Positions 1 through 64,000 of a DNA stretch of 64,000 nt are shown here, one piece after another. Both the position numbers and the translations under genes were made by a program. The stretch is from Deferribacteraceae bacterium V6Fe1 (GTDB lineage Bacteria; Chrysiogenota; Deferribacteres; Deferribacterales; Deferrivibrionaceae). The stretch spans positions 248,001 to 312,000 of the forward strand of contig CP063375.1 of NCBI GenBank assembly GCA_022813675.1, read 5' to 3'. The notes under the pieces were generated by a model. The model did no database searches. It was not told the DNA's origin and saw only the letters and a program-made list of their open reading frames with translations. The stretch's first letter is position 1, and each line of letters opens with the position of its first letter.

Positions 1-349
1 TTTTAAAATAGACTGTACCTAACATGTACTTGGCTCTTACGTTATCTTCAGCCAATTCTATCGCCTTAGTCAGATATTGTATCGCCTCGGAAAACTTCAT
101 CAGCCTTGCACATACAAGCCCAAGTCTATAATAATATTTGGCACTTTTTGGATTAAGGGAAACTGCATTTTTAAAATGCTTTTCCGACTCTCTGAGTCTG
201 CCTGAGTCATACAAAGAAAGACCAAGATAGTAATGGGCTAAGCCATCACTATCTTTATTGTCTTGTATATACCCACTAAGCATCTCAATAGCGCCGGAAT
301 AGTTTCCTAAATTATACATTCTCAAAGCTTCCTGTAATTTATTATCCAT
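1..349 (-). CDS. TPR-repeat protein, 3' end cut by window edge
   Basis: The start codon is ATG at 349-347 and about 116 residues are visible before the window edge. The protein has no signal peptide. It shows consecutive tetratricopeptide helices with typical spacing, for example ALRMYNLGNYSGAIEML, then HYYLGLSLYDSGRLRESEKHF, then KYYYRLGLVCARLMKFSEA. TPR arrays mediate protein-protein contacts, so this is probably a scaffold or assembly factor; the exact role is unknown. The start overlaps the last 8 bases of nuoG (the ATG lies in AATGGATAA, which contains the nuoG stop), so the two are translationally coupled. A role linked to complex I assembly or to the next genes is inference only. nuoH and the other membrane subunits are not visible between nuoG and this gene. 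Confidence 0.85.
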   Translation of the reverse strand, partial: MDNKLQEALRMYNLGNYSGAIEMLSGYIQDNKDSDGLAHYYLGLSLYDSGRLRESEKHFKNAVSLNPKSAKYYYRLGLVCARLMKFSEAIQYLTKAIELAEDNVRAKYMLGTVYFK

Positions 350-2636
350 TATGTTTAACTAAATCTACCTTCAAGTACTTCCCTTTATGGAACAGCTCTG
401 CTGTTTCCTTAAAATCATTAGGTAAAGAAACAACTCCATCCGGCATCCCTTTAACTACAGTAACTCTAAACTTTCTCGTGGTATCTTCAAACTTCAATAT
501 TATATAGTCCCCATCGGTTACATTAAGTTTAGAGGCATCTGCCGCATTCATCTCAACTGCCGGCTCGGCATACACTTTGCTCAGATCTTTAGATCTTCTC
601 GTAAATGAACCTGAATGAAGTCTGAGGGAGCCAGGGAAAACTTTATATTTTCCTTTACCTTTTGGCGAAACCTTCTTAAGAGCAAATTCTCCGTCTAACA
701 CAAATGGATATTTGACTGTTCCACCATTAAAATCAACATCACTGTACAGTGATACCTCTTTTCTTATTAAACTTTGAACCGCATCAACATCCTTAGGAAG
801 ATTTACACCCAACTTCGCGGATAGTAATGCTAAAAACTCAAGATCAGATATAAGACCGTTGTCCACAGCCTTATTTAAACTCTGAACTCTACCCTCAAAG
901 TTAGTAAACGTGCCGTTCTTTTCTGCAAAAAGTGAAACAGGAATATATACTTCGGACAATTCTGCAACTTCACTCATAAACGGATCTGCAACTGCCAAAA
1001 AGTCAAGCTTGCCTAAAATATCGCCAAGGTCACTATACTCAGGGTGTAATAGAGGATTTTCACCTAAGATTACAAGTGCCCTTAAGCTACCATCTTCCAA
1101 CACCTTTCGAAAATCAGCCTGTGCTTCTGTTTTTACATAACCCGGTTTATAATAAGGGGTACAACCCATATCTATAATACCTTGAGAGTTGTTTTTAACT
1201 TTGCAAGGTACTGTAATTACATTGCTAACCAGCGATTTTATCTCATTAACATAATATAAATCGAGTTCATCGTATGGATTATAGATTAAAACTGGTTTTT
1301 TGGCACTTTTAAAACTTTCTGCCAAATCTTTAAATTCTCCATCACCTTTAAGGCCATTTACAAAATTTTCTACCTTTTCATATACCTCTGACGGCTTGCC
1401 TGTAAAGAAGTTGGTTGCTACTCTCTTAAGAGAGGTTACTTTAGGATAGAATACACTCAATGTCGTTTCTTCTTTTCTGCCCATTCTTCTTACGGCATAA
1501 CCAAGCACCGGATTTGACTCGGTTACATCTATGTTTAGCACTACCAGATTGTCAGAGTTTTCCACATCCTCATATGTGCCTTCAGGCAAAGCATTAACTG
1601 TTTCAAATGAGAAAACATTATTACTTCCGATTACTTCTCTGGCAAATTTTTGAGCAAGAAATGCTTCTTCGTTGGTTACTCTTGGAGAGACCAATACCCC
1701 AATCGAATCAGCACCATACTTACCTTTTATTTCACCTATTTTAGCGGCAACATATTCTATTGCCTCTTCTATGCTGCTTTCTGAAAATTCCCCCGATTTT
1801 TTAATCTTTGGAGTCTTCTCCCTTTCAGGCGAGTTAATAAGCTCATACCCGAATCTCCCTTTTGCACATAAAAAGCCATGGTTTACGCCTAAATCAGGAT
1901 CTTCGGAGATTTTATAAACTTCATTATCTTCATGCTCAACTATAATTGAACATCCGCATGAACAAAAACCGCAAACAGACTCTGTCTTTTCAAGATTCCA
2001 AGGTCTGTTTTTAAACAAATATACCCTGTTATTCAATGAACCGACAGGACAAACGCTCATACATTGACCGCAGTATTCACAATTCCACGGTTGGTCAAAT
2101 GAGGTCCCAATGTATGTTTCCGTACCTCTGTTTATAAAGCTTATTGCCTGAATATTAACAACTTCGTCACAAATCCTTACACATTTTCCACACAATACAC
2201 ATCTATCAATATCTCTTTCAATAAATGGGTTTGTGTGGTCAAATGGCGTATCGTTTGGTTTCGGGTCAAACCTTACATTCGTAAGGCCAACCTCAAATGT
2301 AAGATCCTGAAGCATACAGTCCCCACCCTTGTCACAAACAGGACAGTCTAACGGGTGGTTGATAAGGAGAAGCTCTATAACCGTTCTTCTCAATTTTTGT
2401 AGTTTTTCGTTCTGTGTAACTATTTCCATTTTATCAGTTACAGGTGTGGTACAGGCAGTCATAAGCTTAGGGTTTCCAACAACCTCGACCAAACAAACAC
2501 GGCAGGCTCCAAACGGATTTAATGTCTTATGATGACATAATACCGGAATATGGACACCAGCTTTTTCCGCAGCTTGTAAAATCGTGCTATTTGGCTCTAC
2601 CTGTACTTCTCTGCCGTCTATTTTAACGGTAACCAT
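342..2636 (-). CDS. nuoG: NADH-quinone oxidoreductase subunit G
   Basis: Iron-sulfur and molybdopterin-fold subunit of the peripheral arm of complex I, carrying electrons from NuoF toward NuoB. From the N-terminus it shows a plant-type [2Fe-2S] domain (CRVCLVEV near residue 46), the His-Cys segment HPLDCPVCDKGGDC (about 94-107), two [4Fe-4S] motifs (CVLCGKCVRICDE and CEYCGQCMSVCP, about 146-200) and an additional cluster motif CGFCSCGCS that opens the molybdopterin-oxidoreductase-like domain. At 764 aa it is shorter than E. coli NuoG (about 900 aa), but the C-terminal molybdopterin-dinucleotide-like beta domain is recognisable. It follows nuoF by 17 bases and overlaps the TPR gene at its 3' end. 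Confidence 0.95.
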   Translation of the reverse strand: MVTVKIDGREVQVEPNSTILQAAEKAGVHIPVLCHHKTLNPFGACRVCLVEVVGNPKLMTACTTPVTDKMEIVTQNEKLQKLRRTVIELLLINHPLDCPVCDKGGDCMLQDLTFEVGLTNVRFDPKPNDTPFDHTNPFIERDIDRCVLCGKCVRICDEVVNIQAISFINRGTETYIGTSFDQPWNCEYCGQCMSVCPVGSLNNRVYLFKNRPWNLEKTESVCGFCSCGCSIIVEHEDNEVYKISEDPDLGVNHGFLCAKGRFGYELINSPEREKTPKIKKSGEFSESSIEEAIEYVAAKIGEIKGKYGADSIGVLVSPRVTNEEAFLAQKFAREVIGSNNVFSFETVNALPEGTYEDVENSDNLVVLNIDVTESNPVLGYAVRRMGRKEETTLSVFYPKVTSLKRVATNFFTGKPSEVYEKVENFVNGLKGDGEFKDLAESFKSAKKPVLIYNPYDELDLYYVNEIKSLVSNVITVPCKVKNNSQGIIDMGCTPYYKPGYVKTEAQADFRKVLEDGSLRALVILGENPLLHPEYSDLGDILGKLDFLAVADPFMSEVAELSEVYIPVSLFAEKNGTFTNFEGRVQSLNKAVDNGLISDLEFLALLSAKLGVNLPKDVDAVQSLIRKEVSLYSDVDFNGGTVKYPFVLDGEFALKKVSPKGKGKYKVFPGSLRLHSGSFTRRSKDLSKVYAEPAVEMNAADASKLNVTDGDYIILKFEDTTRKFRVTVVKGMPDGVVSLPNDFKETAELFHKGKYLKVDLVKHNG

Positions 2637-2653
2637 ACGCTCACCCTCTTTTC

Positions 2654-4444
2654 TTAATCTATTGCGTTAAAAGGACAGTTTACAATACATTCACGACATT
2701 TAACACACTTGCTCTTGTCAATGTATGCCACCTTTCCTTTTTCCCAGGTAATTGCATTTACCGGACACACCTTAAAACAGATACCACATTTTTTACATGC
2801 GTCTTCTTGTACCTCAAACTTTACTAATTCGGTACATTCTCTACCCGGGCACCTTTTTTCTTTAATATGAGCCTCATATTCATGCCTGAAATATCTGATT
2901 GTCGTAAGAACAGGGTTAGGTGCAGTCTGTCCCAAACCACATAAAGAAGAGACTTTGATATCTTGAGCCAAACTTTCCAGAAGCTCTATATCACCTTCTC
3001 TACCCTGACCTTTTGTAATCCTTGCAAGTATATCAAGCATTGTTTTTGTCCCTATTCTACACGGAATACATTTACCGCATGACTCACGCTGAGTAAATGT
3101 TAAAAAGAAGTGTGCCACGTTAACCATGCAGTTTGTTTCATCCATTACAACAACACCACCGGAACCCATCATTGCACCGGCAGCAATAAGAGAGTCATAG
3201 TCAATTGGTGTGTCTAGCAAGCTCTCAGGCAAACAACCACCTGAAGGACCACCAAGCTGAACAGCCTTGAACTTTCTCTTTTTTGGGATACCTCCACCGA
3301 CTTCAAAGATAAGCTGGCGAACAGTAATACCCATTGGGACTTCTATAAGGCCTGTACTTTTAACTTTACCACTTAGGGCAAAGATTTTTGTACCTTTAGA
3401 TTTTTCAGTACCGATTGAGGCATACCAGTCCGCACCATTTAAGATAATCATCGGTAAGTTTGCAAAAGTTTCAACGTTGTTTACGTTTGAAGGCTTACCC
3501 CATAACCCTTTTACAGCTGGGAATGGTGGCCTTGAACGAGGCATCCCTCTTTCCCCTTCAATAGAAGCCATAAGAGCAGTTTCTTCTCCACAAACAAACG
3601 CTCCGGCACCTTCTTTCAAGTGAAGATGAAACTCAAAGTCCGTACCTAATATATTTTTACCTAAGAAGCCTCTTTCTTCAGCTACTTTCAAGGCTCTTTT
3701 TACTCTTTGAATTGCAAGTGGATACTCCGCTCTACAATATATATAACCCTCTTTACAGCCAATAGCATAAGCTGCAATAAGCATCCCCTCAATTACATCA
3801 TGAGGATTACCCTCAATAATACTTCTATCCATAAATGCGCCAGGGTCACCTTCATCTGCATTACAGATGAGATATTTTAAATCCCCGGGAGAATTTCTAC
3901 AAAAAGTCCACTTAAGCCCGGTAGGGAAACCGCCGCCCCCTCTACCTCTAAGTCCGGATTTTTTAACCTCTTCAATCACCTGCTCAGGGGTCATCTCTTT
4001 TAATACTTTTTTAATAGCTTCATAACCACCATGCGCAATATAGTCATCTATACTATCGGGATCAACTTTGCCACAGTCTTTCAAAACATACCTTTTTTGA
4101 TGCTCATAGAATTCATAATAATCCTTTTTTGCAGCCCATTTAGCTACAACCTCTCCACCGACGACATGCTCTTGCACAATGGTCGGTACCATTTCCGCCG
4201 TAACATGCTCATACGTTACAGGCTCTTTGCCCGGGATATAAATATCTACAAGAACGTCTCTAGCACAAAGACCTCTACAACCTGTAGCCTTGACTTTACA
4301 ATTTCTTTCCTTCACTTCAGCAGGAAGCCCCGCATCTTCAAACGCTTTTCTGAAAGCTTCCATTACTTCAGTACCTCCGGAAGCAACTCCGGCCGTACCC
4401 ATACAAACGTGTACTTCGTAATTATCTACTATATGTTCACCCAT
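2654..4444 (-). CDS. nuoF: NADH-quinone oxidoreductase subunit F, extended form
   Basis: FMN- and NADH-binding subunit of complex I. At 596 aa it is much longer than E. coli NuoF (about 445 aa). The extra length has two parts: an N-terminal thioredoxin-like [2Fe-2S] domain (CMGTAG near residue 14, CRGLCARD near 55) and a C-terminal ferredoxin domain with two [4Fe-4S] motifs ([12 protein letters not shown] and [11 protein letters not shown]-like). The core contains the glycine-rich NADH/FMN loop [13 protein letters not shown] and the N3-cluster motif [12 protein letters not shown]. This architecture is typical of hydrogenase- or bifurcation-type NuoF/HydB/HoxF proteins, but the flanking nuoE, nuoG and nuoD-A genes argue for a complex I role here. 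The start is the ATG at 4444, 9 bases after the nuoE stop. Confidence 0.93.
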
Positions 4445-4453
4445 GTTTTACCC

Positions 4454-4972
4454 CTACTCTTCTTTATTAGCATATTCTCTGAAAATCGCCCTTGCGTTTT
4501 CAGGGGTCAAGTTGCCATAGGTTTTGTCATTTATCATAATAACTGGAGCCATACCACATGCACCTATACAGGAAACCTCTTCCAAGGTAAACTTCAGGTC
4601 GCCTGATGTCTCTCCGTTACTTATTCCAAATTCTTCCTTAACTACTTCAGATATCCTTCCTGAACCTTTTACGTGACAAGCAGTCCCTCTACAAACCCTG
4701 ATAACATACTTCCCTCTTGGTGTTGTATAAAACTGGGCATAAAAGGTTAAGACGCCATATAATTGATGAGGAGAAACATTCAAATTTTCACCTATCCTCT
4801 CAATCATCTCTTTTGAAAGATAGCCGTAATGTTCCTGTACCTGCTGTAAAACCGGGATAATAGCACCTTTTTTGCCGATATATTTGGCACATACATCATC
4901 GACACCGGCTAAATCTATCTCTTGAACTAATTCCTCTTGGTTTTCTTGAGTCTCTAATGTTTTTTCAGACAT
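4454..4972 (-). CDS. nuoE: NADH-quinone oxidoreductase subunit E
   Basis: Thioredoxin-fold [2Fe-2S] subunit that partners NuoF in the NADH dehydrogenase module. The N-terminus is helical (PVLQQVQEHYGYLSKEMIERI, family-typical), followed by the four cluster cysteines in CRGTAC (CxxxxC) and CIGAC (CxxxC). The length of 172 aa is normal. The first roughly 20 residues are acidic and Gln-rich and are not conserved in the family, so the true start could be slightly downstream. It sits 7 bases after nuoD and 9 bases before nuoF. Confidence 0.95.
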   Translation of the reverse strand: MSEKTLETQENQEELVQEIDLAGVDDVCAKYIGKKGAIIPVLQQVQEHYGYLSKEMIERIGENLNVSPHQLYGVLTFYAQFYTTPRGKYVIRVCRGTACHVKGSGRISEVVKEEFGISNGETSGDLKFTLEEVSCIGACGMAPVIMINDKTYGNLTPENARAIFREYANKEE

Positions 4973-4979
4973 ATTGCAC

Positions 4980-6173
4980 CTACCTATCTATTTCACCAAG
5001 AACGATATCAACACTACCGATTATACCGACCAGGTCAGCAACCATAGCACCCTTAGCCATCTTATTAACAGCACCAAGGTTTACAAACGAAGGTGCTCTA
5101 ATCTTTAATCTGTATGGTTTCTCTTCGCCATTACTTACTATATAATAACCAAGCTCCCCTTTAGGGGCTTCCACACATGCATAAGTCTCACCTTTAGGAG
5201 TCTTAAAACCTTTTGATATAAGATAAAATCTCCTAATTAGTGCTTCCATCCTTTCGTACACTTCCTCATGAGAAGGCATAGAAACTCTCGGGTCATCTGT
5301 CATAACAGGACCTTCAGGGATCTGCTCTAAAGCCTGCTTCAAAATCCTGTTAGCCTGTCTCATCTCCTCAACCCTTACCTGGTATCTTGCGTAAATATCA
5401 CCTTCTTGCCTAACAGGGACATCAAACTCAAATCTATCATATATTCCGTATGGCTCGTCACGTCTGAGATCAAAGTCAACACCTGAGCCTCTCATTATAG
5501 GACCGCTAACACCGTAGCTTAAGGCATCTTCTTTAGAAAGGTAACCAATCCCCTTTGTCCTCATAAGCCAAATTCTGTTTTTAGTCAGAAGCCTTTCATA
5601 AGTGTCTATCCTTTCATCAAATATAGAAACAAATTCAGCCAATTTTTCCATAAAAAGAGGTGGCACATCCTCTCTGATACCTCCAATTCTAATCCATGAG
5701 CTTGTCATCCTTTGACCTGTTGCTATTTCAAACATATCAAGGATAAGCTCTCTTTCTCTGAAGGCATACAAAAATACAGTCATTGCACCTATATCAAGAG
5801 CGTGTGTAGCAATCCATACAAGGTGACTTGCTGCCCTTGCAAGCTCTGCAAATATAACTCTTAAATATTCAGCTCTTTCCGGTATCTTTACACCAAAAAA
5901 TTTCTCTACAGCCAAACAGTAACCTAAGTTATTTGACAGAGGAGAAAGGTAGTCAAGCCTGTCAGTTAAAGGTATAAATTGATGGTAAGTTCTATTTTCA
6001 GCTAACTTTTCCACACCTCTATGAAGGAAACCTATATCAGGTCTCACATCCACGATTGTCTCACCGTCAAGATCAACAACAAGCCTCAAAACACCATGCG
6101 TACTTGGGTGCTGAGGTCCCATATTGACCGTTATTATTTCGCTCAAATTATCCTTTACGCTTATATTTTCCAT
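4980..6173 (-). CDS. nuoD: NADH-quinone oxidoreductase subunit D (49 kDa)
   Basis: Catalytic-core subunit of complex I that forms the quinone-binding cavity with NuoB; it is related to the large subunit of NiFe hydrogenases but lacks the metal-binding cysteines. It contains the hallmark N-terminal NMGPQHPSTHGVLRL and DIGFLHRGVEKLAE, then YLSPLSNNLGY, RGSGVDFDLRRDEPYG and the C-terminal RIRAPSFVNL and GSVDIVLGEIDR. The length of 397 aa matches stand-alone NuoD, so it is not a NuoCD fusion. It lies between nuoC and nuoE with gaps of 16 and 7 bases. Confidence 0.97.
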   Translation of the reverse strand: MENISVKDNLSEIITVNMGPQHPSTHGVLRLVVDLDGETIVDVRPDIGFLHRGVEKLAENRTYHQFIPLTDRLDYLSPLSNNLGYCLAVEKFFGVKIPERAEYLRVIFAELARAASHLVWIATHALDIGAMTVFLYAFRERELILDMFEIATGQRMTSSWIRIGGIREDVPPLFMEKLAEFVSIFDERIDTYERLLTKNRIWLMRTKGIGYLSKEDALSYGVSGPIMRGSGVDFDLRRDEPYGIYDRFEFDVPVRQEGDIYARYQVRVEEMRQANRILKQALEQIPEGPVMTDDPRVSMPSHEEVYERMEALIRRFYLISKGFKTPKGETYACVEAPKGELGYYIVSNGEEKPYRLKIRAPSFVNLGAVNKMAKGAMVADLVGIIGSVDIVLGEIDR

Positions 6174-6189
6174 AATCTATCCCCAAACC

Positions 6190-6687
6190 TTATTTTGTAA
6201 ATTTAATACCAAGGTTTTGTTCATCCGCCGAATTAAACCACTTTCTATCCTTTAAACCATAATCTTTTCTCAGCGGATGTCCCTCAAAGAAATCAGGCAT
6301 AAGGATTCTTCTCAAATCAGGATGACCTTTAAAAGTAACTCCTACCAGGTCATACTGTTCCCTTTCAAGGAAATCTGCTGATTTCCATATATCCGTTACT
6401 GTCTCATACTCAGGCTCAACCAAAGCAATCTTTACAAAAACTCTCAACCTTGAATCTACATTAAGTAAATTATATGAAAGCTCAAATTTTTCTTTCTTTT
6501 TTGGCCAATGAATGGCAACGATGTCTGCAAGATATTTAAACCCAAAATCATTACTCAGGCTCCTTAAAACATCTTTACCTATCTCAGCCGGCACATTTAT
6601 AAAGTTACAACCATACTGGCTGTAGCCACTTACTTTGCCATCATACTTTGCTGACAATTCTTTCAACAAACCTTCAAATCCCATCAT
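6190..6687 (-). CDS. nuoC: NADH-quinone oxidoreductase subunit C (30 kDa)
   Basis: Peripheral-arm subunit of complex I that bridges NuoB and NuoD. The family signature EREQYDLVGVTFKGHPDLRRI, followed by LMPDFFEGHPLRKDYGL, is present near the C-terminus. The open frame reaches a GTG at 6696 that overlaps the nuoB stop, but the sequence AGGTG lies just upstream of the ATG-ATG at 6687, so the start is placed there (165 aa). It is expected to be co-translated with nuoB and nuoD. Confidence 0.93.
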   Translation of the reverse strand: MMGFEGLLKELSAKYDGKVSGYSQYGCNFINVPAEIGKDVLRSLSNDFGFKYLADIVAIHWPKKKEKFELSYNLLNVDSRLRVFVKIALVEPEYETVTDIWKSADFLEREQYDLVGVTFKGHPDLRRILMPDFFEGHPLRKDYGLKDRKWFNSADEQNLGIKFTK

Positions 6688-6692
6688 ACACC

Positions 6693-7169
6693 TCACTTTC
6701 TCAAGACCTTGTTGCCTTTAATTTTCTCCTGCAATGCAACAATCGCATCAAGTAGCGCCTCTGGCCTTGGAGGACAACCTGGGATATAAAAGTCAACAGG
6801 AACGATCTCATCTACCCCTTGGACTGTTGCGTAGGTATCAAATATACCACCACTGGTAGCACAGCTCCCCATCGCTATAACCCACTTTGGCTCAGGCATC
6901 TGATCATATACCTTTCTTACAACTGGTGCCATCTTTCTGGTTACAGTACCGGCAACAATCATTAGGTCAGCTTGTCTTGGGGTTGCTCTAAATATTACAC
7001 CAAGTCTGTCAAGGTCGTATTTCGAAGCACCGACAGCCATCATCTCGATAGCACAGCAAGCAAGACCAAAAGTCACCGGCCAAAGGGAAGACCTTCTAGC
7101 CCAGTTTATAACACCGTCAACAGTAGCAGTAATAATGTTATCTGAAAACTTATGCTCCATTAAGCCCAT
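6693..7169 (-). CDS. nuoB: NADH-quinone oxidoreductase subunit B
   Basis: Carries the terminal [4Fe-4S] cluster N2, which reduces quinone. The ligands are visible as the adjacent cysteines in [11 protein letters not shown], then GSCATSGG and [12 protein letters not shown]. The frame can be extended upstream, but AAGGAG lies 7 bases before the ATG at 7169, giving 158 aa (MGLMEHKF...). That start overlaps the last 10 bases of nuoA. A further ATG at 7160 overlaps the nuoA stop and is a less well-spaced alternative. Confidence 0.95.
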
Positions 7170-7513
7170 TCTAACGCTCCTTTCTTCCAAGCATAGAAGT
7201 AACCAAATACTAAAATTACGATAAACAAAATCATTTCAATCAGACCAAATATCCCTAACATATTAAATGCTACCGCCCAAGGGAAAAGAAAAACTGTCTC
7301 CACATCAAAAATAACAAAAAGCATAGCAATTACATAGAACCTTACATTGTAACGCTTTCTTGCGTCACTAAATTCCGGCATACCACATTCATAAACACTG
7401 TACTTAACCTTTTCAGGTTTCCTAGGTCTTATCAAAAAACCTACACTTACACTGATAATACCTATCAGTGCAGAAATTACTAACATTAACGCTATTGGAA
7501 GATATCCGCTCAT
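7160..7513 (-). CDS. nuoA: NADH-quinone oxidoreductase subunit A
   Basis: Small membrane subunit of complex I with three transmembrane helices (about residues 3-26, 60-82, 88-110). The loop between helices 1 and 2 carries the conserved [12 protein letters not shown] segment, and [12 protein letters not shown] follows. At 117 aa it has standard length. It is the first gene of the nuo operon, with an AGAGGTG ribosome binding site and a consensus promoter upstream. Confidence 0.95.
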
Positions 7514-7531
7514 ATTCTCACCTCTGTATTT

Positions 7532-7546
7532 TGTATACAGTATGCA
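7532..7546. promoter_or_regulatory. Near-perfect 15-bp palindrome, candidate operator at the nuo promoter
   Basis: The sequence TGTATACAGTATGCA reads almost the same on both strands (one mismatched pair around a central base). It lies directly downstream of the -10 box, over the predicted transcription start of nuoA, where a bound dimer would block initiation. No regulator is identified in the window; the assignment is inference from symmetry and position. Confidence 0.4.
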
Positions 7547-7576
7547 TTATGTATCATAGACATTAATAAGTGTCAA
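7546..7576 (-). promoter_or_regulatory. Sigma-70-type promoter of the nuo operon
   Basis: Reading the minus strand, a perfect TTGACA (7576-7571) is followed after exactly 17 bases by TACATA (7553-7548), with CATAAT two bases further on as an alternative -10. The predicted start of transcription is near 7541, about 28 bases before the nuoA ATG. Confidence 0.7.
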
Positions 7577-7661
7577 CAAGAAACATCGTTTTATGACAAG
7601 GGATATGGTTGAATAATCCCTCTTTTTTTACTATAGATTCTATTTAAAAAATCAATAACAG

Positions 7662-8582
7662 TTACATCTTTTGTCTGAGGTATTTGATAAGTTTGCCCAT
7701 ATCCTCAGGGACTTCTATTTCAAATTCCCTTAATTTGTTATCAAAAGGGCATATAAATCTCAAATAGTACGAATGGAGAGCCTGTCTTTTTATTGGATAA
7801 CCCAAAGATATTTTATTTCCGTAAAGCTCATCTCCGATAATTGGAAAGCCTAAAGATGACATATGAACCCTAATCTGATGTGTCCTTCCCGTATAAATTT
7901 TTACATCCGCTAAAAATTCATTTTTAAACCTATCCAAAATAAAAACATCTGTTTTAGCAAACTTCCCATCTTCACAAACACACATCTTTTTTCTATTAAC
8001 CTTATGACGACCGATATTGTTTTCAATTTTGTAAGTGTTCTCTTTGGGCTTTCCCCAGGAGATACATTTATATTTTTTTTCAATGTCACGATTTTTAAAT
8101 AAATCTGCGAATTTCTCTTTAGCAGTATAATTCTTCGTTATTATCATAAGTCCAGAAGTGTCTTTATCCAGCCTGTGTACTATACCGGGCCTGAAGTCCC
8201 CTTCATTCACTTCAAACGAAAATTTATATAAAAGGCCGTTTACAAGAGTGTTATCAAAATTACCCGGAGCAGGATGGACAACCACATTTGCAGGTTTGTT
8301 TATAACAATATATTCATCATGCTCATAAACTATCTCAAAATCAATTTCTTTTGGCTCAAGATTGGGTTTTTCCTCTTCGGGTATCAAAACATTTATTGAG
8401 TCACCGGCAATTATTTTTACGGAGGACTTTTCTATTATTTTGTCGTTTATTTTTATTAATCCCAATTCTATAAGTTTCTGACAAAAACTTCTTGTTTTTG
8501 ATAACTGTTCGCTCAAAAAAATATCAACTCTTTTACAGCCTGCCTCGGCTATAAAAGTATATTCCTCAACAATTTTATGCAT
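7662..8582 (-). CDS. RluA/RluD-family 23S rRNA pseudouridine synthase
   Basis: Isomerises uridines in ribosomal RNA. An S4-like RNA-binding domain occupies about residues 10-75 and includes the SKTRSFCQKLIELGLIKIN type of motif. It is followed by the RluA catalytic domain with the signature GIVHRLDKDTSGLMI, whose Asp is the catalytic residue, and GRTHQIRVH. The open frame extends to 8630, but the extension overlaps the rsmB end, so the ATG at 8582 (MHKIVEEY, 307 aa) is preferred. It is the last gene of the rpsF-to-rluD run. The length and S4 domain fit RluD, but RluA, RluC and RluD targets cannot be told apart from sequence alone. Confidence 0.88.
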   Translation of the reverse strand: MHKIVEEYTFIAEAGCKRVDIFLSEQLSKTRSFCQKLIELGLIKINDKIIEKSSVKIIAGDSINVLIPEEEKPNLEPKEIDFEIVYEHDEYIVINKPANVVVHPAPGNFDNTLVNGLLYKFSFEVNEGDFRPGIVHRLDKDTSGLMIITKNYTAKEKFADLFKNRDIEKKYKCISWGKPKENTYKIENNIGRHKVNRKKMCVCEDGKFAKTDVFILDRFKNEFLADVKIYTGRTHQIRVHMSSLGFPIIGDELYGNKISLGYPIKRQALHSYYLRFICPFDNKLREFEIEVPEDMGKLIKYLRQKM

Positions 8583-8590
8583 TTTAATTA

Positions 8591-9757
8591 TCACACCTTT
8601 CTTAAAACAGCACCAAAAAAACCATCGCAACCCGTTTTATGTATTAAAGAGTAAAAGAATCCGTCCACAGTAAATGTTTCAGGCTCATCAATTTTAACTA
8701 ACTCAAAGCCACTATTTTCTTTAAGGAATCTCTCTACGACCCCCACCCCTTCTTCCTGCTCGAGAGAACAAACACTATAAATAATAATCCCTTTATTATT
8801 CAAAAGGTTGGATAATTTTGTGAGAAATTTATATTGATTAGCTGCATTCTTCTGCAGCACTTTTGGATTTCTAAAAAATTTAACCTCAGGATGGCGCCTT
8901 ATTGTGCCTAAAGATGAGCAAGGAGCATCAAGCAAAATCAGATCATACTTTTCAGTATGCTCATAATTGAGCACGTCTTCATTGAAAACCTTAACATTTT
9001 TACAACCAAACTTCTGAATATTTTCGTTAAGCTTTTCAACTCTTTTTTTATCTCTCTCAAAAGCATTGATAAGCGAATTACTGTGAAGTTTGCTTAAAAT
9101 GACAGTTTTTCCACCAGGAGCAGCACAGGCATCAAGTATTTTTAATGCATTAAAGTCTTTGCTCAATAACGGGATATATGCTGAAGCCTTGTCTATTGTC
9201 AACGAATTGTCCGGAACTTCAGAAAAATCATCATAAGGCAAAAACTTAAATTCATCCAAATCTAAGTAAAAATTTTTGGGCGGCTCATTATAAGCTTGAA
9301 GTACAGCTTCTAACTCTTCCTCGCCAAAATTTTTTCTAACTCTATTAACAATCCACTCTGGGAAATCTTCCAACACATTGTAATCTTTTAAAATAATATC
9401 TTTATCAGAGATAACTTTTCTTAAAACAGCATTTACAAATCCCCTTTGCTTAGGTTTAAGTAAGTTAAGCGTCTCATTCACCGCAGCATAATGGGGGATA
9501 TCATCCATAAAAAGAATTTGAACCGCACCTAATATTAGAGCTGCATACAACTCAACAGGTGTATCTTTTTTTAAATACTTTGAGATTGCTTTTTCAATGA
9601 ATAAAAGATGTCTAAATGTTTGGAAATAAATCTTTCTGTATATCTTGCGGTAAGTAACATCTTCAAAATAGTCTTCCGAAAGCTTGCCGCAATAGAAATC
9701 AATAAGGAGGCCATAAAGCCTCCTTCTGTTATTATCCACCGTAAGCCATTCTCTCAA
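8591..9757 (-). CDS. rsmB: 16S rRNA (cytosine-5)-methyltransferase
   Basis: Transfers a methyl group from SAM to C967 of 16S rRNA (E. coli numbering). The N-terminal NusB-like helical domain (about 1-130) contains the conserved HYAAVNETL and GFVNAVLRK. The Rossmann domain contains [12 protein letters not shown] (SAM-binding motif I), [17 protein letters not shown] (catalytic motif) and SVCSLEQEE. The start is uncertain: the frame opens with TTG at 9757 and has GTG at 9739, and both overlap the htpX 3' end (by 26 or 8 bases); no ATG lies near. Its position between htpX and an rluD-like gene suggests a shared transcript. Confidence 0.9.
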
Positions 9758-10583
9758 GTCTTTTAATTCTCTCCTCTACTGGAGGGTGAGTAGAAAACAG
9801 ATTCATCAAGCTTCTGCCTGACAAAGGATTCATTATAAACATATGTGCAGTTGCAGGTTTTGCATCCATCGGCATTGTCTCTACACCATAAGAAATTTTC
9901 TTCAAAGCGCTTGCAAGGGCAAGTGGATTGCCACACAATGCAGCTCCCCTTTGGTCAGCAAGATATTCCCTTGACCTTGAAATTGCCATTTGAACCATCA
10001 ATGCCGCAATAGGAGCAATAATCATAGCGATAATAGCGCCTGCAGCTCCCAAAGGACTGTCTTCATCATCTCTACTTCCACCAAATATCATTGCCCATCT
10101 TGCCCAATCAGCAAGCATCATAATGGCTCCGGCAAATGTAGCAGCAATTGTCCCAATCAATATATCCCTGCCATGGACATGGGCAAGCTCATGACCTATT
10201 ACCCCCTCAAGCTCTTCCCTGCTCAATAACTGCAATATACCTGTAGTCACCGCTACCGCAGCATGTTTAGGATTTCTACCGGTTGCAAAAGCGTTTGGAG
10301 CGGGGTTTTGCATGATATATACTTTTGGCATCGGAAGCCCGCCCTTTTGTGCTAAATTTCTAACAATTGAATATAACTCAGGCGCTTCTGTCTCTGTAAC
10401 CTCTTTAGCTCTGTACATTGACAAAACAAGTTTGTCGCTGAACCAATATGAAAAGAAATTCATTCCTAAAGCAAATATAAATGCAAACATCATCCCGGTT
10501 CGTCCGCCAAGCATACCACCCAAAAGTATAAACAGTATTGTCAGCAATGTCATAAAAAATACTGTTTTAAGAGTGTTTCCCAT
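9732..10583 (-). CDS. htpX: Membrane zinc metalloprotease
   Basis: HtpX-family M48 protease involved in membrane protein quality control. Two N-terminal transmembrane segments (about 5-50) precede the catalytic zinc motif HELAH in [14 protein letters not shown]. Two further hydrophobic segments follow (about 145-205), with the third zinc-ligand region [11 protein letters not shown]. The C-terminal [13 protein letters not shown] is typical. At 283 aa it has full length. The start overlaps the DUF116 stop by 17 bases and the end overlaps rsmB. Confidence 0.95.
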
Positions 10584-11352
10584 CTTCTCCTCCGATATAT
10601 ATTTTTTTAATTAATTCCTCAATTGTGTTAACATTCACCTTTGTATTCAAACAGTCCCCAAAAGGTCTTTCGTTTAAAATACCGATAACCGGCAAAGGAT
10701 ACGTATCCTGAATCCCGCTCAACAAGTCCCTCTCGCATGCAACCGCAATAATCAGATCCGGTTTTGTCTCTTTAACAATCCTTCTCGCAATAGTCCCGCC
10801 GGTTGCAACACTCATAGTTAAATTATATTTCTCTGCTATATTTGCAAGCCCTTTTATGTCACACTTCCCGCACTTCTTGCATACTTTGATATCTCTGGTA
10901 ATTTTAAGTTCACAATCCTCTAACTGAATACAGTGTGGCAACAAAACAAGGGGGTTGGACACTTTCTTCCCCAAAAGTGACTCCATCACAAGCTCGTTAT
11001 TTACTGCGACAAAAGACCTGATTATTTTATCTTTATCAATTTTAAGAATCTTTGCTACTTTCAGCACAACCGGAAATAAGAACCTAGTAACAAGGCCTCT
11101 CATTCGCCTTGCAAGTCTCGTCTGTTTACCGGAAATCATTGTCAGAACAATTATTAAAGTAGATACACCGAGAAAAATTCCAAAAAAAGACACAATCAGC
11201 GAAAACATTATACCGGCTAAATCCGAAAATCTGCCTATTCCATAAAATGATACATACCAAACCAAGGTAAGTAATGCTATAATTACTAAAGAGGAAATAC
11301 CCAAAAGGAAAATAAATAATCTTTTCCTTTCGGGCTTTAAGTTTTTATCCAA
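10567..11352 (-). CDS. DUF116 family membrane protein
   Basis: 261 aa, recognised as DUF116. Two N-terminal transmembrane helices (about 13-35 and 45-72) are followed by a cytoplasmic domain with a run of cysteines: [10 protein letters not shown], then [13 protein letters not shown], then [10 protein letters not shown]. These cysteines look able to bind a metal or an Fe-S cluster. The function is not established. In related genomes DUF116 genes often sit beside fmt, as here, where it overlaps the fmt stop by 8 bases and htpX by 17 bases. Confidence 0.85.
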
Positions 11353-12274
11353 GAACAGTCCCTTTTTCTAATTTGTAGCCGGAAAGAAAACTTTTTACAT
11401 CCATCCTTTTCTTCCCTTCGAGCTGAATTTCCTGTAGTTTAAGTGAGTCTTTACCACATTTTACAACAACATTATCCCTGTTTATTTCATAAATGGTACC
11501 GGGCTCAATGTTAGCATAATCTTCATACACAACTTCACTTTTGAATATTTTGAATGTCAAATTGTTCAATTTTGTATAGGCTGAAGGCCAAGGGTAAAAA
11601 CCTCTTATAAGCCTTTCTATATATTCGGCGTCCTTATTCCAATCAATGAGGCCATCATCCTTTTTCATCATCGGAGCATATGTCGCTTGAGAATCATCCT
11701 GCTTAACAGGGATAATAGTATCAAATTCTTTTAACGTCTTTATAAGTAACCTTGCACCTATATCTGACAGCTCTATTAAAAGCTCCTCAGTATTTTTTTT
11801 GTCTATAAAAACACTCTCAACCAAAAGTATATCTCCAGTATCAAGCCCTTCATCCATATACATAGTAGCCACACCTGTCTCTTTCTCCCCATTGATAATA
11901 GCCCAATTTACAGGAGCAGCCCCCCTATATTTCGGTAAAAGGGAGTAATGTACATTTATGGGCGCTTTTTTAGGGATATCCAAAACCTCTTTCGGCAAGA
12001 TTTTGCCATAAGCTACGACTACAAGGAAATCTATATCGTAGCTCTTGAGCTTTTGTAATGCCTCCTCATTATTTTTCAACTTATCAGGCTGAAAAACTTC
12101 TATGTTATGCTCAATAGCAAGCTCTTTCACGGGGGGTGGGGTCAACTTGTTCCCTCTCCCTTTCGGTTTGTCCGGCTGGCATACTACTAACTTAACATTA
12201 ATGCCCGGATCATCTATTAGACTTTTTAAAATGGGCACCGCCGTAAGCGGCGTCCCCATAAAAATTACATCCAC
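11345..12274 (-). CDS. fmt: Methionyl-tRNA formyltransferase
   Basis: Formylates initiator Met-tRNA using 10-formyl-THF. The N-terminal formyltransferase domain has the start MDVIFMGTPLTAVPIL, the catalytic Asn-His region INVHYSLLPKYRGAAPVNWAI, and GVATMYMDEGLDTGDIL. The C-terminal tRNA-binding domain follows from about residue 205. At 309 aa it has normal length. No def gene (peptide deformylase) is adjacent, unlike the common def-fmt pairing. Confidence 0.96.
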   Translation of the reverse strand: MDVIFMGTPLTAVPILKSLIDDPGINVKLVVCQPDKPKGRGNKLTPPPVKELAIEHNIEVFQPDKLKNNEEALQKLKSYDIDFLVVVAYGKILPKEVLDIPKKAPINVHYSLLPKYRGAAPVNWAIINGEKETGVATMYMDEGLDTGDILLVESVFIDKKNTEELLIELSDIGARLLIKTLKEFDTIIPVKQDDSQATYAPMMKKDDGLIDWNKDAEYIERLIRGFYPWPSAYTKLNNLTFKIFKSEVVYEDYANIEPGTIYEINRDNVVVKCGKDSLKLQEIQLEGKKRMDVKSFLSGYKLEKGTVLG

Positions 12275-12292
12275 ATCTCCTCCTAATTAAAA

Positions 12293-13522
12293 CTAAAAAA
12301 TAAATTCTTCCTCAGAAAGTCTTTTTGCTATTTCATTTATGACACGGTCCTCATCAGCCAAATCCTTTGCCTCAAAAGTTACCGTAAATCTGATAAAATT
12401 GCCGGCATCATCCCAAGGAACGGAAGAGATAAGCTTTTCTCTGATAAGGTAATCGCAGAACTCTTCAGCAGTCGCAAATTTTTTGCCACTCTTTGTCCCC
12501 TTTGGAATTTCAAAATAAAGATAGAATGTCCCTTTAGGCTCATTCACAAAGAATCCGTTATCTCTTAAAATCTTAGTCAGCTTATTCAATCTTCTTTTAT
12601 ATTTTTCCCTAATAGGGGTAACTAACTCAGGATGAGAAAGGGCATAAGCCGCAGCCTTTTGTATAGGAATAAACTGACCTGAATCGTTATTGTCTTTTAC
12701 TGTGGCAAAGGCTTTTACAAGTGTTTCATTACCACATACAAATGCCATTCTCCAGCCTGTCATATTAAAGGATTTTGAAAGTGAATGTATTTCAACACCT
12801 ACCTCTTTTGCTCCGTCAACAGACAAAAAGGACGGCTGCTCTTCACCATAGGTCAATTCTATATAAGCTGCATCATGCAAAACTACTACATTATTTTTCT
12901 TCGCAAAATCTACAACTTTTTTAAAGAAATCTCTACTAGCCAATGCCCCTGTAGGATTATTCGGGTAATTTAAGTAAAGTAACTTTGCCTTCTTTTTTAT
13001 ATCCTCCGGGATTACATCCAAATCTGGTAAAAAGTTATTTTCTTTTAATAGCGGTAAGTTGTAAACTTCTCCACCGAGATATTTTGTAATTGTTCCGGTT
13101 ACGGGATAACCGGGAATGGTCATCAATGCATAATCACCCGGGTTTATAACGCAAAACGGAAACATTGCCAAAGCAGGCTTTGAGCCGATAGCATGGTTTA
13201 TCTCTGTTTGAGGGTCTATATCAACTCCAAATCTTTCCTTCATATATTTGGCTGCAACATCTTTAAATTCCTGAATCCCATTATCGGAATAAAATCTATT
13301 CTCTTTCTTCATCGCCTCTTCTTTAAGCACATTTACAATCTGAGTATCTGCCATATCATCAGGCTCTCCGACACCCATATCTATTAATTCCTTACCAGGG
13401 TTTGCCGCGATAGCTGCCTTTTTTGCCCTTTTTATTTTCTCAAATTTGTAAATCTTGGTGTCCTTGCCAAACATATTTCCGCCAAGTCTTTCAGCAATTA
13501 GATTTTGAACAAAATCTGACAT
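12293..13522 (-). CDS. dapL: LL-diaminopimelate aminotransferase
   Basis: PLP-dependent class I aminotransferase that converts tetrahydrodipicolinate directly to LL-diaminopimelate, for lysine and peptidoglycan. Visible features are DMGVGEPDD near the N-terminus, the YPNNPTGA motif, and SLSKSFNMTGWRMAF with the Schiff-base lysine in SKS. The length (409 aa) and N-terminal pattern fit DapL better than AspC. A GTG at 13534 is in frame, but GGAGG lies 5 bases before the ATG at 13522. A single base separates it from the upstream transporter gene. Confidence 0.88.
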   Translation of the reverse strand: MSDFVQNLIAERLGGNMFGKDTKIYKFEKIKRAKKAAIAANPGKELIDMGVGEPDDMADTQIVNVLKEEAMKKENRFYSDNGIQEFKDVAAKYMKERFGVDIDPQTEINHAIGSKPALAMFPFCVINPGDYALMTIPGYPVTGTITKYLGGEVYNLPLLKENNFLPDLDVIPEDIKKKAKLLYLNYPNNPTGALASRDFFKKVVDFAKKNNVVVLHDAAYIELTYGEEQPSFLSVDGAKEVGVEIHSLSKSFNMTGWRMAFVCGNETLVKAFATVKDNNDSGQFIPIQKAAAYALSHPELVTPIREKYKRRLNKLTKILRDNGFFVNEPKGTFYLYFEIPKGTKSGKKFATAEEFCDYLIREKLISSVPWDDAGNFIRFTVTFEAKDLADEDRVINEIAKRLSEEEFIF

Positions 13523-13523
13523 T

Positions 13524-14465
13524 TTATCCTCCACTTTCTTTATTCAGTTTATCTAACTCTATCCTTAATTTGGAATCATTGCAAGTATCAATACCGGGGC
13601 AATTTTTAATATCACAAGGGTCGATATGTATCGTAACATCCAAATCATTAATCTTATTTTTTAATTTTCTCTCTATGGTATCTGCTATCTTATGTGCATC
13701 TGAAATACTTAATTCCCTACATAGAGTCAAGTGCAAATCAAGAAACTTTTGTGAGCCCGACTTTCTTGTCCTTACCCTGTGAAAATCGATATGTAAATCA
13801 TCAAAACTGTCCAATATCCTAATTATATCGCCTTTAATTGCCTCAGGTAGTTCCACATCAAGCAAATCTTTGGAAACCTCTATGCTAAGTTTTATCGCCG
13901 AATAAATAATATATAAAGAAATTGCCGCAGAAATTATAGGGTCTACAACATGAAGTCCAAAATATTTTATAATGAAGAAGGATATCAAAATCCCCGCATT
14001 AGTCAGTATGTCTATCTCATAATGCATAGCATCAGCTTTTAATATTGAGGAATCCGATTTTTTGGCAACATAACGCAGGTACATTGCTAGAGTTACTGTA
14101 GATACTATTGAAAAGATCATCACATAAAGGCCGGAATCTATATTATCTATTTTACCTTTTGCTACAAACTTCCCATACGATTTATATAATATATAAGCAC
14201 CCGACACTAATATTATCAGCGACTGTAAAAATGTTGCCAACGACTCAAACTTGCCATGTCCGAATGGGTGTTTTTCATCAGGTGGCTCTTCAGATTTTTT
14301 TATGGCAAAATAATTTATGGATGAAGACAAAATATCAAGTGTTGAATCAACAGCCGAAGAAAGAAGTGCAAGCGAACCAATAGAAAACCCTGCAACACCT
14401 TTTACTATAGTCAGCATAACGGCAACACTTATACTGACTATGGAAGCTACCGATTTATTGCTCAC
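13524..14465 (-). CDS. Cation diffusion facilitator transporter
   Basis: CDF-family proton/metal antiporter, probably for Zn(II), Fe(II) or similar. Transmembrane helices occupy roughly residues 7-205. The metal site is visible as SSAVDSTLD in helix 2 and HYEID in helix 5. The loop motif HPFGHGKFE follows helix 2. The cytoplasmic ferredoxin-like domain (about 210-285) contains HRVRTRKSGSQKFLDLHL and DVTIHIDP. A C-terminal cysteine pair (CDIKNCPGIDTC) is added beyond the usual fold. The metal specificity cannot be set from sequence. Confidence 0.9.
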   Translation of the reverse strand: MSNKSVASIVSISVAVMLTIVKGVAGFSIGSLALLSSAVDSTLDILSSSINYFAIKKSEEPPDEKHPFGHGKFESLATFLQSLIILVSGAYILYKSYGKFVAKGKIDNIDSGLYVMIFSIVSTVTLAMYLRYVAKKSDSSILKADAMHYEIDILTNAGILISFFIIKYFGLHVVDPIISAAISLYIIYSAIKLSIEVSKDLLDVELPEAIKGDIIRILDSFDDLHIDFHRVRTRKSGSQKFLDLHLTLCRELSISDAHKIADTIERKLKNKINDLDVTIHIDPCDIKNCPGIDTCNDSKLRIELDKLNKESGG

Positions 14466-14475
14466 AAACCTGCCT

Positions 14476-15372
14476 TTAGCTTATTTTTCTTTTAAAGCTA
14501 ATCTTCGTCATATCAAACCAGTTATCAAACAAACCAAGCACTGCAACAAGTATTATCATATGTGGTTCGCTAAAAATAAGTATATATAATATTAATTTTA
14601 AAAAATAACTAAGTTTCCACTTGAGAAAATAGAAATTTAAAATATCAAGACCTTGAAAGAAAAAAAGTGCAGTAAATATAATAAGTGTATTATATGACAC
14701 TAACTTATATGAAAAGTTCTTTGATATTATAAAAAAACCACCAACGATAAGAAAAATTATCAATTTATCATTAACTCTATATCTTACCTCAGGAAGGTTA
14801 AGTTTTCTGAAATAATATTTTCGACACATTACAGTTAAAAGTGCGGAATACACAAAACTCAAAGATGGCATCAGATGAACAATTGTGTATGCTATTGTAT
14901 CTCTGTTAGTTTTTAAATAAAGCAAATATGAATTTGATTCAAAATTAACACCCTGATTTTTATAATTCTCCGTCACTATATCAATATATTTAGCCATATA
15001 CTGTATAATTGCTAATCTGTACTCATCCAGAAAAAATATTGTTATTAGTGCAAAAACAAACATCGGCAGTGCACCAATAGCAACGACATCAAGCTTTGTA
15101 TTATTTTTTTTATTAAGTATCAAATTAACAATGAAAGCCGGAAAAACACAAAGTAACAAAAAATAAACTAAAAAGACTATTGAAAAAAAAGCAAGACTAC
15201 AAGTCAAAATTAATGCACCGATATGCTCTTTTATGGTAACCCGTTCATCCATTAAATACTTAAGGATGAGGATTGGTGAAAAGAATGTTAGAATAAAACC
15301 AAACTGAGGGAAAAATATATTTGCTGAAAACAAAGCAACAGCAATAAGATAATTTAATAACGGATGCTGCAT
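14476..15372 (-). CDS. DUF2232 (YybS-like) integral membrane protein
   Basis: 298 aa, strongly hydrophobic, with about eight predicted transmembrane segments and no soluble domain. The composition, the PSLSFVYSALLT segment and the position after rpsF-ssb-rpsR match the DUF2232/YybS family. Its function is unknown. The ATG at 15372 has no purine-rich Shine-Dalgarno. It sits at the end of the T-rich tail of a hairpin terminator, so its expression probably depends on read-through or on an unrecognised internal start. Confidence 0.75.
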   Translation of the reverse strand: MQHPLLNYLIAVALFSANIFFPQFGFILTFFSPILILKYLMDERVTIKEHIGALILTCSLAFFSIVFLVYFLLLCVFPAFIVNLILNKKNNTKLDVVAIGALPMFVFALITIFFLDEYRLAIIQYMAKYIDIVTENYKNQGVNFESNSYLLYLKTNRDTIAYTIVHLMPSLSFVYSALLTVMCRKYYFRKLNLPEVRYRVNDKLIIFLIVGGFFIISKNFSYKLVSYNTLIIFTALFFFQGLDILNFYFLKWKLSYFLKLILYILIFSEPHMIILVAVLGLFDNWFDMTKISFKRKIS

Positions 15373-15400
15373 AAAAGAAAATGCCGGATTTTATCCGGCA
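15373..15400 (-). terminator. Intrinsic terminator/attenuator after rpsR
   Basis: On the minus strand TGCCGGAT and ATCCGGCA pair in an 8-bp perfect stem with a 3-base loop, followed by TTTTCTTTT. It sits directly before the DUF2232 start and probably lowers transcription of the downstream genes relative to the ribosomal protein genes. Confidence 0.8.
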
Positions 15401-15409
15401 CCCTTATAA

Positions 15410-15637
15410 TTATTTGCTTAATGTGAATGGTAAAAGTGCAACTATTCTTGCAGTTTTAACAGCAGATGCAAGCTTTCTCTGGTGCTTTGCACAAGTCCCT
15501 GTAAGTCTGCTAGGCATAATTTTGCCCCTTTCCGTCACAAACTGCCTCAAGAGATTTGAATCTTTATAATCTATATCAAGTTTATCACTGCAAAATCTAC
15601 AGACCTTTTTCTTTTGAAATTTCTTTTTAAAGCTCAT
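15410..15637 (-). CDS. rpsR: 30S ribosomal protein S18
   Basis: 75-aa S18. It keeps the zinc-type cysteines (CRFC near residue 17 and GTCAKHQR near 48) that many bacteria have lost. The core [17 protein letters not shown] and the C-terminal [18 protein letters not shown] are typical. It binds S6 on the 30S platform. It follows ssb in the standard rpsF-ssb-rpsR order. Confidence 0.97.
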
Positions 15638-15652
15638 ATTTCCTCCTGTTTA

Positions 15653-16051
15653 CTAAAAAGGTATATCATCATCAACGATATCTTCCGATACCGCATCAAT
15701 CTCGTCATTTACCGCAGAATTTTCCTTCCTCTGAACAAGCTGAATATTTTCTGCAACTATTTCATGCTTGCTCCTTTTTACTCCATCCTGCTCCCATGTT
15801 CTAAAACTAAGCCTACCTTCAACCAATATTGGCATCCCCTTCACGATATATTCGCCGGCAAATTCGGCCAATCTTGAAAATGCAACAATATCTATAAAGC
15901 AAGCCTCATCCTTAACTGAATCTCCGGACTTATATCTCCTGTTAACAGCAAGTCCAAATCTCGCAGCAGGAGTGCCTGAACCAGGGATATATCTAACCTC
16001 AGGATTTTTTGTAACATTCCCAAGTAGGATAACTTTATTTAAGAATCCCAT
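15653..16051 (-). CDS. ssb: Single-stranded DNA-binding protein
   Basis: OB-fold SSB of 132 aa. It begins NKVILLGNVTKNPEVRY and contains FGLAVNRRY and VEGRLSFRTWEQDG. The short linker is acidic and the protein ends in the conserved tail DDDIPF, which recruits replication and repair partners. It lies 2 bases after rpsF, as expected for this operon. Confidence 0.97.
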   Translation of the reverse strand: MGFLNKVILLGNVTKNPEVRYIPGSGTPAARFGLAVNRRYKSGDSVKDEACFIDIVAFSRLAEFAGEYIVKGMPILVEGRLSFRTWEQDGVKRSKHEIVAENIQLVQRKENSAVNDEIDAVSEDIVDDDIPF

Positions 16052-16053
16052 TT

Positions 16054-16518
16054 TTATTCCTCTGTATTGTCAGCTGGTGCCTCTTCGGCAGCATCAGTTT
16101 CAGTTTCTACCTCTTCTTTTTCAGTATCAACCTGCTTTTCAAACTGTCTTCCGCCGTCTCGTCTGAAATTTCTCCCACCTCTTCTTGGTGCTCTCTGAGT
16201 CATCTCAGAACGCTTCTTCAGCTTGAACTTCTTACCATCGATTTTAATAACAATAAATCTGATAACAGATTCATCATATTTAAATCTTTTTTCAAGCTCA
16301 GCAGGAACGTTTACATCGGAATTAAACTGAATTAGAAAATAATACCCTTCGGTCTTACGCTCAATTTCATACGCAAGCCTTAGCTTACCCCAAGCCTCAT
16401 CATTGATAATTTCGCCACCATTCTCTGTGACAAGTGTCTTAAACTTTTCAAAGACGGCAACTGCATCTTCCTGAGTTAAATCAGGATTAACGATAAATAA
16501 TGTTTCGTATGTTCTCAT
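16054..16518 (-). CDS. rpsF: 30S ribosomal protein S6
   Basis: S6 core (MRTYETLFIVNPDLT, WGKLRLAYEIE, YYFLIQFN) followed by an unusually long acidic tail of roughly 50 residues (after GGRNFRRDGG), rich in Glu and Asp. The frame is open further upstream, but a strong GAAGGAGG immediately precedes the ATG at 16518, giving 154 aa. It is the first gene of the operon. S6 tails vary between species, and some are substrates for glutamate addition; no such enzyme is seen here. Confidence 0.96.
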   Translation of the reverse strand: MRTYETLFIVNPDLTQEDAVAVFEKFKTLVTENGGEIINDEAWGKLRLAYEIERKTEGYYFLIQFNSDVNVPAELEKRFKYDESVIRFIVIKIDGKKFKLKKRSEMTQRAPRRGGRNFRRDGGRQFEKQVDTEKEEVETETDAAEEAPADNTEE

Positions 16519-16550
16519 CTTACCTCCTTCTGGTTTAGCAGCCACAGGTT

Positions 16551-16570
16551 TTCACCCGCAGCAAGGTGAA
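16551..16570 (-). promoter_or_regulatory. Hairpin at the 5' end of the rpsF leader
   Basis: TTCACC and GGTGAA pair in a 6-bp stem around an 8-base loop, at about the predicted transcription start. It may stabilise the leader or be part of S6/S18 feedback, but the known S6:S18 leader motif is not clearly recognisable. Confidence 0.3.
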
Positions 16571-16575
16571 CTAAG

Positions 16576-16604
16576 CTTCTAACAACTTTAGGTACTATTG
16601 TCAA
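16576..16604 (-). promoter_or_regulatory. Promoter of the rpsF operon
   Basis: Reading the minus strand, a perfect TTGACA (16604-16599), a 17-base spacer and TAGAAG (16581-16576). A run of seven A bases lies just upstream (AGTAAAAAAAC), inside and next to the target duplication of the neighbouring insertion sequence. Confidence 0.65.
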
Positions 16605-16607
16605 GTT

Positions 16608-16615
16608 TTTTTACT
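16608..16615. repeat. Left target-site duplication of the IS element
   Basis: TTTTTACT is identical to 18083-18090 on the other side of the element and directly abuts its terminal repeat. Confidence 0.8.
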
Positions 16616-16634
16616 CTGCCGTCACCCCATTTTT
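16616..16634. repeat. IS left terminal inverted repeat
   Basis: CTGCCGTCACCCCATTTTT, which pairs with 18064-18082 with two mismatches. Confidence 0.85.
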
Positions 16635-16641
16635 TGCACCC

Positions 16642-17955
16642 TTATGCCACGAGTACACTTTTCTTCCTTTTCATATTTCCTAAGCCATTAATAGTCTGTC
16701 TCTTTTCCCCTAACTCCAAATAAAAACTTATCTTAAAAAAGCTAACCATATCAGACTCATAAATTTTTTTCCTAAAATCAAATAGCTTTTTCTCCAGCAA
16801 TAACAGTAAATTTCTTATCCCGTCAGAAATACGATAATAAATAAACCTACACACAACCCTACCTTTCCTATTGACCTTTTCCCGTTTAGACATCCTATCC
16901 AACATTTTTGCAGCAATCGTATCAGACTCCACCTGACTTAATACATTCCAACAAAATGAAACTATCGACAATATCGTCTTAAGTGACTCAAATCTCCTCA
17001 CAAGGCATTTCTCCATTCCAAACTGTTGCTTCATAAATCTATAACTCTCTTCAATACGCCACCTCTTAAAGTATGACTTAATAATAAAATATACTTCCTT
17101 ACTCTTACTCATATGACCATTACAAAGAAAATATAACATATTCTTATCTCTACTACATTTAACACTGACAACGGTAACGGCCATACCTTTATAAAAACAC
17201 TGGGCATAACCGTAAGAAATACCGCCATTCTTGTAACGCCTGTTAATATAATTCTCACAAAGTTCCGATACCGACACACCTTTACCCTTATAATCTACAT
17301 GTCTTACACCTACACTCCTTACAATAAAATTTAATCCATGCCGAAGAAGATATCTTAAAATAATTCCACGATCGTAACCACGGTCAAACAAAAATAAGCC
17401 TTTAGAAATATACTTATCCCTCAACATATCAAGCATCTTAAATGTCTCCGAATTCTCACTTGTAAACTCATTAGAATTGCTGCTGTATACATCAAGATAC
17501 AGTGAAAATGTCCTCCCTGATAATGGGCTATAGCATACTGCATGATTTAAATGATAGCCTGGAGAAATACGACCACTACTACCATCCCTCACATTAGATA
17601 TTAGCTCAAAGCTCTTACCATATGAATGGCTCAAATCTCCACCGTCAATTGATATTAATAATTTATCTTCTGACTTAGTCTCTTCGTATACATAATCAAT
17701 ATTATAAACATTAGAAATAAAACCCAAATTCGAATAAGAAAATGTATTCCTTTGCAGTCGCTTAAGTGTATGTTTCACTCCGCTTTTTTCATTGAGATAG
17801 CCTGATATTTGCGTAAGGTTCAAACTCTTGGTTGCAAAACATCCGGATAACATCTCAAGCAAATACTTTTGTTGGGGCTTTGTAATATAATCATGAAGAT
17901 TTCTTGTGATGTTAAGCATTTTTTCCTTCACATTTTTAGCAATTTCACCTATCAT
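16642..17955 (-). CDS. IS4-family DDE transposase
   Basis: 437-aa cut-and-paste transposase. The catalytic triad is visible as D104 in ISIDGGD, D191 in FLFDRGYD and E302 in the Y-x2-R-x3-E-x6-K signature (YFKRWRIEESYRFMK, residues 295-309), the hallmark of the IS4 family. The N-terminal region is basic and probably binds the terminal repeats. The frame is open to 18030, but GGAGG lies 6 bases before the ATG at 17955. The ribosome binding site is buried in a hairpin (17961-18022), a known way of limiting transposase made from outside transcripts. The gene is intact with no frameshift. Confidence 0.92.
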   Translation of the reverse strand: MIGEIAKNVKEKMLNITRNLHDYITKPQQKYLLEMLSGCFATKSLNLTQISGYLNEKSGVKHTLKRLQRNTFSYSNLGFISNVYNIDYVYEETKSEDKLLISIDGGDLSHSYGKSFELISNVRDGSSGRISPGYHLNHAVCYSPLSGRTFSLYLDVYSSNSNEFTSENSETFKMLDMLRDKYISKGLFLFDRGYDRGIILRYLLRHGLNFIVRSVGVRHVDYKGKGVSVSELCENYINRRYKNGGISYGYAQCFYKGMAVTVVSVKCSRDKNMLYFLCNGHMSKSKEVYFIIKSYFKRWRIEESYRFMKQQFGMEKCLVRRFESLKTILSIVSFCWNVLSQVESDTIAAKMLDRMSKREKVNRKGRVVCRFIYYRISDGIRNLLLLLEKKLFDFRKKIYESDMVSFFKISFYLELGEKRQTINGLGNMKRKKSVLVA

Positions 17956-17960
17956 AAACT

Positions 17961-18022
17961 GCCTCCATTTTGTTGTTATTGTTGCTTTTTTTGGTAAAAA
18001 TAACATACAACATTTTGGAGGC
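17961..18022 (-). promoter_or_regulatory. Hairpin burying the transposase ribosome binding site
   Basis: The arms 18022-18007 and 17976-17961 pair as a 7-bp stem, a symmetric 3x3 internal loop and a 6-bp stem. The inner GGAGG is the transposase Shine-Dalgarno. A possible IS promoter lies just outside: TTGACA at 18047-18042 and GATAAT at 18028-18023, although the 13-base spacer is short. If that -10 is used, the native transcript would start within the 5' arm and lack the full hairpin, whereas read-through RNA would form it. Confidence 0.5.
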
Positions 18023-18063
18023 ATTATCAATCGTAAATAACTGTCAAATATAACTTCTTATAT

Positions 18064-18082
18064 AAAAATGGGGTGATAGCAG
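18064..18082. repeat. IS right terminal inverted repeat
   Basis: Reverse complement reads CTGCTATCACCCCATTTTT and matches the left end at 17 of 19 positions. Confidence 0.85.
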
Positions 18083-18090
18083 TTTTTACT
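18083..18090. repeat. Right target-site duplication of the IS element
   Basis: TTTTTACT, identical to 16608-16615. Confidence 0.8.
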
Positions 18091-18162
18091 GCAATACATT
18101 TTGATTTTAATATGACTCGAACAGATAACTGCACATTAGATTTGTTAACAATTATGAAGTGC

Positions 18163-18190
18163 AAAAAAAGAGGGGGCGATATGCCCCCTT
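18163..18190 (-). terminator. Intrinsic terminator of the Cys-tailed small protein gene
   Basis: On the minus strand GGGGGC pairs with GCCCCC around a 5-base loop, followed by TCTTTTTTT. It is strong and well placed, 13 bases past the stop codon at 18203. The 72 bases from here to the IS (18091-18162) show no gene. Confidence 0.9.
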
Positions 18191-18202
18191 TCTACGGATT
18201 TA

Positions 18203-18451
18203 TTAATGTGATGGACAACTGCAGCCTGAGCAGCCGCTTCCACAACCACCTGATTCAGACAGGTAAAGTTCAAGCCACTCGTTAAATTGGGCATCTAACC
18301 AACTTTTATCGTCATCAGACAGCTTAGTATATTGAGTTTCATAATAAGTCTTTGCTTCCTCAAGCTCTTCTTTTTCCTGATCCGTAAGCTCATCAATAAA
18401 ATCCTGAGCAACTACCAATTCCTTTCTTAACTCCAACAATTCTAATCTCAT
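18203..18451 (-). CDS. Small acidic protein with a Cys/Gly-rich tail, function unknown
   Basis: 82 aa. The first 65 residues are highly charged and mostly helical (ELLELRKELVVAQDFIDEL, then a Glu/Lys-rich stretch and a Trp-containing acidic segment). The last 17 residues form the tail GGCGSGCSGCSCPSH, with four cysteines in a CxxxCxxCxC pattern and a terminal His, which looks suited to metal binding or thiol chemistry. I do not recognise the family. It is a stand-alone unit with a strong AGGAGG, its own terminator, two terminators behind it from rpsI, and a hairpin covering the ribosome binding site. The start, spacing and terminator make it a convincing gene. Confidence 0.85.
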   Translation of the reverse strand: MRLELLELRKELVVAQDFIDELTDQEKEELEEAKTYYETQYTKLSDDDKSWLDAQFNEWLELYLSESGGCGSGCSGCSCPSH

Positions 18452-18456
18452 AGGTG

Positions 18457-18475
18457 CCTCCTAATATTTTAGGAG
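18457..18475 (-). promoter_or_regulatory. Hairpin sequestering the Shine-Dalgarno of the Cys-tailed gene
   Basis: On the minus strand CTCCTAA, a 4-base loop AATA and TTAGGAG form a perfect 7-bp stem. Five of the six bases of the AGGAGG ribosome binding site are inside it. The ATG follows 5 bases after the AGGAGG. This is compatible with translational control, or with silencing of read-through RNA from rpsI. Confidence 0.55.
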
Positions 18476-18476
18476 T

Positions 18477-18505
18477 AAAATAGTCTTAATTTGTAAAAAA
18501 AGCAA
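18477..18505 (-). promoter_or_regulatory. Weak candidate promoter of the Cys-tailed gene
   Basis: TTGCTT (18505-18500), a 17-base spacer and TATTTT (18482-18477). It overlaps the tail of an rpsI terminator. The predicted start, about 18470, would fall inside the 5' arm of the SD-sequestering hairpin. Confidence 0.3.
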
Positions 18506-18530
18506 GGGTTTTATTGAAAAATAATCCTTG
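18494..18530 (-). terminator. Second terminator downstream of rpsI
   Basis: CAAGG and CCTTG, with inner TTATT and AATAA, form an imperfect stem followed by seven T bases on the minus strand. Confidence 0.55.
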
Positions 18531-18534
18531 AAAT

Positions 18535-18560
18535 AAAAAAGGCCGGATAAGTCCGGCCTT
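18535..18560 (-). terminator. Main terminator of the ffh-to-rpsI operon
   Basis: GGCCGGA and TCCGGCC pair in a perfect 7-bp stem with a 4-base loop, followed by TTTTTTATTT, 8 bases past the rpsI stop. Confidence 0.9.
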
Positions 18561-18568
18561 GAGTATGA

Positions 18569-18955
18569 TTAACGTTTTGAAAACTGTGAACTTTTTCTTG
18601 CTTTAGGTTTACCAGGCTTCTTCCTTTCGACCATTCTTGGGTCTCTGGTAAGAAATCCTTCTGCCTTAAGACTTTTTCTGTATTCTGGATTGTATGTGAT
18701 AAGAGCCCTTGCAAGACCATGTCTTACAGCACCTGCCTGACCTGTCTTCCCGCCACCGGTAACAGTAATGTAAAGATCAAATTTACCTGCACCTTTAACC
18801 ACTTCAACCGGTTGCATAATAATTTGTCTCAAGATAGCCCTTTCAAAATACTCGTCAAATGCCTTGCCATTAACAGTTATCTTACCGTTACCCGGTTTTA
18901 AAAATACACGAGCAACTGATGTCTTTCTCCTTCCTGTTCCGTAAAAGTAATCCAT
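18569..18955 (-). CDS. rpsI: 30S ribosomal protein S9
   Basis: 128 aa with [25 protein letters not shown]-type start (motif at residues 6-25), [20 protein letters not shown] and the basic tail ending [11 protein letters not shown], whose last residues reach the ribosomal P site. It follows rplM in the universal order and is the last gene before two terminators. Confidence 0.97.
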
Positions 18956-18964
18956 CTATTCCCC

Positions 18965-19390
18965 CTAAAACTCTATTTTTTCAGGTTGCTGAGCTGAATG
19001 AGGATGCTCACTTCCGCTATAAATCTTCAGCTTTTTAAGCATCTGTCTTCCCAGTCTATTTTTTGGAAGCATCCTTTTAACAGCCAATCTGATAACTTCT
19101 TCAGGTTTTCTATCAAGCATCTGCTCCAATGTCTTCTCTTTAAGACCGCCGAAATATCCTGAATAAGCATAATAAACTTTATCAGTAAGCTTTTTACCGG
19201 TCACTTTAATCTTTTCAGCGTTAACAACCACTACAAAATCACCTGTATCCATAAACGGGGTATACACAGGTTTATTTTTACCCATTAAAATCATAGCAAT
19301 CCTTGTAGCAAGTCTTCCCAATATCTTATCATTTGCATCCACAAGGTACCATTTTTTTTCGCTATCAGCCTTTGCCCAAGTCGTCTTCAT
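18965..19390 (-). CDS. rplM: 50S ribosomal protein L13
   Basis: 141 aa. Contains [34 protein letters not shown] and the C-terminal [19 protein letters not shown]. Paired with rpsI. Here it follows rplS directly (14-base gap), linking the L13-S9 pair to the rpsP-rimM-trmD-rplS cluster. Confidence 0.97.
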
Positions 19391-19404
19391 CTCAAATACC
19401 TCTC

Positions 19405-19761
19405 TTAGAAGCCTTTTCTTCTTTCTTTAATTCTCGCAGCCTTACCACGAAGATCCCTAATATAGTAAAGCTTAGCCCTTCTAACCTTACCGCTCTTAAC
19501 AAGTTCTATGGACTCTATCCTTGGAGAATACATTGGAAACGTTCTTTCCACACCAATATCTCCAACAACTTTTCTAACCGTAAATGTTGTCCTTGCACCT
19601 GCTCGTCTAATTCTAATAACGAGCCCTTCAAATGCCTGAACCCTTTCCTTATTCCCTTCAACAATTCTGAAGTTAACTCTCAGGGTATCACCTGCGCGGA
19701 ATTCAGGAACATTCTTATTCATAAATTCTGCTTCAATAGCTTCAATTAGCTTGTTGTTCAT
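19405..19761 (-). CDS. rplS: 50S ribosomal protein L19
   Basis: 118 aa with [28 protein letters not shown] and [16 protein letters not shown], the complete family signature. The start overlaps the end of the trmD fusion gene by 20 bases. Confidence 0.97.
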
Positions 19762-21064
19762 CTTTATTTCCTCCTAAAAGGCCATTAATCTTATTTAAAT
19801 ATATAGCAACTGCACTTCTTACCGACAGATGATTAAAACTACCTGCGCCCTTAATCGGCTCAATAGTCACATCTACCAGCTTCATCAAATCTTCCGACAT
19901 CCCCCAACCGGTACCAAAAAGCAACAGAATAGGCTTGTCAAAATTTTCTTTAAGAAAGGGCTCAAGCTTCGCTCTATTCGGGGCATCCTTAGCGGACGTG
20001 GCAACGAGCACAGGCCTGCATCCTTCCTTATTCTCTATAAACTCAATTACTTCGCTTAAACTCTCTTTAATTATGGTATACTCAAAAGCCTCCTTCCTGT
20101 TAGGATTATAGGTAGCTCCGTAACCTTCCTGCCAGTGAGTTAAAACTCTTCTGGCAATTTCCCTTTGTGCTTCCAAAGGGTTTACCACAAAATAATTTTT
20201 AACGCCGAAGGTCCTACATGACCTCGATATATCGTGTAAGTCCATATTGGTTATGGACGTAGCTACAATATCACCATGTTTGTCTACCATAGGATAATGC
20301 AGCAAAGCAACATACAGACTCACACCCTTTTCAAACCTCTCAACAATTTGGGACACAAATTTACTACTTTCGACTTCGAGAGCCTTATGTTTTAGCAAAT
20401 CAGGTCTATTTTGTAAAGTAATTTTTAAAGATTCTTTGTATCTCCACTCATTTATTTCCTTATGGTTGCCGTTTACCAATACATCCGGGACTCTAAGTCC
20501 TTCATATTCATAAGGTCTTGTATAATGTGGATACTCAAGTAGACCGTCACTAAAAGATTCCTCATGGAAAGACATTTCGTCTCCAAGCACTCCGGGAATA
20601 AGTCTTGCCACAGAATCTATTATAACTGAAGCCGCCAGCTCACCACCTGTCAAAATAAAATCTCCTAAGGAGATCTCTTCATCAACTACAAGTTTCCTGA
20701 CTCTTTCATCTACCCCTTCATACCTTCCGCAGATAAAGGTAACACTATCATATTCAAGTAATTTTTGTGCGACACTTTGAGTATATTTTTTCCCTCTGGG
20801 GTCTAACAAGATAACATGAGTGTTTTTATCATTCGTTTTAATGCTTTTCACTGCATCACATATTGGTTCAGGTTTTAAAAGTAAGCCTTGTCCGCCACCA
20901 TATTGGTAATCGTCAACGGTTTTATGTTTATCTTTTGTAAAGTCACGTAAGTTCACAGGATTTATTTTTATAAGATTTTTTTTAATCCCCTGATAAATAA
21001 CACCATAAGAAAATATGGCATCTATCATTTCCGGAAAAATAGTTATAACATTATAAGTCTTCAC
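19742..21064 (-). CDS. trmD: TrmD tRNA (guanine-N1)-methyltransferase fused to a second SPOUT methyltransferase domain
   Basis: 440 aa, nearly twice the usual TrmD length (about 240 aa). Residues 1-230 are a complete TrmD, which makes m1G37 in t[17 protein letters not shown] (55-68), [12 protein letters not shown] (111-122), [14 protein letters not shown] and [10 protein letters not shown] form the knotted SAM site. Residues 249-430 form a second SPOUT domain of the COG4752/RNA_Me_trans type: [48 protein letters not shown] (381-390) and [16 protein letters not shown] at the C-terminal knot. In other bacteria this domain is usually a separate gene between trmD and rplS. Its RNA target is unknown to me. 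There is no stop or frameshift at the junction. The gene overlaps rimM (14 bases) and rplS (20 bases). Confidence 0.92.
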
Positions 21065-21569
21065 TTACCAAACCTGCTTCATCAACTATAATAATTTTAT
21101 TTTCGACATCTATCTTAGGGATATGAAATTCATTATTGGAGATAAGATACTCCTTACCATTTTCACCTTCTATTACAAAAATTTCATTGCCGCCATTGTC
21201 ATAGATATCGTTCAACACACCTACAAACTTACCCTCAATAGTCATAACTTTTGCACCGATAAAATCTTCCAAATAACATTCATCTTCAGACATGTATTCT
21301 TTAAGCATCTCGTGGGAAGCATAAACGGCCAAACCGGCAAACTTTTTAGCACGGTCTATATCATCTACACCTTTACACTTAACAATAAAATTCTTCTTAT
21401 TTTCTCTTACTTCTTCAACTTCATAGGAAAACATTATTTTGTCATCTTTACCCATAAGAAGATATTCCAAATCATAAAATATTTCTATATCTTCTGTTTT
21501 TGGGATTAGCTTAAAGTGTCCTTTAAGACCGTGAGTGCCCGATATTATTCCAATTTTTGCAATTTTCAT
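21051..21569 (-). CDS. rimM: Ribosome maturation factor RimM
   Basis: 172 aa with the N-terminal KIGIISGTHGLKGHFKL and the PRC-barrel-like C-terminal part (YLEDFIGAKVMT, GVLNDIYDNGGNEIFVIE, FHIPKIDVENKIIIVD). It binds S19 and helps 30S head assembly. The ATG at 21569 is preceded by ATCAATCAAA and lacks a Shine-Dalgarno. A terminator-like hairpin lies just upstream, so rimM-trmD and later genes may be expressed at a lower level than rpsP. Confidence 0.93.
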   Translation of the reverse strand: MKIAKIGIISGTHGLKGHFKLIPKTEDIEIFYDLEYLLMGKDDKIMFSYEVEEVRENKKNFIVKCKGVDDIDRAKKFAGLAVYASHEMLKEYMSEDECYLEDFIGAKVMTIEGKFVGVLNDIYDNGGNEIFVIEGENGKEYLISNNEFHIPKIDVENKIIIVDEAGLVSEDL

Positions 21570-21582
21570 TTTGATTGATTTA

Positions 21583-21607
21583 TAAAAGAAGCCCCAAAAA
21601 GGGGCTT
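21583..21607 (-). terminator. Internal terminator/attenuator between khpA and rimM
   Basis: AAGCCCC and GGGGCTT pair in a 7-bp stem with a 5-base T loop, followed by TCTTTT on the minus strand. On the plus strand it is also followed by T bases, so it could act in both directions, but no plus-strand gene ends here. Confidence 0.8.
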
Positions 21608-21612
21608 TTTTA

Positions 21613-21843
21613 TTACTCTAAAATTTCCAATACTACTCTTTTGCCTTTTTTGATTCCAGCTGCATTTAAAATAGTTCTGATAGATCTTGCAGTTCTTCCC
21701 TGTTTTCCGATTACTTTGCCAAGGTCGGCAGGATCAACTCTAAGCTCAATTACAGTAGTTTTTTCGCCTTCAACCTCTTCAAGCATTACTTTGTCAGGAT
21801 TGTCAACAAGAGACTTAACGATAAATTCCACTAACTCTTTCAC
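21613..21843 (-). CDS. khpA: KH-domain RNA-binding protein (KhpA/YlqC family)
   Basis: 76 aa, a single KH domain with [24 protein letters not shown] containing the GKxGR-type RNA-contact loop. It is commonly found between rpsP and rimM, as here. It probably acts as a small RNA chaperone, often with KhpB. Confidence 0.93.
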
Positions 21844-21859
21844 AGTGCACCTCCATCAT

Positions 21860-22132
21860 TTACTTAGCAGCTTTTGACTCAGCAAACTTTTTTATAATAC
21901 CTGCCCTACTTAAAATATTCTTTACAGTATCAGTAGGGATAGCTCCATCTGACAGCCACTTCAAAGCTTTCTCTTCGTCAATTTTTACCTCTGCAGGCTC
22001 AACAAGAGGATTGTAATAACCCAAAATTTCGATGAATCTTCCATCTCTTCTTGCTTTACTATCAGCAACCACTACCCTGTAAAAAGGTCTCTTCTTTCTT
22101 CCCATTCTCATTAATCTTATCTTTGTAGCCAC
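21860..22132 (-). CDS. rpsP: 30S ribosomal protein S16
   Basis: S16 with [20 protein letters not shown] and [13 protein letters not shown]. The frame extends to a GTG at 22141, but AGGAGG lies 8 bases upstream of the GTG at 22132, giving the family-typical [11 protein letters not shown] start and 90 aa. It sits 14 bases after ffh. Confidence 0.95.
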
Positions 22133-22146
22133 AGCTAACACCTCCT

Positions 22147-23496
22147 TTATCGCATTGGGAATATATTTCTTAACAATTTTTTGTCAATTTTATTCTTCCC
22201 GCCTATTTTTTTTGTAAGTTTCTTCATCATTTTATTCGTTTGCTCAAGCTGATTAATCAGTTTATTGACATCATTTACCTGTACTCCAGCCCCTCTTGCA
22301 ATTCTCTTCTTTCTACTTCCATTTATAATCTTATAATACTTTCTCTCTTTTGGCGTCATAGATGAAATAATTGCCTCAAGCCTCTTGATATGCTTTTCAT
22401 CTATATCGATGTCCCCCATGGCAGAAAAACCAGGGATTAACCTCAATATACTTTCAAATGAACCCATACGCTTTATCATTTTAAACTGCTGAAGCATATC
22501 ATCAAAGTCCATTCCATTTTTGCTTATCTTACCCGCTATCTGCTCAGCTTCATCTTCATCAATAGCACTTTGCGCCATTTCGACAAGGGTAACAATATCA
22601 CCCATCCCAAGAATTCTGGAGGCCATTCTGTCAGGATAAAAAGGCTCAAATGCATCTAACTTTTCACCAATACCAACAAACTTTAGCGGCTTACCGGTAA
22701 CCTCTTTAATTGACAGAGCTGCACCACCTCTTGCATCACCGTCTAATTTTGTCAATATTACGCCGGTGATGCCCAAGAGCTCATCAAACTTCGCAGCAAC
22801 ATTAACTGCATCCTGCCCTGTCATGGCATCAGCTACAAAAAGTATCTCATTAGGATTTAAATGTTTTTTGATAGCGGCAAGCTCATTCATCAGATCTTCG
22901 TCGATATGAAGTCTTCCCGCAGTATCTATTATCATTACATCTTTCGCTGATTTTTTGGCTACGCTAAGCCCTTCTTCTGCTATCTTTAACGCATCGTTTA
23001 TACCCCTGTTGGCATAGACGTCACATTTTAACTGTTTACCGAGGGTTTCCAATTGATCTATAGCGGCAGGTCTGTAAATATCATCTGCAACCAAAAGTAC
23101 GGATTTGCCATTTTTCATAAAATGGCGTGCCAGTTTACCGGCAGAGGTAGTTTTACCGGAACCCTGCAAACCAACAAGCATTATAATAGTGGGAGGATTA
23201 GAGCTAAGTTTTAGCTTACTGTCATCCTTATCACCACCAAGGATATTTGTAAGCTCATCATTTACAATTTTTATAAAGACCTGTTCCGGGGTTAAGCTTT
23301 TTAAGACCTTTTCACCAAGGGCTTTTTCCTGAACATTTTGGATAAACTTTTTTACTACTTTATAATTAACATCTGCTTCAAGAAGTGCCATGCGCACTTG
23401 CCTGATAGCTTCCTTTATGTTGTCTTCACTAATTCTCGCCTGGCCTTTAATATTTCTAAAGACAGACTGCAACTTCTCATTTAATGCACCAAACAT
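22147..23496 (-). CDS. ffh: Signal recognition particle protein Ffh
   Basis: 449-aa SRP54 GTPase that targets nascent membrane and secreted proteins with 4.5S RNA. The N domain precedes the G domain, which has the P-loop [37 protein letters not shown] and [28 protein letters not shown]. The C-terminal M domain contains [31 protein letters not shown]. First gene of the run to rpsI, with its own consensus promoter. Confidence 0.97.
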
Positions 23497-23538
23497 TTTA
23501 ATCCATCCCTTGGCATCCTATTTAAATTTAGAAAGACT

Positions 23539-23567
23539 CTTATATTTCACGCCCAACAAGTTGTCAA
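23539..23567 (-). promoter_or_regulatory. Sigma-70-type promoter of ffh operon
   Basis: Minus strand TTGACA (23567-23562), a 17-base spacer and TATAAG (23544-23539). It lies in the 133-base gap between DUF1015 and ffh, and the leader is about 35 bases long. Confidence 0.8.
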
Positions 23568-23629
23568 CTGTTTTTTGCAAATGCTTTTCAAAACTCTGTA
23601 AATTAGCACACTATATTTATCTTTAAACG

Positions 23630-24877
23630 CTACAATTCATTAATAACTAACCCTGTCTGAAGCTTAGGATAAAAGTAAGTGGATTTTTGAGGCATAACTA
23701 ATCCATTCTCGGAGATATCTCTGATAATATCTATATCAATCCCTTTAAGCAAAAAGGACGTAACAGGAAACTTTTTCGACAGCTTATCAATTTCTTCCTC
23801 AGACTGAACAAAGTATATCCCCTCTTTTCTTAAAATTTTCTCTTCGTCCATACCCAAAGCTTCTTTTAATATTACTTCTTGTAAAATATAAGTATTAACT
23901 TTCCTATAAACAGTATGAAGCCCTTCAAAAACGTTATCAAGTAAGGTTAAACCATAGTATTTATCTGAATGTTTCCATACTATCTTTTTATTGCTATCCG
24001 CTTCCAAAAATAAGTCTTTTTCCTCTTTTGCAATCTCTTTAACAGTAAAATAGTTTTTCAATTTTTCTTTAAAATCCGCCTCGCTAAAGCTCTCATCCAC
24101 CTTTACAACTCTATGAGTAGGGAATATTTTGAGCCCTTCATCATAAAAGTTAACAAACATCATCATTACATAGTCATATGGTTTTATATTTTCAGGATCA
24201 TCGCCATTTAGCTCTCTCATATATTTTTTGAAATTTAATGCCGTTTCATATCTGTGATGACCGTCAGCGATGTAAACTGCCTTATCACGCATAAACTTTT
24301 CTACTTTATCAATAACCTCCGGGTCATTTACAGTCCATAGCGTATTCTTTACACCATAAATATCCACTGCAGAAGAAATAGCCATATCTTTTTTCACGGT
24401 AGAAAATACCCTTTCAAGCTTATTCTCTTTGTCCATATAAAGTCCAAAAATCTGGCTAAAGTTTGTCCTACAAGCTTTCATTAGATTAAATCTATCCTCT
24501 TTTGGCCCTGACAATGTTTTTTCATGAGGAAATACCTTACCTTTACCGAGTTCTTCCAACTTCAACAAACCGACAAATCCTGTTCTTACATAAACAGTGC
24601 CGGCATACTCATACTCTTGTTCATATATGTAAAATGATGGATTCTGGTCTTTTATTAAGATACCTTCCTCTTTCCACTCTTTGTATTCCTTAGCAGCCAT
24701 CTCATATTTATCTTCCCCTTCTGGAAGAATTAACTTTACAATATTATAAGGGGACTTTGTAAGTAAGCTCTCCTTCATCTCTTTGGAAATAACATCATAT
24801 GGCGGAGCAATTACATTTTTCAGAAGAGACTTTTCCAAGTTATATCTAACACCCTTAAACGGCTTAACATACACCAT
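23630..24877 (-). CDS. DUF1015 family protein
   Basis: 415 aa, soluble. Family features are the N-terminal VKPFKGVRYN and NVIAPPYDVIS, FPHEKTLSGPKEDR and YIADGHHRYETAL. The biochemical function is unknown; some members have been discussed as SerB/kinase-like or HTH-associated, but I see no motif that decides. The gene follows tyrS by 10 bases and is probably the last gene of the run that begins at rho. Confidence 0.88.
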   Translation of the reverse strand: MVYVKPFKGVRYNLEKSLLKNVIAPPYDVISKEMKESLLTKSPYNIVKLILPEGEDKYEMAAKEYKEWKEEGILIKDQNPSFYIYEQEYEYAGTVYVRTGFVGLLKLEELGKGKVFPHEKTLSGPKEDRFNLMKACRTNFSQIFGLYMDKENKLERVFSTVKKDMAISSAVDIYGVKNTLWTVNDPEVIDKVEKFMRDKAVYIADGHHRYETALNFKKYMRELNGDDPENIKPYDYVMMMFVNFYDEGLKIFPTHRVVKVDESFSEADFKEKLKNYFTVKEIAKEEKDLFLEADSNKKIVWKHSDKYYGLTLLDNVFEGLHTVYRKVNTYILQEVILKEALGMDEEKILRKEGIYFVQSEEEIDKLSKKFPVTSFLLKGIDIDIIRDISENGLVMPQKSTYFYPKLQTGLVINEL

Positions 24878-24887
24878 AATTTCCTCC

Positions 24888-26090
24888 CTAACCTACCAAT
24901 ATTTTAGCAAATTTCCGCTTACCAACTTTTAAAACGTATTCCCCTGTTTCCAGTATTGTATTTAAATCTGCCACCTTCTCCCCGTTAATAGTAATTCCCC
25001 CTTGATTGGCAAGTCTTCGTGCCTCAGAGTTTGAGCTAACAAAGTTTAATCTGTTTATAATTTCAATCACTCTAAGGCCGCTTTCAATACTGACTTCGAG
25101 TAAATCATCAGGGATCTCTTTTTTGGAAAAAAGCGTTTCAAAATGGGTTAATGCGCCTTTGGCCCCATCCTCTCCATGATATCTTTTTACTATCTCATAA
25201 GCTAAATCTTTCTTTGCTTTCATAGGATGAAGTTTTTCAGATGCTATGTCATTCTTCATTTTCTCTATATCTTCAAGACTCTTTTCACTCAACAAAAGGT
25301 AATACCTAAACATCAACTCGTCGCTGATAGACATTATTTTACCAAACATATCATTTGCCGGCTCGTTAATGCCAACATAATTACCGAGAGATTTACTCAT
25401 TTTTTGAACGCCATCAAGCCCTTCAAGTATCGGAACAGTAATGGCTATTTGTGGTTTTTGCCCGTAATTTCTTTGCAAATCTCTGCCCACCAAAAGATTA
25501 AATTTCTGATCGGTGCCACCTAACTCTATGTCCGAATTTAGAGCCACAGAATCATACCCTTGCACAAGAGGATATAAAAATTCATGTATACTTATAGGTT
25601 TATTTGATTGGTATCTCTTTGCAAAGTCATCCCTCTCAAGCATTCTTGCTACCGTATATTGGGAAGCAAGTTTTATAAGCCCCGTAGTCCCCATCTCAAG
25701 CATCCATTTGCTATTGAAAGCTATCTCGGTTTTTTCAGGGTCTAATATTTTGAAAACCTGATCTTTATAAGTTTCTGCATTTTTAAGGACTTCTTCTTTG
25801 GATAAAGCTTTTCTCGTCTCATTTTTGCCGGTAGGGTCACCAATCATTCCTGTAAAGTCGCCTATAAGAAATATCACATGATGCCCAAGCTCTTGAAAAT
25901 GTCTCATTTTGTGTATTAATACTGTGTGACCAAGATGCAAATCAGGGGCGGTCGGGTCAAACCCTGCCTTTACTCTTAGCGGGATATTATTATCATAAGA
26001 ATAAGTAAGTTTGGCTATAAGCTCTTCTTCAACTATAATCTCCTCAGTTCCTCTTTTAATCACCTTTAATTGCTCTTCAACAGGTAACAT
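24888..26090 (-). CDS. tyrS: Tyrosyl-tRNA synthetase
   Basis: Class I aminoacyl-tRNA synthetase of 400 aa. [11 protein letters not shown] is the HIGH motif, [17 protein letters not shown] is typical of the TyrRS2 (TyrZ-like) group, and KMSKSLGN is the KMSKS loop. A C-terminal S4 domain ([18 protein letters not shown]) binds tRNA. It directly abuts pilD. Confidence 0.96.
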
Positions 26091-26888
26091 CTATCCTCCA
26101 TACATTGTATTTAAATATAACGTTATAAGGGCATCACCATAAAATATATATACAATAGTTGCAAGAGAAATGAAAGGTCCAAAGGGCAAAGGGAAATTTC
26201 TGTCTTTTTTAACTAATATCACTGGGATACCAACAATTGTGCCAAAAAGTGAGCTGAGCATAAGTATCAAAAATAATGGTTTATACCCAAGAAAAGCCCC
26301 AATCATAGCCAAGAGCTCCACATCACCAAAACCCATACCTTCTTTTTTTGTAACAATCTGATATATAAAACCCGGGAGCCAAATGATAAGCCCTCCTACC
26401 AAAAGACCTATTACCGAATTCAAAAATGTCTTTAACCCTGGAGCAACCAATAAAGACAAGACAACCCCTAAAATCATCCCTCCCCTTGTCAAAACGACCG
26501 GAATCACACCACACTCGAAATTGTCTGAATCCAGAGAGGTAAAAAAATCAGTAAATGCTATCACTAACAGCATATAAAGAAAAATAATCATCTTAAGGGT
26601 TAAAAGTGAAATTCCGAAGTATCTGTAAGCAATTAAAAATGCAACTCCTGTCACGAGCTCCACAAAAGGATACTGAATAGATATTTTAGTCTTACAGCTG
26701 CTACATCTGCCTTTTAAAAATATATAACTTAATATCGGGATATTTTCATAAAATCTTATCTTATGCCCGCAGGCTTGACAGCTTGAGCCAGGATAAACTA
26801 TTGACTTACCGTAAGGGAGTCTGCAGATTAACACATTCATAAAGCTTCCAAATATTAAGCCCAGTGTAAAAAAAATAACCGAATACAT
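26091..26888 (-). CDS. pilD: Type IV prepilin peptidase/methylase
   Basis: 265-aa integral membrane aspartyl protease that cleaves and N-methylates prepilins. The N-terminal methylase part contains GSFMNVLICRLPYGKSIV and the two zinc cysteine pairs SCQACGH and RCSSCKT. The catalytic aspartates are in FTDFF (about 116) and GMGFGDVELLAMIGAFLG. About seven transmembrane helices. No pilus structural genes are adjacent, so the substrate pilins are encoded elsewhere. Confidence 0.94.
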   Translation of the reverse strand: MYSVIFFTLGLIFGSFMNVLICRLPYGKSIVYPGSSCQACGHKIRFYENIPILSYIFLKGRCSSCKTKISIQYPFVELVTGVAFLIAYRYFGISLLTLKMIIFLYMLLVIAFTDFFTSLDSDNFECGVIPVVLTRGGMILGVVLSLLVAPGLKTFLNSVIGLLVGGLIIWLPGFIYQIVTKKEGMGFGDVELLAMIGAFLGYKPLFLILMLSSLFGTIVGIPVILVKKDRNFPLPFGPFISLATIVYIFYGDALITLYLNTMYGG

Positions 26889-26893
26889 TTATT

Positions 26894-27358
26894 TTAGCTT
26901 TCTTTCAGAGCTACTTCCACCGTAAACTTTTCATCATCCACATTAAAAAATACTCCAAGACATGGAACGTTTGATGGCCTTTTTATTTTGTGCCCTTTCC
27001 CTACAATGACATTTGGAATAGAAATCTTAAACCTCAACCCTTTCTCGGAAAATACCTTCTTGGTGCTTCCTGCAACCATATTGATAAGCTCTCCAACCGC
27101 ATCCACAACATCATCATCTACTTCACTTTTTTCTTCGCCCAAAAACTTTGACACAACTTTTAACGCCAATTTTTCAGGCAGACTAATTACAACAGAGCCT
27201 ACGGCCTGACCGGCAAGCCCGATAACACCGGAAATATCAAAAGACGGCTCATCATCCTTTTTCAAATAAAGCTCACCTTTTTTAGGCTCTATACCTATCA
27301 TTGTATTGAACACTGAAAGTGTTGACTCTATAAATGGGTTTATATACTCCGCCTTCAT
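26894..27358 (-). CDS. cheX: CheX-like chemotaxis phosphatase
   Basis: 154 aa, CheC/CheX/FliY fold. It has the phosphatase-type motif E-x2-N-x2-G in DAVGELINMVAGSTKKVF, and ISGVIGLAGQAVGSVVISLP. CheX dephosphorylates CheY-P. It has only the single E/N motif, as expected for CheX and unlike the duplicated motif of CheC. It is separated from the flagellar cluster and sits between lpxI and pilD with 0-5 base gaps. Confidence 0.85.
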   Translation of the reverse strand: MKAEYINPFIESTLSVFNTMIGIEPKKGELYLKKDDEPSFDISGVIGLAGQAVGSVVISLPEKLALKVVSKFLGEEKSEVDDDVVDAVGELINMVAGSTKKVFSEKGLRFKISIPNVIVGKGHKIKRPSNVPCLGVFFNVDDEKFTVEVALKES

Positions 27359-28165
27359 CTATGCCCCCTGCACCGAGATTAATGTTATGCCGTTTTTTTT
27401 AGCAAAATTTTCGCACTCTTTCTTGTCTACTATAAACGTTTTACCAGCCTCTACAGCCAACAGCCGGCCTTTATTATCCGCTATTTTTTTTAAAGTGTCA
27501 ACTCCTACCGTCGGCACATCAAATCTTTCATCCTGGTCAGGTTTGGCTACTTTTACCACAATTCCACCTTTTTTAGCCAACTGTAACCCTCTTTCTATTG
27601 CCGCATCAGTGCCTTCAATCGCCTCTAACGCCATTACCGCCTTGTTTTTAACGACTACAGTTTGCCCAATGTCGAGCCTTCCCAGCTCTTTTGCTATCTT
27701 AAATCCAAACTCGATATCCTCTTTTTCCTTATTGGTAGGACTTTTACCTATAATAATATTTTCTTCTGCAAGAAGACTTTTGAGGACGTCCGTCTGTTTT
27801 AAAACATTTATGCCCATTTTACTTAGCTCATCTATGACAGCATTCATTATCGTATCGTCCTTTCTGTCTTTGAGGGAAAATAGGATTTTAACCGCCTTCA
27901 TATCTAACTTCAGATTGTTATAAAGGAGAGATTTGTTGACCTTCCCCGCAAAAATCACATCGGTAACACTCTCTTTCTTTAAAACATCAAGAATCTTGCC
28001 TACCTGACCCACGCTAAGACTGTAGACAACAATACCGTTAGTCTCTATACTTTGATTAAACTCTTCACTAAAAGTAACAACTATAAACTCTTTGTTTGCC
28101 TCCTGTAACGATCTCACAGCAAATACAGGAAGCTTACCATAACCTGCTAATAAAGCAATTTTCAA
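27359..28165 (-). CDS. lpxI: UDP-2,3-diacylglucosamine hydrolase, LpxI type
   Basis: 268-aa LpxI (formerly DUF1009), which makes lipid X in lipid A synthesis in organisms that lack LpxH. It begins KIALLAGYGKLPVFAVR and contains GKVNKSLLYNNLKLD, QTVVVKNKAVMALEAIEGTDAAI and DVPTVGVDTL. The next gene is cheX rather than lpxB. The start overlaps the oxidoreductase stop by 4 bases (ATGA). Confidence 0.92.
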   Translation of the reverse strand: MKIALLAGYGKLPVFAVRSLQEANKEFIVVTFSEEFNQSIETNGIVVYSLSVGQVGKILDVLKKESVTDVIFAGKVNKSLLYNNLKLDMKAVKILFSLKDRKDDTIMNAVIDELSKMGINVLKQTDVLKSLLAEENIIIGKSPTNKEKEDIEFGFKIAKELGRLDIGQTVVVKNKAVMALEAIEGTDAAIERGLQLAKKGGIVVKVAKPDQDERFDVPTVGVDTLKKIADNKGRLLAVEAGKTFIVDKKECENFAKKNGITLISVQGA

Positions 28166-29136
28166 GAATTTACCTCACACCTGCCCTCTTTTTTCTTTAA
28201 AATTTTATCCACCTCAAGGGCAACTTTAAGGGACCTCAATTCATGCTTTACGGAAACTATACGTGGCTTTTTCCCTTCAATGCAGTCAATAAAATGCTTT
28301 ATTTCCAACTTTAAAGGGTTATCTTTGTAAACAAAAAGTCTTTCTAATATATATTCATTTTTATACGTCAGCTCTTTATTCCCAAATATATGTTGGGAAA
28401 GACCTTTTCTATAAATATTAATGTCCTGACTTGTGTAATCAAGATGAATAAATGCATCCTCTTGGGAGATACTCATCGTCCTGTCTTTCTTTTGTGTGAT
28501 TCTGCTTACAAGAATATTGGCGATAGCATTGTTTTCAAATACCAAGCTAACAGATGCAAAGTCGGGTAAATTTGAATAGACCTTACTCCCTTTTGCTTCC
28601 ACATCAATAACTTCCTTATTCATTATATTCAATATGATATCAATATCGTGAATCATCAAATCAAGAACAATGCTGTCATCCTTCATCCTTTCAACATACG
28701 GCCCAACCCTTCTTGATTCTATAAGATAGGGGTTGTCTACTATTTTTTTAAGCTCCTGCACGGCACCATTAAATCTTTCAACGTGCCCTATATGTAATAC
28801 AAGATTATTCTTCTCGGCAATTTCAAAAAGCTCCACCGCTTCTTCAAAGTTTGTTGTAATCGGTTTTTCCACCAATACATGTTTCCCTTTCAACAAACAC
28901 TTTTTTACTATTTCAAAATGAAATTTGGTAGGTGCGGCAACTGTTACAATATCTACCTTATCAAGTATATCTTCATAATTAACACTGGAATAAACATTAA
29001 ATTTCTCTGCTTTTTCTCTAAGGTTTTCTGCATCTACATCACTCAGTGCCGTTAGTTTTACAGAAGGTATTTCATCATATAAATTCAGATGGTATGACCC
29101 CATCCGTCCGATACCAATCAAACCCATTCTTAGCAT
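28162..29136 (-). CDS. Gfo/Idh/MocA-family oxidoreductase, possible UDP-GlcNAc 3-dehydrogenase
   Basis: 324 aa. The N-terminal Rossmann fold has GLIGIGRMGSYHL and the catalytic EKP in VLVEKPITTN; GHVERFNGA follows, and the C-terminal alpha/beta domain carries DLMIHDIDIIL, whose His is typical of the active site. It lies inside the lpxD-fabZ-lpxA-lpxI run, overlapping lpxI by 4 bases. The position suggests lipid A precursor modification, as done by GnnA, which oxidises the 3-OH of UDP-GlcNAc so that GnnB can add an amino group. No GnnB aminotransferase is in the window, so that role is only a hypothesis. Confidence 0.85.
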   Translation of the reverse strand: MLRMGLIGIGRMGSYHLNLYDEIPSVKLTALSDVDAENLREKAEKFNVYSSVNYEDILDKVDIVTVAAPTKFHFEIVKKCLLKGKHVLVEKPITTNFEEAVELFEIAEKNNLVLHIGHVERFNGAVQELKKIVDNPYLIESRRVGPYVERMKDDSIVLDLMIHDIDIILNIMNKEVIDVEAKGSKVYSNLPDFASVSLVFENNAIANILVSRITQKKDRTMSISQEDAFIHLDYTSQDINIYRKGLSQHIFGNKELTYKNEYILERLFVYKDNPLKLEIKHFIDCIEGKKPRIVSVKHELRSLKVALEVDKILKKKEGRCEVNS

Positions 29137-29138
29137 AA

Positions 29139-29909
29139 TTATCTCCTGGTTATCCCTCTTTTTGAACTTTTAAGGAATTCACAAAATTCAACTACTTCAT
29201 CACAGCCTGCAAGTTTTTCAATCTCAGCTATGGCATCTTCAAGAAGCAGGCTTCTATCTAAAAATATAGCAAGAGCTTTTTTTAGGCTGCTGCGTGCTTC
29301 AGGCCCTACACCGTTTCTTCTTAGACCAACTATATTCAGTCCGTGAACAATTGCCGGATTCCCTTCAATAAGACAAAATGGCGGCACATCTTTTACGATT
29401 CTTGACATCCCACCCACCATAGCCATTTTACCAATTCTTACAAACTGATGAGTGCCGGTAAGCCCAGAAATAACTGCCCTGTCACCAACATGTGTATGAC
29501 CTGCAAGGGCCGCATAGCTCGTCATTATAACGTTATTCCCCACTTTGCAGTCATGTGCTATGTGGACAGAGTTCATGATAAAACAATTATCCCCTACCTC
29601 AGTAACCCAATCTTCTTTGGTGCTCGCTCTGTGAATTGTAGTAAACTCTCTTATCCTGCAATTTTCTCCAATCACAAGCTTAGTATCTTCACCCTTGTAA
29701 CTTAAATCCTGTGGAGCACCGCCGACGTGAACATTAGGAGACAGTATTGTACCTTTTCTTATTTCGGTATTTTCTTCAATTACACTGTTGACACCAATTT
29801 GAACATTATCGTGTATTATACAATTCTTACCTATAAAAACATTAGGTCCGATAATAGCGTTTTCTGAAACCTCAGCTGTTTTATCAATAATAGCAGTATG
29901 ATGTATCAT
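29139..29909 (-). CDS. lpxA: UDP-GlcNAc O-acyltransferase LpxA
   Basis: First enzyme of lipid A synthesis. 256 aa, mostly left-handed beta-helix hexapeptide repeats, with the catalytic His in NSVHIAHDCKVGNNVIM and the typical SYAALAGHTHVGDRAVISG, GTHQFVRIGKMAMVGG and a helical C-terminus. Overlaps the fabZ stop by one base. Confidence 0.95.
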   Translation of the reverse strand: MIHHTAIIDKTAEVSENAIIGPNVFIGKNCIIHDNVQIGVNSVIEENTEIRKGTILSPNVHVGGAPQDLSYKGEDTKLVIGENCRIREFTTIHRASTKEDWVTEVGDNCFIMNSVHIAHDCKVGNNVIMTSYAALAGHTHVGDRAVISGLTGTHQFVRIGKMAMVGGMSRIVKDVPPFCLIEGNPAIVHGLNIVGLRRNGVGPEARSSLKKALAIFLDRSLLLEDAIAEIEKLAGCDEVVEFCEFLKSSKRGITRR

Positions 29910-30340
29910 TATTTCTCCTTTACCATAGCCATAAATTCAGCTTCACATGCGATCTCACCTTCTACGGTTGCGACCCCTTTCATTCTCCAAATATTTCTTT
30001 TCTTTTTTACCAACTCCACATCAAGCAACAATGTATCCCCCGGCACGACGGGTCTTCTGAATTTGACATTATCAATTGCCATAAAATAAACAAGTATATC
30101 CTCGTGTGTCTTGTCATTTTGCTCATTAAGTGCAATTAATCCTCCCGCTTGAGCCATAGCCTCAACAATTAAGACTCCAGGCATAACAGGCTCACCGGGG
30201 AAATGCCCCATAAAAAAATTTTCGTTTATAGTAACATTTTTTATAGCTTTTATGGAGGTATCGTTAATTTCGAGTACCTTATCCACTAATAAAAAAGGGT
30301 ACCTGTGCGGTAAGTTATTCATTATCGTTTTAATATCCAT
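29909..30340 (-). CDS. fabZ: 3-hydroxyacyl-ACP dehydratase FabZ
   Basis: 143-aa hot-dog fold dehydratase of fatty acid synthesis. The catalytic His lies in MGHFPGEPVMPGVLIVEAMAQ, preceded by LPHRYPFLLVDKV. It competes with LpxA and LpxD for 3-hydroxyacyl-ACP, which explains the shared operon. Confidence 0.96.
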   Translation of the reverse strand: MDIKTIMNNLPHRYPFLLVDKVLEINDTSIKAIKNVTINENFFMGHFPGEPVMPGVLIVEAMAQAGGLIALNEQNDKTHEDILVYFMAIDNVKFRRPVVPGDTLLLDVELVKKKRNIWRMKGVATVEGEIACEAEFMAMVKEK

Positions 30341-30343
30341 AAA

Positions 30344-31339
30344 TCACCCTTTAAGTAATTTATCAATCTGTTTAAGAGTATTTGCTATATCTTTAAGTGC
30401 CGATTGATTTTTAAGCCATTTTCTGTGTTCGACCAAAGGAACACCTGAATAAACTCCCGACTCTGTAATATCTGACATCACACCAGATTTGGAAGCCAGC
30501 ATCACACCGTCAGTAATATATACATGATCAGCGATACCAACCTGTCCGCCAATTACAACAAAATTGCCGATTGTTGTGCTTCCTGCGATACCTGTTTGAG
30601 ACACTATTATGCAATGTTTCCCAATTTTAACATTATGACCAATCTGAACAAGATTATCAATCTTAGTGCCTTCACCTATCACGGTAGATGACAAGGCTCC
30701 CCTGTCAATGGAGCTATTTGCACCTATTTCAACATTATCTTCAATCACTACATTTCCAACTTGCCTTATCTTAATATGACCTTTTGGGGTATTCAGGTAT
30801 CCAAAGCCATCTGCACCAATAATCGCACCTGAATGTATGGCAACATTATTTCCTATTTTGCACCCATCATATATCACAACATTTGGATAAATCGCCGTAT
30901 TTTCACCTATCTCTACATCTTCGCCTATAAAAACATTTGCACCAATATAAGCATTTTTACCAATTTTTACTCTATCTTTAATCACAGCAAACGGCTCAAC
31001 GGTAACATTATCACCTAAATTTGCACTTTTAGAAACAAACGCCTTATCTGAAATATATCCAATATGTTCTTTTTCAGGGTAAAAAATATCGGTCAATGCA
31101 ATCATTGCACTTTTAATTTCATCTACAATAACTACAGGCTTATTAACATACTGCTGAAACTTCTTGGTAGTCACAACAGCCACAATGCTTGGATTGTCAA
31201 TAAATCCAATCATCTTTTTAGAGCTTAAAACAGACAAGCTCTTGTCTTTTGGCATATCCAAAGATGTAAAATTTAAAACTTCAACATCTTCACCTATAAA
31301 TTCAGCATTTAATATCTTTGCAATCTCTGACAAAAGCAT
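30344..31339 (-). CDS. lpxD: UDP-3-O-acylglucosamine N-acyltransferase LpxD
   Basis: 331 aa. The N-terminal uridine-binding domain (about 1-100) is followed by hexapeptide repeats with [38 protein letters not shown] (catalytic His) and [12 protein letters not shown]-like turns, then a C-terminal helix. It adds the N-linked acyl chain of lipid A. It follows skp with a single base between them. Confidence 0.95.
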
Positions 31340-31340
31340 A

Positions 31341-31859
31341 TTATTTCTTGTGCCACTCTTTGTTATATCTGTCTATAAGGATATCGGTGATATCAATCTT
31401 TTTAGAGTTATACATTACACCTGACTCTTTTGCCTCAACTATTAAATCATAATTGAGCTCTTTGCCAAGTTTCTCTACTAATTCAGCCAACTCTCTTGCA
31501 ATTTTAGCAACATAATCTTGTTCTTTTTTCTTAAGCTCATCATTGGCATCTTTTACAAGTCTTTGAACTTCTTTTAATTTTTTCTGATATTCATCAAGTT
31601 TCTTCTGTTTAGCTTCTTCCGTAAGAAGTGAACTCTGATTATTTAATTCTTCCTGCATCTTTTTTAAAGCTTCGCTCTCTTTATTAATTTCCTGCTGCAT
31701 CTGATCATACTCTTTTTTCATCTTAGCAACGGCATCTTTACCGGCATCACTTTCATCAAGGGCTTTTTGCATATTAACAACACCAATCTTTACTTCCGCA
31801 AAAGCTCCCGTAGTAATAAACATTGATAAAACTAAAAGCACTCCTAAAATCTTTTTCAT
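31341..31859 (-). CDS. skp: Periplasmic chaperone Skp/OmpH
   Basis: 172 aa. Signal peptide at about 1-21 ([21 protein letters not shown]), then [13 protein letters not shown], a long Lys/Glu-rich coiled coil forming the tentacles, and a C-terminal strand [21 protein letters not shown]. It keeps outer-membrane proteins unfolded for BamA, whose gene is next upstream. Confidence 0.93.
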
Positions 31860-31888
31860 AAACTAACCTCCAAATATATTTTTATTTT

Positions 31889-34120
31889 TTAAAACATTCC
31901 GCCAATTGAGAAATCCCACCTGTCGCTGGATTCTCCTTGTTTCTTATCTAATTTCTTACCATATTCAAGCCTTAAAGGACCAATTGGGCTATACCATCTA
32001 AACCCAAATCCGGCTGACTTCCTTAAATCATATGAAAAATACGCTTCACCTTCGTCATAAACCTGACCTGTATCATAAAATATCACGCCCATAAGATTTG
32101 CTGACTCTGAAATAGGGAAGACTGCTTCTACGTTAAATAACACATATTTGTCCCCACCATAATCATAACCATTCTCATCTTTAGGTGAAATATCTCCATA
32201 TTTAAAACCTCTTACACTGTACATGCCGCCCAATCTGAACCTTTCATCAATAGGCAAAGGATTGTTGTCAAGTGAAGTAAGATAACCAACCTCACCGTGA
32301 ATCATACCAACAAATTTCCAAAACAGTGGAAAGAATTGTGAACTTTCAAGCCCTGTTTTCATATAATTGTTATCACCGCCAAGTACGCCGCCGGCATATT
32401 TTACGTATAATCTTGACTTATTCCCTTTGGAAGGTGTGAGCGGGTGGTTTGTGGTGTTATAAGCAAGTGTCGGGGTAAAACTTATCGTGGTAGTTTTCCC
32501 TTTCTGCTCTTTAACATAATCTGACGCATCTGTGTCTATATTGTATATGTCTTCAACATCATATGCCATTTTATAATACATATAAAGTTTTCTACCAATT
32601 ACCGGATGCCCTAACCTTAACGCAACACCTTCGGATTTCTTTGTATAGTCATAATAACTTCTCTCAAGGCTGTAGACATCAAACCCAAACGTTATAGGTC
32701 TGTCAAACAACCATTTATTTGTAAAACTCAATGTGTAGTCTGTCCTATTTGATGAAAACTCTCCCTTTAAATTCAACGAATAACCTAATCCAAAAAGATT
32801 GTCTTTCTGTATTTGCAAAGTGCCTACAAAGCCGTCCAATGTAGAATACCCTGCACCTATACTAAATGTACCGGTCGGTTTTTCCTTAACATTTAGTTTT
32901 AATTTCATCTTATTATCCGGCAAAGGCTCTTCAGACATGGTAACTTCTTCAAAATAGTTCATATATTGAACATTTTGTTTTGAATTTTTAATCCTTGCAC
33001 TGCTATAAATATCCCCTTCAGCAATACTTAGCTCTCTCCTTATTACCCTGTCTCTTGTTTTCTCATTACCAAATATTTCGATGCGCTCAATCCTATAAAG
33101 CATATTTTCTTCGATATTATAGGTTATTTTTACAATGTGTTTTTCATCATCCACATTCGTTTCAGGGTCAACGTTAGCAAAAGGGTATCCGATTGAAGTA
33201 AATGCATCGGTAAGAGCTTCTATATCTTTTTGAAATTTTTCGCTGCTAAAATAATCACCCGGTTTCAGACTAGCTCTTTCAAGGAGTGTCTTTTCGTCAA
33301 TATGAACATTCCCCTTTACATTTATGCTGTCTATTTTATATCGGGCACCTTCGACAATCCTAAAAATCAACGTAATTTTTGTTTTATCATCATTATAAAT
33401 AATTTCAGGCTCTGCCACCTGAACTCTCATAAATCCGTTATTGAGATAGTGTGCCCTGATTCTTTCCCTATCAAGTGCAAGCTCCTCACTAACAAGCTTT
33501 CCACTCCCTGTAAGCCATGAAAAAAATCCTTTTTCATCAGTTTCAAGAAGCTTTTTAATCTCTTTGTCTTTATAAAATTCGTTACCAAGTATCTCAATCT
33601 TTCTTACTTTCGCTTCCTTCCCTTCATCAATACTGAAAATCAGGTCAACACTATTGTTCCCCCTTTCCTCAATATCATAATTAATCCTGACATTAAAAAA
33701 GTTTTCATCCTGATATTTCTTTCTAATCTCTTTAATAGTAGCTTCTATTTTTCTCTTATCAAAAGGCTCACCTTCATTAATAGCCAATTTTTCTTTTAAG
33801 CTTTCCTCGCTAATCTCATTATTGCCCTCAAAATATATCTTATTTACAAAAGGTTTCTCATCGACTTTGTAGATAAGAACAATTTCATCCCCTTCCACTT
33901 CCAAATCTGCATTGATATTCAAGAAAAGACCTGTTTGATAAAGTTGCCTTATGGAGTTATCAATCTTTTCAAGGTCAAAATCACTCTTTTCACTAACCGT
34001 ATACTGCTTGATTTTGGTTTCAGGCACCCTTTTGTTGCCAGTTATTTTAACTTTGTCTATCTGAGTTGCAAATACTGCAGTACTTAAAAACAAAACCAGA
34101 AAAATAATCAATTTTTTCAT
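31889..34120 (-). CDS. bamA: Outer-membrane protein assembly factor BamA
   Basis: 743 aa. Signal peptide at about 1-18 (ends AVFA), five POTRA repeats (about 20-400, each with an FxGN-like turn such as FEGNNEISEE, ILGNEFYKDKEI, VKGNVHIDEKTL, IFGNEKTRDRVIRREL) and a C-terminal 16-strand beta-barrel with the conserved loop motif RGFKYGDISP (VRGF-type) and FYDTGQVYDEG. It ends in Phe, the outer-membrane insertion signal. The start overlaps the hisG stop (ATGA). Confidence 0.96.
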   Translation of the reverse strand: MKKLIIFLVLFLSTAVFATQIDKVKITGNKRVPETKIKQYTVSEKSDFDLEKIDNSIRQLYQTGLFLNINADLEVEGDEIVLIYKVDEKPFVNKIYFEGNNEISEESLKEKLAINEGEPFDKRKIEATIKEIRKKYQDENFFNVRINYDIEERGNNSVDLIFSIDEGKEAKVRKIEILGNEFYKDKEIKKLLETDEKGFFSWLTGSGKLVSEELALDRERIRAHYLNNGFMRVQVAEPEIIYNDDKTKITLIFRIVEGARYKIDSINVKGNVHIDEKTLLERASLKPGDYFSSEKFQKDIEALTDAFTSIGYPFANVDPETNVDDEKHIVKITYNIEENMLYRIERIEIFGNEKTRDRVIRRELSIAEGDIYSSARIKNSKQNVQYMNYFEEVTMSEEPLPDNKMKLKLNVKEKPTGTFSIGAGYSTLDGFVGTLQIQKDNLFGLGYSLNLKGEFSSNRTDYTLSFTNKWLFDRPITFGFDVYSLERSYYDYTKKSEGVALRLGHPVIGRKLYMYYKMAYDVEDIYNIDTDASDYVKEQKGKTTTISFTPTLAYNTTNHPLTPSKGNKSRLYVKYAGGVLGGDNNYMKTGLESSQFFPLFWKFVGMIHGEVGYLTSLDNNPLPIDERFRLGGMYSVRGFKYGDISPKDENGYDYGGDKYVLFNVEAVFPISESANLMGVIFYDTGQVYDEGEAYFSYDLRKSAGFGFRWYSPIGPLRLEYGKKLDKKQGESSDRWDFSIGGMF

Positions 34121-34746
34121 AAATTTTCTTCCAATGTATTTATTATTTTTTTAAGTCTGTCATGCTTATATTTCAATAGATTTTTGTTAGCAATAAGTCT
34201 TGCCGTAGAATCCATAATCGTTTCTACCTCTTTTAGCCCATTTTTTCTCAGTGTCTCTCCGGTCGATACCAAATCAACTATAACATCGGAAAGATTCAAT
34301 AAAGGCGCTATCTCGATGGAGCCGTAAAGTTTGATAACTTCTATAAAGATACCTTTACCCTGAAAAAAGTTCTTTGCAATATTGACAAATTTTGTAGCAA
34401 CACGCATATCATGGTAATATGTGACATCAAAATTCTCAGGAGCAGCAACACACATCCTGCAAAATCCAAAACCGAAGTCAAGAAGCTCATATACATCAGC
34501 TCTGGTTTCCAAGATTATATCCTTACCAACCACACCCAAATCACAAGCACCATACTCCACATATGTGGTGACATCCATGTTGCGAATCAAAATAAATTTT
34601 ATTTTATTCTTACTGTCTTCAAAAATCAGCTTCCTTGAGTTAAAGTCTATGCAACCTTTTTCAACAATATTAAGTTTTTCAAGCAGACTCAAAGTCTCTT
34701 CCGCAAGCCTACCCTTAGGCAGTGCAATTGTAATATAATCTTGCAT
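34117..34746 (-). CDS. hisG: ATP phosphoribosyltransferase, short form
   Basis: First step of histidine synthesis. At 209 aa it is the short HisG that lacks the C-terminal regulatory domain and normally needs HisZ. Visible motifs are TIALPKGRLAEETL, YGACDLGVVGKD and the PRPP-loop region DVIVDLVSTGETLRKNGL. No hisZ and no other his gene is in the window. It sits instead between murA and bamA, coupled to bamA. Confidence 0.93.
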   Translation of the reverse strand: MQDYITIALPKGRLAEETLSLLEKLNIVEKGCIDFNSRKLIFEDSKNKIKFILIRNMDVTTYVEYGACDLGVVGKDIILETRADVYELLDFGFGFCRMCVAAPENFDVTYYHDMRVATKFVNIAKNFFQGKGIFIEVIKLYGSIEIAPLLNLSDVIVDLVSTGETLRKNGLKEVETIMDSTARLIANKNLLKYKHDRLKKIINTLEENL

Positions 34747-34748
34747 AT

Positions 34749-36005
34749 CTATTCTCTCTCTCTTCTAATATCTGCAGATAGAGCTCTTAATTTCTCGTCA
34801 AACTTTTCATACCCTCGGTCAAGATGATATATCCTGTGAACCTGTGATTCACCTTCTGCAGCGAGTGCTGCTATCACAAGAGAAGCACTTGCTCTCAAAT
34901 CAGAAGCCATCACTTGAGCTCCTGTAAGCTTATCTTCCCCTTTTATTACTGCTGATCTATCCTTTAATTTTATATTTGCTCCCATCCTCTTAAGCTCAGA
35001 TACATGCATGAACCTGTTTTCGAAGATATTTTCCGTAATCACAGACAGTCCGTCAGACAATGCCATCACTGCCATTAATTGTGCCTGCATATCGGTCGGA
35101 AACCCCGGATACGGCAAGGTTGTCACATCAACCGCCTTAGGTTTTTTATCCATAACAGCGACAATACTGTCTTCACCTACTTCCATTTTAAGCCCTATTT
35201 CGGAAAACTTTTCCAAAACAGACGTCATTGCCCATACAGGGCAATTAAGTAATTTGATTTTTCCGCCTGTAGCAGCCACCGCTGCCAAAAATGTGCCTGC
35301 CTCTATTCTGTCGGTCATTACACTGTAATCCACCGGGTTAAGCTCACTGACCCCTTCTACCTCAATCGTTTTAGTCCCTTCGCCAGTAATTTTGGCCCCC
35401 ATTGCCTTTAAAAATCTTGCCAAATCTATTACTTCAGGCTCCTGAGCCGCATTTTTGATTACTGTTGTACCTTCAGCCAAAGCCGCAGCCATCAATATAT
35501 TTTCAGTGCCGGTCACTGTCACTATATCAAAATTTATAACACTACCTTTAAGTTTGTCGCATTTTGCATTTATATACCCATGTTCAACTTCAATTTCTGC
35601 ACCCATCTGCTTTAAAGCTTTTATATGCAAATCCACAGGCCTTTCCCCGATAGCACAACCACCAGGCAAAGAAACTTTTGCCCTCCCTCTTTTAGCCAAA
35701 AGTGGCCCCAGTACAAGAATACTTGCCCTCATTGTCCTAACAAGGTCATAATCGGCAGTGAAAAGTCCCAAATTTTCCGTATTGATAACTGTAACATCAT
35801 TTTCTTTTTGAGTCGATGTGACACCGAGTGTTTCAAGAAGCTTAAGCATAGTAGAAATGTCTCTTAATTGAGGAATATTTTGAAGCAAATATTTACCCTC
35901 AGCAAGAAGCACAGCAGATAGTATCGGTAGAGCAGAATTTTTAGCACCGCTTATTTTTACGTTGCCAAAGAGCTTTTTGCCACCATTTATAACTAATTTT
36001 TCCAA
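34749..36005 (-). CDS. murA: UDP-GlcNAc 1-carboxyvinyltransferase
   Basis: 418 aa, first committed step of peptidoglycan synthesis. Contains the N-terminal GGKKLFGNVKISGAKNSALP, the loop LPGGCAIGERPVDLH with the catalytic Cys that fosfomycin alkylates, TDRIEAGTFL, FPTDMQAQLMA and RMGANI. Overlaps the prmC stop by 13 bases. Confidence 0.96.
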   Translation of the reverse strand: MEKLVINGGKKLFGNVKISGAKNSALPILSAVLLAEGKYLLQNIPQLRDISTMLKLLETLGVTSTQKENDVTVINTENLGLFTADYDLVRTMRASILVLGPLLAKRGRAKVSLPGGCAIGERPVDLHIKALKQMGAEIEVEHGYINAKCDKLKGSVINFDIVTVTGTENILMAAALAEGTTVIKNAAQEPEVIDLARFLKAMGAKITGEGTKTIEVEGVSELNPVDYSVMTDRIEAGTFLAAVAATGGKIKLLNCPVWAMTSVLEKFSEIGLKMEVGEDSIVAVMDKKPKAVDVTTLPYPGFPTDMQAQLMAVMALSDGLSVITENIFENRFMHVSELKRMGANIKLKDRSAVIKGEDKLTGAQVMASDLRASASLVIAALAAEGESQVHRIYHLDRGYEKFDEKLRALSADIRRERE

Positions 36006-36835
36006 ATCATCACCCTTTTATTTCCAAAATAATCTTCAATAAACTCTATATTTTTCTCAAAATACAGCTCAGCAAGCCTTTCTGCCTGGCCGGAGCCAAT
36101 CTCGAAAAAAATTAATCCATCTTTTTTACATAATTTATCCAATATAAACAACATATTTTTATAAAAAAATGTATCATCCCCATCAACAAAAAGTGCCATA
36201 TCAGGCTCGTACTTTATAAATTCACAGTAATCATCCATCCTGTTAATATACGGAGGGTTCATAGCAATAACGTCAAACTTATCGTTTATAAAGGTATCAA
36301 CTTTAAGCACATCACCGTTTATTAGATAAGCCCTGTCATTTAGCCCTAAATCATATATATTTTTCCCTGCAACCTTTAATGCTGCATAGCTTAAGTCAAC
36401 ACCGTAGCCGATAGAGTTTTCAAGCTCCTTTAACAACGCAATCAATATACAACCGGAGCCTGTGCATAAGTCTAAAATTTTATATTGCTTACCTCTATCA
36501 ACACTATTAAGAACACTCTCTACAAGAGTTTCCGTCTCTACTCTTGGAATTAACACATTTTCATCTACATAGAGTTCATAACCGAAAAAATCATGTTTTT
36601 TCCGTAAGTATGAAATAGGATACCCGTTTTTTGCAAGAGCCACGCTATTGATTGTTTTTTCATTTGTAAGAATAAGTTCATTAAGCTTTGTCAAAACCAT
36701 ACTTCTGTCAATACCTGTCAAATAGGACAGAAGATCTATTGAAGCTGCTTTAGATAGATGTGGAATATATGTCTGAATGTATGAAAAAAGCTCCCCTATT
36801 CTTATCGGCACATCTTTTTTCAACTCAAAAGACAT
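35993..36835 (-). CDS. prmC: Peptide chain release factor N5-glutamine methyltransferase
   Basis: 280 aa. Methylates the GGQ glutamine of release factors. SAM-binding ILDLCTGSGCILIAL and the catalytic NPPY in VIAMNPPYINRMDDY, with PISYLRKKHDFFGYELYVDENVLIPRVETE just before. Placed immediately after prfA, its substrate gene. Confidence 0.95.
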   Translation of the reverse strand: MSFELKKDVPIRIGELFSYIQTYIPHLSKAASIDLLSYLTGIDRSMVLTKLNELILTNEKTINSVALAKNGYPISYLRKKHDFFGYELYVDENVLIPRVETETLVESVLNSVDRGKQYKILDLCTGSGCILIALLKELENSIGYGVDLSYAALKVAGKNIYDLGLNDRAYLINGDVLKVDTFINDKFDVIAMNPPYINRMDDYCEFIKYEPDMALFVDGDDTFFYKNMLFILDKLCKKDGLIFFEIGSGQAERLAELYFEKNIEFIEDYFGNKRVMIWKN

Positions 36836-36843
36836 TTTATGGT

Positions 36844-37914
36844 TTACAGACCTGCCTGTTTTAATTTTTCAGTCTGGTCGTAGGTTATCAGTGCATCTAT
36901 AAGCTCATCCAGTTCACCTTCCAATACCCTGTCAAGGTGATAAATAGTAAGATTTATTCTGTGGTCAGTAACCCTATTTTGAGGAAAGTTATAAGTCCTT
37001 ATCCTTTCACTTCTATCTCCGGAACCTACTTGAAGCTTTCGGTTTTCTGCAACCTCCTCAGCTTGTTTTCTTATCTCCATTTCAAGAAGTTTTGCTTTTA
37101 GTAGCTTCATCGCCTTTTCTCTGTTTTTAATTTGACTCCTTTCATCCTGACAGGTAACAACTATACCCGTGGGCTCATGGGTAATACGCACTGCTGAATC
37201 GGTTGTATTTACGTGCTGGCCTCCCGCACCGCTACTTCTGTATACGTCAATCCTTAGATCCGTAGGATTTATTTCTATATCGACATCTTCTGCCTCAGGC
37301 AAAACAGCGACAGTACAAGCAGATGTATGAATCCTGCCACCTGATTCGGTAGTCGGTATTCTCTGGACTCTATGCCCACCTGCCTCATATTTTAATCTGC
37401 TATATGCCCCATGCCCTTTAATTAAAACAACTACCTCTTTGTAACCACCTACACCTGTTTCATTAAAATCCACAATCTCCGTTTTCCACCTTCTCATTTC
37501 TGCGTAACGTGTATACATTCTTAAAAGATCGCCGGCAAAAAGTGAAGCCTCATCACCACCTGTACCTGCCCTGATTTCAAGGTATATATTTTTTTCATCA
37601 TATGGGTCTTTTGGCAAAAGCAGTAATTTTAACTCTTCTGTCAGCTTTGCTATCTTTTCTTTGTTTTCATCGATATCCATTTCCGCCATTTCAACCAGCT
37701 CTTTATCATCAGAAGTTTTTAAAATCTCTTTGGCCTCATCGATGATTGTTAGCACAACTTTATATTCTTCATATTTTTCAACTATTGGCTTTAAATCCGA
37801 TAGTTCTTTGGCAAGTTTTTGGTACTTCTCCTGATCGGATATTATGGCCGGGTCACTAATCATGCCTGTTATCTTATTATATTTATCAACAATTTCTTCA
37901 AGCTTACTAAACAT
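36844..37914 (-). CDS. prfA: Peptide chain release factor 1
   Basis: 356 aa, recognises UAA and UAG. The PxT codon-recognition motif is in [17 protein letters not shown] and the catalytic GGQ in [17 protein letters not shown]. Overlaps the DUF1385 stop by 8 bases. Confidence 0.97.
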
Positions 37915-38809
37915 ATATCAGCTCCTCAGAATCATTATTTTCACCAAGTGCTTCTTTTATTGATATAAGCGCAACCTCAAGTTGAGAGTCATCAGGCTCC
38001 CTTGTAGTAATTTTTTGAAGCCATAATCCCGGCTTTATCAGCATGTTTACAATAAAATTATCTTTATATTTGCTACTTAATTTTAAGACTTCGTATGAGA
38101 TACCTGCAATCACAGGGAGCAAAATCAATCGGGATGATAGTTTTATTAGGAAATGAGAATCCTTAGGTATTAAAGAAAATACAAAAATACTGACTATCAT
38201 AACAATTAGCAAAAAACTTGTACCGCATCTTGGATGTAGTCTGCTCATCCCTCTGGCATTTTCAACTGTCAACGGGAGTCCGCTCTCATACGTAAAAATC
38301 GCCTTATGCTCTGCACCGTGATACTCAAAAACCCTTTTGATATCCTTCATAAAAGATATTATATAAATGTAAGCAACAAAAAATATTACCCTAATTACCC
38401 CATCAACAGCATTAAACACCAAAAAAGATTCTTTAATAGCGGGAAAAACATGCTTTAGCATCTCCGTCAAAAAAAGCGGGAGAAAAACAAAAAGAAGTGC
38501 ACCGAGTCCAAGCCCCATGACCATTGCCGCAAATATCTCTTTCTTAGTGACCTTTTCACTCCCTTCCCCCATGGCATGATATGCACTGAAATTAAGTGCC
38601 TTAACACCTAAAACAAGTGCATTGTAAAGACCTATTAGCCCTCTTAAAAAAGGTTTCTTAAATAATTTATTATTATCTATCTTTACCTTTTCTTTCTTTA
38701 CCACAATCTTTTTATCTTCACGACGAACAGCTATGACCAAGCTCTCAGGGGCTCTCATCATTACGCCCTCAATCACAGCCTGACCGCCGATATCTACACA
38801 TTTTCCCAT
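37907..38809 (-). CDS. DUF1385 family membrane protein
   Basis: 300 aa. It begins with the family hallmark [24 protein letters not shown]. About four transmembrane segments occupy residues 90-165 and 195-245, with [17 protein letters not shown] and [14 protein letters not shown] between them. This gene commonly precedes prfA, as here. Its biochemical role is unknown; a metal- or quinone-linked function cannot be judged from the sequence. Confidence 0.9.
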
Positions 38810-38830
38810 ATTTTCACCTAAGAAAAAGAG

Positions 38831-39571
38831 CTAATTAAGTCTGCCGCTCTCTTTTAGAAATTTTTTATACTTTTCCCTGACTTCACTCGCTTTACCGCAA
38901 GTGAATTCATTTTCCGGACAAGGTCCGAAAACACACCCAGGGCCTGCTTTAGAAAAAATAGAAGGAGCCACTTTGATGCACTCTTCAAGCATCTTTTCAG
39001 CCATTTTACGGATTTCCCACTGCGCTCTGTTGCAACACCTTATCCTGAAAAAGTGTAACAACTCTCTGGCGTTCATAGTTACAATAATCTTGGTTTCACA
39101 AGCGTTAGGAAGAATATATCTGGCATCTTCACTCGGAATGCCCAAACTTACTAACTCGTCGTAAAAAGATGCAATATTTTCCATCAACTTTTCATATTTC
39201 CCTGCCGCATCACTATTTTTTATAGTTTCTGGGAAAATATACTCAAACCCATCCTTATGCTTCACATATCTCTGAGATTTTTGAGAATAACTTGCTATTC
39301 TATGCCTTACAAGCTGATGGGTCAACGCTCTTGACACACCTTCTATTCCAAATGAAAAACTAACATGTTCAAGAACTGAATGATGCCCGATTCTAACAAT
39401 TTTCTCAATAAATGACTCTACGTCACTTTTGGAAAGTTTTTCATTCAAGCCATCTATATCTGAATCGGTATAACAAAGCTTTGCCGCCAAAGCGGCCAAG
39501 TTTTCAGGATCAAAGGTATGCCTTAGGAGACATACCTTTACATCAACATTTTTAGACAAAGCTCTTCCCAA
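38831..39571 (-). CDS. thyX: FAD-dependent thymidylate synthase
   Basis: Makes dTMP from dUMP using methylene-THF, FAD and NADPH, as an alternative to ThyA. The ThyX motif RHRxxSxxxxSxR is visible in HQLVRHRIASYSQKSQR (about 85-101). ILPNACETKIIVTMNARELLHFFRIR follows (residues 147 onward). No ATG start fits: TTG at 39571 or TTG at 39559 are the in-frame choices, so the N-terminus is uncertain by a few residues. It sits 2 bases after rpmE. Confidence 0.93.
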   Translation of the reverse strand: MGRALSKNVDVKVCLLRHTFDPENLAALAAKLCYTDSDIDGLNEKLSKSDVESFIEKIVRIGHHSVLEHVSFSFGIEGVSRALTHQLVRHRIASYSQKSQRYVKHKDGFEYIFPETIKNSDAAGKYEKLMENIASFYDELVSLGIPSEDARYILPNACETKIIVTMNARELLHFFRIRCCNRAQWEIRKMAEKMLEECIKVAPSIFSKAGPGCVFGPCPENEFTCGKASEVREKYKKFLKESGRLN

Positions 39572-39573
39572 AT

Positions 39574-39795
39574 CTACTTAGATTTTTTATTAGCGTTAGC
39601 ATCACCGTATTTCTTCATAAACTTCTCAACTCTACCTGCAGCATCAACAAATTTCTGTTTACCGGTGAAAAACGGGTGGCAAGCAGAACAGATTGCAATA
39701 CTGTCCTTTTTGGCTGTGGACTTAGTCACTATCTCATTTCCACAAGCACATTTAAATATCACTTCTTTGTATTCAGGATGGATTCCTTCTTTCAT
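39574..39795 (-). CDS. rpmE: 50S ribosomal protein L31
   Basis: 73 aa from the ATG at 39795, which is preceded by [22 protein letters not shown] and the zinc cysteines in FKCACGNE and [17 protein letters not shown] mark the C-plus type. The frame opens upstream, but the extension is not L31-like. It is the usual neighbour of rho. Confidence 0.95.
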
Positions 39796-39876
39796 ATCTC
39801 TACTCCTTTTATCAAAAATATCTACGCAAGATTTCTCTACTAACACACTTAAACTATTTTATCAACAAAAATCATA

Positions 39877-41118
39877 TTACTTATTCATAGATTCCAAAAA
39901 TTCTTTATTGGTTTTAGTCCCCTTTATCTTATCAAGGAAAAATTCCATAGCATCTACTGAATTCATATTATTTAAGAATCTTCTTAAAATCCACACTTTA
40001 TTTATTTCATCTTTATCAAGAAGGAGCTCTTCCCTTCTCGTACCAGATTTATTAATATCAATAGCAGGAAAAATTCTCCTTTCAACAAGTCTTCTGTCAA
40101 GATGAAGCTCCATATTACCGGTACCCTTAAACTCTTCAAAAATAACTTCATCCATTCTTGAACCGGTATCAATAAGTGCCGTAGCTATGATTGTCAAGCT
40201 GCCGCCCTCTTCTATATTTCTTGCTGCTCCAAAAAATCTTTTAGGTTTATGAAGCGCATTTGAATCAACGCCACCGGACAAAACCTTCCCGCTGGGTGGC
40301 TCAATAGAGTTATAAGCACGAGCAAGCCTTGTGATACTGTCAAGGAGTATGCACACATCCCTGCCTGTCTCAACTAATCTTTTAGCTTTATTTAAAACCA
40401 TTTCCGATACCTGAACATGTCTGTAAGCAGGCTCGTCAAATGTAGAACTTACCACTTCCGCGTTAACTGACCTTTTCATATCTGTAACTTCTTCCGGACG
40501 CTCATCGATGAGCAAGATAATCATATAAACTTCAGGGTGATTTTCCGTAATACTATTTGCAACAGATTTTAGCAGCATCGTTTTACCTGTTTTAGGGGGA
40601 GCAACAATCAATCCCCTCTGACCTTTACCTATCGGAGAAATCATATTGATTATTCTGGTATCATATTTGGTAGGGAAAGCCTCCAAATTAAGTCTTTCTT
40701 CAGGGAAAAGCGGAGTCAAGTTTTCAAAAAGATTTCTTTGGCGATTTGGCTCAAGAAAATTTATCTTTTCAATCTTTAAAAGAGCAAAATACTTCTCATT
40801 GTCCTTAGGTGGCCTGATTTCACCTTCTATGGTATCACCGTTTCTAAGCCCAAATTTTCTTATCTGTGCGGGTGAAACATATATATCGTCAGGACCCGGC
40901 AGATAGTTATACCCCGGTGACCTTAAAAAACCAAAGCCATCAGGAAGTATTTCAAGCACCCCTTGACCGTAAATCTGACCATTGTTAGCACTTGTGGCTT
41001 TTAGAATTTCAAAAATTAACTCTTGCTTTAATAAACCCTGAGGATTTTCAACACCTGTTTTTTCAGCAATTTCAACCAGCTCCTCAATAGAGCATACCTT
41101 TAAATCGGATAAATTCAC
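39877..41118 (-). CDS. rho: Transcription termination factor Rho
   Basis: 413-aa hexameric RNA helicase. N-terminal Rho domain and OB fold ([35 protein letters not shown]), then the ATPase with Walker [36 protein letters not shown] and [22 protein letters not shown]. The start is GTG at 41118, preceded by AGAGGTG. It has its own promoter and a leader of about 95 bases, compatible with autoregulation. Confidence 0.97.
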
Positions 41119-41223
41119 GATCTACACCTCTTTTCTGAATAATTTAGTCAATCGACATAAAAATTTTGTTTTGTAAGGTTTCCTTCACTTTTCTTTGGAT
41201 TTTGAAGACCTTCGGATAACCTT

Positions 41224-41252
41224 TTTTTAAACTCATCAAAACTTAAAGTCAA
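41224..41252 (-). promoter_or_regulatory. Candidate promoter of rho
   Basis: Minus strand TTGACT (41252-41247), a 17-base spacer and TAAAAA (41229-41224), inside the 158-base gap before rho. Confidence 0.55.
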
Positions 41253-41276
41253 GTTTTTTATACTTCTTTTTTTAGC

Positions 41277-45265
<3,989 letters not shown>

Positions 45266-45276
<11 letters not shown>

Positions 45277-45904
45277 AATTAATCACCATCACTCCGTTCC
45301 CTATCGGCAACAATGTATAATTTTTACATTTACATTTAATCTCACTGTAAAATTCTCTTAACAGTCTGACCCCTGCAATATATTTGTAAGGGATCTCGCA
45401 ATCTTCCTGCAACAAATAACCATACAGCATAAAGTCGTCAAACACTACCGTTGCACCTTCGAAAATTACATTTTTTAAGTAATACCAAATTTTCCCGTAA
45501 TCTCTTTTTATGGAGTCCACAAATACAAAGTCATATTTCTTAACAGTATTCTGCAAAAAGTTTTCAGCAAAATCGTGATGAAATGTCACATTTTCAGATT
45601 TAGCAAAATTTTCTTTTGCAAGATTTATCCTTATCAGGTTTGAATCGACAGCATCGATTTTAACTTCTTTGCAATAATTTAACATATATGTGGAAGCACC
45701 CGCACCGCAACCGATTTCCAAAATGTTTTTCGGTTTGAGAGAGTTTACCATACTTTTTAAAAAAAGTGCCACATCAAGTTCAAGCACAGGGATATTGTAA
45801 CAGTTTGACAAATGATAAATTTTCAGAAAGTTATCATCAAAGAAGTCTCTTTTCTGCTTTTCGGAAAAAGCCCTTGAGAATATTGATCGTTCAGCCCTAA
45901 TCAT
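45266..45904 (-). CDS. Class I SAM-dependent O-methyltransferase family protein
   Basis: 212 aa, COG4122-like. SAM motif I is ILEIGCGAGASTYML, followed by IDAVDSN (motif II) and YDFVFVDSIK (motif IV-like). VVFDDFMLYGYLLQ follows. The target is unknown; the neighbouring U32 gene suggests RNA modification, since TrmR, a tRNA cmo5U/mo5U methyltransferase of this family, acts with TrhP in Bacillus. That is inference from gene pairing. Confidence 0.85.
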
Positions 45905-46390
45905 TTATTTTAACTTGTTTTTCGTTGGTGTCAGACGCTCGCTGATTTTTGAAGCAAACTCGGAATCTATATTTGCAATTTCGGTTAAAATTTTTCCTGC
46001 CGTCATCGGAGCCATTTTTTGAAACAAGCTCACAGCCTTGTCAAGCTCCATCTTTACAATGGCTTTGGCTGCCGACTTAGCCTTAGTTGAGCCGTAGACC
46101 TTAGCAAGTTTATCAAGATTTTCATCTTCAGCAATTCTTATTTTGTTGTAAAGCTCTTCCAACTTGGCCCTAATTGCAACGAGCTCCTTCTCTTTTTCCA
46201 TCAATGACTGCTCAAAACTCTTTAATTCTTGCTCTTTCTTATTAAGCTCCGCTTCCTTTTTATTCAATATTTCTTCTTTTTGCTTCAAATTATCCGCAAT
46301 AGACTTCAATTCATTGTAATCCATTGTTTCCGCATAGACCGTAAAACCGAATATACACACTATAAACAAAATAATATTAAAAATTTTCAT
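45905..46390 (-). CDS. MotE-like flagellar protein
   Basis: 161 aa from the ATG at 46390. Signal peptide or anchor at about 1-21 (ends VYAE), then a Lys/Glu-rich coiled coil (about 30-95), then an MgtE-N-like helical domain (AKSAAKAIVKMELDKAVSLFQKMAPMTAGKILTEI). This architecture matches MotE/FliK-region proteins that stabilise MotC or gate stator assembly in some bacteria. The usual YEsM motif reads YGST. It follows fliJ with a 14-base overlap. Confidence 0.75.
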   Translation of the reverse strand: MKIFNIILFIVCIFGFTVYAETMDYNELKSIADNLKQKEEILNKKEAELNKKEQELKSFEQSLMEKEKELVAIRAKLEELYNKIRIAEDENLDKLAKVYGSTKAKSAAKAIVKMELDKAVSLFQKMAPMTAGKILTEIANIDSEFASKISERLTPTKNKLK

Positions 46391-46808
46391 TATTAAACCT
46401 CGTAACCACAAGCTCATCTATCATTTTCATCTCTTCTTTATTAAGATACATAAGATAATTTTTTATATGTTTATCTTTCAGCTTTTCCATTACCTTTACA
46501 TCGTTCATGGCACTGACGACACTTTTCTTCTGTTTTTCAATATCACTTTCCAACCTTTTTTTCAAACCTTTTAACTCTTCAAGCTCTTTTTCCAGCTTTT
46601 CTATATAAAGCTCATACATCTTTATAAATTGAAAATTTTTCGCATCTTTCATATCCACCATATTTTTATTTATGTCAGCCAATACCTTTTCGATACCATA
46701 ATTAGCTTCCTTGAGTTTATTTTGAATCTCAGTCAATTTTTTCTTTTCAAGCTCAAGCTTCCTCTCTCTATACTCAAGGACTTTTTGCAATTTAAAATCT
46801 TTTTTCAT
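46377..46808 (-). CDS. fliJ: Flagellar export chaperone FliJ
   Basis: 143 aa, almost entirely one long coiled coil with FKLQKVLEYRERKLELEKK at the start and a central KLEKELEELKGLKKRLESDIEKQKK. It couples FliI to FlhA in flagellar export. Position directly after fliI supports the call. Confidence 0.88.
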   Translation of the reverse strand: MKKDFKLQKVLEYRERKLELEKKKLTEIQNKLKEANYGIEKVLADINKNMVDMKDAKNFQFIKMYELYIEKLEKELEELKGLKKRLESDIEKQKKSVVSAMNDVKVMEKLKDKHIKNYLMYLNKEEMKMIDELVVTRFNNENF

Positions 46809-46809
46809 C

Positions 46810-48117
46810 TTAGCTCATGACAATTTCTTTAACTTTTTTAATAGAATCTTCAAATTTCCATTTTTCATTTACTTTCTGTTTCAAAAAATCGTTAATCCTT
46901 TCGATTTTAGCAATAGCCTCATCTATCCTCTTGTTAGAGCCTTTGACATAGGCGCCTATATTTATTAAATCCTCCGCCTCATTGTAAGAAGCTATCAAAT
47001 CTCTAATTTTCCCTGCCATATCGTATATATCTTCATCAATTATCTCTTTCATCAACCTGCTTGCACTTGAGAGAACATCAATCGCAGGGAAGTGATTTTT
47101 AGCGGCAAGTCTTCTGTCGAGCACAATATGCCCGTCAATAATAGACCTCACGGAATCAGCAATAGGGTCATTCATATCATCCCCTTCAACCAAAACGGTA
47201 TAAAGCCCCGTCACTGTCCCCTCACCTTTTTTTGTACCTGCCCTCTCAAGCAGCTTTGGCAAAAGTGCAAATACTGATGGGGTATAACCTTTTGATGTAG
47301 GGGGCTCTCCAACGGTAAGCCCAATCTCTCTTTGTGCCATAGCAAATCTTGTTACTGAGTCCATCATAAACATTACATTTTTACCTTGCCTTCTAAAAAA
47401 TTCGGCAATGGCTGTAGCGACAAATGCTCCCAACTTTCTCACCAGAGGGGACTGGTCGCTGGTTGCTACAACAACAACACTCCTTTTCAGCCCCTCTTCC
47501 CCCAAATCCCTTTCTATAAATTCTCTTACTTCTCTCCCTCTTTCTCCAATAAGAGCGATGACATTTACTTCAGCAAGTGTATTTCTGGCAATCATCCCAA
47601 GTAGGACGCTCTTACCAACACCGCTACCGGCAAATATACCTACCCTCTGCCCTTTACCAACGGTAATCAAAGAATCTATTGCTTTAATCCCCGTAGGTAT
47701 TGCATTTTTTATAATTTCCCTCTCCATAGGCTTAGGAGGCTCAGAGTAAACAGGCACCAATTCATAATCTTTAATATCCCCTTGCCCGTCAATTGGGTTG
47801 CCAAGTCCATCAAGGACTCTCCCCAGCAAATTTTCAGATACTTTAACAACATTACCATAGGAGACATTCTTTACTATACTCCCAGGGGCAATCCCTTCAT
47901 TTTCACCGTATGGCATAAGCACAATTCTATCGTCCTTAAAACCCACAATTTCGGCCAAAACCTTTGACCCTGCAATATTTGTAATCTCACATCTCGTGCC
48001 TATTCCAAGAAGCGGCCCATCAGCCTCAATAGTAAGTCCGACTATTTTCGTGACCTTACCCTGAAGGGTGGGGGAAATTTTGGGATTAACCTTTTTAAGA
48101 ACCTTTAAATTCTTCAT
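46810..48117 (-). CDS. fliI: Flagellum-specific ATPase FliI
   Basis: 435 aa. Walker A GIFAGSGVGKSVLLG, VIALIGERGREVREFIE, and the C-terminal SRLMKEIIDEDIYD are typical of the FliI/YscN group. It energises flagellar export. Overlaps fliH by 23 bases. Confidence 0.96.
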   Translation of the reverse strand: MKNLKVLKKVNPKISPTLQGKVTKIVGLTIEADGPLLGIGTRCEITNIAGSKVLAEIVGFKDDRIVLMPYGENEGIAPGSIVKNVSYGNVVKVSENLLGRVLDGLGNPIDGQGDIKDYELVPVYSEPPKPMEREIIKNAIPTGIKAIDSLITVGKGQRVGIFAGSGVGKSVLLGMIARNTLAEVNVIALIGERGREVREFIERDLGEEGLKRSVVVVATSDQSPLVRKLGAFVATAIAEFFRRQGKNVMFMMDSVTRFAMAQREIGLTVGEPPTSKGYTPSVFALLPKLLERAGTKKGEGTVTGLYTVLVEGDDMNDPIADSVRSIIDGHIVLDRRLAAKNHFPAIDVLSSASRLMKEIIDEDIYDMAGKIRDLIASYNEAEDLINIGAYVKGSNKRIDEAIAKIERINDFLKQKVNEKWKFEDSIKKVKEIVMS

Positions 48118-48823
48118 AAAGCCGTTCTTTAAATTCTTTAATAAGACTATCGATTGTAAAATCTATCATTCCTATATTGGTTTTGACTTTCAAACCACCT
48201 TTTAAAATATTTGGATCTGCCTCGATATCATAACCTAAATTCATACCTTCCACTATCTCTTTGTCAGACGGTGAAACAATAAATGTAACGTCGGTATACT
48301 CTTTTAATTTATCCATGATATTTTTTATGACACTTTCTATCAGATTATCGTTTATCTTTCTTTCAATACCAATTATTTCCGTTATAAAGGATGTTATCAG
48401 TTTTGGAAGACTTTCATCAAGCTCATCTATACTCTTTTTTATATCAGTAATTGCACTGGTTACTTTTTCATATTCATTTGTTAGCAGGTTCAGATAATCC
48501 TTTTTCTCAGCTTCATACTTACTTTTTTGCTCCGATAAAGCCTCATCTCTACCCTTTTTAAGACCTTCCTGAAAACCCTTTTCATACCCTTTTTTTTCTG
48601 CATCTTTCAGCGACTTTTCATCAAAAGCAGGCCTTTCGTCCGTTTTTTTTGTCTGTAAATCCGCTTTTAATCCTTCAGTGCTATCAGGATTATTCGTTGA
48701 ATTGAAAGATGTGAGCTCTTTAAAAGGGAATTTTTTAACACCTCTCTCCGTCGAAGTAAATGTTTTGAATGAATATGTCTGAACTTTGCCGATTGTTGAT
48801 GACTTGATAATCTTTTTAGGCAT
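48095..48823 (-). CDS. fliH: Flagellar assembly protein FliH
   Basis: 242 aa. N-terminal variable part, then the central AEKKGYEKGFQEGLKKGRDEA with repeated GxxxG-type spacing that is the FliH hallmark, and a C-terminal domain (ITSFITEIIGIERKINDNLIESVIKN) that binds FliI. Lies between fliG and fliI as usual. Confidence 0.9.
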   Translation of the reverse strand: MPKKIIKSSTIGKVQTYSFKTFTSTERGVKKFPFKELTSFNSTNNPDSTEGLKADLQTKKTDERPAFDEKSLKDAEKKGYEKGFQEGLKKGRDEALSEQKSKYEAEKKDYLNLLTNEYEKVTSAITDIKKSIDELDESLPKLITSFITEIIGIERKINDNLIESVIKNIMDKLKEYTDVTFIVSPSDKEIVEGMNLGYDIEADPNILKGGLKVKTNIGMIDFTIDSLIKEFKERLYEEFKGS

Positions 48824-48831
48824 ACTTTATC

Positions 48832-49839
48832 CTAAACATATTGCTCTTCATCGCCACCTGAAATACTGACAACACCTTCCTCATCAAGCTCTCTTACAAT
48901 TTCAACGATTTCATGCTGAGCTTTTTCCACATCTTTAAGCTTTACCGGACCCATATAATCCATCTCTTCTTTCATAGTCTCGACAGCTCGTTTTGACATA
49001 GATTCAAAAAATCTATTTTTCAGCTCTTCATCAGCCCCTTTAAGCGCAAGCGTAAGTGTATTTTTATCAGCCCTCTTTAATATCTCTTGTATAGCCTGCT
49101 GACCAAGACGCTTAATATCCTCAAACACAAACATCATATCTCTAATGCTTGCCACAAGCTCAGGTGCGTCCTTTTCAAGCCTTTCAAGGGTCTGCTTGCT
49201 TGCAGTCCTGTCCATCCGGTTAAAAATTTCCGCCACGGATTTAACTCCGCCTACCTCTACATTATAAGAGCTGATAGATTCAAACCTCTCCTCTAAGACT
49301 TTTGATAAGGTTTTAACTACAGAAGGCGAAATGTCTTGAAGGTTGGCAATCCTTATGGCCACTTCTGCCTTCAAATCTTCCGGAAGCTCTGCCAATGACT
49401 CTGCAGCCTGACTTGGATCAAGGTGGGCAAGTATCAGAGCAATTGTCTGGGGATGCTCATTTTGAATAAATTTTGCCAATTGCTTAGGTTCTATTTTTGT
49501 AAGAAATTCAAACCCTGAAGATTGCTCAAGTAACTTGGTAAGTCTATCTATAATCTTTCTTGCCCTTTCAGGGCCAAGTGATTTTGTCAATACGCTTTTA
49601 GCATAGTCAAGACCACCTTTGCTTATAAATTTCTTAGCCAAAAGCATATTATAAAACTCTTCCACAACAGCTTCCATCGTATCAGGGTCTACCATTTTGG
49701 TAAGAGCTATCTCTCTCGAGATATCCTGTACTTCATCATCATCAAGCTCTCCCAAAATTTTGGAAGAAAGCTCTTCCCCTAACGTTATCAGAAGCATAGC
49801 AGCTTTTTTAATCCCTGTCATATTTTGAGTATCAGCCAT
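48832..49839 (-). CDS. fliG: Flagellar motor switch protein FliG
   Basis: 335 aa. N-terminal KKAAMLLITLGEELSSKILG, central EHPQTIALILAHLDPSQAA, and the C-terminal MFVFEDIKRLGQQAIQEILK with the charged torque helix following. It binds FliF, FliM and the stator. Next to fliF and fliH. Confidence 0.95.
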   Translation of the reverse strand: MADTQNMTGIKKAAMLLITLGEELSSKILGELDDDEVQDISREIALTKMVDPDTMEAVVEEFYNMLLAKKFISKGGLDYAKSVLTKSLGPERARKIIDRLTKLLEQSSGFEFLTKIEPKQLAKFIQNEHPQTIALILAHLDPSQAAESLAELPEDLKAEVAIRIANLQDISPSVVKTLSKVLEERFESISSYNVEVGGVKSVAEIFNRMDRTASKQTLERLEKDAPELVASIRDMMFVFEDIKRLGQQAIQEILKRADKNTLTLALKGADEELKNRFFESMSKRAVETMKEEMDYMGPVKLKDVEKAQHEIVEIVRELDEEGVVSISGGDEEQYV

Positions 49840-49843
49840 ACTT

Positions 49844-51520
49844 TTAAGCTCCGCCCTCTCTTATCCACGCTTTTATAAGATTTGCTATCATCTCAGGGTC
49901 TTCATTTGCTGACTCTTCAATCTTCTTTAGCATAACCTTTGCCTTAACGGAATCAACATCCATAGGCACGCTTTCATCAAGCTCCGATTCTATCTCTTTC
50001 TCAAGCTCTTCAAGTGTCTTAGGAAATTTTATATCATCGTCTACCAATAAGTTTAGCCCTTCACCTTTTCCTGCACCAGCCCCACCACCTACGGCGGCAA
50101 GTGTACCGTATTTTGTTTCTTTAACTTCACCAAGTCTTTTGATAATCTTTTTAAACACAAGAAGATAGAAAAGTAAAAATACCAAGATGGCAGACAAATA
50201 CTTAGCACCTTTAAGTGCATAATCTATATACATTTGCCTTTTGACCACAGTCACCTCAGCCGCTGAAGCCGTGGTGTCGAAAGATACATTAGATACCTCT
50301 ATTTTATCCCCTCTTGTTTCATTAAAGCCTACTGCGTTTGCCACAAGATTCTTAATTCTTTCTACTTCTTCGGGGGTACGCTGCACAAACTTCTGTGTTT
50401 TTTTTCCATTTACCTCTTCAACAACAACCTTATCGTTTAAAACGACGGCAACGGTAAGCCTTTTTATCTCTCCAGGGCTTTTTAACTGTTTTGTAACAGT
50501 CTTGCCAACTTCAAAATTCTGTACCTCATCCGTCTTGCTATACTGAGAATTACCATTATTTCCCGTGATATCAGGTTCAGCCAAATTTGACTGAACGCCC
50601 GGCACACCTTGAGGAACATTTTTAGAATTTGTGCTTGACACTTCCGTCGACTGCTGAGACCTTAGCACAGGATTAGGGTCATACTCCTCTTTGGTAACCT
50701 CTTCTTTATTAAAATCCATTTCAAGACTTACCTGCACTACGGCATTACCGGCTCCCAAAACACTGTCAAGAAGGCTTGAAACCTTATTTTTTAAGTATGA
50801 TTCCCTTTTCTTTGTATATTCAAGCTGAGTCTGACTAAGCATTACGCCCAGGTTATCTTCATTCAAAAAATCACTTAAAAGCCTGCCCTGTGTATCCACT
50901 ATCTGAACGTTTTCAAGCTTAAGCCCTTTCACTGCACCGGCTACAAGGGAAGCAATTGCCTTTACCTGCCCCCTGTCGATAGGGCCATTTAAATTTAATA
51001 TAACCGCTGCTTTTGCTTCACTTTCTTCACTTACAAAAAGTCTCTCTTTCGGGATAGTAAGATGCACCCTTGCTTCTTTCACTTCGTTAAGACTGGCAAT
51101 TGTCCTTGCAAGCTCACCCTGCAAAGCTCTTTGATAATTCACATTTTGAACAAACTCGGTCATGCCAAAATTTGTCTTGTCAAACAGTTCAAATCCTGCC
51201 CCGCCACCACTTGGAACACCCTCTTTTGCCAGTTCTATCCTTGTTTCATATACAAAATTTTGAGGAACCTCAATAGTCCTACCACTATCTTTCAACTGGT
51301 AAGGCACTTGCCTTTCCTTTAACTTTTCTATAACAGATGCGGCATCTTGCTGATTTAAATTATAATAAAGGGTCTTGTAAACAGGCTTGTTTGCCCAGAC
51401 GATAAGAACGATGGATGAAATAATTACTGCAAAAACAGCTCCCACAATGGAGACCTTTTGCATCAGATTCATTTTTGAAAAAACTTCAAGAAACTGCGAA
51501 TAAATATCTTTTAAAGTCAT
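49844..51520 (-). CDS. fliF: Flagellar MS-ring protein FliF
   Basis: 558 aa. Transmembrane helix near 23-45, then YYNLNQQDAASVIEKL, VPSGGGAGFELFD, NYQRALQGELARTI and ARVHLTIPKERLF (ring-building motif), a variable periplasmic loop, a second transmembrane helix (about 450-470) and a cytoplasmic tail that binds FliG. Confidence 0.95.
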   Translation of the reverse strand: MTLKDIYSQFLEVFSKMNLMQKVSIVGAVFAVIISSIVLIVWANKPVYKTLYYNLNQQDAASVIEKLKERQVPYQLKDSGRTIEVPQNFVYETRIELAKEGVPSGGGAGFELFDKTNFGMTEFVQNVNYQRALQGELARTIASLNEVKEARVHLTIPKERLFVSEESEAKAAVILNLNGPIDRGQVKAIASLVAGAVKGLKLENVQIVDTQGRLLSDFLNEDNLGVMLSQTQLEYTKKRESYLKNKVSSLLDSVLGAGNAVVQVSLEMDFNKEEVTKEEYDPNPVLRSQQSTEVSSTNSKNVPQGVPGVQSNLAEPDITGNNGNSQYSKTDEVQNFEVGKTVTKQLKSPGEIKRLTVAVVLNDKVVVEEVNGKKTQKFVQRTPEEVERIKNLVANAVGFNETRGDKIEVSNVSFDTTASAAEVTVVKRQMYIDYALKGAKYLSAILVFLLFYLLVFKKIIKRLGEVKETKYGTLAAVGGGAGAGKGEGLNLLVDDDIKFPKTLEELEKEIESELDESVPMDVDSVKAKVMLKKIEESANEDPEMIANLIKAWIREGGA

Positions 51521-51523
51521 AAA

Positions 51524-51829
51524 TTATACCTGAGTCCTCATTATCTCCTGATAAGCTTCCAAAAGCTTATTCCTTACTTCCATCATAAGTTTTAATGAAA
51601 CATCGGCCTTTTGCAAAGCTATCATAGTTTCGTGAATATCTTGTGTTTCGCCGTTTAATACTTTCTTTATTGCTTCATCCGCATTAAGCTGAGCATCGTT
51701 TACATCCTTGAGGGCATCTTTAAGTAAATCACCAAAGTTAACGCTACTCTCGCCACTTTTAGATTCACTCTTTTTATCAGTATCAAGTTTGTTTGGAAGT
51801 AAAAAATCTATCCTGTTTATCTCAGCCAT
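51524..51829 (-). CDS. fliE: Flagellar hook-basal body protein FliE
   Basis: 101 aa. SSVNFGDLLKDALKDVNDAQ and the C-terminal MIALQKADVSLKLMMEVRNKLLEAYQEIMRTQV (the last motif is the conserved end) identify FliE, which joins the MS ring and rod. The 79-base gap upstream holds no visible gene or strong signal. Confidence 0.94.
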   Translation of the reverse strand: MAEINRIDFLLPNKLDTDKKSESKSGESSVNFGDLLKDALKDVNDAQLNADEAIKKVLNGETQDIHETMIALQKADVSLKLMMEVRNKLLEAYQEIMRTQV

Positions 51830-51908
51830 AATTCCCTCTTTTTTAATTATAACAAAAATATTCTTATTTACAATACTATAATTTATCTATTCATTCTAAT
51901 TTTTAAAC

Positions 51909-52313
51909 TTAAGCCCTGCCAATTTCAAGTGCCCTTAAGGCAAGCTGCTTTGCAGTATTCAAAACCGTCAAGTTAGACTCATAACTTCTTTGTGCTTCAA
52001 GCATATTAACCATTTCCTCCACAGGGTTAACATTTGGATATCTCACATAACCCTCTTCGTCAGCATCAGGATGCCCCGGCTCAAATTTTAACACAAAAGG
52101 TTTGTTATCCTCTATAACATCTTGCACCTTTACACCACCGGCCATCTCCCCTTCAAGTACCTGCTCAAAAATCACATCCTTTCTTCTGTAAGGCTCACCG
52201 TTTTCCGCTCTTGTAGTATTGGCATTGGCAAGATTTGCTGAAATCACATTTATTCTGATTCTTTGAGCGGACAACCCTGTTGCAGATAATTTCATTACAT
52301 CGAAAAAACTCAT
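51909..52313 (-). CDS. flgC: Flagellar basal-body rod protein FlgC
   Basis: 134 aa. MSFFDVMKLSATGLSAQRIRINVISANLANANTTR is the rod N-terminal heptad region (residues 1-35), and the C-terminal NVNPVEEMVNMLEAQRSYESNLTVLNT the closing helix. Standard order flgB-flgC-fliE. Confidence 0.95.
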   Translation of the reverse strand: MSFFDVMKLSATGLSAQRIRINVISANLANANTTRAENGEPYRRKDVIFEQVLEGEMAGGVKVQDVIEDNKPFVLKFEPGHPDADEEGYVRYPNVNPVEEMVNMLEAQRSYESNLTVLNTAKQLALRALEIGRA

Positions 52314-52322
52314 ACTCTACTC

Positions 52323-52721
52323 CTATCTACCGGTTATAGCCGTTTTCAGTTTTGTAAACTGATAACCTGTCAACTGAGACAACTCCGAATACAAAACTCC
52401 ATTAGCTGATAATTCATACATTTCCAAATCTAAATTTACATCATTTCCATCATTCCTCAATGAAGGGCTATTCCTGAACTCGGCACTTACAAAACCTGCA
52501 CCGCTTCCACCTCGAATATGCTTCTCGTCTGTAGTTTTAAGTGATAATTTTTGCCCACCAGAAAAATATTCCTGCATAGCTTTTTCAAAATCTATATTTT
52601 TTGCCTTATAGCCGGGCGTATCTATGTTTGCGATATTTTCAGCGATTACCTTATTTTTTAAGGATGATACGTTTAGTGCCGCACTCAAATCATTTATCAA
52701 ACCGGTGTTTAAAAATTTCAT
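52323..52721 (-). CDS. flgB: Flagellar basal-body rod protein FlgB
   Basis: 132 aa from the ATG at 52721, which is preceded by CAGGAGG; the frame extends to 52751, but the extra residues do not fit the family. NKVIAENIANIDTPGYKAKNIDFE is the rod-protein motif. First gene of the flagellar run, with a sigma-54-like element upstream. Confidence 0.94.
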   Translation of the reverse strand: MKFLNTGLINDLSAALNVSSLKNKVIAENIANIDTPGYKAKNIDFEKAMQEYFSGGQKLSLKTTDEKHIRGGSGAGFVSAEFRNSPSLRNDGNDVNLDLEMYELSANGVLYSELSQLTGYQFTKLKTAITGR

Positions 52722-52746
52722 ACCTACCTCCTGATGCAAAATTATT

Positions 52747-52763
52747 ATCAAGATTCATGCCAA
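52747..52763 (-). promoter_or_regulatory. Sigma-54-like promoter of the flagellar operon
   Basis: Minus strand TTGGCATGAATCTTGAT matches the -24/-12 pattern TTGGCACG-N4-TTGCW with correct GG-to-G spacing, but the -12 C is A. The predicted start is about 15 bases before the flgB ATG. Confidence 0.5.
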
Positions 52764-52832
52764 ACAGTTCAATAAACATCAAAATCGATAAGTATAACTT
52801 TTTATTGCTAAATCCTCTTTTAGTTTGTAATT

Positions 52833-52838
52833 TATAAT
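52833..52838 (+). promoter_or_regulatory. Candidate -10 element of the pseudokinase-FapA gene
   Basis: TATAAT ends 4 bases before the ATG at 52843, with no recognisable -35. If it is used, transcription would start at or next to the ATG, giving little or no leader. Confidence 0.35.
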
Positions 52839-52842
52839 AAAT

Positions 52843-55236
52843 ATGGAATTTTCAGACAGATATATAGCAAAAGACTTTTTGGGTGATTCTCCTGCCGGCA
52901 AATATTTTACCGGCGAGGACAAGAAATTTAACAGAAAGGTATTAATCAAGATTCTTGAAAATACTAATGAAGACATTGAGAAGCGTTTTGATAGCCTGAC
53001 AAAGCTCTCAGGACAGCTTATCCATCCCAATATTTTAACCACAATTGATTATTTTAAAACGGAAGATAAACTTGTTTCTGTCCATGAATATATTGACCCA
53101 AATCGCACTATACTTGATTTAAAAAAGATTTCTTTATTATCTGTGCAGGAAAAGCTTAAAATTGCAATAAATCTTGCTGATGCAATAGACTTTTGCCATA
53201 AAATTGGTTTTTTCCATAATAACATTTTGATGGATTCCCTTTACCTTAGTGATAATGTGAACATAAAAATAGACCATTGCGGGCTAAAGAGGGTAGTAAA
53301 AAATGAAACTCTTTACAGCGAGCTCGGGATTGAATCTAAAACACCACTCTTTTACCCGCCTGAATACTTTAAAAAAAGCTATGATCATTACCCTGTGGAT
53401 ATTTTTCAGTATGGCTGTTTCCTCTATACGCTTTTTGTCGAAATTTACCCTTTTGGAGAAGAAATTTCCGAAGAAAATATAAGAAAATTAAAAAATCTTG
53501 ACTATTTTGACCCGTCATGTTTTGCAGATGTAAACAAAAATATCATAAATATCATTAAAACATGCCTTAACAAAAGCCCAAACGAACGATTTAGAAATTT
53601 CACTGACATACTGTTTGAACTTAAAAATGCTGAAGATGAAAAAAAGATTAAAACCGCCGGTTACAGTTTTAAAATTAAAGATAACAAAGCTTTTATGATC
53701 GTGCCGAAAGGGTACAAAGCTGATATTGATGAGATAGAAAAAAAGCTTATAGACCAAAATATCTACAACTACAATATCGATAAAATCAAGTATGCTGTTT
53801 TACACTCCAATGGGCAAGAAATTGAAATAGGTGAAAATTTTAAAAAAATTGACACAAAGCTTTTTGAACATACTGAGATTGAAATTAACAAAGATGCGAC
53901 AAAAGCATTTTTCGTAAAAAAGAAAAATTTAGCATTAACCCCAGAGGAAATAATCTTTATACTAAAGAAAAATGGTATCAGGCATGGAATATTATATGAA
54001 AATATACAAAAAATTATAAATGCCGAGCCGGACCAATCAATTCTAATTGCAGAAGCGACTCCCCCCGAAGACGGCCTGGATTCTTATTTTGTCTATTTTT
54101 TTGAAAAGGATAATCTGTTCAAACCGACCATTGAAAATGATATCGCCGACTTTAAAAACATATTACTATTTCAGGAAGTGAAAAAAAATGAAATCTTATG
54201 TCTGAAAATACCATTCACTTTGGGAAAAAACGGAAAAGATGTTTTTGCAAGACCTATAAAAGCTAAACCTGGAAAAGACTTTAAATTACCCGCTGGCAAA
54301 AACACATACATTTCAAGTGACGGATGCAAGTTGATGTCCACTATTGACGGACTTATAGAATACCAAAATTCAAAAATAAATGTTAAGGAAGTGATAATAA
54401 TTCACGGTGATGTGGATTACTCTACAGGCAATATAAAATATCACGGAGATGTGATAATAAAAGGGGATATCCTTCCGGATTTTTCAGTTAAAGCCGGTGG
54501 TGATATTAAAATATTCGGTGTTGTTGAAGGTGGATATATTGAGTCTGAAAAGGGTTCGATTTTGGTAAAATCTGGGATATTCGGCAAGGAGAAATCGGAA
54601 GTAATTGCTTTTAAAGATATTGACGCTGAGTTTATACAGGACTGTAAAGTTGTAGCGGGGCAAGATGTAAATGTGAAGGACTATGTCAGAAATTCTAACA
54701 TAACTTGCGGTAGAAGCTTTATTTGCACAAAAGGTATCGGACAGGTTGACGGAAGTATGATTTACGCAAAAAGATTTATTCTGATTAACATAGCAGGGAC
54801 AAAGCCTTATGTAAAAACATCTCTAATCATTAACAGACTCGACAAATTTAAACTTAAATCTGAAAGAACAGAGCTTTTGGAAAAATTAAAAACAGTAGAA
54901 AATAGTATCATCACTGTTAAGAATAACCTTAAAAATCTTATTATTAAACATGGTGATATAGAAGATTTACTTATGAACAGCGAATATAAGCTTTTATCCG
55001 AAAAATTAAAACTGCTTGAAGATTTATCAAGCTCCATTAACGAAAAATTGAAAATAAACGAAGACAATATAGAATATGTAAACTCACTTAACAATGAATT
55101 CATTGCAATAAAAAAAGCAATCTATCCCGATATTATATTGAGAATTGGAAACCTTTCATTTAAAAATGAAGAGGAGATATATGGCAACATCAAAGTAGAA
55201 ATAGAAGAAGGGCAAATAATTTTGAAGGTGAAATAG
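52843..55236 (+). CDS. Pseudokinase-FapA (DUF342) fusion protein
   Basis: 797 aa. Residues about 5-260 have a protein-kinase fold: a degenerate glycine loop (LGDSPAGKYFTG, 13-24), VLIK with the ATP-binding lysine K36, HPNIL (61-65), a hinge, a PPE segment (172-174) in place of APE, VDIFQYGC (185-192) and a terminal Arg (NERF, 247-250). Both catalytic aspartates are missing: HRDLKPxN reads HNNILMDS (N127 for the catalytic Asp) and DFG reads HCG (H145). This indicates a pseudokinase. Residues about 270-660 are a full FapA/DUF342 domain with GKDVFARPIKAKPGK, GKNTYISSDGCKLMSTIDG, HGDVDYSTGNIKY and the beta-helix repeats VKAGGDIKIFGVVEGG. The C-terminal part (660-760) is coiled coil. FapA is linked to flagellar assembly in some bacteria. 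There is no Shine-Dalgarno. A single base separates it from the MoaE-like gene. It is divergent from flgB. Confidence 0.88.
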   Translation: MEFSDRYIAKDFLGDSPAGKYFTGEDKKFNRKVLIKILENTNEDIEKRFDSLTKLSGQLIHPNILTTIDYFKTEDKLVSVHEYIDPNRTILDLKKISLLSVQEKLKIAINLADAIDFCHKIGFFHNNILMDSLYLSDNVNIKIDHCGLKRVVKNETLYSELGIESKTPLFYPPEYFKKSYDHYPVDIFQYGCFLYTLFVEIYPFGEEISEENIRKLKNLDYFDPSCFADVNKNIINIIKTCLNKSPNERFRNFTDILFELKNAEDEKKIKTAGYSFKIKDNKAFMIVPKGYKADIDEIEKKLIDQNIYNYNIDKIKYAVLHSNGQEIEIGENFKKIDTKLFEHTEIEINKDATKAFFVKKKNLALTPEEIIFILKKNGIRHGILYENIQKIINAEPDQSILIAEATPPEDGLDSYFVYFFEKDNLFKPTIENDIADFKNILLFQEVKKNEILCLKIPFTLGKNGKDVFARPIKAKPGKDFKLPAGKNTYISSDGCKLMSTIDGLIEYQNSKINVKEVIIIHGDVDYSTGNIKYHGDVIIKGDILPDFSVKAGGDIKIFGVVEGGYIESEKGSILVKSGIFGKEKSEVIAFKDIDAEFIQDCKVVAGQDVNVKDYVRNSNITCGRSFICTKGIGQVDGSMIYAKRFILINIAGTKPYVKTSLIINRLDKFKLKSERTELLEKLKTVENSIITVKNNLKNLIIKHGDIEDLLMNSEYKLLSEKLKLLEDLSSSINEKLKINEDNIEYVNSLNNEFIAIKKAIYPDIILRIGNLSFKNEEEIYGNIKVEIEEGQIILKVK

Positions 55237-55237
55237 T

Positions 55238-55633
55238 ATGAATCTAAAAGTTTATCTGACCGAAAAAAATATCGACTTTATGAAAGAGTATGATAATTTT
55301 TATGAAAACTTGGACGACTCAACCGGGACAATTTTAATCCACCACGGCAAGGCAAAATACCCCGGAAAATATGTGAAAGATTATACCGAGATAAGCCTTT
55401 TTATAAAGGACGAAAAGGCTCTTGAAGCTTTAAAAGCTGAATCCGAGAAAATTTACAGGCAATATAATCTAAACAAACTCTATGTAATTCACAGAATAGG
55501 CAAAATTAAGAAAAATGATTCTATACTATTTTTGGCATGCGAAGCAAAAGACAGAAACTCAGCTTTTGACGGAGTAAGAGAGCTCTTGGAATTTATAAAA
55601 GCTGAAAATCTAATCGGATTAGAAGAGATTTAG
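55238..55633 (+). CDS. MoaE-like protein with altered C-terminus
   Basis: 131 aa. The fold and the hallmark VIHRIGKIKKNDSILFLACEAKDRNSAFDGVRELLEFIKAEN match MoaE, the large subunit of molybdopterin synthase. The family usually ends PIWKKE, where one lysine is catalytic; here the end is NLIGLEEI, so that lysine is absent. The lysine in EFIKAE remains. No moaD or other cofactor gene is nearby. The start has AAGGTGAAATAGT just before it, so it is translated with the FapA fusion. It could be a true divergent MoaE or a repurposed one. The 3' end lies in a hairpin shared with fabI. Confidence 0.7.
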   Translation: MNLKVYLTEKNIDFMKEYDNFYENLDDSTGTILIHHGKAKYPGKYVKDYTEISLFIKDEKALEALKAESEKIYRQYNLNKLYVIHRIGKIKKNDSILFLACEAKDRNSAFDGVRELLEFIKAENLIGLEEI

Positions 55634-55653
55634 GCAGCAATACTGCCTAAATC
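55627..55653. terminator. Shared bidirectional hairpin between the MoaE-like gene and fabI
   Basis: GATTTAGGCAG and CTGCCTAAATC form a perfect 11-bp stem with a 5-base loop. It contains both stop codons (MoaE-like TAG at 55631-55633, fabI TAG at 55649-55647). There is no T tract on either side, so it may act as a terminator only weakly, or as an RNA-end stabiliser. Confidence 0.55.
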
Positions 55654-56414
55654 CCCAATATATTGTATCCTGAATCTACAAAAATAACTTCGCCTGTTAC
55701 ACCATTTGAAAGGTTTGATGCAAGGTAAGTTGCTGTGCCGGCCACATCGTCGGCAGTAATATTTTTTCTGAGAGGTGCCTTTTCTGCCACTGTTGCAAAT
55801 ATTGATTTTAGTCCTGAAACACCGCTTGCGGCAAGTGTTTTAATCGGACCAGCGGAAATTGCATTTACCTTCACACCCTTTTCACCCAAATCGTTTGCCA
55901 AATATCTGACTGATGCCTCCAAAGCAGCCTTTGCAACACCCATTACATTATAATTTTGAATAACTTTTTCAGAGCCGTAATAAGTCATTGCAATTACGCT
56001 TGCATCGTTACTAAACAAGTCTTCAGCAGCTTTACAAAGTGCCACCAAAGAATATGCACTGATATCAAGTGCAATTCTAAAACCTTCTCTTGAAGTGTTT
56101 ACATATTTCCCTTTCAATTCTTCCGCCGGTGCATATGCCACAGAATGAATTAAAATATCCACTTTTCCAAACTTTTCTCTTACGATGTCAAAAGTATTTT
56201 TTATATCCTCATCCTTTGTGACATCACACTGCACGCAAAATTTTCCACCAAGCTCTTCGGATATAGGGATTACACGTTTTTTTAACGCTTCCCCCGCGAA
56301 GGTAAATCCAAGCTCAGCCCCTTCCTCTTTAAACTTTTTAGCAATTGCATATGCAATGGACTTATTGTTAGCCACACCAAATATAACAGCTTTTTTACCG
56401 TCTAAAAGTCCCAT
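55647..56414 (-). CDS. fabI: Enoyl-ACP reductase FabI
   Basis: 255-aa NADH-dependent reductase of the last step of fatty acid elongation. Rossmann start GKKAVIFGVANNKSIAYAIAK, the catalytic Tyr-x6-Lys in YNVMGVAKAALEASVRYLA and AISAGPIKTLAASG. Triclosan-type target family. Isolated between convergent and same-strand neighbours; AGGAGG precedes the ATG. Confidence 0.95.
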   Translation of the reverse strand: MGLLDGKKAVIFGVANNKSIAYAIAKKFKEEGAELGFTFAGEALKKRVIPISEELGGKFCVQCDVTKDEDIKNTFDIVREKFGKVDILIHSVAYAPAEELKGKYVNTSREGFRIALDISAYSLVALCKAAEDLFSNDASVIAMTYYGSEKVIQNYNVMGVAKAALEASVRYLANDLGEKGVKVNAISAGPIKTLAASGVSGLKSIFATVAEKAPLRKNITADDVAGTATYLASNLSNGVTGEVIFVDSGYNILGI

Positions 56415-56462
56415 TATCGCCTCCTAATTATACTTTGTTAATATATGTATTTATAAAAATTA

Positions 56463-57797
56463 TTAAAATATATAATTTAAAAATTCATCTACCTTTTTAA
56501 ATTTGACTATCTCTACCCCTTCAATTGAATCATCATAATCAGCAGGCAGATACACCTTTGAAATTCCCATTTTCTTACATTCGTTTATCCTGAAATTCAT
56601 TGAAGATACAGACCTTAACTCACCCGTAAGCCCGACTTCACCTATAAAAGCGACATTTAAAGGCAAAGCTATCTCTCTAAAAGATGATATTATAGCTGCT
56701 ACAACAGCCATATCGGCACCCGGTTCATTAATTTTAAGACCGCCTGCTATATTCACAAACACGTCTGTCTGGCCAAGATTTGCCCCTACCTTTTTTTCCA
56801 AAATCGCTATCAACATATGCAGTCTATTTAAATCCATACCGTTTACATTTCTTTTGGAAAAATTAAAATAGGTATTTGACACAAGGGATTGAATCTCTAT
56901 GACAATTGGTCTTGTCCCTTCAAGTGTTACCGCCATAGCTCTGCCCGGAGCGGTCTCAGAAGAATTTATAAAGGCAAGCGTGCTAATCTCTTTTAACCCT
57001 TCACTTTTCATTTCAAAAAGCCCCACTTCATTTGTAGAGCCAAATCTGTTTTTAACGGCGCGCAGTATCCTAATCCCTCGCGTATAATCCCCTTCAAAAT
57101 ACAAAACGGTATCAACCAAATGCTCAAGAACTTTCGGACCTGCAATAGCTCCGTCCTTTGTCACTTGACCTACTAAAAAGACTGTTATACCTTTTGACTT
57201 TGCAAGCTCAACAAGAAGCTGGGTAACGTAGCGAATTTGCCCGACAGTACCTGCCGAAGAATTCAAATCTTTTGAGTAAACAGTTTGAATAGAATCTATA
57301 AATATAAAATCATAACTACTTTCATCTAAATTGGCAAAAAGGTCATTGATGTTTGTCGTTGATAAAATTGACACACTACTGCTGTTAACCTTTAATCTTT
57401 CGGCTCTGAGCTTAATCTGCGAAGCTGACTCTTCACCGCTTAAGTAAAGTACCGATTTTTTTAACTCGGAAAGTTTTGAGGCAATCTGAAGCATTATGGT
57501 AGATTTCCCTATACCGGGCTCACCACCAATCAACACAACCGAGCCTTTAACTATCCCACCGCCAAGCACTTGATCAAATTCATCTATCCCTGACTTTGTC
57601 CTATCGACCTCAAGCCCTCTTATTTCGCTGAGCAAGACAGGTTTATTTTCAGCATTATAAGCTTTTTTCGCAGTTACCTCTTCTATCACTTCCTCTACAT
57701 AGCTATTCCAAGCACCACACTCAGGGCATTTTCCCGTCCATTTAGGTGCAACGGCACCACAACTTTGACAAATATAATTAGTCTTCTTTTTTGCCAT
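56463..57797 (-). CDS. radA: DNA repair protein RadA
   Basis: 444 aa. Zinc finger CQSCGAVAPKWTGKCPECGAWNS (residues 10-32), RecA-like core with Walker A GGEPGIGKSTIML, the RadA motif KNRFGSTNEVGLFEM, and a Lon-like C-terminal domain (ADMAVVAAIISS, FIGEVGLTGELRSV). It helps branch migration in recombination. Directly abuts ruvB. Confidence 0.95.
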   Translation of the reverse strand: MAKKKTNYICQSCGAVAPKWTGKCPECGAWNSYVEEVIEEVTAKKAYNAENKPVLLSEIRGLEVDRTKSGIDEFDQVLGGGIVKGSVVLIGGEPGIGKSTIMLQIASKLSELKKSVLYLSGEESASQIKLRAERLKVNSSSVSILSTTNINDLFANLDESSYDFIFIDSIQTVYSKDLNSSAGTVGQIRYVTQLLVELAKSKGITVFLVGQVTKDGAIAGPKVLEHLVDTVLYFEGDYTRGIRILRAVKNRFGSTNEVGLFEMKSEGLKEISTLAFINSSETAPGRAMAVTLEGTRPIVIEIQSLVSNTYFNFSKRNVNGMDLNRLHMLIAILEKKVGANLGQTDVFVNIAGGLKINEPGADMAVVAAIISSFREIALPLNVAFIGEVGLTGELRSVSSMNFRINECKKMGISKVYLPADYDDSIEGVEIVKFKKVDEFLNYIF

Positions 57798-57798
57798 A

Positions 57799-58827
57799 TT
57801 ATTCCTGAATAAAGTCTTCTATTGTCTTTTGTGCATTTACTGAAATTTTCAAATGATCATAAGCAAATCGCGTTACAACCCTTCCCCTTGGAGTCTTTTT
57901 AATGAATCCCCGATAAATAAGGTATTGCTCTATTACATCCTCAATTGTATCTTTCTCCTCGGAAATAGTTGCTGCAATGGTATCAAGGCCAACAGGGCCA
58001 CCTTCATATTTTTCAATAATAGAAAGCAGATAGCGCCTGTCGGAATTATCAAGCCCTTCTTCGTCAATCTCAAGCCTTTTAAGGCCATCCTTTGCAATTT
58101 CAAGATTAATTACACCGTCATTTAATACTTCGGCAAAATCTCGTATCCTTCTTAATATGCGATGAGCAATCCTTGGCGTCCCTCTGCTTCTTCTTGCTAT
58201 CTCAACCGCAGCATCATCGGTAATTTTCACTCCAAGAACACCCGCACCACGCAGAATAATTCTCTTCAAATTGTCAATATCGTAAAAATCCAACCTAAAT
58301 GTTACGCCAAACCTGTCTCTCAATGGTGATGACAATAGCCCAATTCTCGTAGTAGCCCCTACCAGTGTAAATTTAGCCAAATCGATTTTAATTGTCCGTG
58401 CGGCAGGCCCCTGCCCAATAATAATATCCAGCGCATAGTCTTCCATAGCAGGATATAAAATCTCTTCTACCGTTGCATTCAACCTGTGTATCTCATCAAT
58501 AAATAGTACATCGCCATCATTTAAATTGGTCAAAATCGCCGCCAAATCACCGGGCTTTTCTATCACAGGACCACTTGTAGATTTTATACCTACCCCCATC
58601 TCATTGGCAATAATATTTGCCAGAGTTGTTTTCCCAAGGCCGGGAGGTCCGTAAAAAAGGCAATGATCAAGGCTATCATCCCTCATTTTTGCCGCTTCTA
58701 CGAATATTTTAAGGTTTTCTATTAATTTTTCCTGACCAATATAATCATTAAAATATTTGGGGCGTATGCTCTGATTGACTAAATCCTCTTCCACTCTTTT
58801 ACCGCTAAATAACTCATTCTTTTCCAT
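57799..58827 (-). CDS. ruvB: Holliday junction branch-migration helicase RuvB
   Basis: 342 aa. Starts with [20 protein letters not shown], Walker [17 protein letters not shown], Walker [12 protein letters not shown], sensor [18 protein letters not shown] and the C-terminal winged helix. RuvA and RuvC are not adjacent. There is no Shine-Dalgarno before the ATG (CTATTTTGCAGC), and the promoter found places the transcription start at the ATG, so the mRNA may be leaderless. Confidence 0.96.
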
Positions 58828-58832
58828 GCTGC

Positions 58833-58861
58833 AAAATAGCAGTTATCTCTATAAAAATCAA
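58833..58861 (-). promoter_or_regulatory. Candidate ruvB promoter, leaderless
   Basis: Minus strand TTGATT (58861-58856), 17-base spacer, TATTTT (58838-58833), then GCAGC and the ATG. The predicted transcription start falls on the ATG. Each box matches the consensus at 4 of 6 positions. The rest of the 224-base interval up to 59051 is AT-rich and shows no other gene. Confidence 0.45.
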
Positions 58862-59015
58862 TCTTTCTTACTTAGGCACACTGAGATACCTCTGAACTCA
58901 CAATCAAGTTAAATATCTCTACTTGAAATTTTCAACGATAGTGAAATAATAATAACAGTGTTTATTGCTTAATTTATTTATAAATATTAGATATAATTTT
59001 TTATAAAAATTATTA

Positions 59016-59044
59016 TTGAAATTATCATAATAGTGTTATATTAT
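59016..59044 (+). promoter_or_regulatory. Promoter of the 59052 orphan gene, leaderless
   Basis: TTGAAA (59016-59021), 17-base spacer, TATTAT (59039-59044), both 5 of 6 matches to consensus. The ATG at 59052 begins 8 bases after the -10, so transcription is predicted to start at the ATG or one base before. Confidence 0.6.
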
Positions 59045-59051
59045 TGCTATT

Positions 59052-59606
59052 ATGATATTAACTTTAGATAAAAGCATTGAAAAACTAATTTGCGAGCTTC
59101 CACCATGTATATTCAAGTTCAAATATATCTTAAATCGGAGGTGGCCATTTTTATACCCTCACCGCAGAGAAAGGGTCGCAGACATCATTATTATGAGGGA
59201 GATAAACAAGTTTAATGTAAATATATGCGATTTACTCGATAATGAAAATCACCGTAAAGAAATAATTTTTACCGTACCAATTATCAATGTAATAGAGGCG
59301 TTGATTTTTGAATACGGAAATCAGGAAAAAATATTCGAAAATATTTCTCATGGGTTAGCACTCTACAGGCTCGCATCTGAAGGTATAATCACAGGGAGCT
59401 TATCGACAAAAATACGCAGTCTATATTTCTTAAGGGATAAGATCCTGAATGATAATTATTTTGGAAATATGTGCAAATACAACATGCCTTGCAACTATTT
59501 TGAAGCAAATACCACACTTGTAGAGCTTGAAAACTCACTCTTCTTACACTTCAAAGCCAAGAGAAAAAAAGATACCTACTTAAAGTTTCAAGAGATATTT
59601 ATTTAA
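59052..59606 (+). CDS. Hypothetical protein, unrecognised family
   Basis: 184 aa, soluble, AT-rich codon use, no signal peptide and no membrane segment. It carries an R/K-rich stretch (HRRERVADIIIMREIN, about 37-52), which could contact nucleic acid, and a mid-part dominated by helices (TVPIINVIEALIFEYGNQEKIF). Three cysteines near 144-150 (MCKYNMPCNY) are notable. I see no catalytic signature. It is the only gene on its strand between ruvB and the efflux operon, with a good promoter and no Shine-Dalgarno. It is probably real given the promoter and full-length frame, but no homology was recognised. Confidence 0.6.
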   Translation: MILTLDKSIEKLICELPPCIFKFKYILNRRWPFLYPHRRERVADIIIMREINKFNVNICDLLDNENHRKEIIFTVPIINVIEALIFEYGNQEKIFENISHGLALYRLASEGIITGSLSTKIRSLYFLRDKILNDNYFGNMCKYNMPCNYFEANTTLVELENSLFLHFKAKRKKDTYLKFQEIFI

Positions 59607-59665
59607 CTAAAAAAGAATGTATAGATTTCTTGGATACAAAACCAAAATCACCAAAACATAATTAG

Positions 59666-59693
59666 AGGTAAGTAGATTTAAATCTACTTACCT
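59666..59693. terminator. 28-bp perfect palindrome between the orphan gene and the RND pump
   Basis: AGGTAAGTAGATTT is followed by its exact reverse complement, so the 28 bases are a perfect palindrome that covers the RND stop codon (59684-59686). It probably acts as a bidirectional terminator for the convergent genes; the T tract is weak on both sides. Confidence 0.5.
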
Positions 59694-62600
59694 TTATCAA
59701 ACATATATGAAAACATTGGTATATAAATCAGTGTTAAAACCGTTCCTATCAAAAGTCCGCCAACTGCCACATCTGCTAATGGTGACAATCTTTCCAAACC
59801 TACAGCTCTCTCAAAAGCGATAGGAATCATACCTGCAATTGTTCCAAAAGCAGTCATAAATACCGGTCTGAACCTTACCCTTACACTTTCAAGAGCCGAA
59901 TTAAAAGGGGTATCACCTTTCTTTCTAAACTCTTGGTAAAAATCGACTAACAATACGGAATTTTTTATTATAATCCCAAAAAGCAGCAAAATCCCTACCA
60001 AGCTTGGCATACACCTTGGTTTATTGAAAATCAGCATCCCCCATGCTGCACCAATCATCGCTAGAGGGAGAACAAATATCATAACAAAAGATAATATTAC
60101 CGTTCTATAAATCGCTATTAAAGCCATAGTAAGAAGTATTATCCCTATTCCAATAGCTTTAATCATTCGGGAAAAACTATCGTTTATCTGCTTAAGATCA
60201 CCTTCCTGAGAGACATCCACACCGCTTAAATTCAATTTACTCAACTCGTTAATGGCATCCTCGGTTATTATTGAAGCAGGCCTGGTCGCCCTATAACCAT
60301 TTATATCTATTGAATATTGCATATTATCCCTTTCTATTTTGGAAGAAGTAAAGTTATAACTTATCTTTGCAAACTGAGATAAAGGGATTGGCCCCTTTTG
60401 GGTATCTATTGGCAGCATCTTCAAGGAATCAACTATTTGAGAATATGGCTTATTTGCATATAACCTAATAGCCTGCACCTGCAAAGAATGAAGATTTCCG
60501 TTTAAAGCAATCGGATATCCCTTTAAAGGCATTTGCATTGCAATATCAAGGGGTGTCACCCCGTAAACCAATGCCTTATTATTATCAATATCAAGTTTGA
60601 TTTCAAGAAAATCATTGTCCCAACTTGTCGCAATACTTTTCAGCCCCTTAACATTATACATAGATTTTTCAACTTTTTTCGCATATTGAGGCAGATATAT
60701 ATAATCTTCGCTAAACAATCTGGTATCCAATGTCGCCTTTATGCTCGACATTGCTGTCGCACCAAAGTCGTAAACATTAACAGTCTTAACATTTTTTAAT
60801 TTTAGCAACTTACTTCTAATCTCATCCTCTATTTCCCAAATAGTTTTTTCTCTGCTAAATCTGTCAACACAATTAATTGTCATACTTACCTCTGTAGGGA
60901 GTGAGCCGCTTCCAATAGATAATATCCCGGGCTCGCTACCAACGGCAATCGAACTCATTACGACCTCTTTTTTACTGTGAAGCCAAGTAATAAAATCAGT
61001 CAATCTTTTCTCAACCTCTTCAGTTGTTTCATTTGCACTAAACTTAACATTTGCCTTTATTATTCCTGTATCCATCGGAGGCATCAAGTCCCCGCCTATT
61101 GTAGGCATTATGTTCTTAAGACTAAAAAGAAAAAATATTATTACAGGAACAATCAAAACCAATCTTCTTAAGATTTTTAATCTACTCCCATTAGAAAACT
61201 TCAACACCCCCAGATATATGTTCACAAGCCTTCCAAAAGTTTTTTCATATAGTTTTTCTAACACATTTTCAAATTTAGACTTTTCATGACCTTTTCTGTA
61301 AAGAATCCTTGAAAAATGAGGGATAAAAGTAATAGATAAAAAGTAAGAAACAGCTAATGCTATTAACAGTGTGCTAATCAGCGGTCTGAATATTTTTTGA
61401 GGGAAATCTCCGACAAAAAGAAAAGGGATCATAATAATTGATGTAGCAACAGTCCCGGCAAATACCGGCATAATAACCTCTTTAGTTCCTTCAACAATAG
61501 CCGTATCCAAATCACTTTTTAACTCCGTAAGATGCCTCTCAATATTTTCCAACACAACAACAGCATCATCCACAAGCATACCTAACGCCAATATAATTGC
61601 AGTGTATATAACAAGATTGAGTTCCCCACCTGTCGCCCATATTATTGCAAGTGTCGAGAAAAAAACCATCGGGATTGATATAAGAGCGGCAACAATTGCC
61701 CTCACATTTCCCAAAAATAACAATATCACTATTAGAGTGAATATAATTGCATCTCTAAGCGCCTCTAACATATTTTTGTTAGCAGTGCTTATAAGTGTTC
61801 TTTGCGTATCCGTAATTTCAAAATCAATATTGCCATACTTTTGCTTTAACTCATCAATCTTTTCTCTTACCGCATTACTTGCATCAAGCACACTCCCACC
61901 GGGGGCTCTTTGTACTGCAAGAGCGATGGACTGTTTCCCATTCCCTAAATAAGCTGAAAATCTTTTCTGATAATCCCATTTTATTACGGCCACCTGCCCC
62001 AATTGCACATTGGTAGCTATCGGCATCATCTTCAGTTTCTCAATAATATCATTTTCTCCATAAATGGTTATAGTGTAAAAAGTATCTTTTGAAATTGTAA
62101 ATCCGACAGGGATATCCTTATTAATGGCAAATATTAACTGCCCAATCTTACTTAAAGGTATAGAATACTTTCTAAGCTTTAAAGGGTCGATACTTATTGT
62201 AACTGCACCTTGATATCCGCCGAATATCTCAACGTTTCCGACTCTATTATCTCTAAGCAGAGTAGGTTTTATATCCCCTTCTGCAATCTTTCTGATGTCA
62301 GCAATTGAAAGTTTGTTATTTTTAGGACTTAAAGCGACAACGTCAACAGGGAGCGTAAATGACCCAGCAGTATAAATAGCAGGGCTAACATTCTGTGGCA
62401 GTTTCCCCTTTACCTTATTTACAGCATTGTTAACATCCACAGCCGCCGCATCAAGCCCCTTTTTATATTCAAATTCAGCAGTGACTACCGATACTCCTGC
62501 AATATTTATCGAGCTGACCTCTCTTATCATTGATAATGAGCTCAATTCTTCCTCGATAGGCTTTGAAACAGTAGAAGCAACTATTGCCGGTGTAGCTCCA

Positions 62601-62749
62601 GGAACTGTGGAGACCACTATAACTTTTGGTCTGTCACTGTCAGGAAAAAGATTTTTAGGCATTGTAATTAGTCCGAATATCCCCATTATAAAAAACCCTG
62701 CAATTACACTGTAAAGAAGGTAGGGGCGCTTATAAAAAAATTCAAACAT
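59684..62749 (-). CDS. RND-family efflux transporter, inner-membrane subunit
   Basis: 1021 aa, AcrB/MexB fold with 12 transmembrane helices and two large periplasmic loops. FPDSDRPKVIVVSTVPGATP near the start and the proton-relay aspartates in LALGMLVDDAVVVLENIERH (about residue 395) are typical of the HAE family. The substrate is unknown. It follows the adaptor gene by 11 bases and forms a tripartite pump with it and the TolC-like protein. Confidence 0.95.
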   Translation of the reverse strand: MFEFFYKRPYLLYSVIAGFFIMGIFGLITMPKNLFPDSDRPKVIVVSTVPGATPAIVASTVSKPIEEELSSLSMIREVSSINIAGVSVVTAEFEYKKGLDAAAVDVNNAVNKVKGKLPQNVSPAIYTAGSFTLPVDVVALSPKNNKLSIADIRKIAEGDIKPTLLRDNRVGNVEIFGGYQGAVTISIDPLKLRKYSIPLSKIGQLIFAINKDIPVGFTISKDTFYTITIYGENDIIEKLKMMPIATNVQLGQVAVIKWDYQKRFSAYLGNGKQSIALAVQRAPGGSVLDASNAVREKIDELKQKYGNIDFEITDTQRTLISTANKNMLEALRDAIIFTLIVILLFLGNVRAIVAALISIPMVFFSTLAIIWATGGELNLVIYTAIILALGMLVDDAVVVLENIERHLTELKSDLDTAIVEGTKEVIMPVFAGTVATSIIMIPFLFVGDFPQKIFRPLISTLLIALAVSYFLSITFIPHFSRILYRKGHEKSKFENVLEKLYEKTFGRLVNIYLGVLKFSNGSRLKILRRLVLIVPVIIFFLFSLKNIMPTIGGDLMPPMDTGIIKANVKFSANETTEEVEKRLTDFITWLHSKKEVVMSSIAVGSEPGILSIGSGSLPTEVSMTINCVDRFSREKTIWEIEDEIRSKLLKLKNVKTVNVYDFGATAMSSIKATLDTRLFSEDYIYLPQYAKKVEKSMYNVKGLKSIATSWDNDFLEIKLDIDNNKALVYGVTPLDIAMQMPLKGYPIALNGNLHSLQVQAIRLYANKPYSQIVDSLKMLPIDTQKGPIPLSQFAKISYNFTSSKIERDNMQYSIDINGYRATRPASIITEDAINELSKLNLSGVDVSQEGDLKQINDSFSRMIKAIGIGIILLTMALIAIYRTVILSFVMIFVLPLAMIGAAWGMLIFNKPRCMPSLVGILLLFGIIIKNSVLLVDFYQEFRKKGDTPFNSALESVRVRFRPVFMTAFGTIAGMIPIAFERAVGLERLSPLADVAVGGLLIGTVLTLIYIPMFSYMFDKGK

Positions 62750-62760
62750 TTATCCCCCCT

Positions 62761-63900
62761 CTATCTGTTTATAATGTTTATTGGATTGCCGGCTGCAATT
62801 TTTAGCAAAATGTCAGGCATAGCAAGGATAATAGTTTTATTGTCCAAATCTTCATTCAAAACAACCCCTTCTGACCCGCTTCCCTTTATTTTGACAGATA
62901 ATTGAGTAACCTTGTTATTACCATCCAGCAAGAATATATAAGGGTCTTTATCTGTATTTAAGATGGCTTCATGAGGAAGAAGAATCTCCTCACCCTCAAA
63001 TGTAACCAATTTTACATCGACATACTCCCCTTCTGTTAAATCATCAAAAGCGCCATCAAGCTTATAAAGTCTAATCCCATTGACTGTTGAGTAAAGTGGA
63101 ATTAATTTATAGCTTTTATCATTAAAATAAGCCTTATTAGCTTTTATATCGGCAGGTATTTTAACTTCTATGTACAAATCCTTATTGGACGATAATTTGA
63201 AAAGCGGTTTGCCGGAATAAGCCACCTCCCCGGTATTTATAAGTTTTTCGGATATTATACCGCTCACAGGGGATATAACTTTGGTATATGTCAACAAATT
63301 ATTAAGTTCGGTAAGATTATTTTTCAATATTTCAATTTTGTTCTCAGTTGTTTTTAATAAATTTTCTGTACTATTCAGCTGAGATTTTGTTGATGCTATT
63401 AAACTTTCTTCATTATTGTATTGCTCTATTGATGCACCTTGCACATCTAACAACTCTTTTGTCCTGCGATGAGTATCCAATAAATTGTTTAGTTTTATTT
63501 TAAGAGCCTGTATCTCGCCTTTTATTGACTGGATACTGTTTTCGGTATTTATAATTTCAAGATTTACGCTTGATCTTTTTGCCTTAATATCTTCATTGTC
63601 AATTTCAGCCAATAATTCACCTCTTTTTACAAAATCCCCCTTGTCTCTCAAAACATTTATAACCCTTCCAGTAACTTTTGTAGAAACAGTAGAATTAATA
63701 TTTGATTTTACAAGACCTAAAGCGGGAATTGTAAGTATAACGTGTTCTTTACTTAATTTTTGAACTTGCACATTTGAGGGGATTATCTGTGCGGTTTCGG
63801 CCTTTTTCAGCTCTGTTTTTCTCTGTTTTAATATTTTAAAACCTAATCCGACAACTACCAAAACTATTAAAATAGTAATAATTGCTTTTAAATTTTTCAT
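62761..63900 (-). CDS. RND efflux periplasmic adaptor (membrane fusion protein)
   Basis: 379 aa. N-terminal membrane anchor (ITILIVLVVVGLGF, about 8-21), a lipoyl half-motif VTGRVINVLRDKGDFVKRGELLAEIDNEDIKAK (residues about 74-106), a long alpha-hairpin coiled coil (110-205) and a C-terminal barrel. HlyD/AcrA family. Its ATG overlaps the TolC-like stop as ATGA. Confidence 0.93.
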   Translation of the reverse strand: MKNLKAIITILIVLVVVGLGFKILKQRKTELKKAETAQIIPSNVQVQKLSKEHVILTIPALGLVKSNINSTVSTKVTGRVINVLRDKGDFVKRGELLAEIDNEDIKAKRSSVNLEIINTENSIQSIKGEIQALKIKLNNLLDTHRRTKELLDVQGASIEQYNNEESLIASTKSQLNSTENLLKTTENKIEILKNNLTELNNLLTYTKVISPVSGIISEKLINTGEVAYSGKPLFKLSSNKDLYIEVKIPADIKANKAYFNDKSYKLIPLYSTVNGIRLYKLDGAFDDLTEGEYVDVKLVTFEGEEILLPHEAILNTDKDPYIFLLDGNNKVTQLSVKIKGSGSEGVVLNEDLDNKTIILAMPDILLKIAAGNPINIINR

Positions 63901-64000
63901 TTTATCACCTCTAATAAGTCAACTCCGTTTAATAATGCCTTTTGTGACAACAATTTCCATTTCTCCGCCATAGTTTCATAAAAGTCTTTTTGCGCCTGTA
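63897..64000 (-). CDS. TolC-family outer-membrane efflux protein, C-terminal end only
   Basis: Only the last 34 residues are in the window: QAQKDFYETMAEKWKLLSQ, then KALLNGVDLLEVIK and stop. The helical heptad and the position before an adaptor-RND pair fit the TolC family, and the TGA overlaps the adaptor ATG. Identity rests on context. Confidence 0.65.
   Translation of the reverse strand, partial: QAQKDFYETMAEKWKLLSQKALLNGVDLLEVIK

Follow-up and report, generated by a model that had tools for sequence, protein, structure and literature searches.

The gene at 52843–55236 of the window (the whole 64,000-nucleotide stretch that was analysed) encodes a complete FapA/DUF342 protein (residues ~270–797) preceded by a PrkC/PknB-like kinase domain (residues ~1–265). 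This pairing is real and conserved and, within the genomes surveyed, is confined to one bacterial phylum, Deferribacterota. The catalytic motifs of the kinase domain were lost in all ten members of the family, as expected from the original prediction of an inactive kinase. We favour, at a probability of roughly 0.6, a pseudokinase that docks without catalysis and is carried by a FapA paralogue specific to this lineage, where it would position or gate FapA, probably in flagellar assembly or placement. The features of the locus, in window coordinates, are listed below.

52323–52751, minus strand: flgB, divergent, followed on the minus strand by flgC, fliE, fliF, fliG and further flagellar genes
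52843–55236, plus strand: kinase–FapA fusion gene, 797 aa, ATG start (open reading frame list, Pfam and ten family members)
52843–53637, plus strand: pseudokinase domain with PrkC/PknB-like fold, residues 1–265 (Pfam, PDB sequence matches, AlphaFold/Foldseek)
52948–52950, plus strand: codon of K36, the beta-3 (VAIK) lysine (in the alignment, Lys in 8/10 and Arg in 2/10)
53215–53238, plus strand: former catalytic loop, residues 125–132, HNNILMDS (signature H-x-N-x-x-x-D-S)
53272–53283, plus strand: former DFG region, residues 144–147, DHCG (D144, the position before DFG, invariant)
53314–53364, plus strand: family-specific activation segment, residues 158–174, SELG...P...PPE (conserved across families)
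53638–53874, plus strand: region preceding FapA_N, residues 266–344 (alignment with kinase-less FapA proteins)
53875–54369, plus strand: FapA_N domain, residues 345–509 (Pfam)
54391–55218, plus strand: FapA/DUF342 beta-solenoid and C-terminal part, residues 517–792 (Pfam)
54844–55083, plus strand: coiled-coil helices in the FapA model, residues ~668–747 (secondary structure of the full-length model)
55238–55633, plus strand: moaE for the large subunit of molybdopterin synthase, one base downstream of the fusion gene (Pfam)

Three Pfam families were matched above their curated cut-offs in the 797-aa open reading frame, namely Pkinase (residues 10–250, E = 5.6e-24), FapA_N (residues 345–509, E = 1.9e-40) and FapA (residues 517–792, E = 1.6e-55). 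All three were matched in constant order in the ten family members, and by domain content all ten, the window's protein among them, belong to FapA (PF03961/PF20250). Beyond the kinase part, Pfam matches were confined to the FapA families, apart from a weak one to MinC_C within the solenoid; no PASTA part was detected by Pfam in the fusion protein. Alignments with kinase-less FapA proteins from elsewhere began at about residue 250–280 of the fusion. The original prediction had described a DUF342 domain and a coiled coil; the FapA portion proved complete, but the coiled coil falls within the C-terminal FapA Pfam model and does not constitute an extra module.

The kinase fold proposed for residues 1–265 was recovered from sequence and from a structural model. 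A sequence search of the PDB with the kinase domain gave 1,072 distinct chains at E ≤ 0.001, those listed being kinases. The best match of the single sequence was Staphylococcus aureus PrkC/Stk1 (3e-16), and that of the family profile was 4eqm (E = 5.7e-35), with Mycobacterium tuberculosis PknB also near the top. The AlphaFold model of residues 1–273 (pLDDT 66, pTM 0.70) retrieved only kinases among the Foldseek matches listed (TM 0.55–0.72). The full-length model, with a pLDDT of 55.5, was of poor quality, its C-terminal part being the better predicted. Confidence of the models was low or moderate; together with the Pfam and PDB results, they indicate a bilobal Hanks-type protein kinase fold.

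The full-length fusion was found in ten genomes, including that of the window, which belong to four families among the 51 Deferribacterota genomes searched. A first scan of genome contigs with the single protein as query gave no match, and a scan with the alignment as query gave three orthologues, all from Deferribacterota. Kinase domains shared 33–93% identity with that of the window in the pairs measured. In a tree of 44 FapA cores, the ten fusions formed one clade (support 100/100, one label change) separate from the two other FapA types of the phylum.

The wider survey took in a diverse set of 385 genomes, three small phyla (14, 3 and 7 genomes) and two large ones (300 and 399 genomes). 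No other kinase–FapA fusion was seen in these ~1,100 genomes, although a weakly matching one could have escaped; for the 385-genome set, the absence rests on the stronger matches listed and on a reading of 20 long-frame regions. No fusion carrying an active kinase was found in the ~1,100 genomes either, which removes the objection, foreseen in the original prediction, that active versions might be common among FapA proteins, and every FapA examined outside the fusion clade was kinase-less, in agreement with the view that known FapA proteins lack such a domain. In searches with the A1 profile, every FapA match began near fusion residue 250 or later, and kinase-only matches were other proteins. 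Long FapA frames of other genomes (~650–1281 aa) were considered as candidate fusions, and none had a kinase domain. By sequence, many of these frames look like tandem FapA solenoids, as in the very long proteins (~1,050–1,280 aa) of L059–L068, L072 and L073, or like FapA with a Jag_N-like start, as in L050, L069, L070 and L078, where a Jag_N/KhpB-like N-terminal domain is apparent by eye. Such starts suggest that the N-terminus of FapA is a site of accessory-domain swapping. Kinase-only matches of 800–900 aa in the phylum of genome G332 were likewise rejected as fusions; HRD and DFG were intact in those read, and the one seen in full sequence carried further domains ahead of the kinase and lacked FapA. 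The best-matching kinases found, also from that phylum, kept both motifs, as did a genuine kinase in genome G025, from the same phylum.

The active site of the fusion is heavily altered. Gap-free alignment to active kinases placed K36 at the VAIK lysine, N127 at the HRD aspartate and H145 at the DFG aspartate, which confirmed both predicted aspartate substitutions. An alternative gapped alignment, in which D144 would be the true DFG aspartate, was rejected because the DFG Phe position and the following Leu align without gaps; active relatives aligning identically also spoke against it. In all ten members, the HRD position was Asn, position 145 was His, Asn or Phe (triplets HCG, HFD, NFN, NFD, NFG and FFD, the third position being Asp in five), the helix-C Glu was replaced by Leu, Ile, Tyr, His or Phe, neither the Lys nor the Asn of the catalytic loop was kept, and the glycine loop was degenerate. 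Neither the pair of HRD and DFG aspartates nor the pairing of the beta-3 Lys with the helix-C Glu, the marks of an active Hanks-type kinase, is therefore present. Since these losses are shared by the ten members, being a pseudokinase is a fixed trait of the clade rather than a single-strain lesion. H125, N127, D131, S132, D144, E174, D186 and R249 were invariant, including the fold residues D186 (the alpha-F Asp), E174 (the PPE Glu) and R249. Judged from sequence, phosphotransfer is lost and ordinary ATP–Mg binding has very probably been lost as well.

The original prediction had taken the kept ATP lysine as a sign of nucleotide sensing. The lysine is indeed retained in the window and in 8 of the 10 members, but it is Arg in two (G009 and G023), and with the other nucleotide and catalytic residues lost in all ten, that reading is weakened. 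In its general form, it holds that non-catalytic binding of ATP or another nucleotide changes FapA and so gates flagellar assembly. Position 36 is always basic, D144, N127, D131 and S132 are invariant, and precedents exist: models of bacterial DYD pseudokinases, in which beta-3 Arg and absence of the helix-C Glu also occur, still include ATP, and POMK relies on a rewired salt bridge to bind ATP (PMC12599244). The loss of the glycine loop, helix-C Glu, catalytic-loop Lys and Asn and DFG Asp in 10/10, however, together with the replacement of the DFG Asp by three different residues, argues against nucleotide binding by the domain, and families that have lost all three motifs nearly always lack ATP binding (PMC12599244). 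We regard nucleotide sensing as unlikely and retain it in view of the known rewired nucleotide sites and the strict conservation of the altered site. The invariant H125, N127, D131, S132 and D144 and the basic position 36 could mean that the pocket retains a ligand or rewired chemistry. That this former active site has taken on a new function in ligand binding or catalysis, by which it switches FapA, seems rather unlikely; if it were so, motile bacteria without a recognisable active Hanks-type kinase would use a dead kinase fold for direct control of flagellar assembly.

The gene was predicted to lie divergent from a flagellar operon, which is true of the window, where ~91 bp separate the starts of flgB and the kinase–FapA gene. 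This neighbourhood does not serve as general evidence for a flagellar role, since it was found only in the window's genus (G000, G012 and G013), the other seven fusion genes lying elsewhere. In those places, the fusion adjoins an HDOD-like gene (family f2), moaE (f3) or sdh-like genes (G023), all named by eye; in G006, fliE lies at a distance of ~27 kb, and in G010 and G023 it is on separate contigs. At L036, L038, L040 and L041, of the four Calditerrivibrio-type (f2) genomes, HDOD-like and small lipoprotein-like genes are convergent to the fusion. No sigma-54 promoter was found in a search before the fusion gene, and sigma-70 matches in the region exceeded those in shuffled sequences only modestly. 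Upstream of flgB and facing it, a sigma-54-like element, TTGGCA-N6/7-TTGATAA (window 52740–52790, minus strand), was seen, with likewise elements at L034 and L035; its -12 reads GA instead of GC, and it is conserved in three species of the genus. Elsewhere in the window, a 184-aa open reading frame (59052–59606) without a Pfam match shows 83–84% identity in the genus's two other species.

A flagellar role is suggested by membership in the FapA family, by the tracking of flagella by FapA in the phylum and by the f2 genomes that have no other FapA. The fliE gene was present in 47 of the 51 phylum genomes, and G014 and G016, without fliE, gave only weak FapA matches; within the phylum, the occurrence of FapA almost coincides with that of flagella. 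In the four f2 genomes (G006–G009), all of which have fliE, the fusion is the only FapA. The fusion might instead serve a process unrelated to flagella, for example one tied to moaE, which directly follows it only in families f1 and f3, is the sole moaE of those genomes and, in the window, is probably co-transcribed with the fusion gene. The restriction of flagellar neighbours to one genus and the two kinase-less FapA paralogues that the window's own genome carries besides the fusion would fit this explanation. On the other hand, moaE lies at other locations in G006, G008 and G023, and none was found in G009 (99% complete), where the fusion is kept, and both the association of FapA with flagella and its sole representation by the fusion in f2 tell against it. 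We consider a non-flagellar role quite unlikely.

The strict conservation of the altered signature (H-x-N-x3-D-S and D144) across distantly related members could also point to an unusual enzyme whose rewired site has other transferase chemistry, as in SelO (AMPylation) and SidJ (glutamylation) (PMC12599244). These enzymes keep their metal- and ATP-binding residues, whereas the DFG Asp and catalytic-loop Asn of the fusion are lost, and no substrate or partner gene was conserved alongside the fusion, which makes such chemistry very improbable. That the kinase domain is a decaying, non-functional passenger on FapA, as the loss of all catalytic motifs might imply, is strongly disfavoured by the selection test and has a virtually negligible probability, given kinase-domain dN/dS values of 0.039 (G000/G012) and 0.058 (G006/G007), similar to those of the FapA part, and a full-length domain in four families with its fold residues kept. 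The activation segment, a normally variable region, has a motif kept across the four families. The low dN/dS, the fold residues and this new motif together indicate selection on the kinase domain, which, with its kinase fold and missing catalytic motifs, is thus a bacterial pseudokinase.

The loss of nucleotide and catalytic residues alongside a preserved fold and activation segment favours a binding module. Docking in particular is favoured by two known cases. Vibrio FapA is controlled by protein binding, in that dephosphorylated EIIA-Glc binds it and HubP recruits it (PMC6877527 and titles cited there), and the EssB/YukC pseudokinase recruits parts of a secretion machine non-catalytically (PMC9600267; PMC12599244). 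In the docking mechanism that we propose, a FapA paralogue of Deferribacterota would have acquired an N-terminal Hanks-type kinase domain once, and the domain would then have lost phosphotransfer and, very probably, ordinary ATP–Mg binding. With its preserved bilobal fold and its activation segment, the domain most likely binds a partner protein, and this binding would recruit, position or gate the FapA beta-solenoid as non-catalytic docking or scaffolding. The probable target would be flagellar assembly or its placement at the pole.

The Pfam kinase model reached its cut-off in 15 of the 51 phylum genomes, and in each of its ten genomes the fusion is the sole Hanks-type kinase domain above that cut-off; one further match, in the four f2 genomes, falls far below it. 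Since no other kinase reaches the cut-off there, a Hanks-type kinase is an unlikely partner. Acting as the allosteric helper of an active kinase is a role often proposed for pseudokinases, and for the same reason it does not come easily to the fusion.

The architecture is new and its parts are known. The fusion shares FapA_N, beta-solenoid and coiled-coil C-terminus with FapA/DUF342 proteins of Vibrio vulnificus, V. cholerae (VCA1085) and Borrelia (BB0267), and differs from them by ~265 residues of N-terminal pseudokinase and its own paralogue clade. PrkC/PknB-type Ser/Thr kinases, such as S. aureus Stk1/PrkC and M. tuberculosis PknB, have the same fold and are the closest solved sequence matches, but the fusion has no PASTA part and has lost all catalytic motifs. 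EssB/YukC of type VIIb secretion is likewise a bacterial pseudokinase with degraded motifs, one that works by recruiting machine parts, but it sits in the membrane, belongs to another system and has no FapA part. Degraded VAIK, HRD and DFG motifs are also common to the DYD, CP1, ActPs, DLHK and GLW families, whose named partner domains (COG3899, PQQ and helicase), compared by the review's descriptions, differ (PMC12599244). The fusion has neither the DYD motif, with its second Asp pairing with the beta-3 Arg, nor the linked COG3899 domain of CP1. The text of this 2025 review of bacterial pseudokinase families, which treats a 42-family atlas, does not mention FapA, DUF342, the flagellum or Deferribacteres (PMC12599244), and no report of a kinase–FapA fusion was found in the literature searched, which comprised freely accessible papers and this review of the atlas.

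FapA proteins occur widely, and how they act is poorly known. A FapA that carries its own protein-interaction domain would offer a handle on FapA binding partners, and in the Calditerrivibrio-type genomes, with the fusion as their only FapA, its flagellar role would be directly testable.
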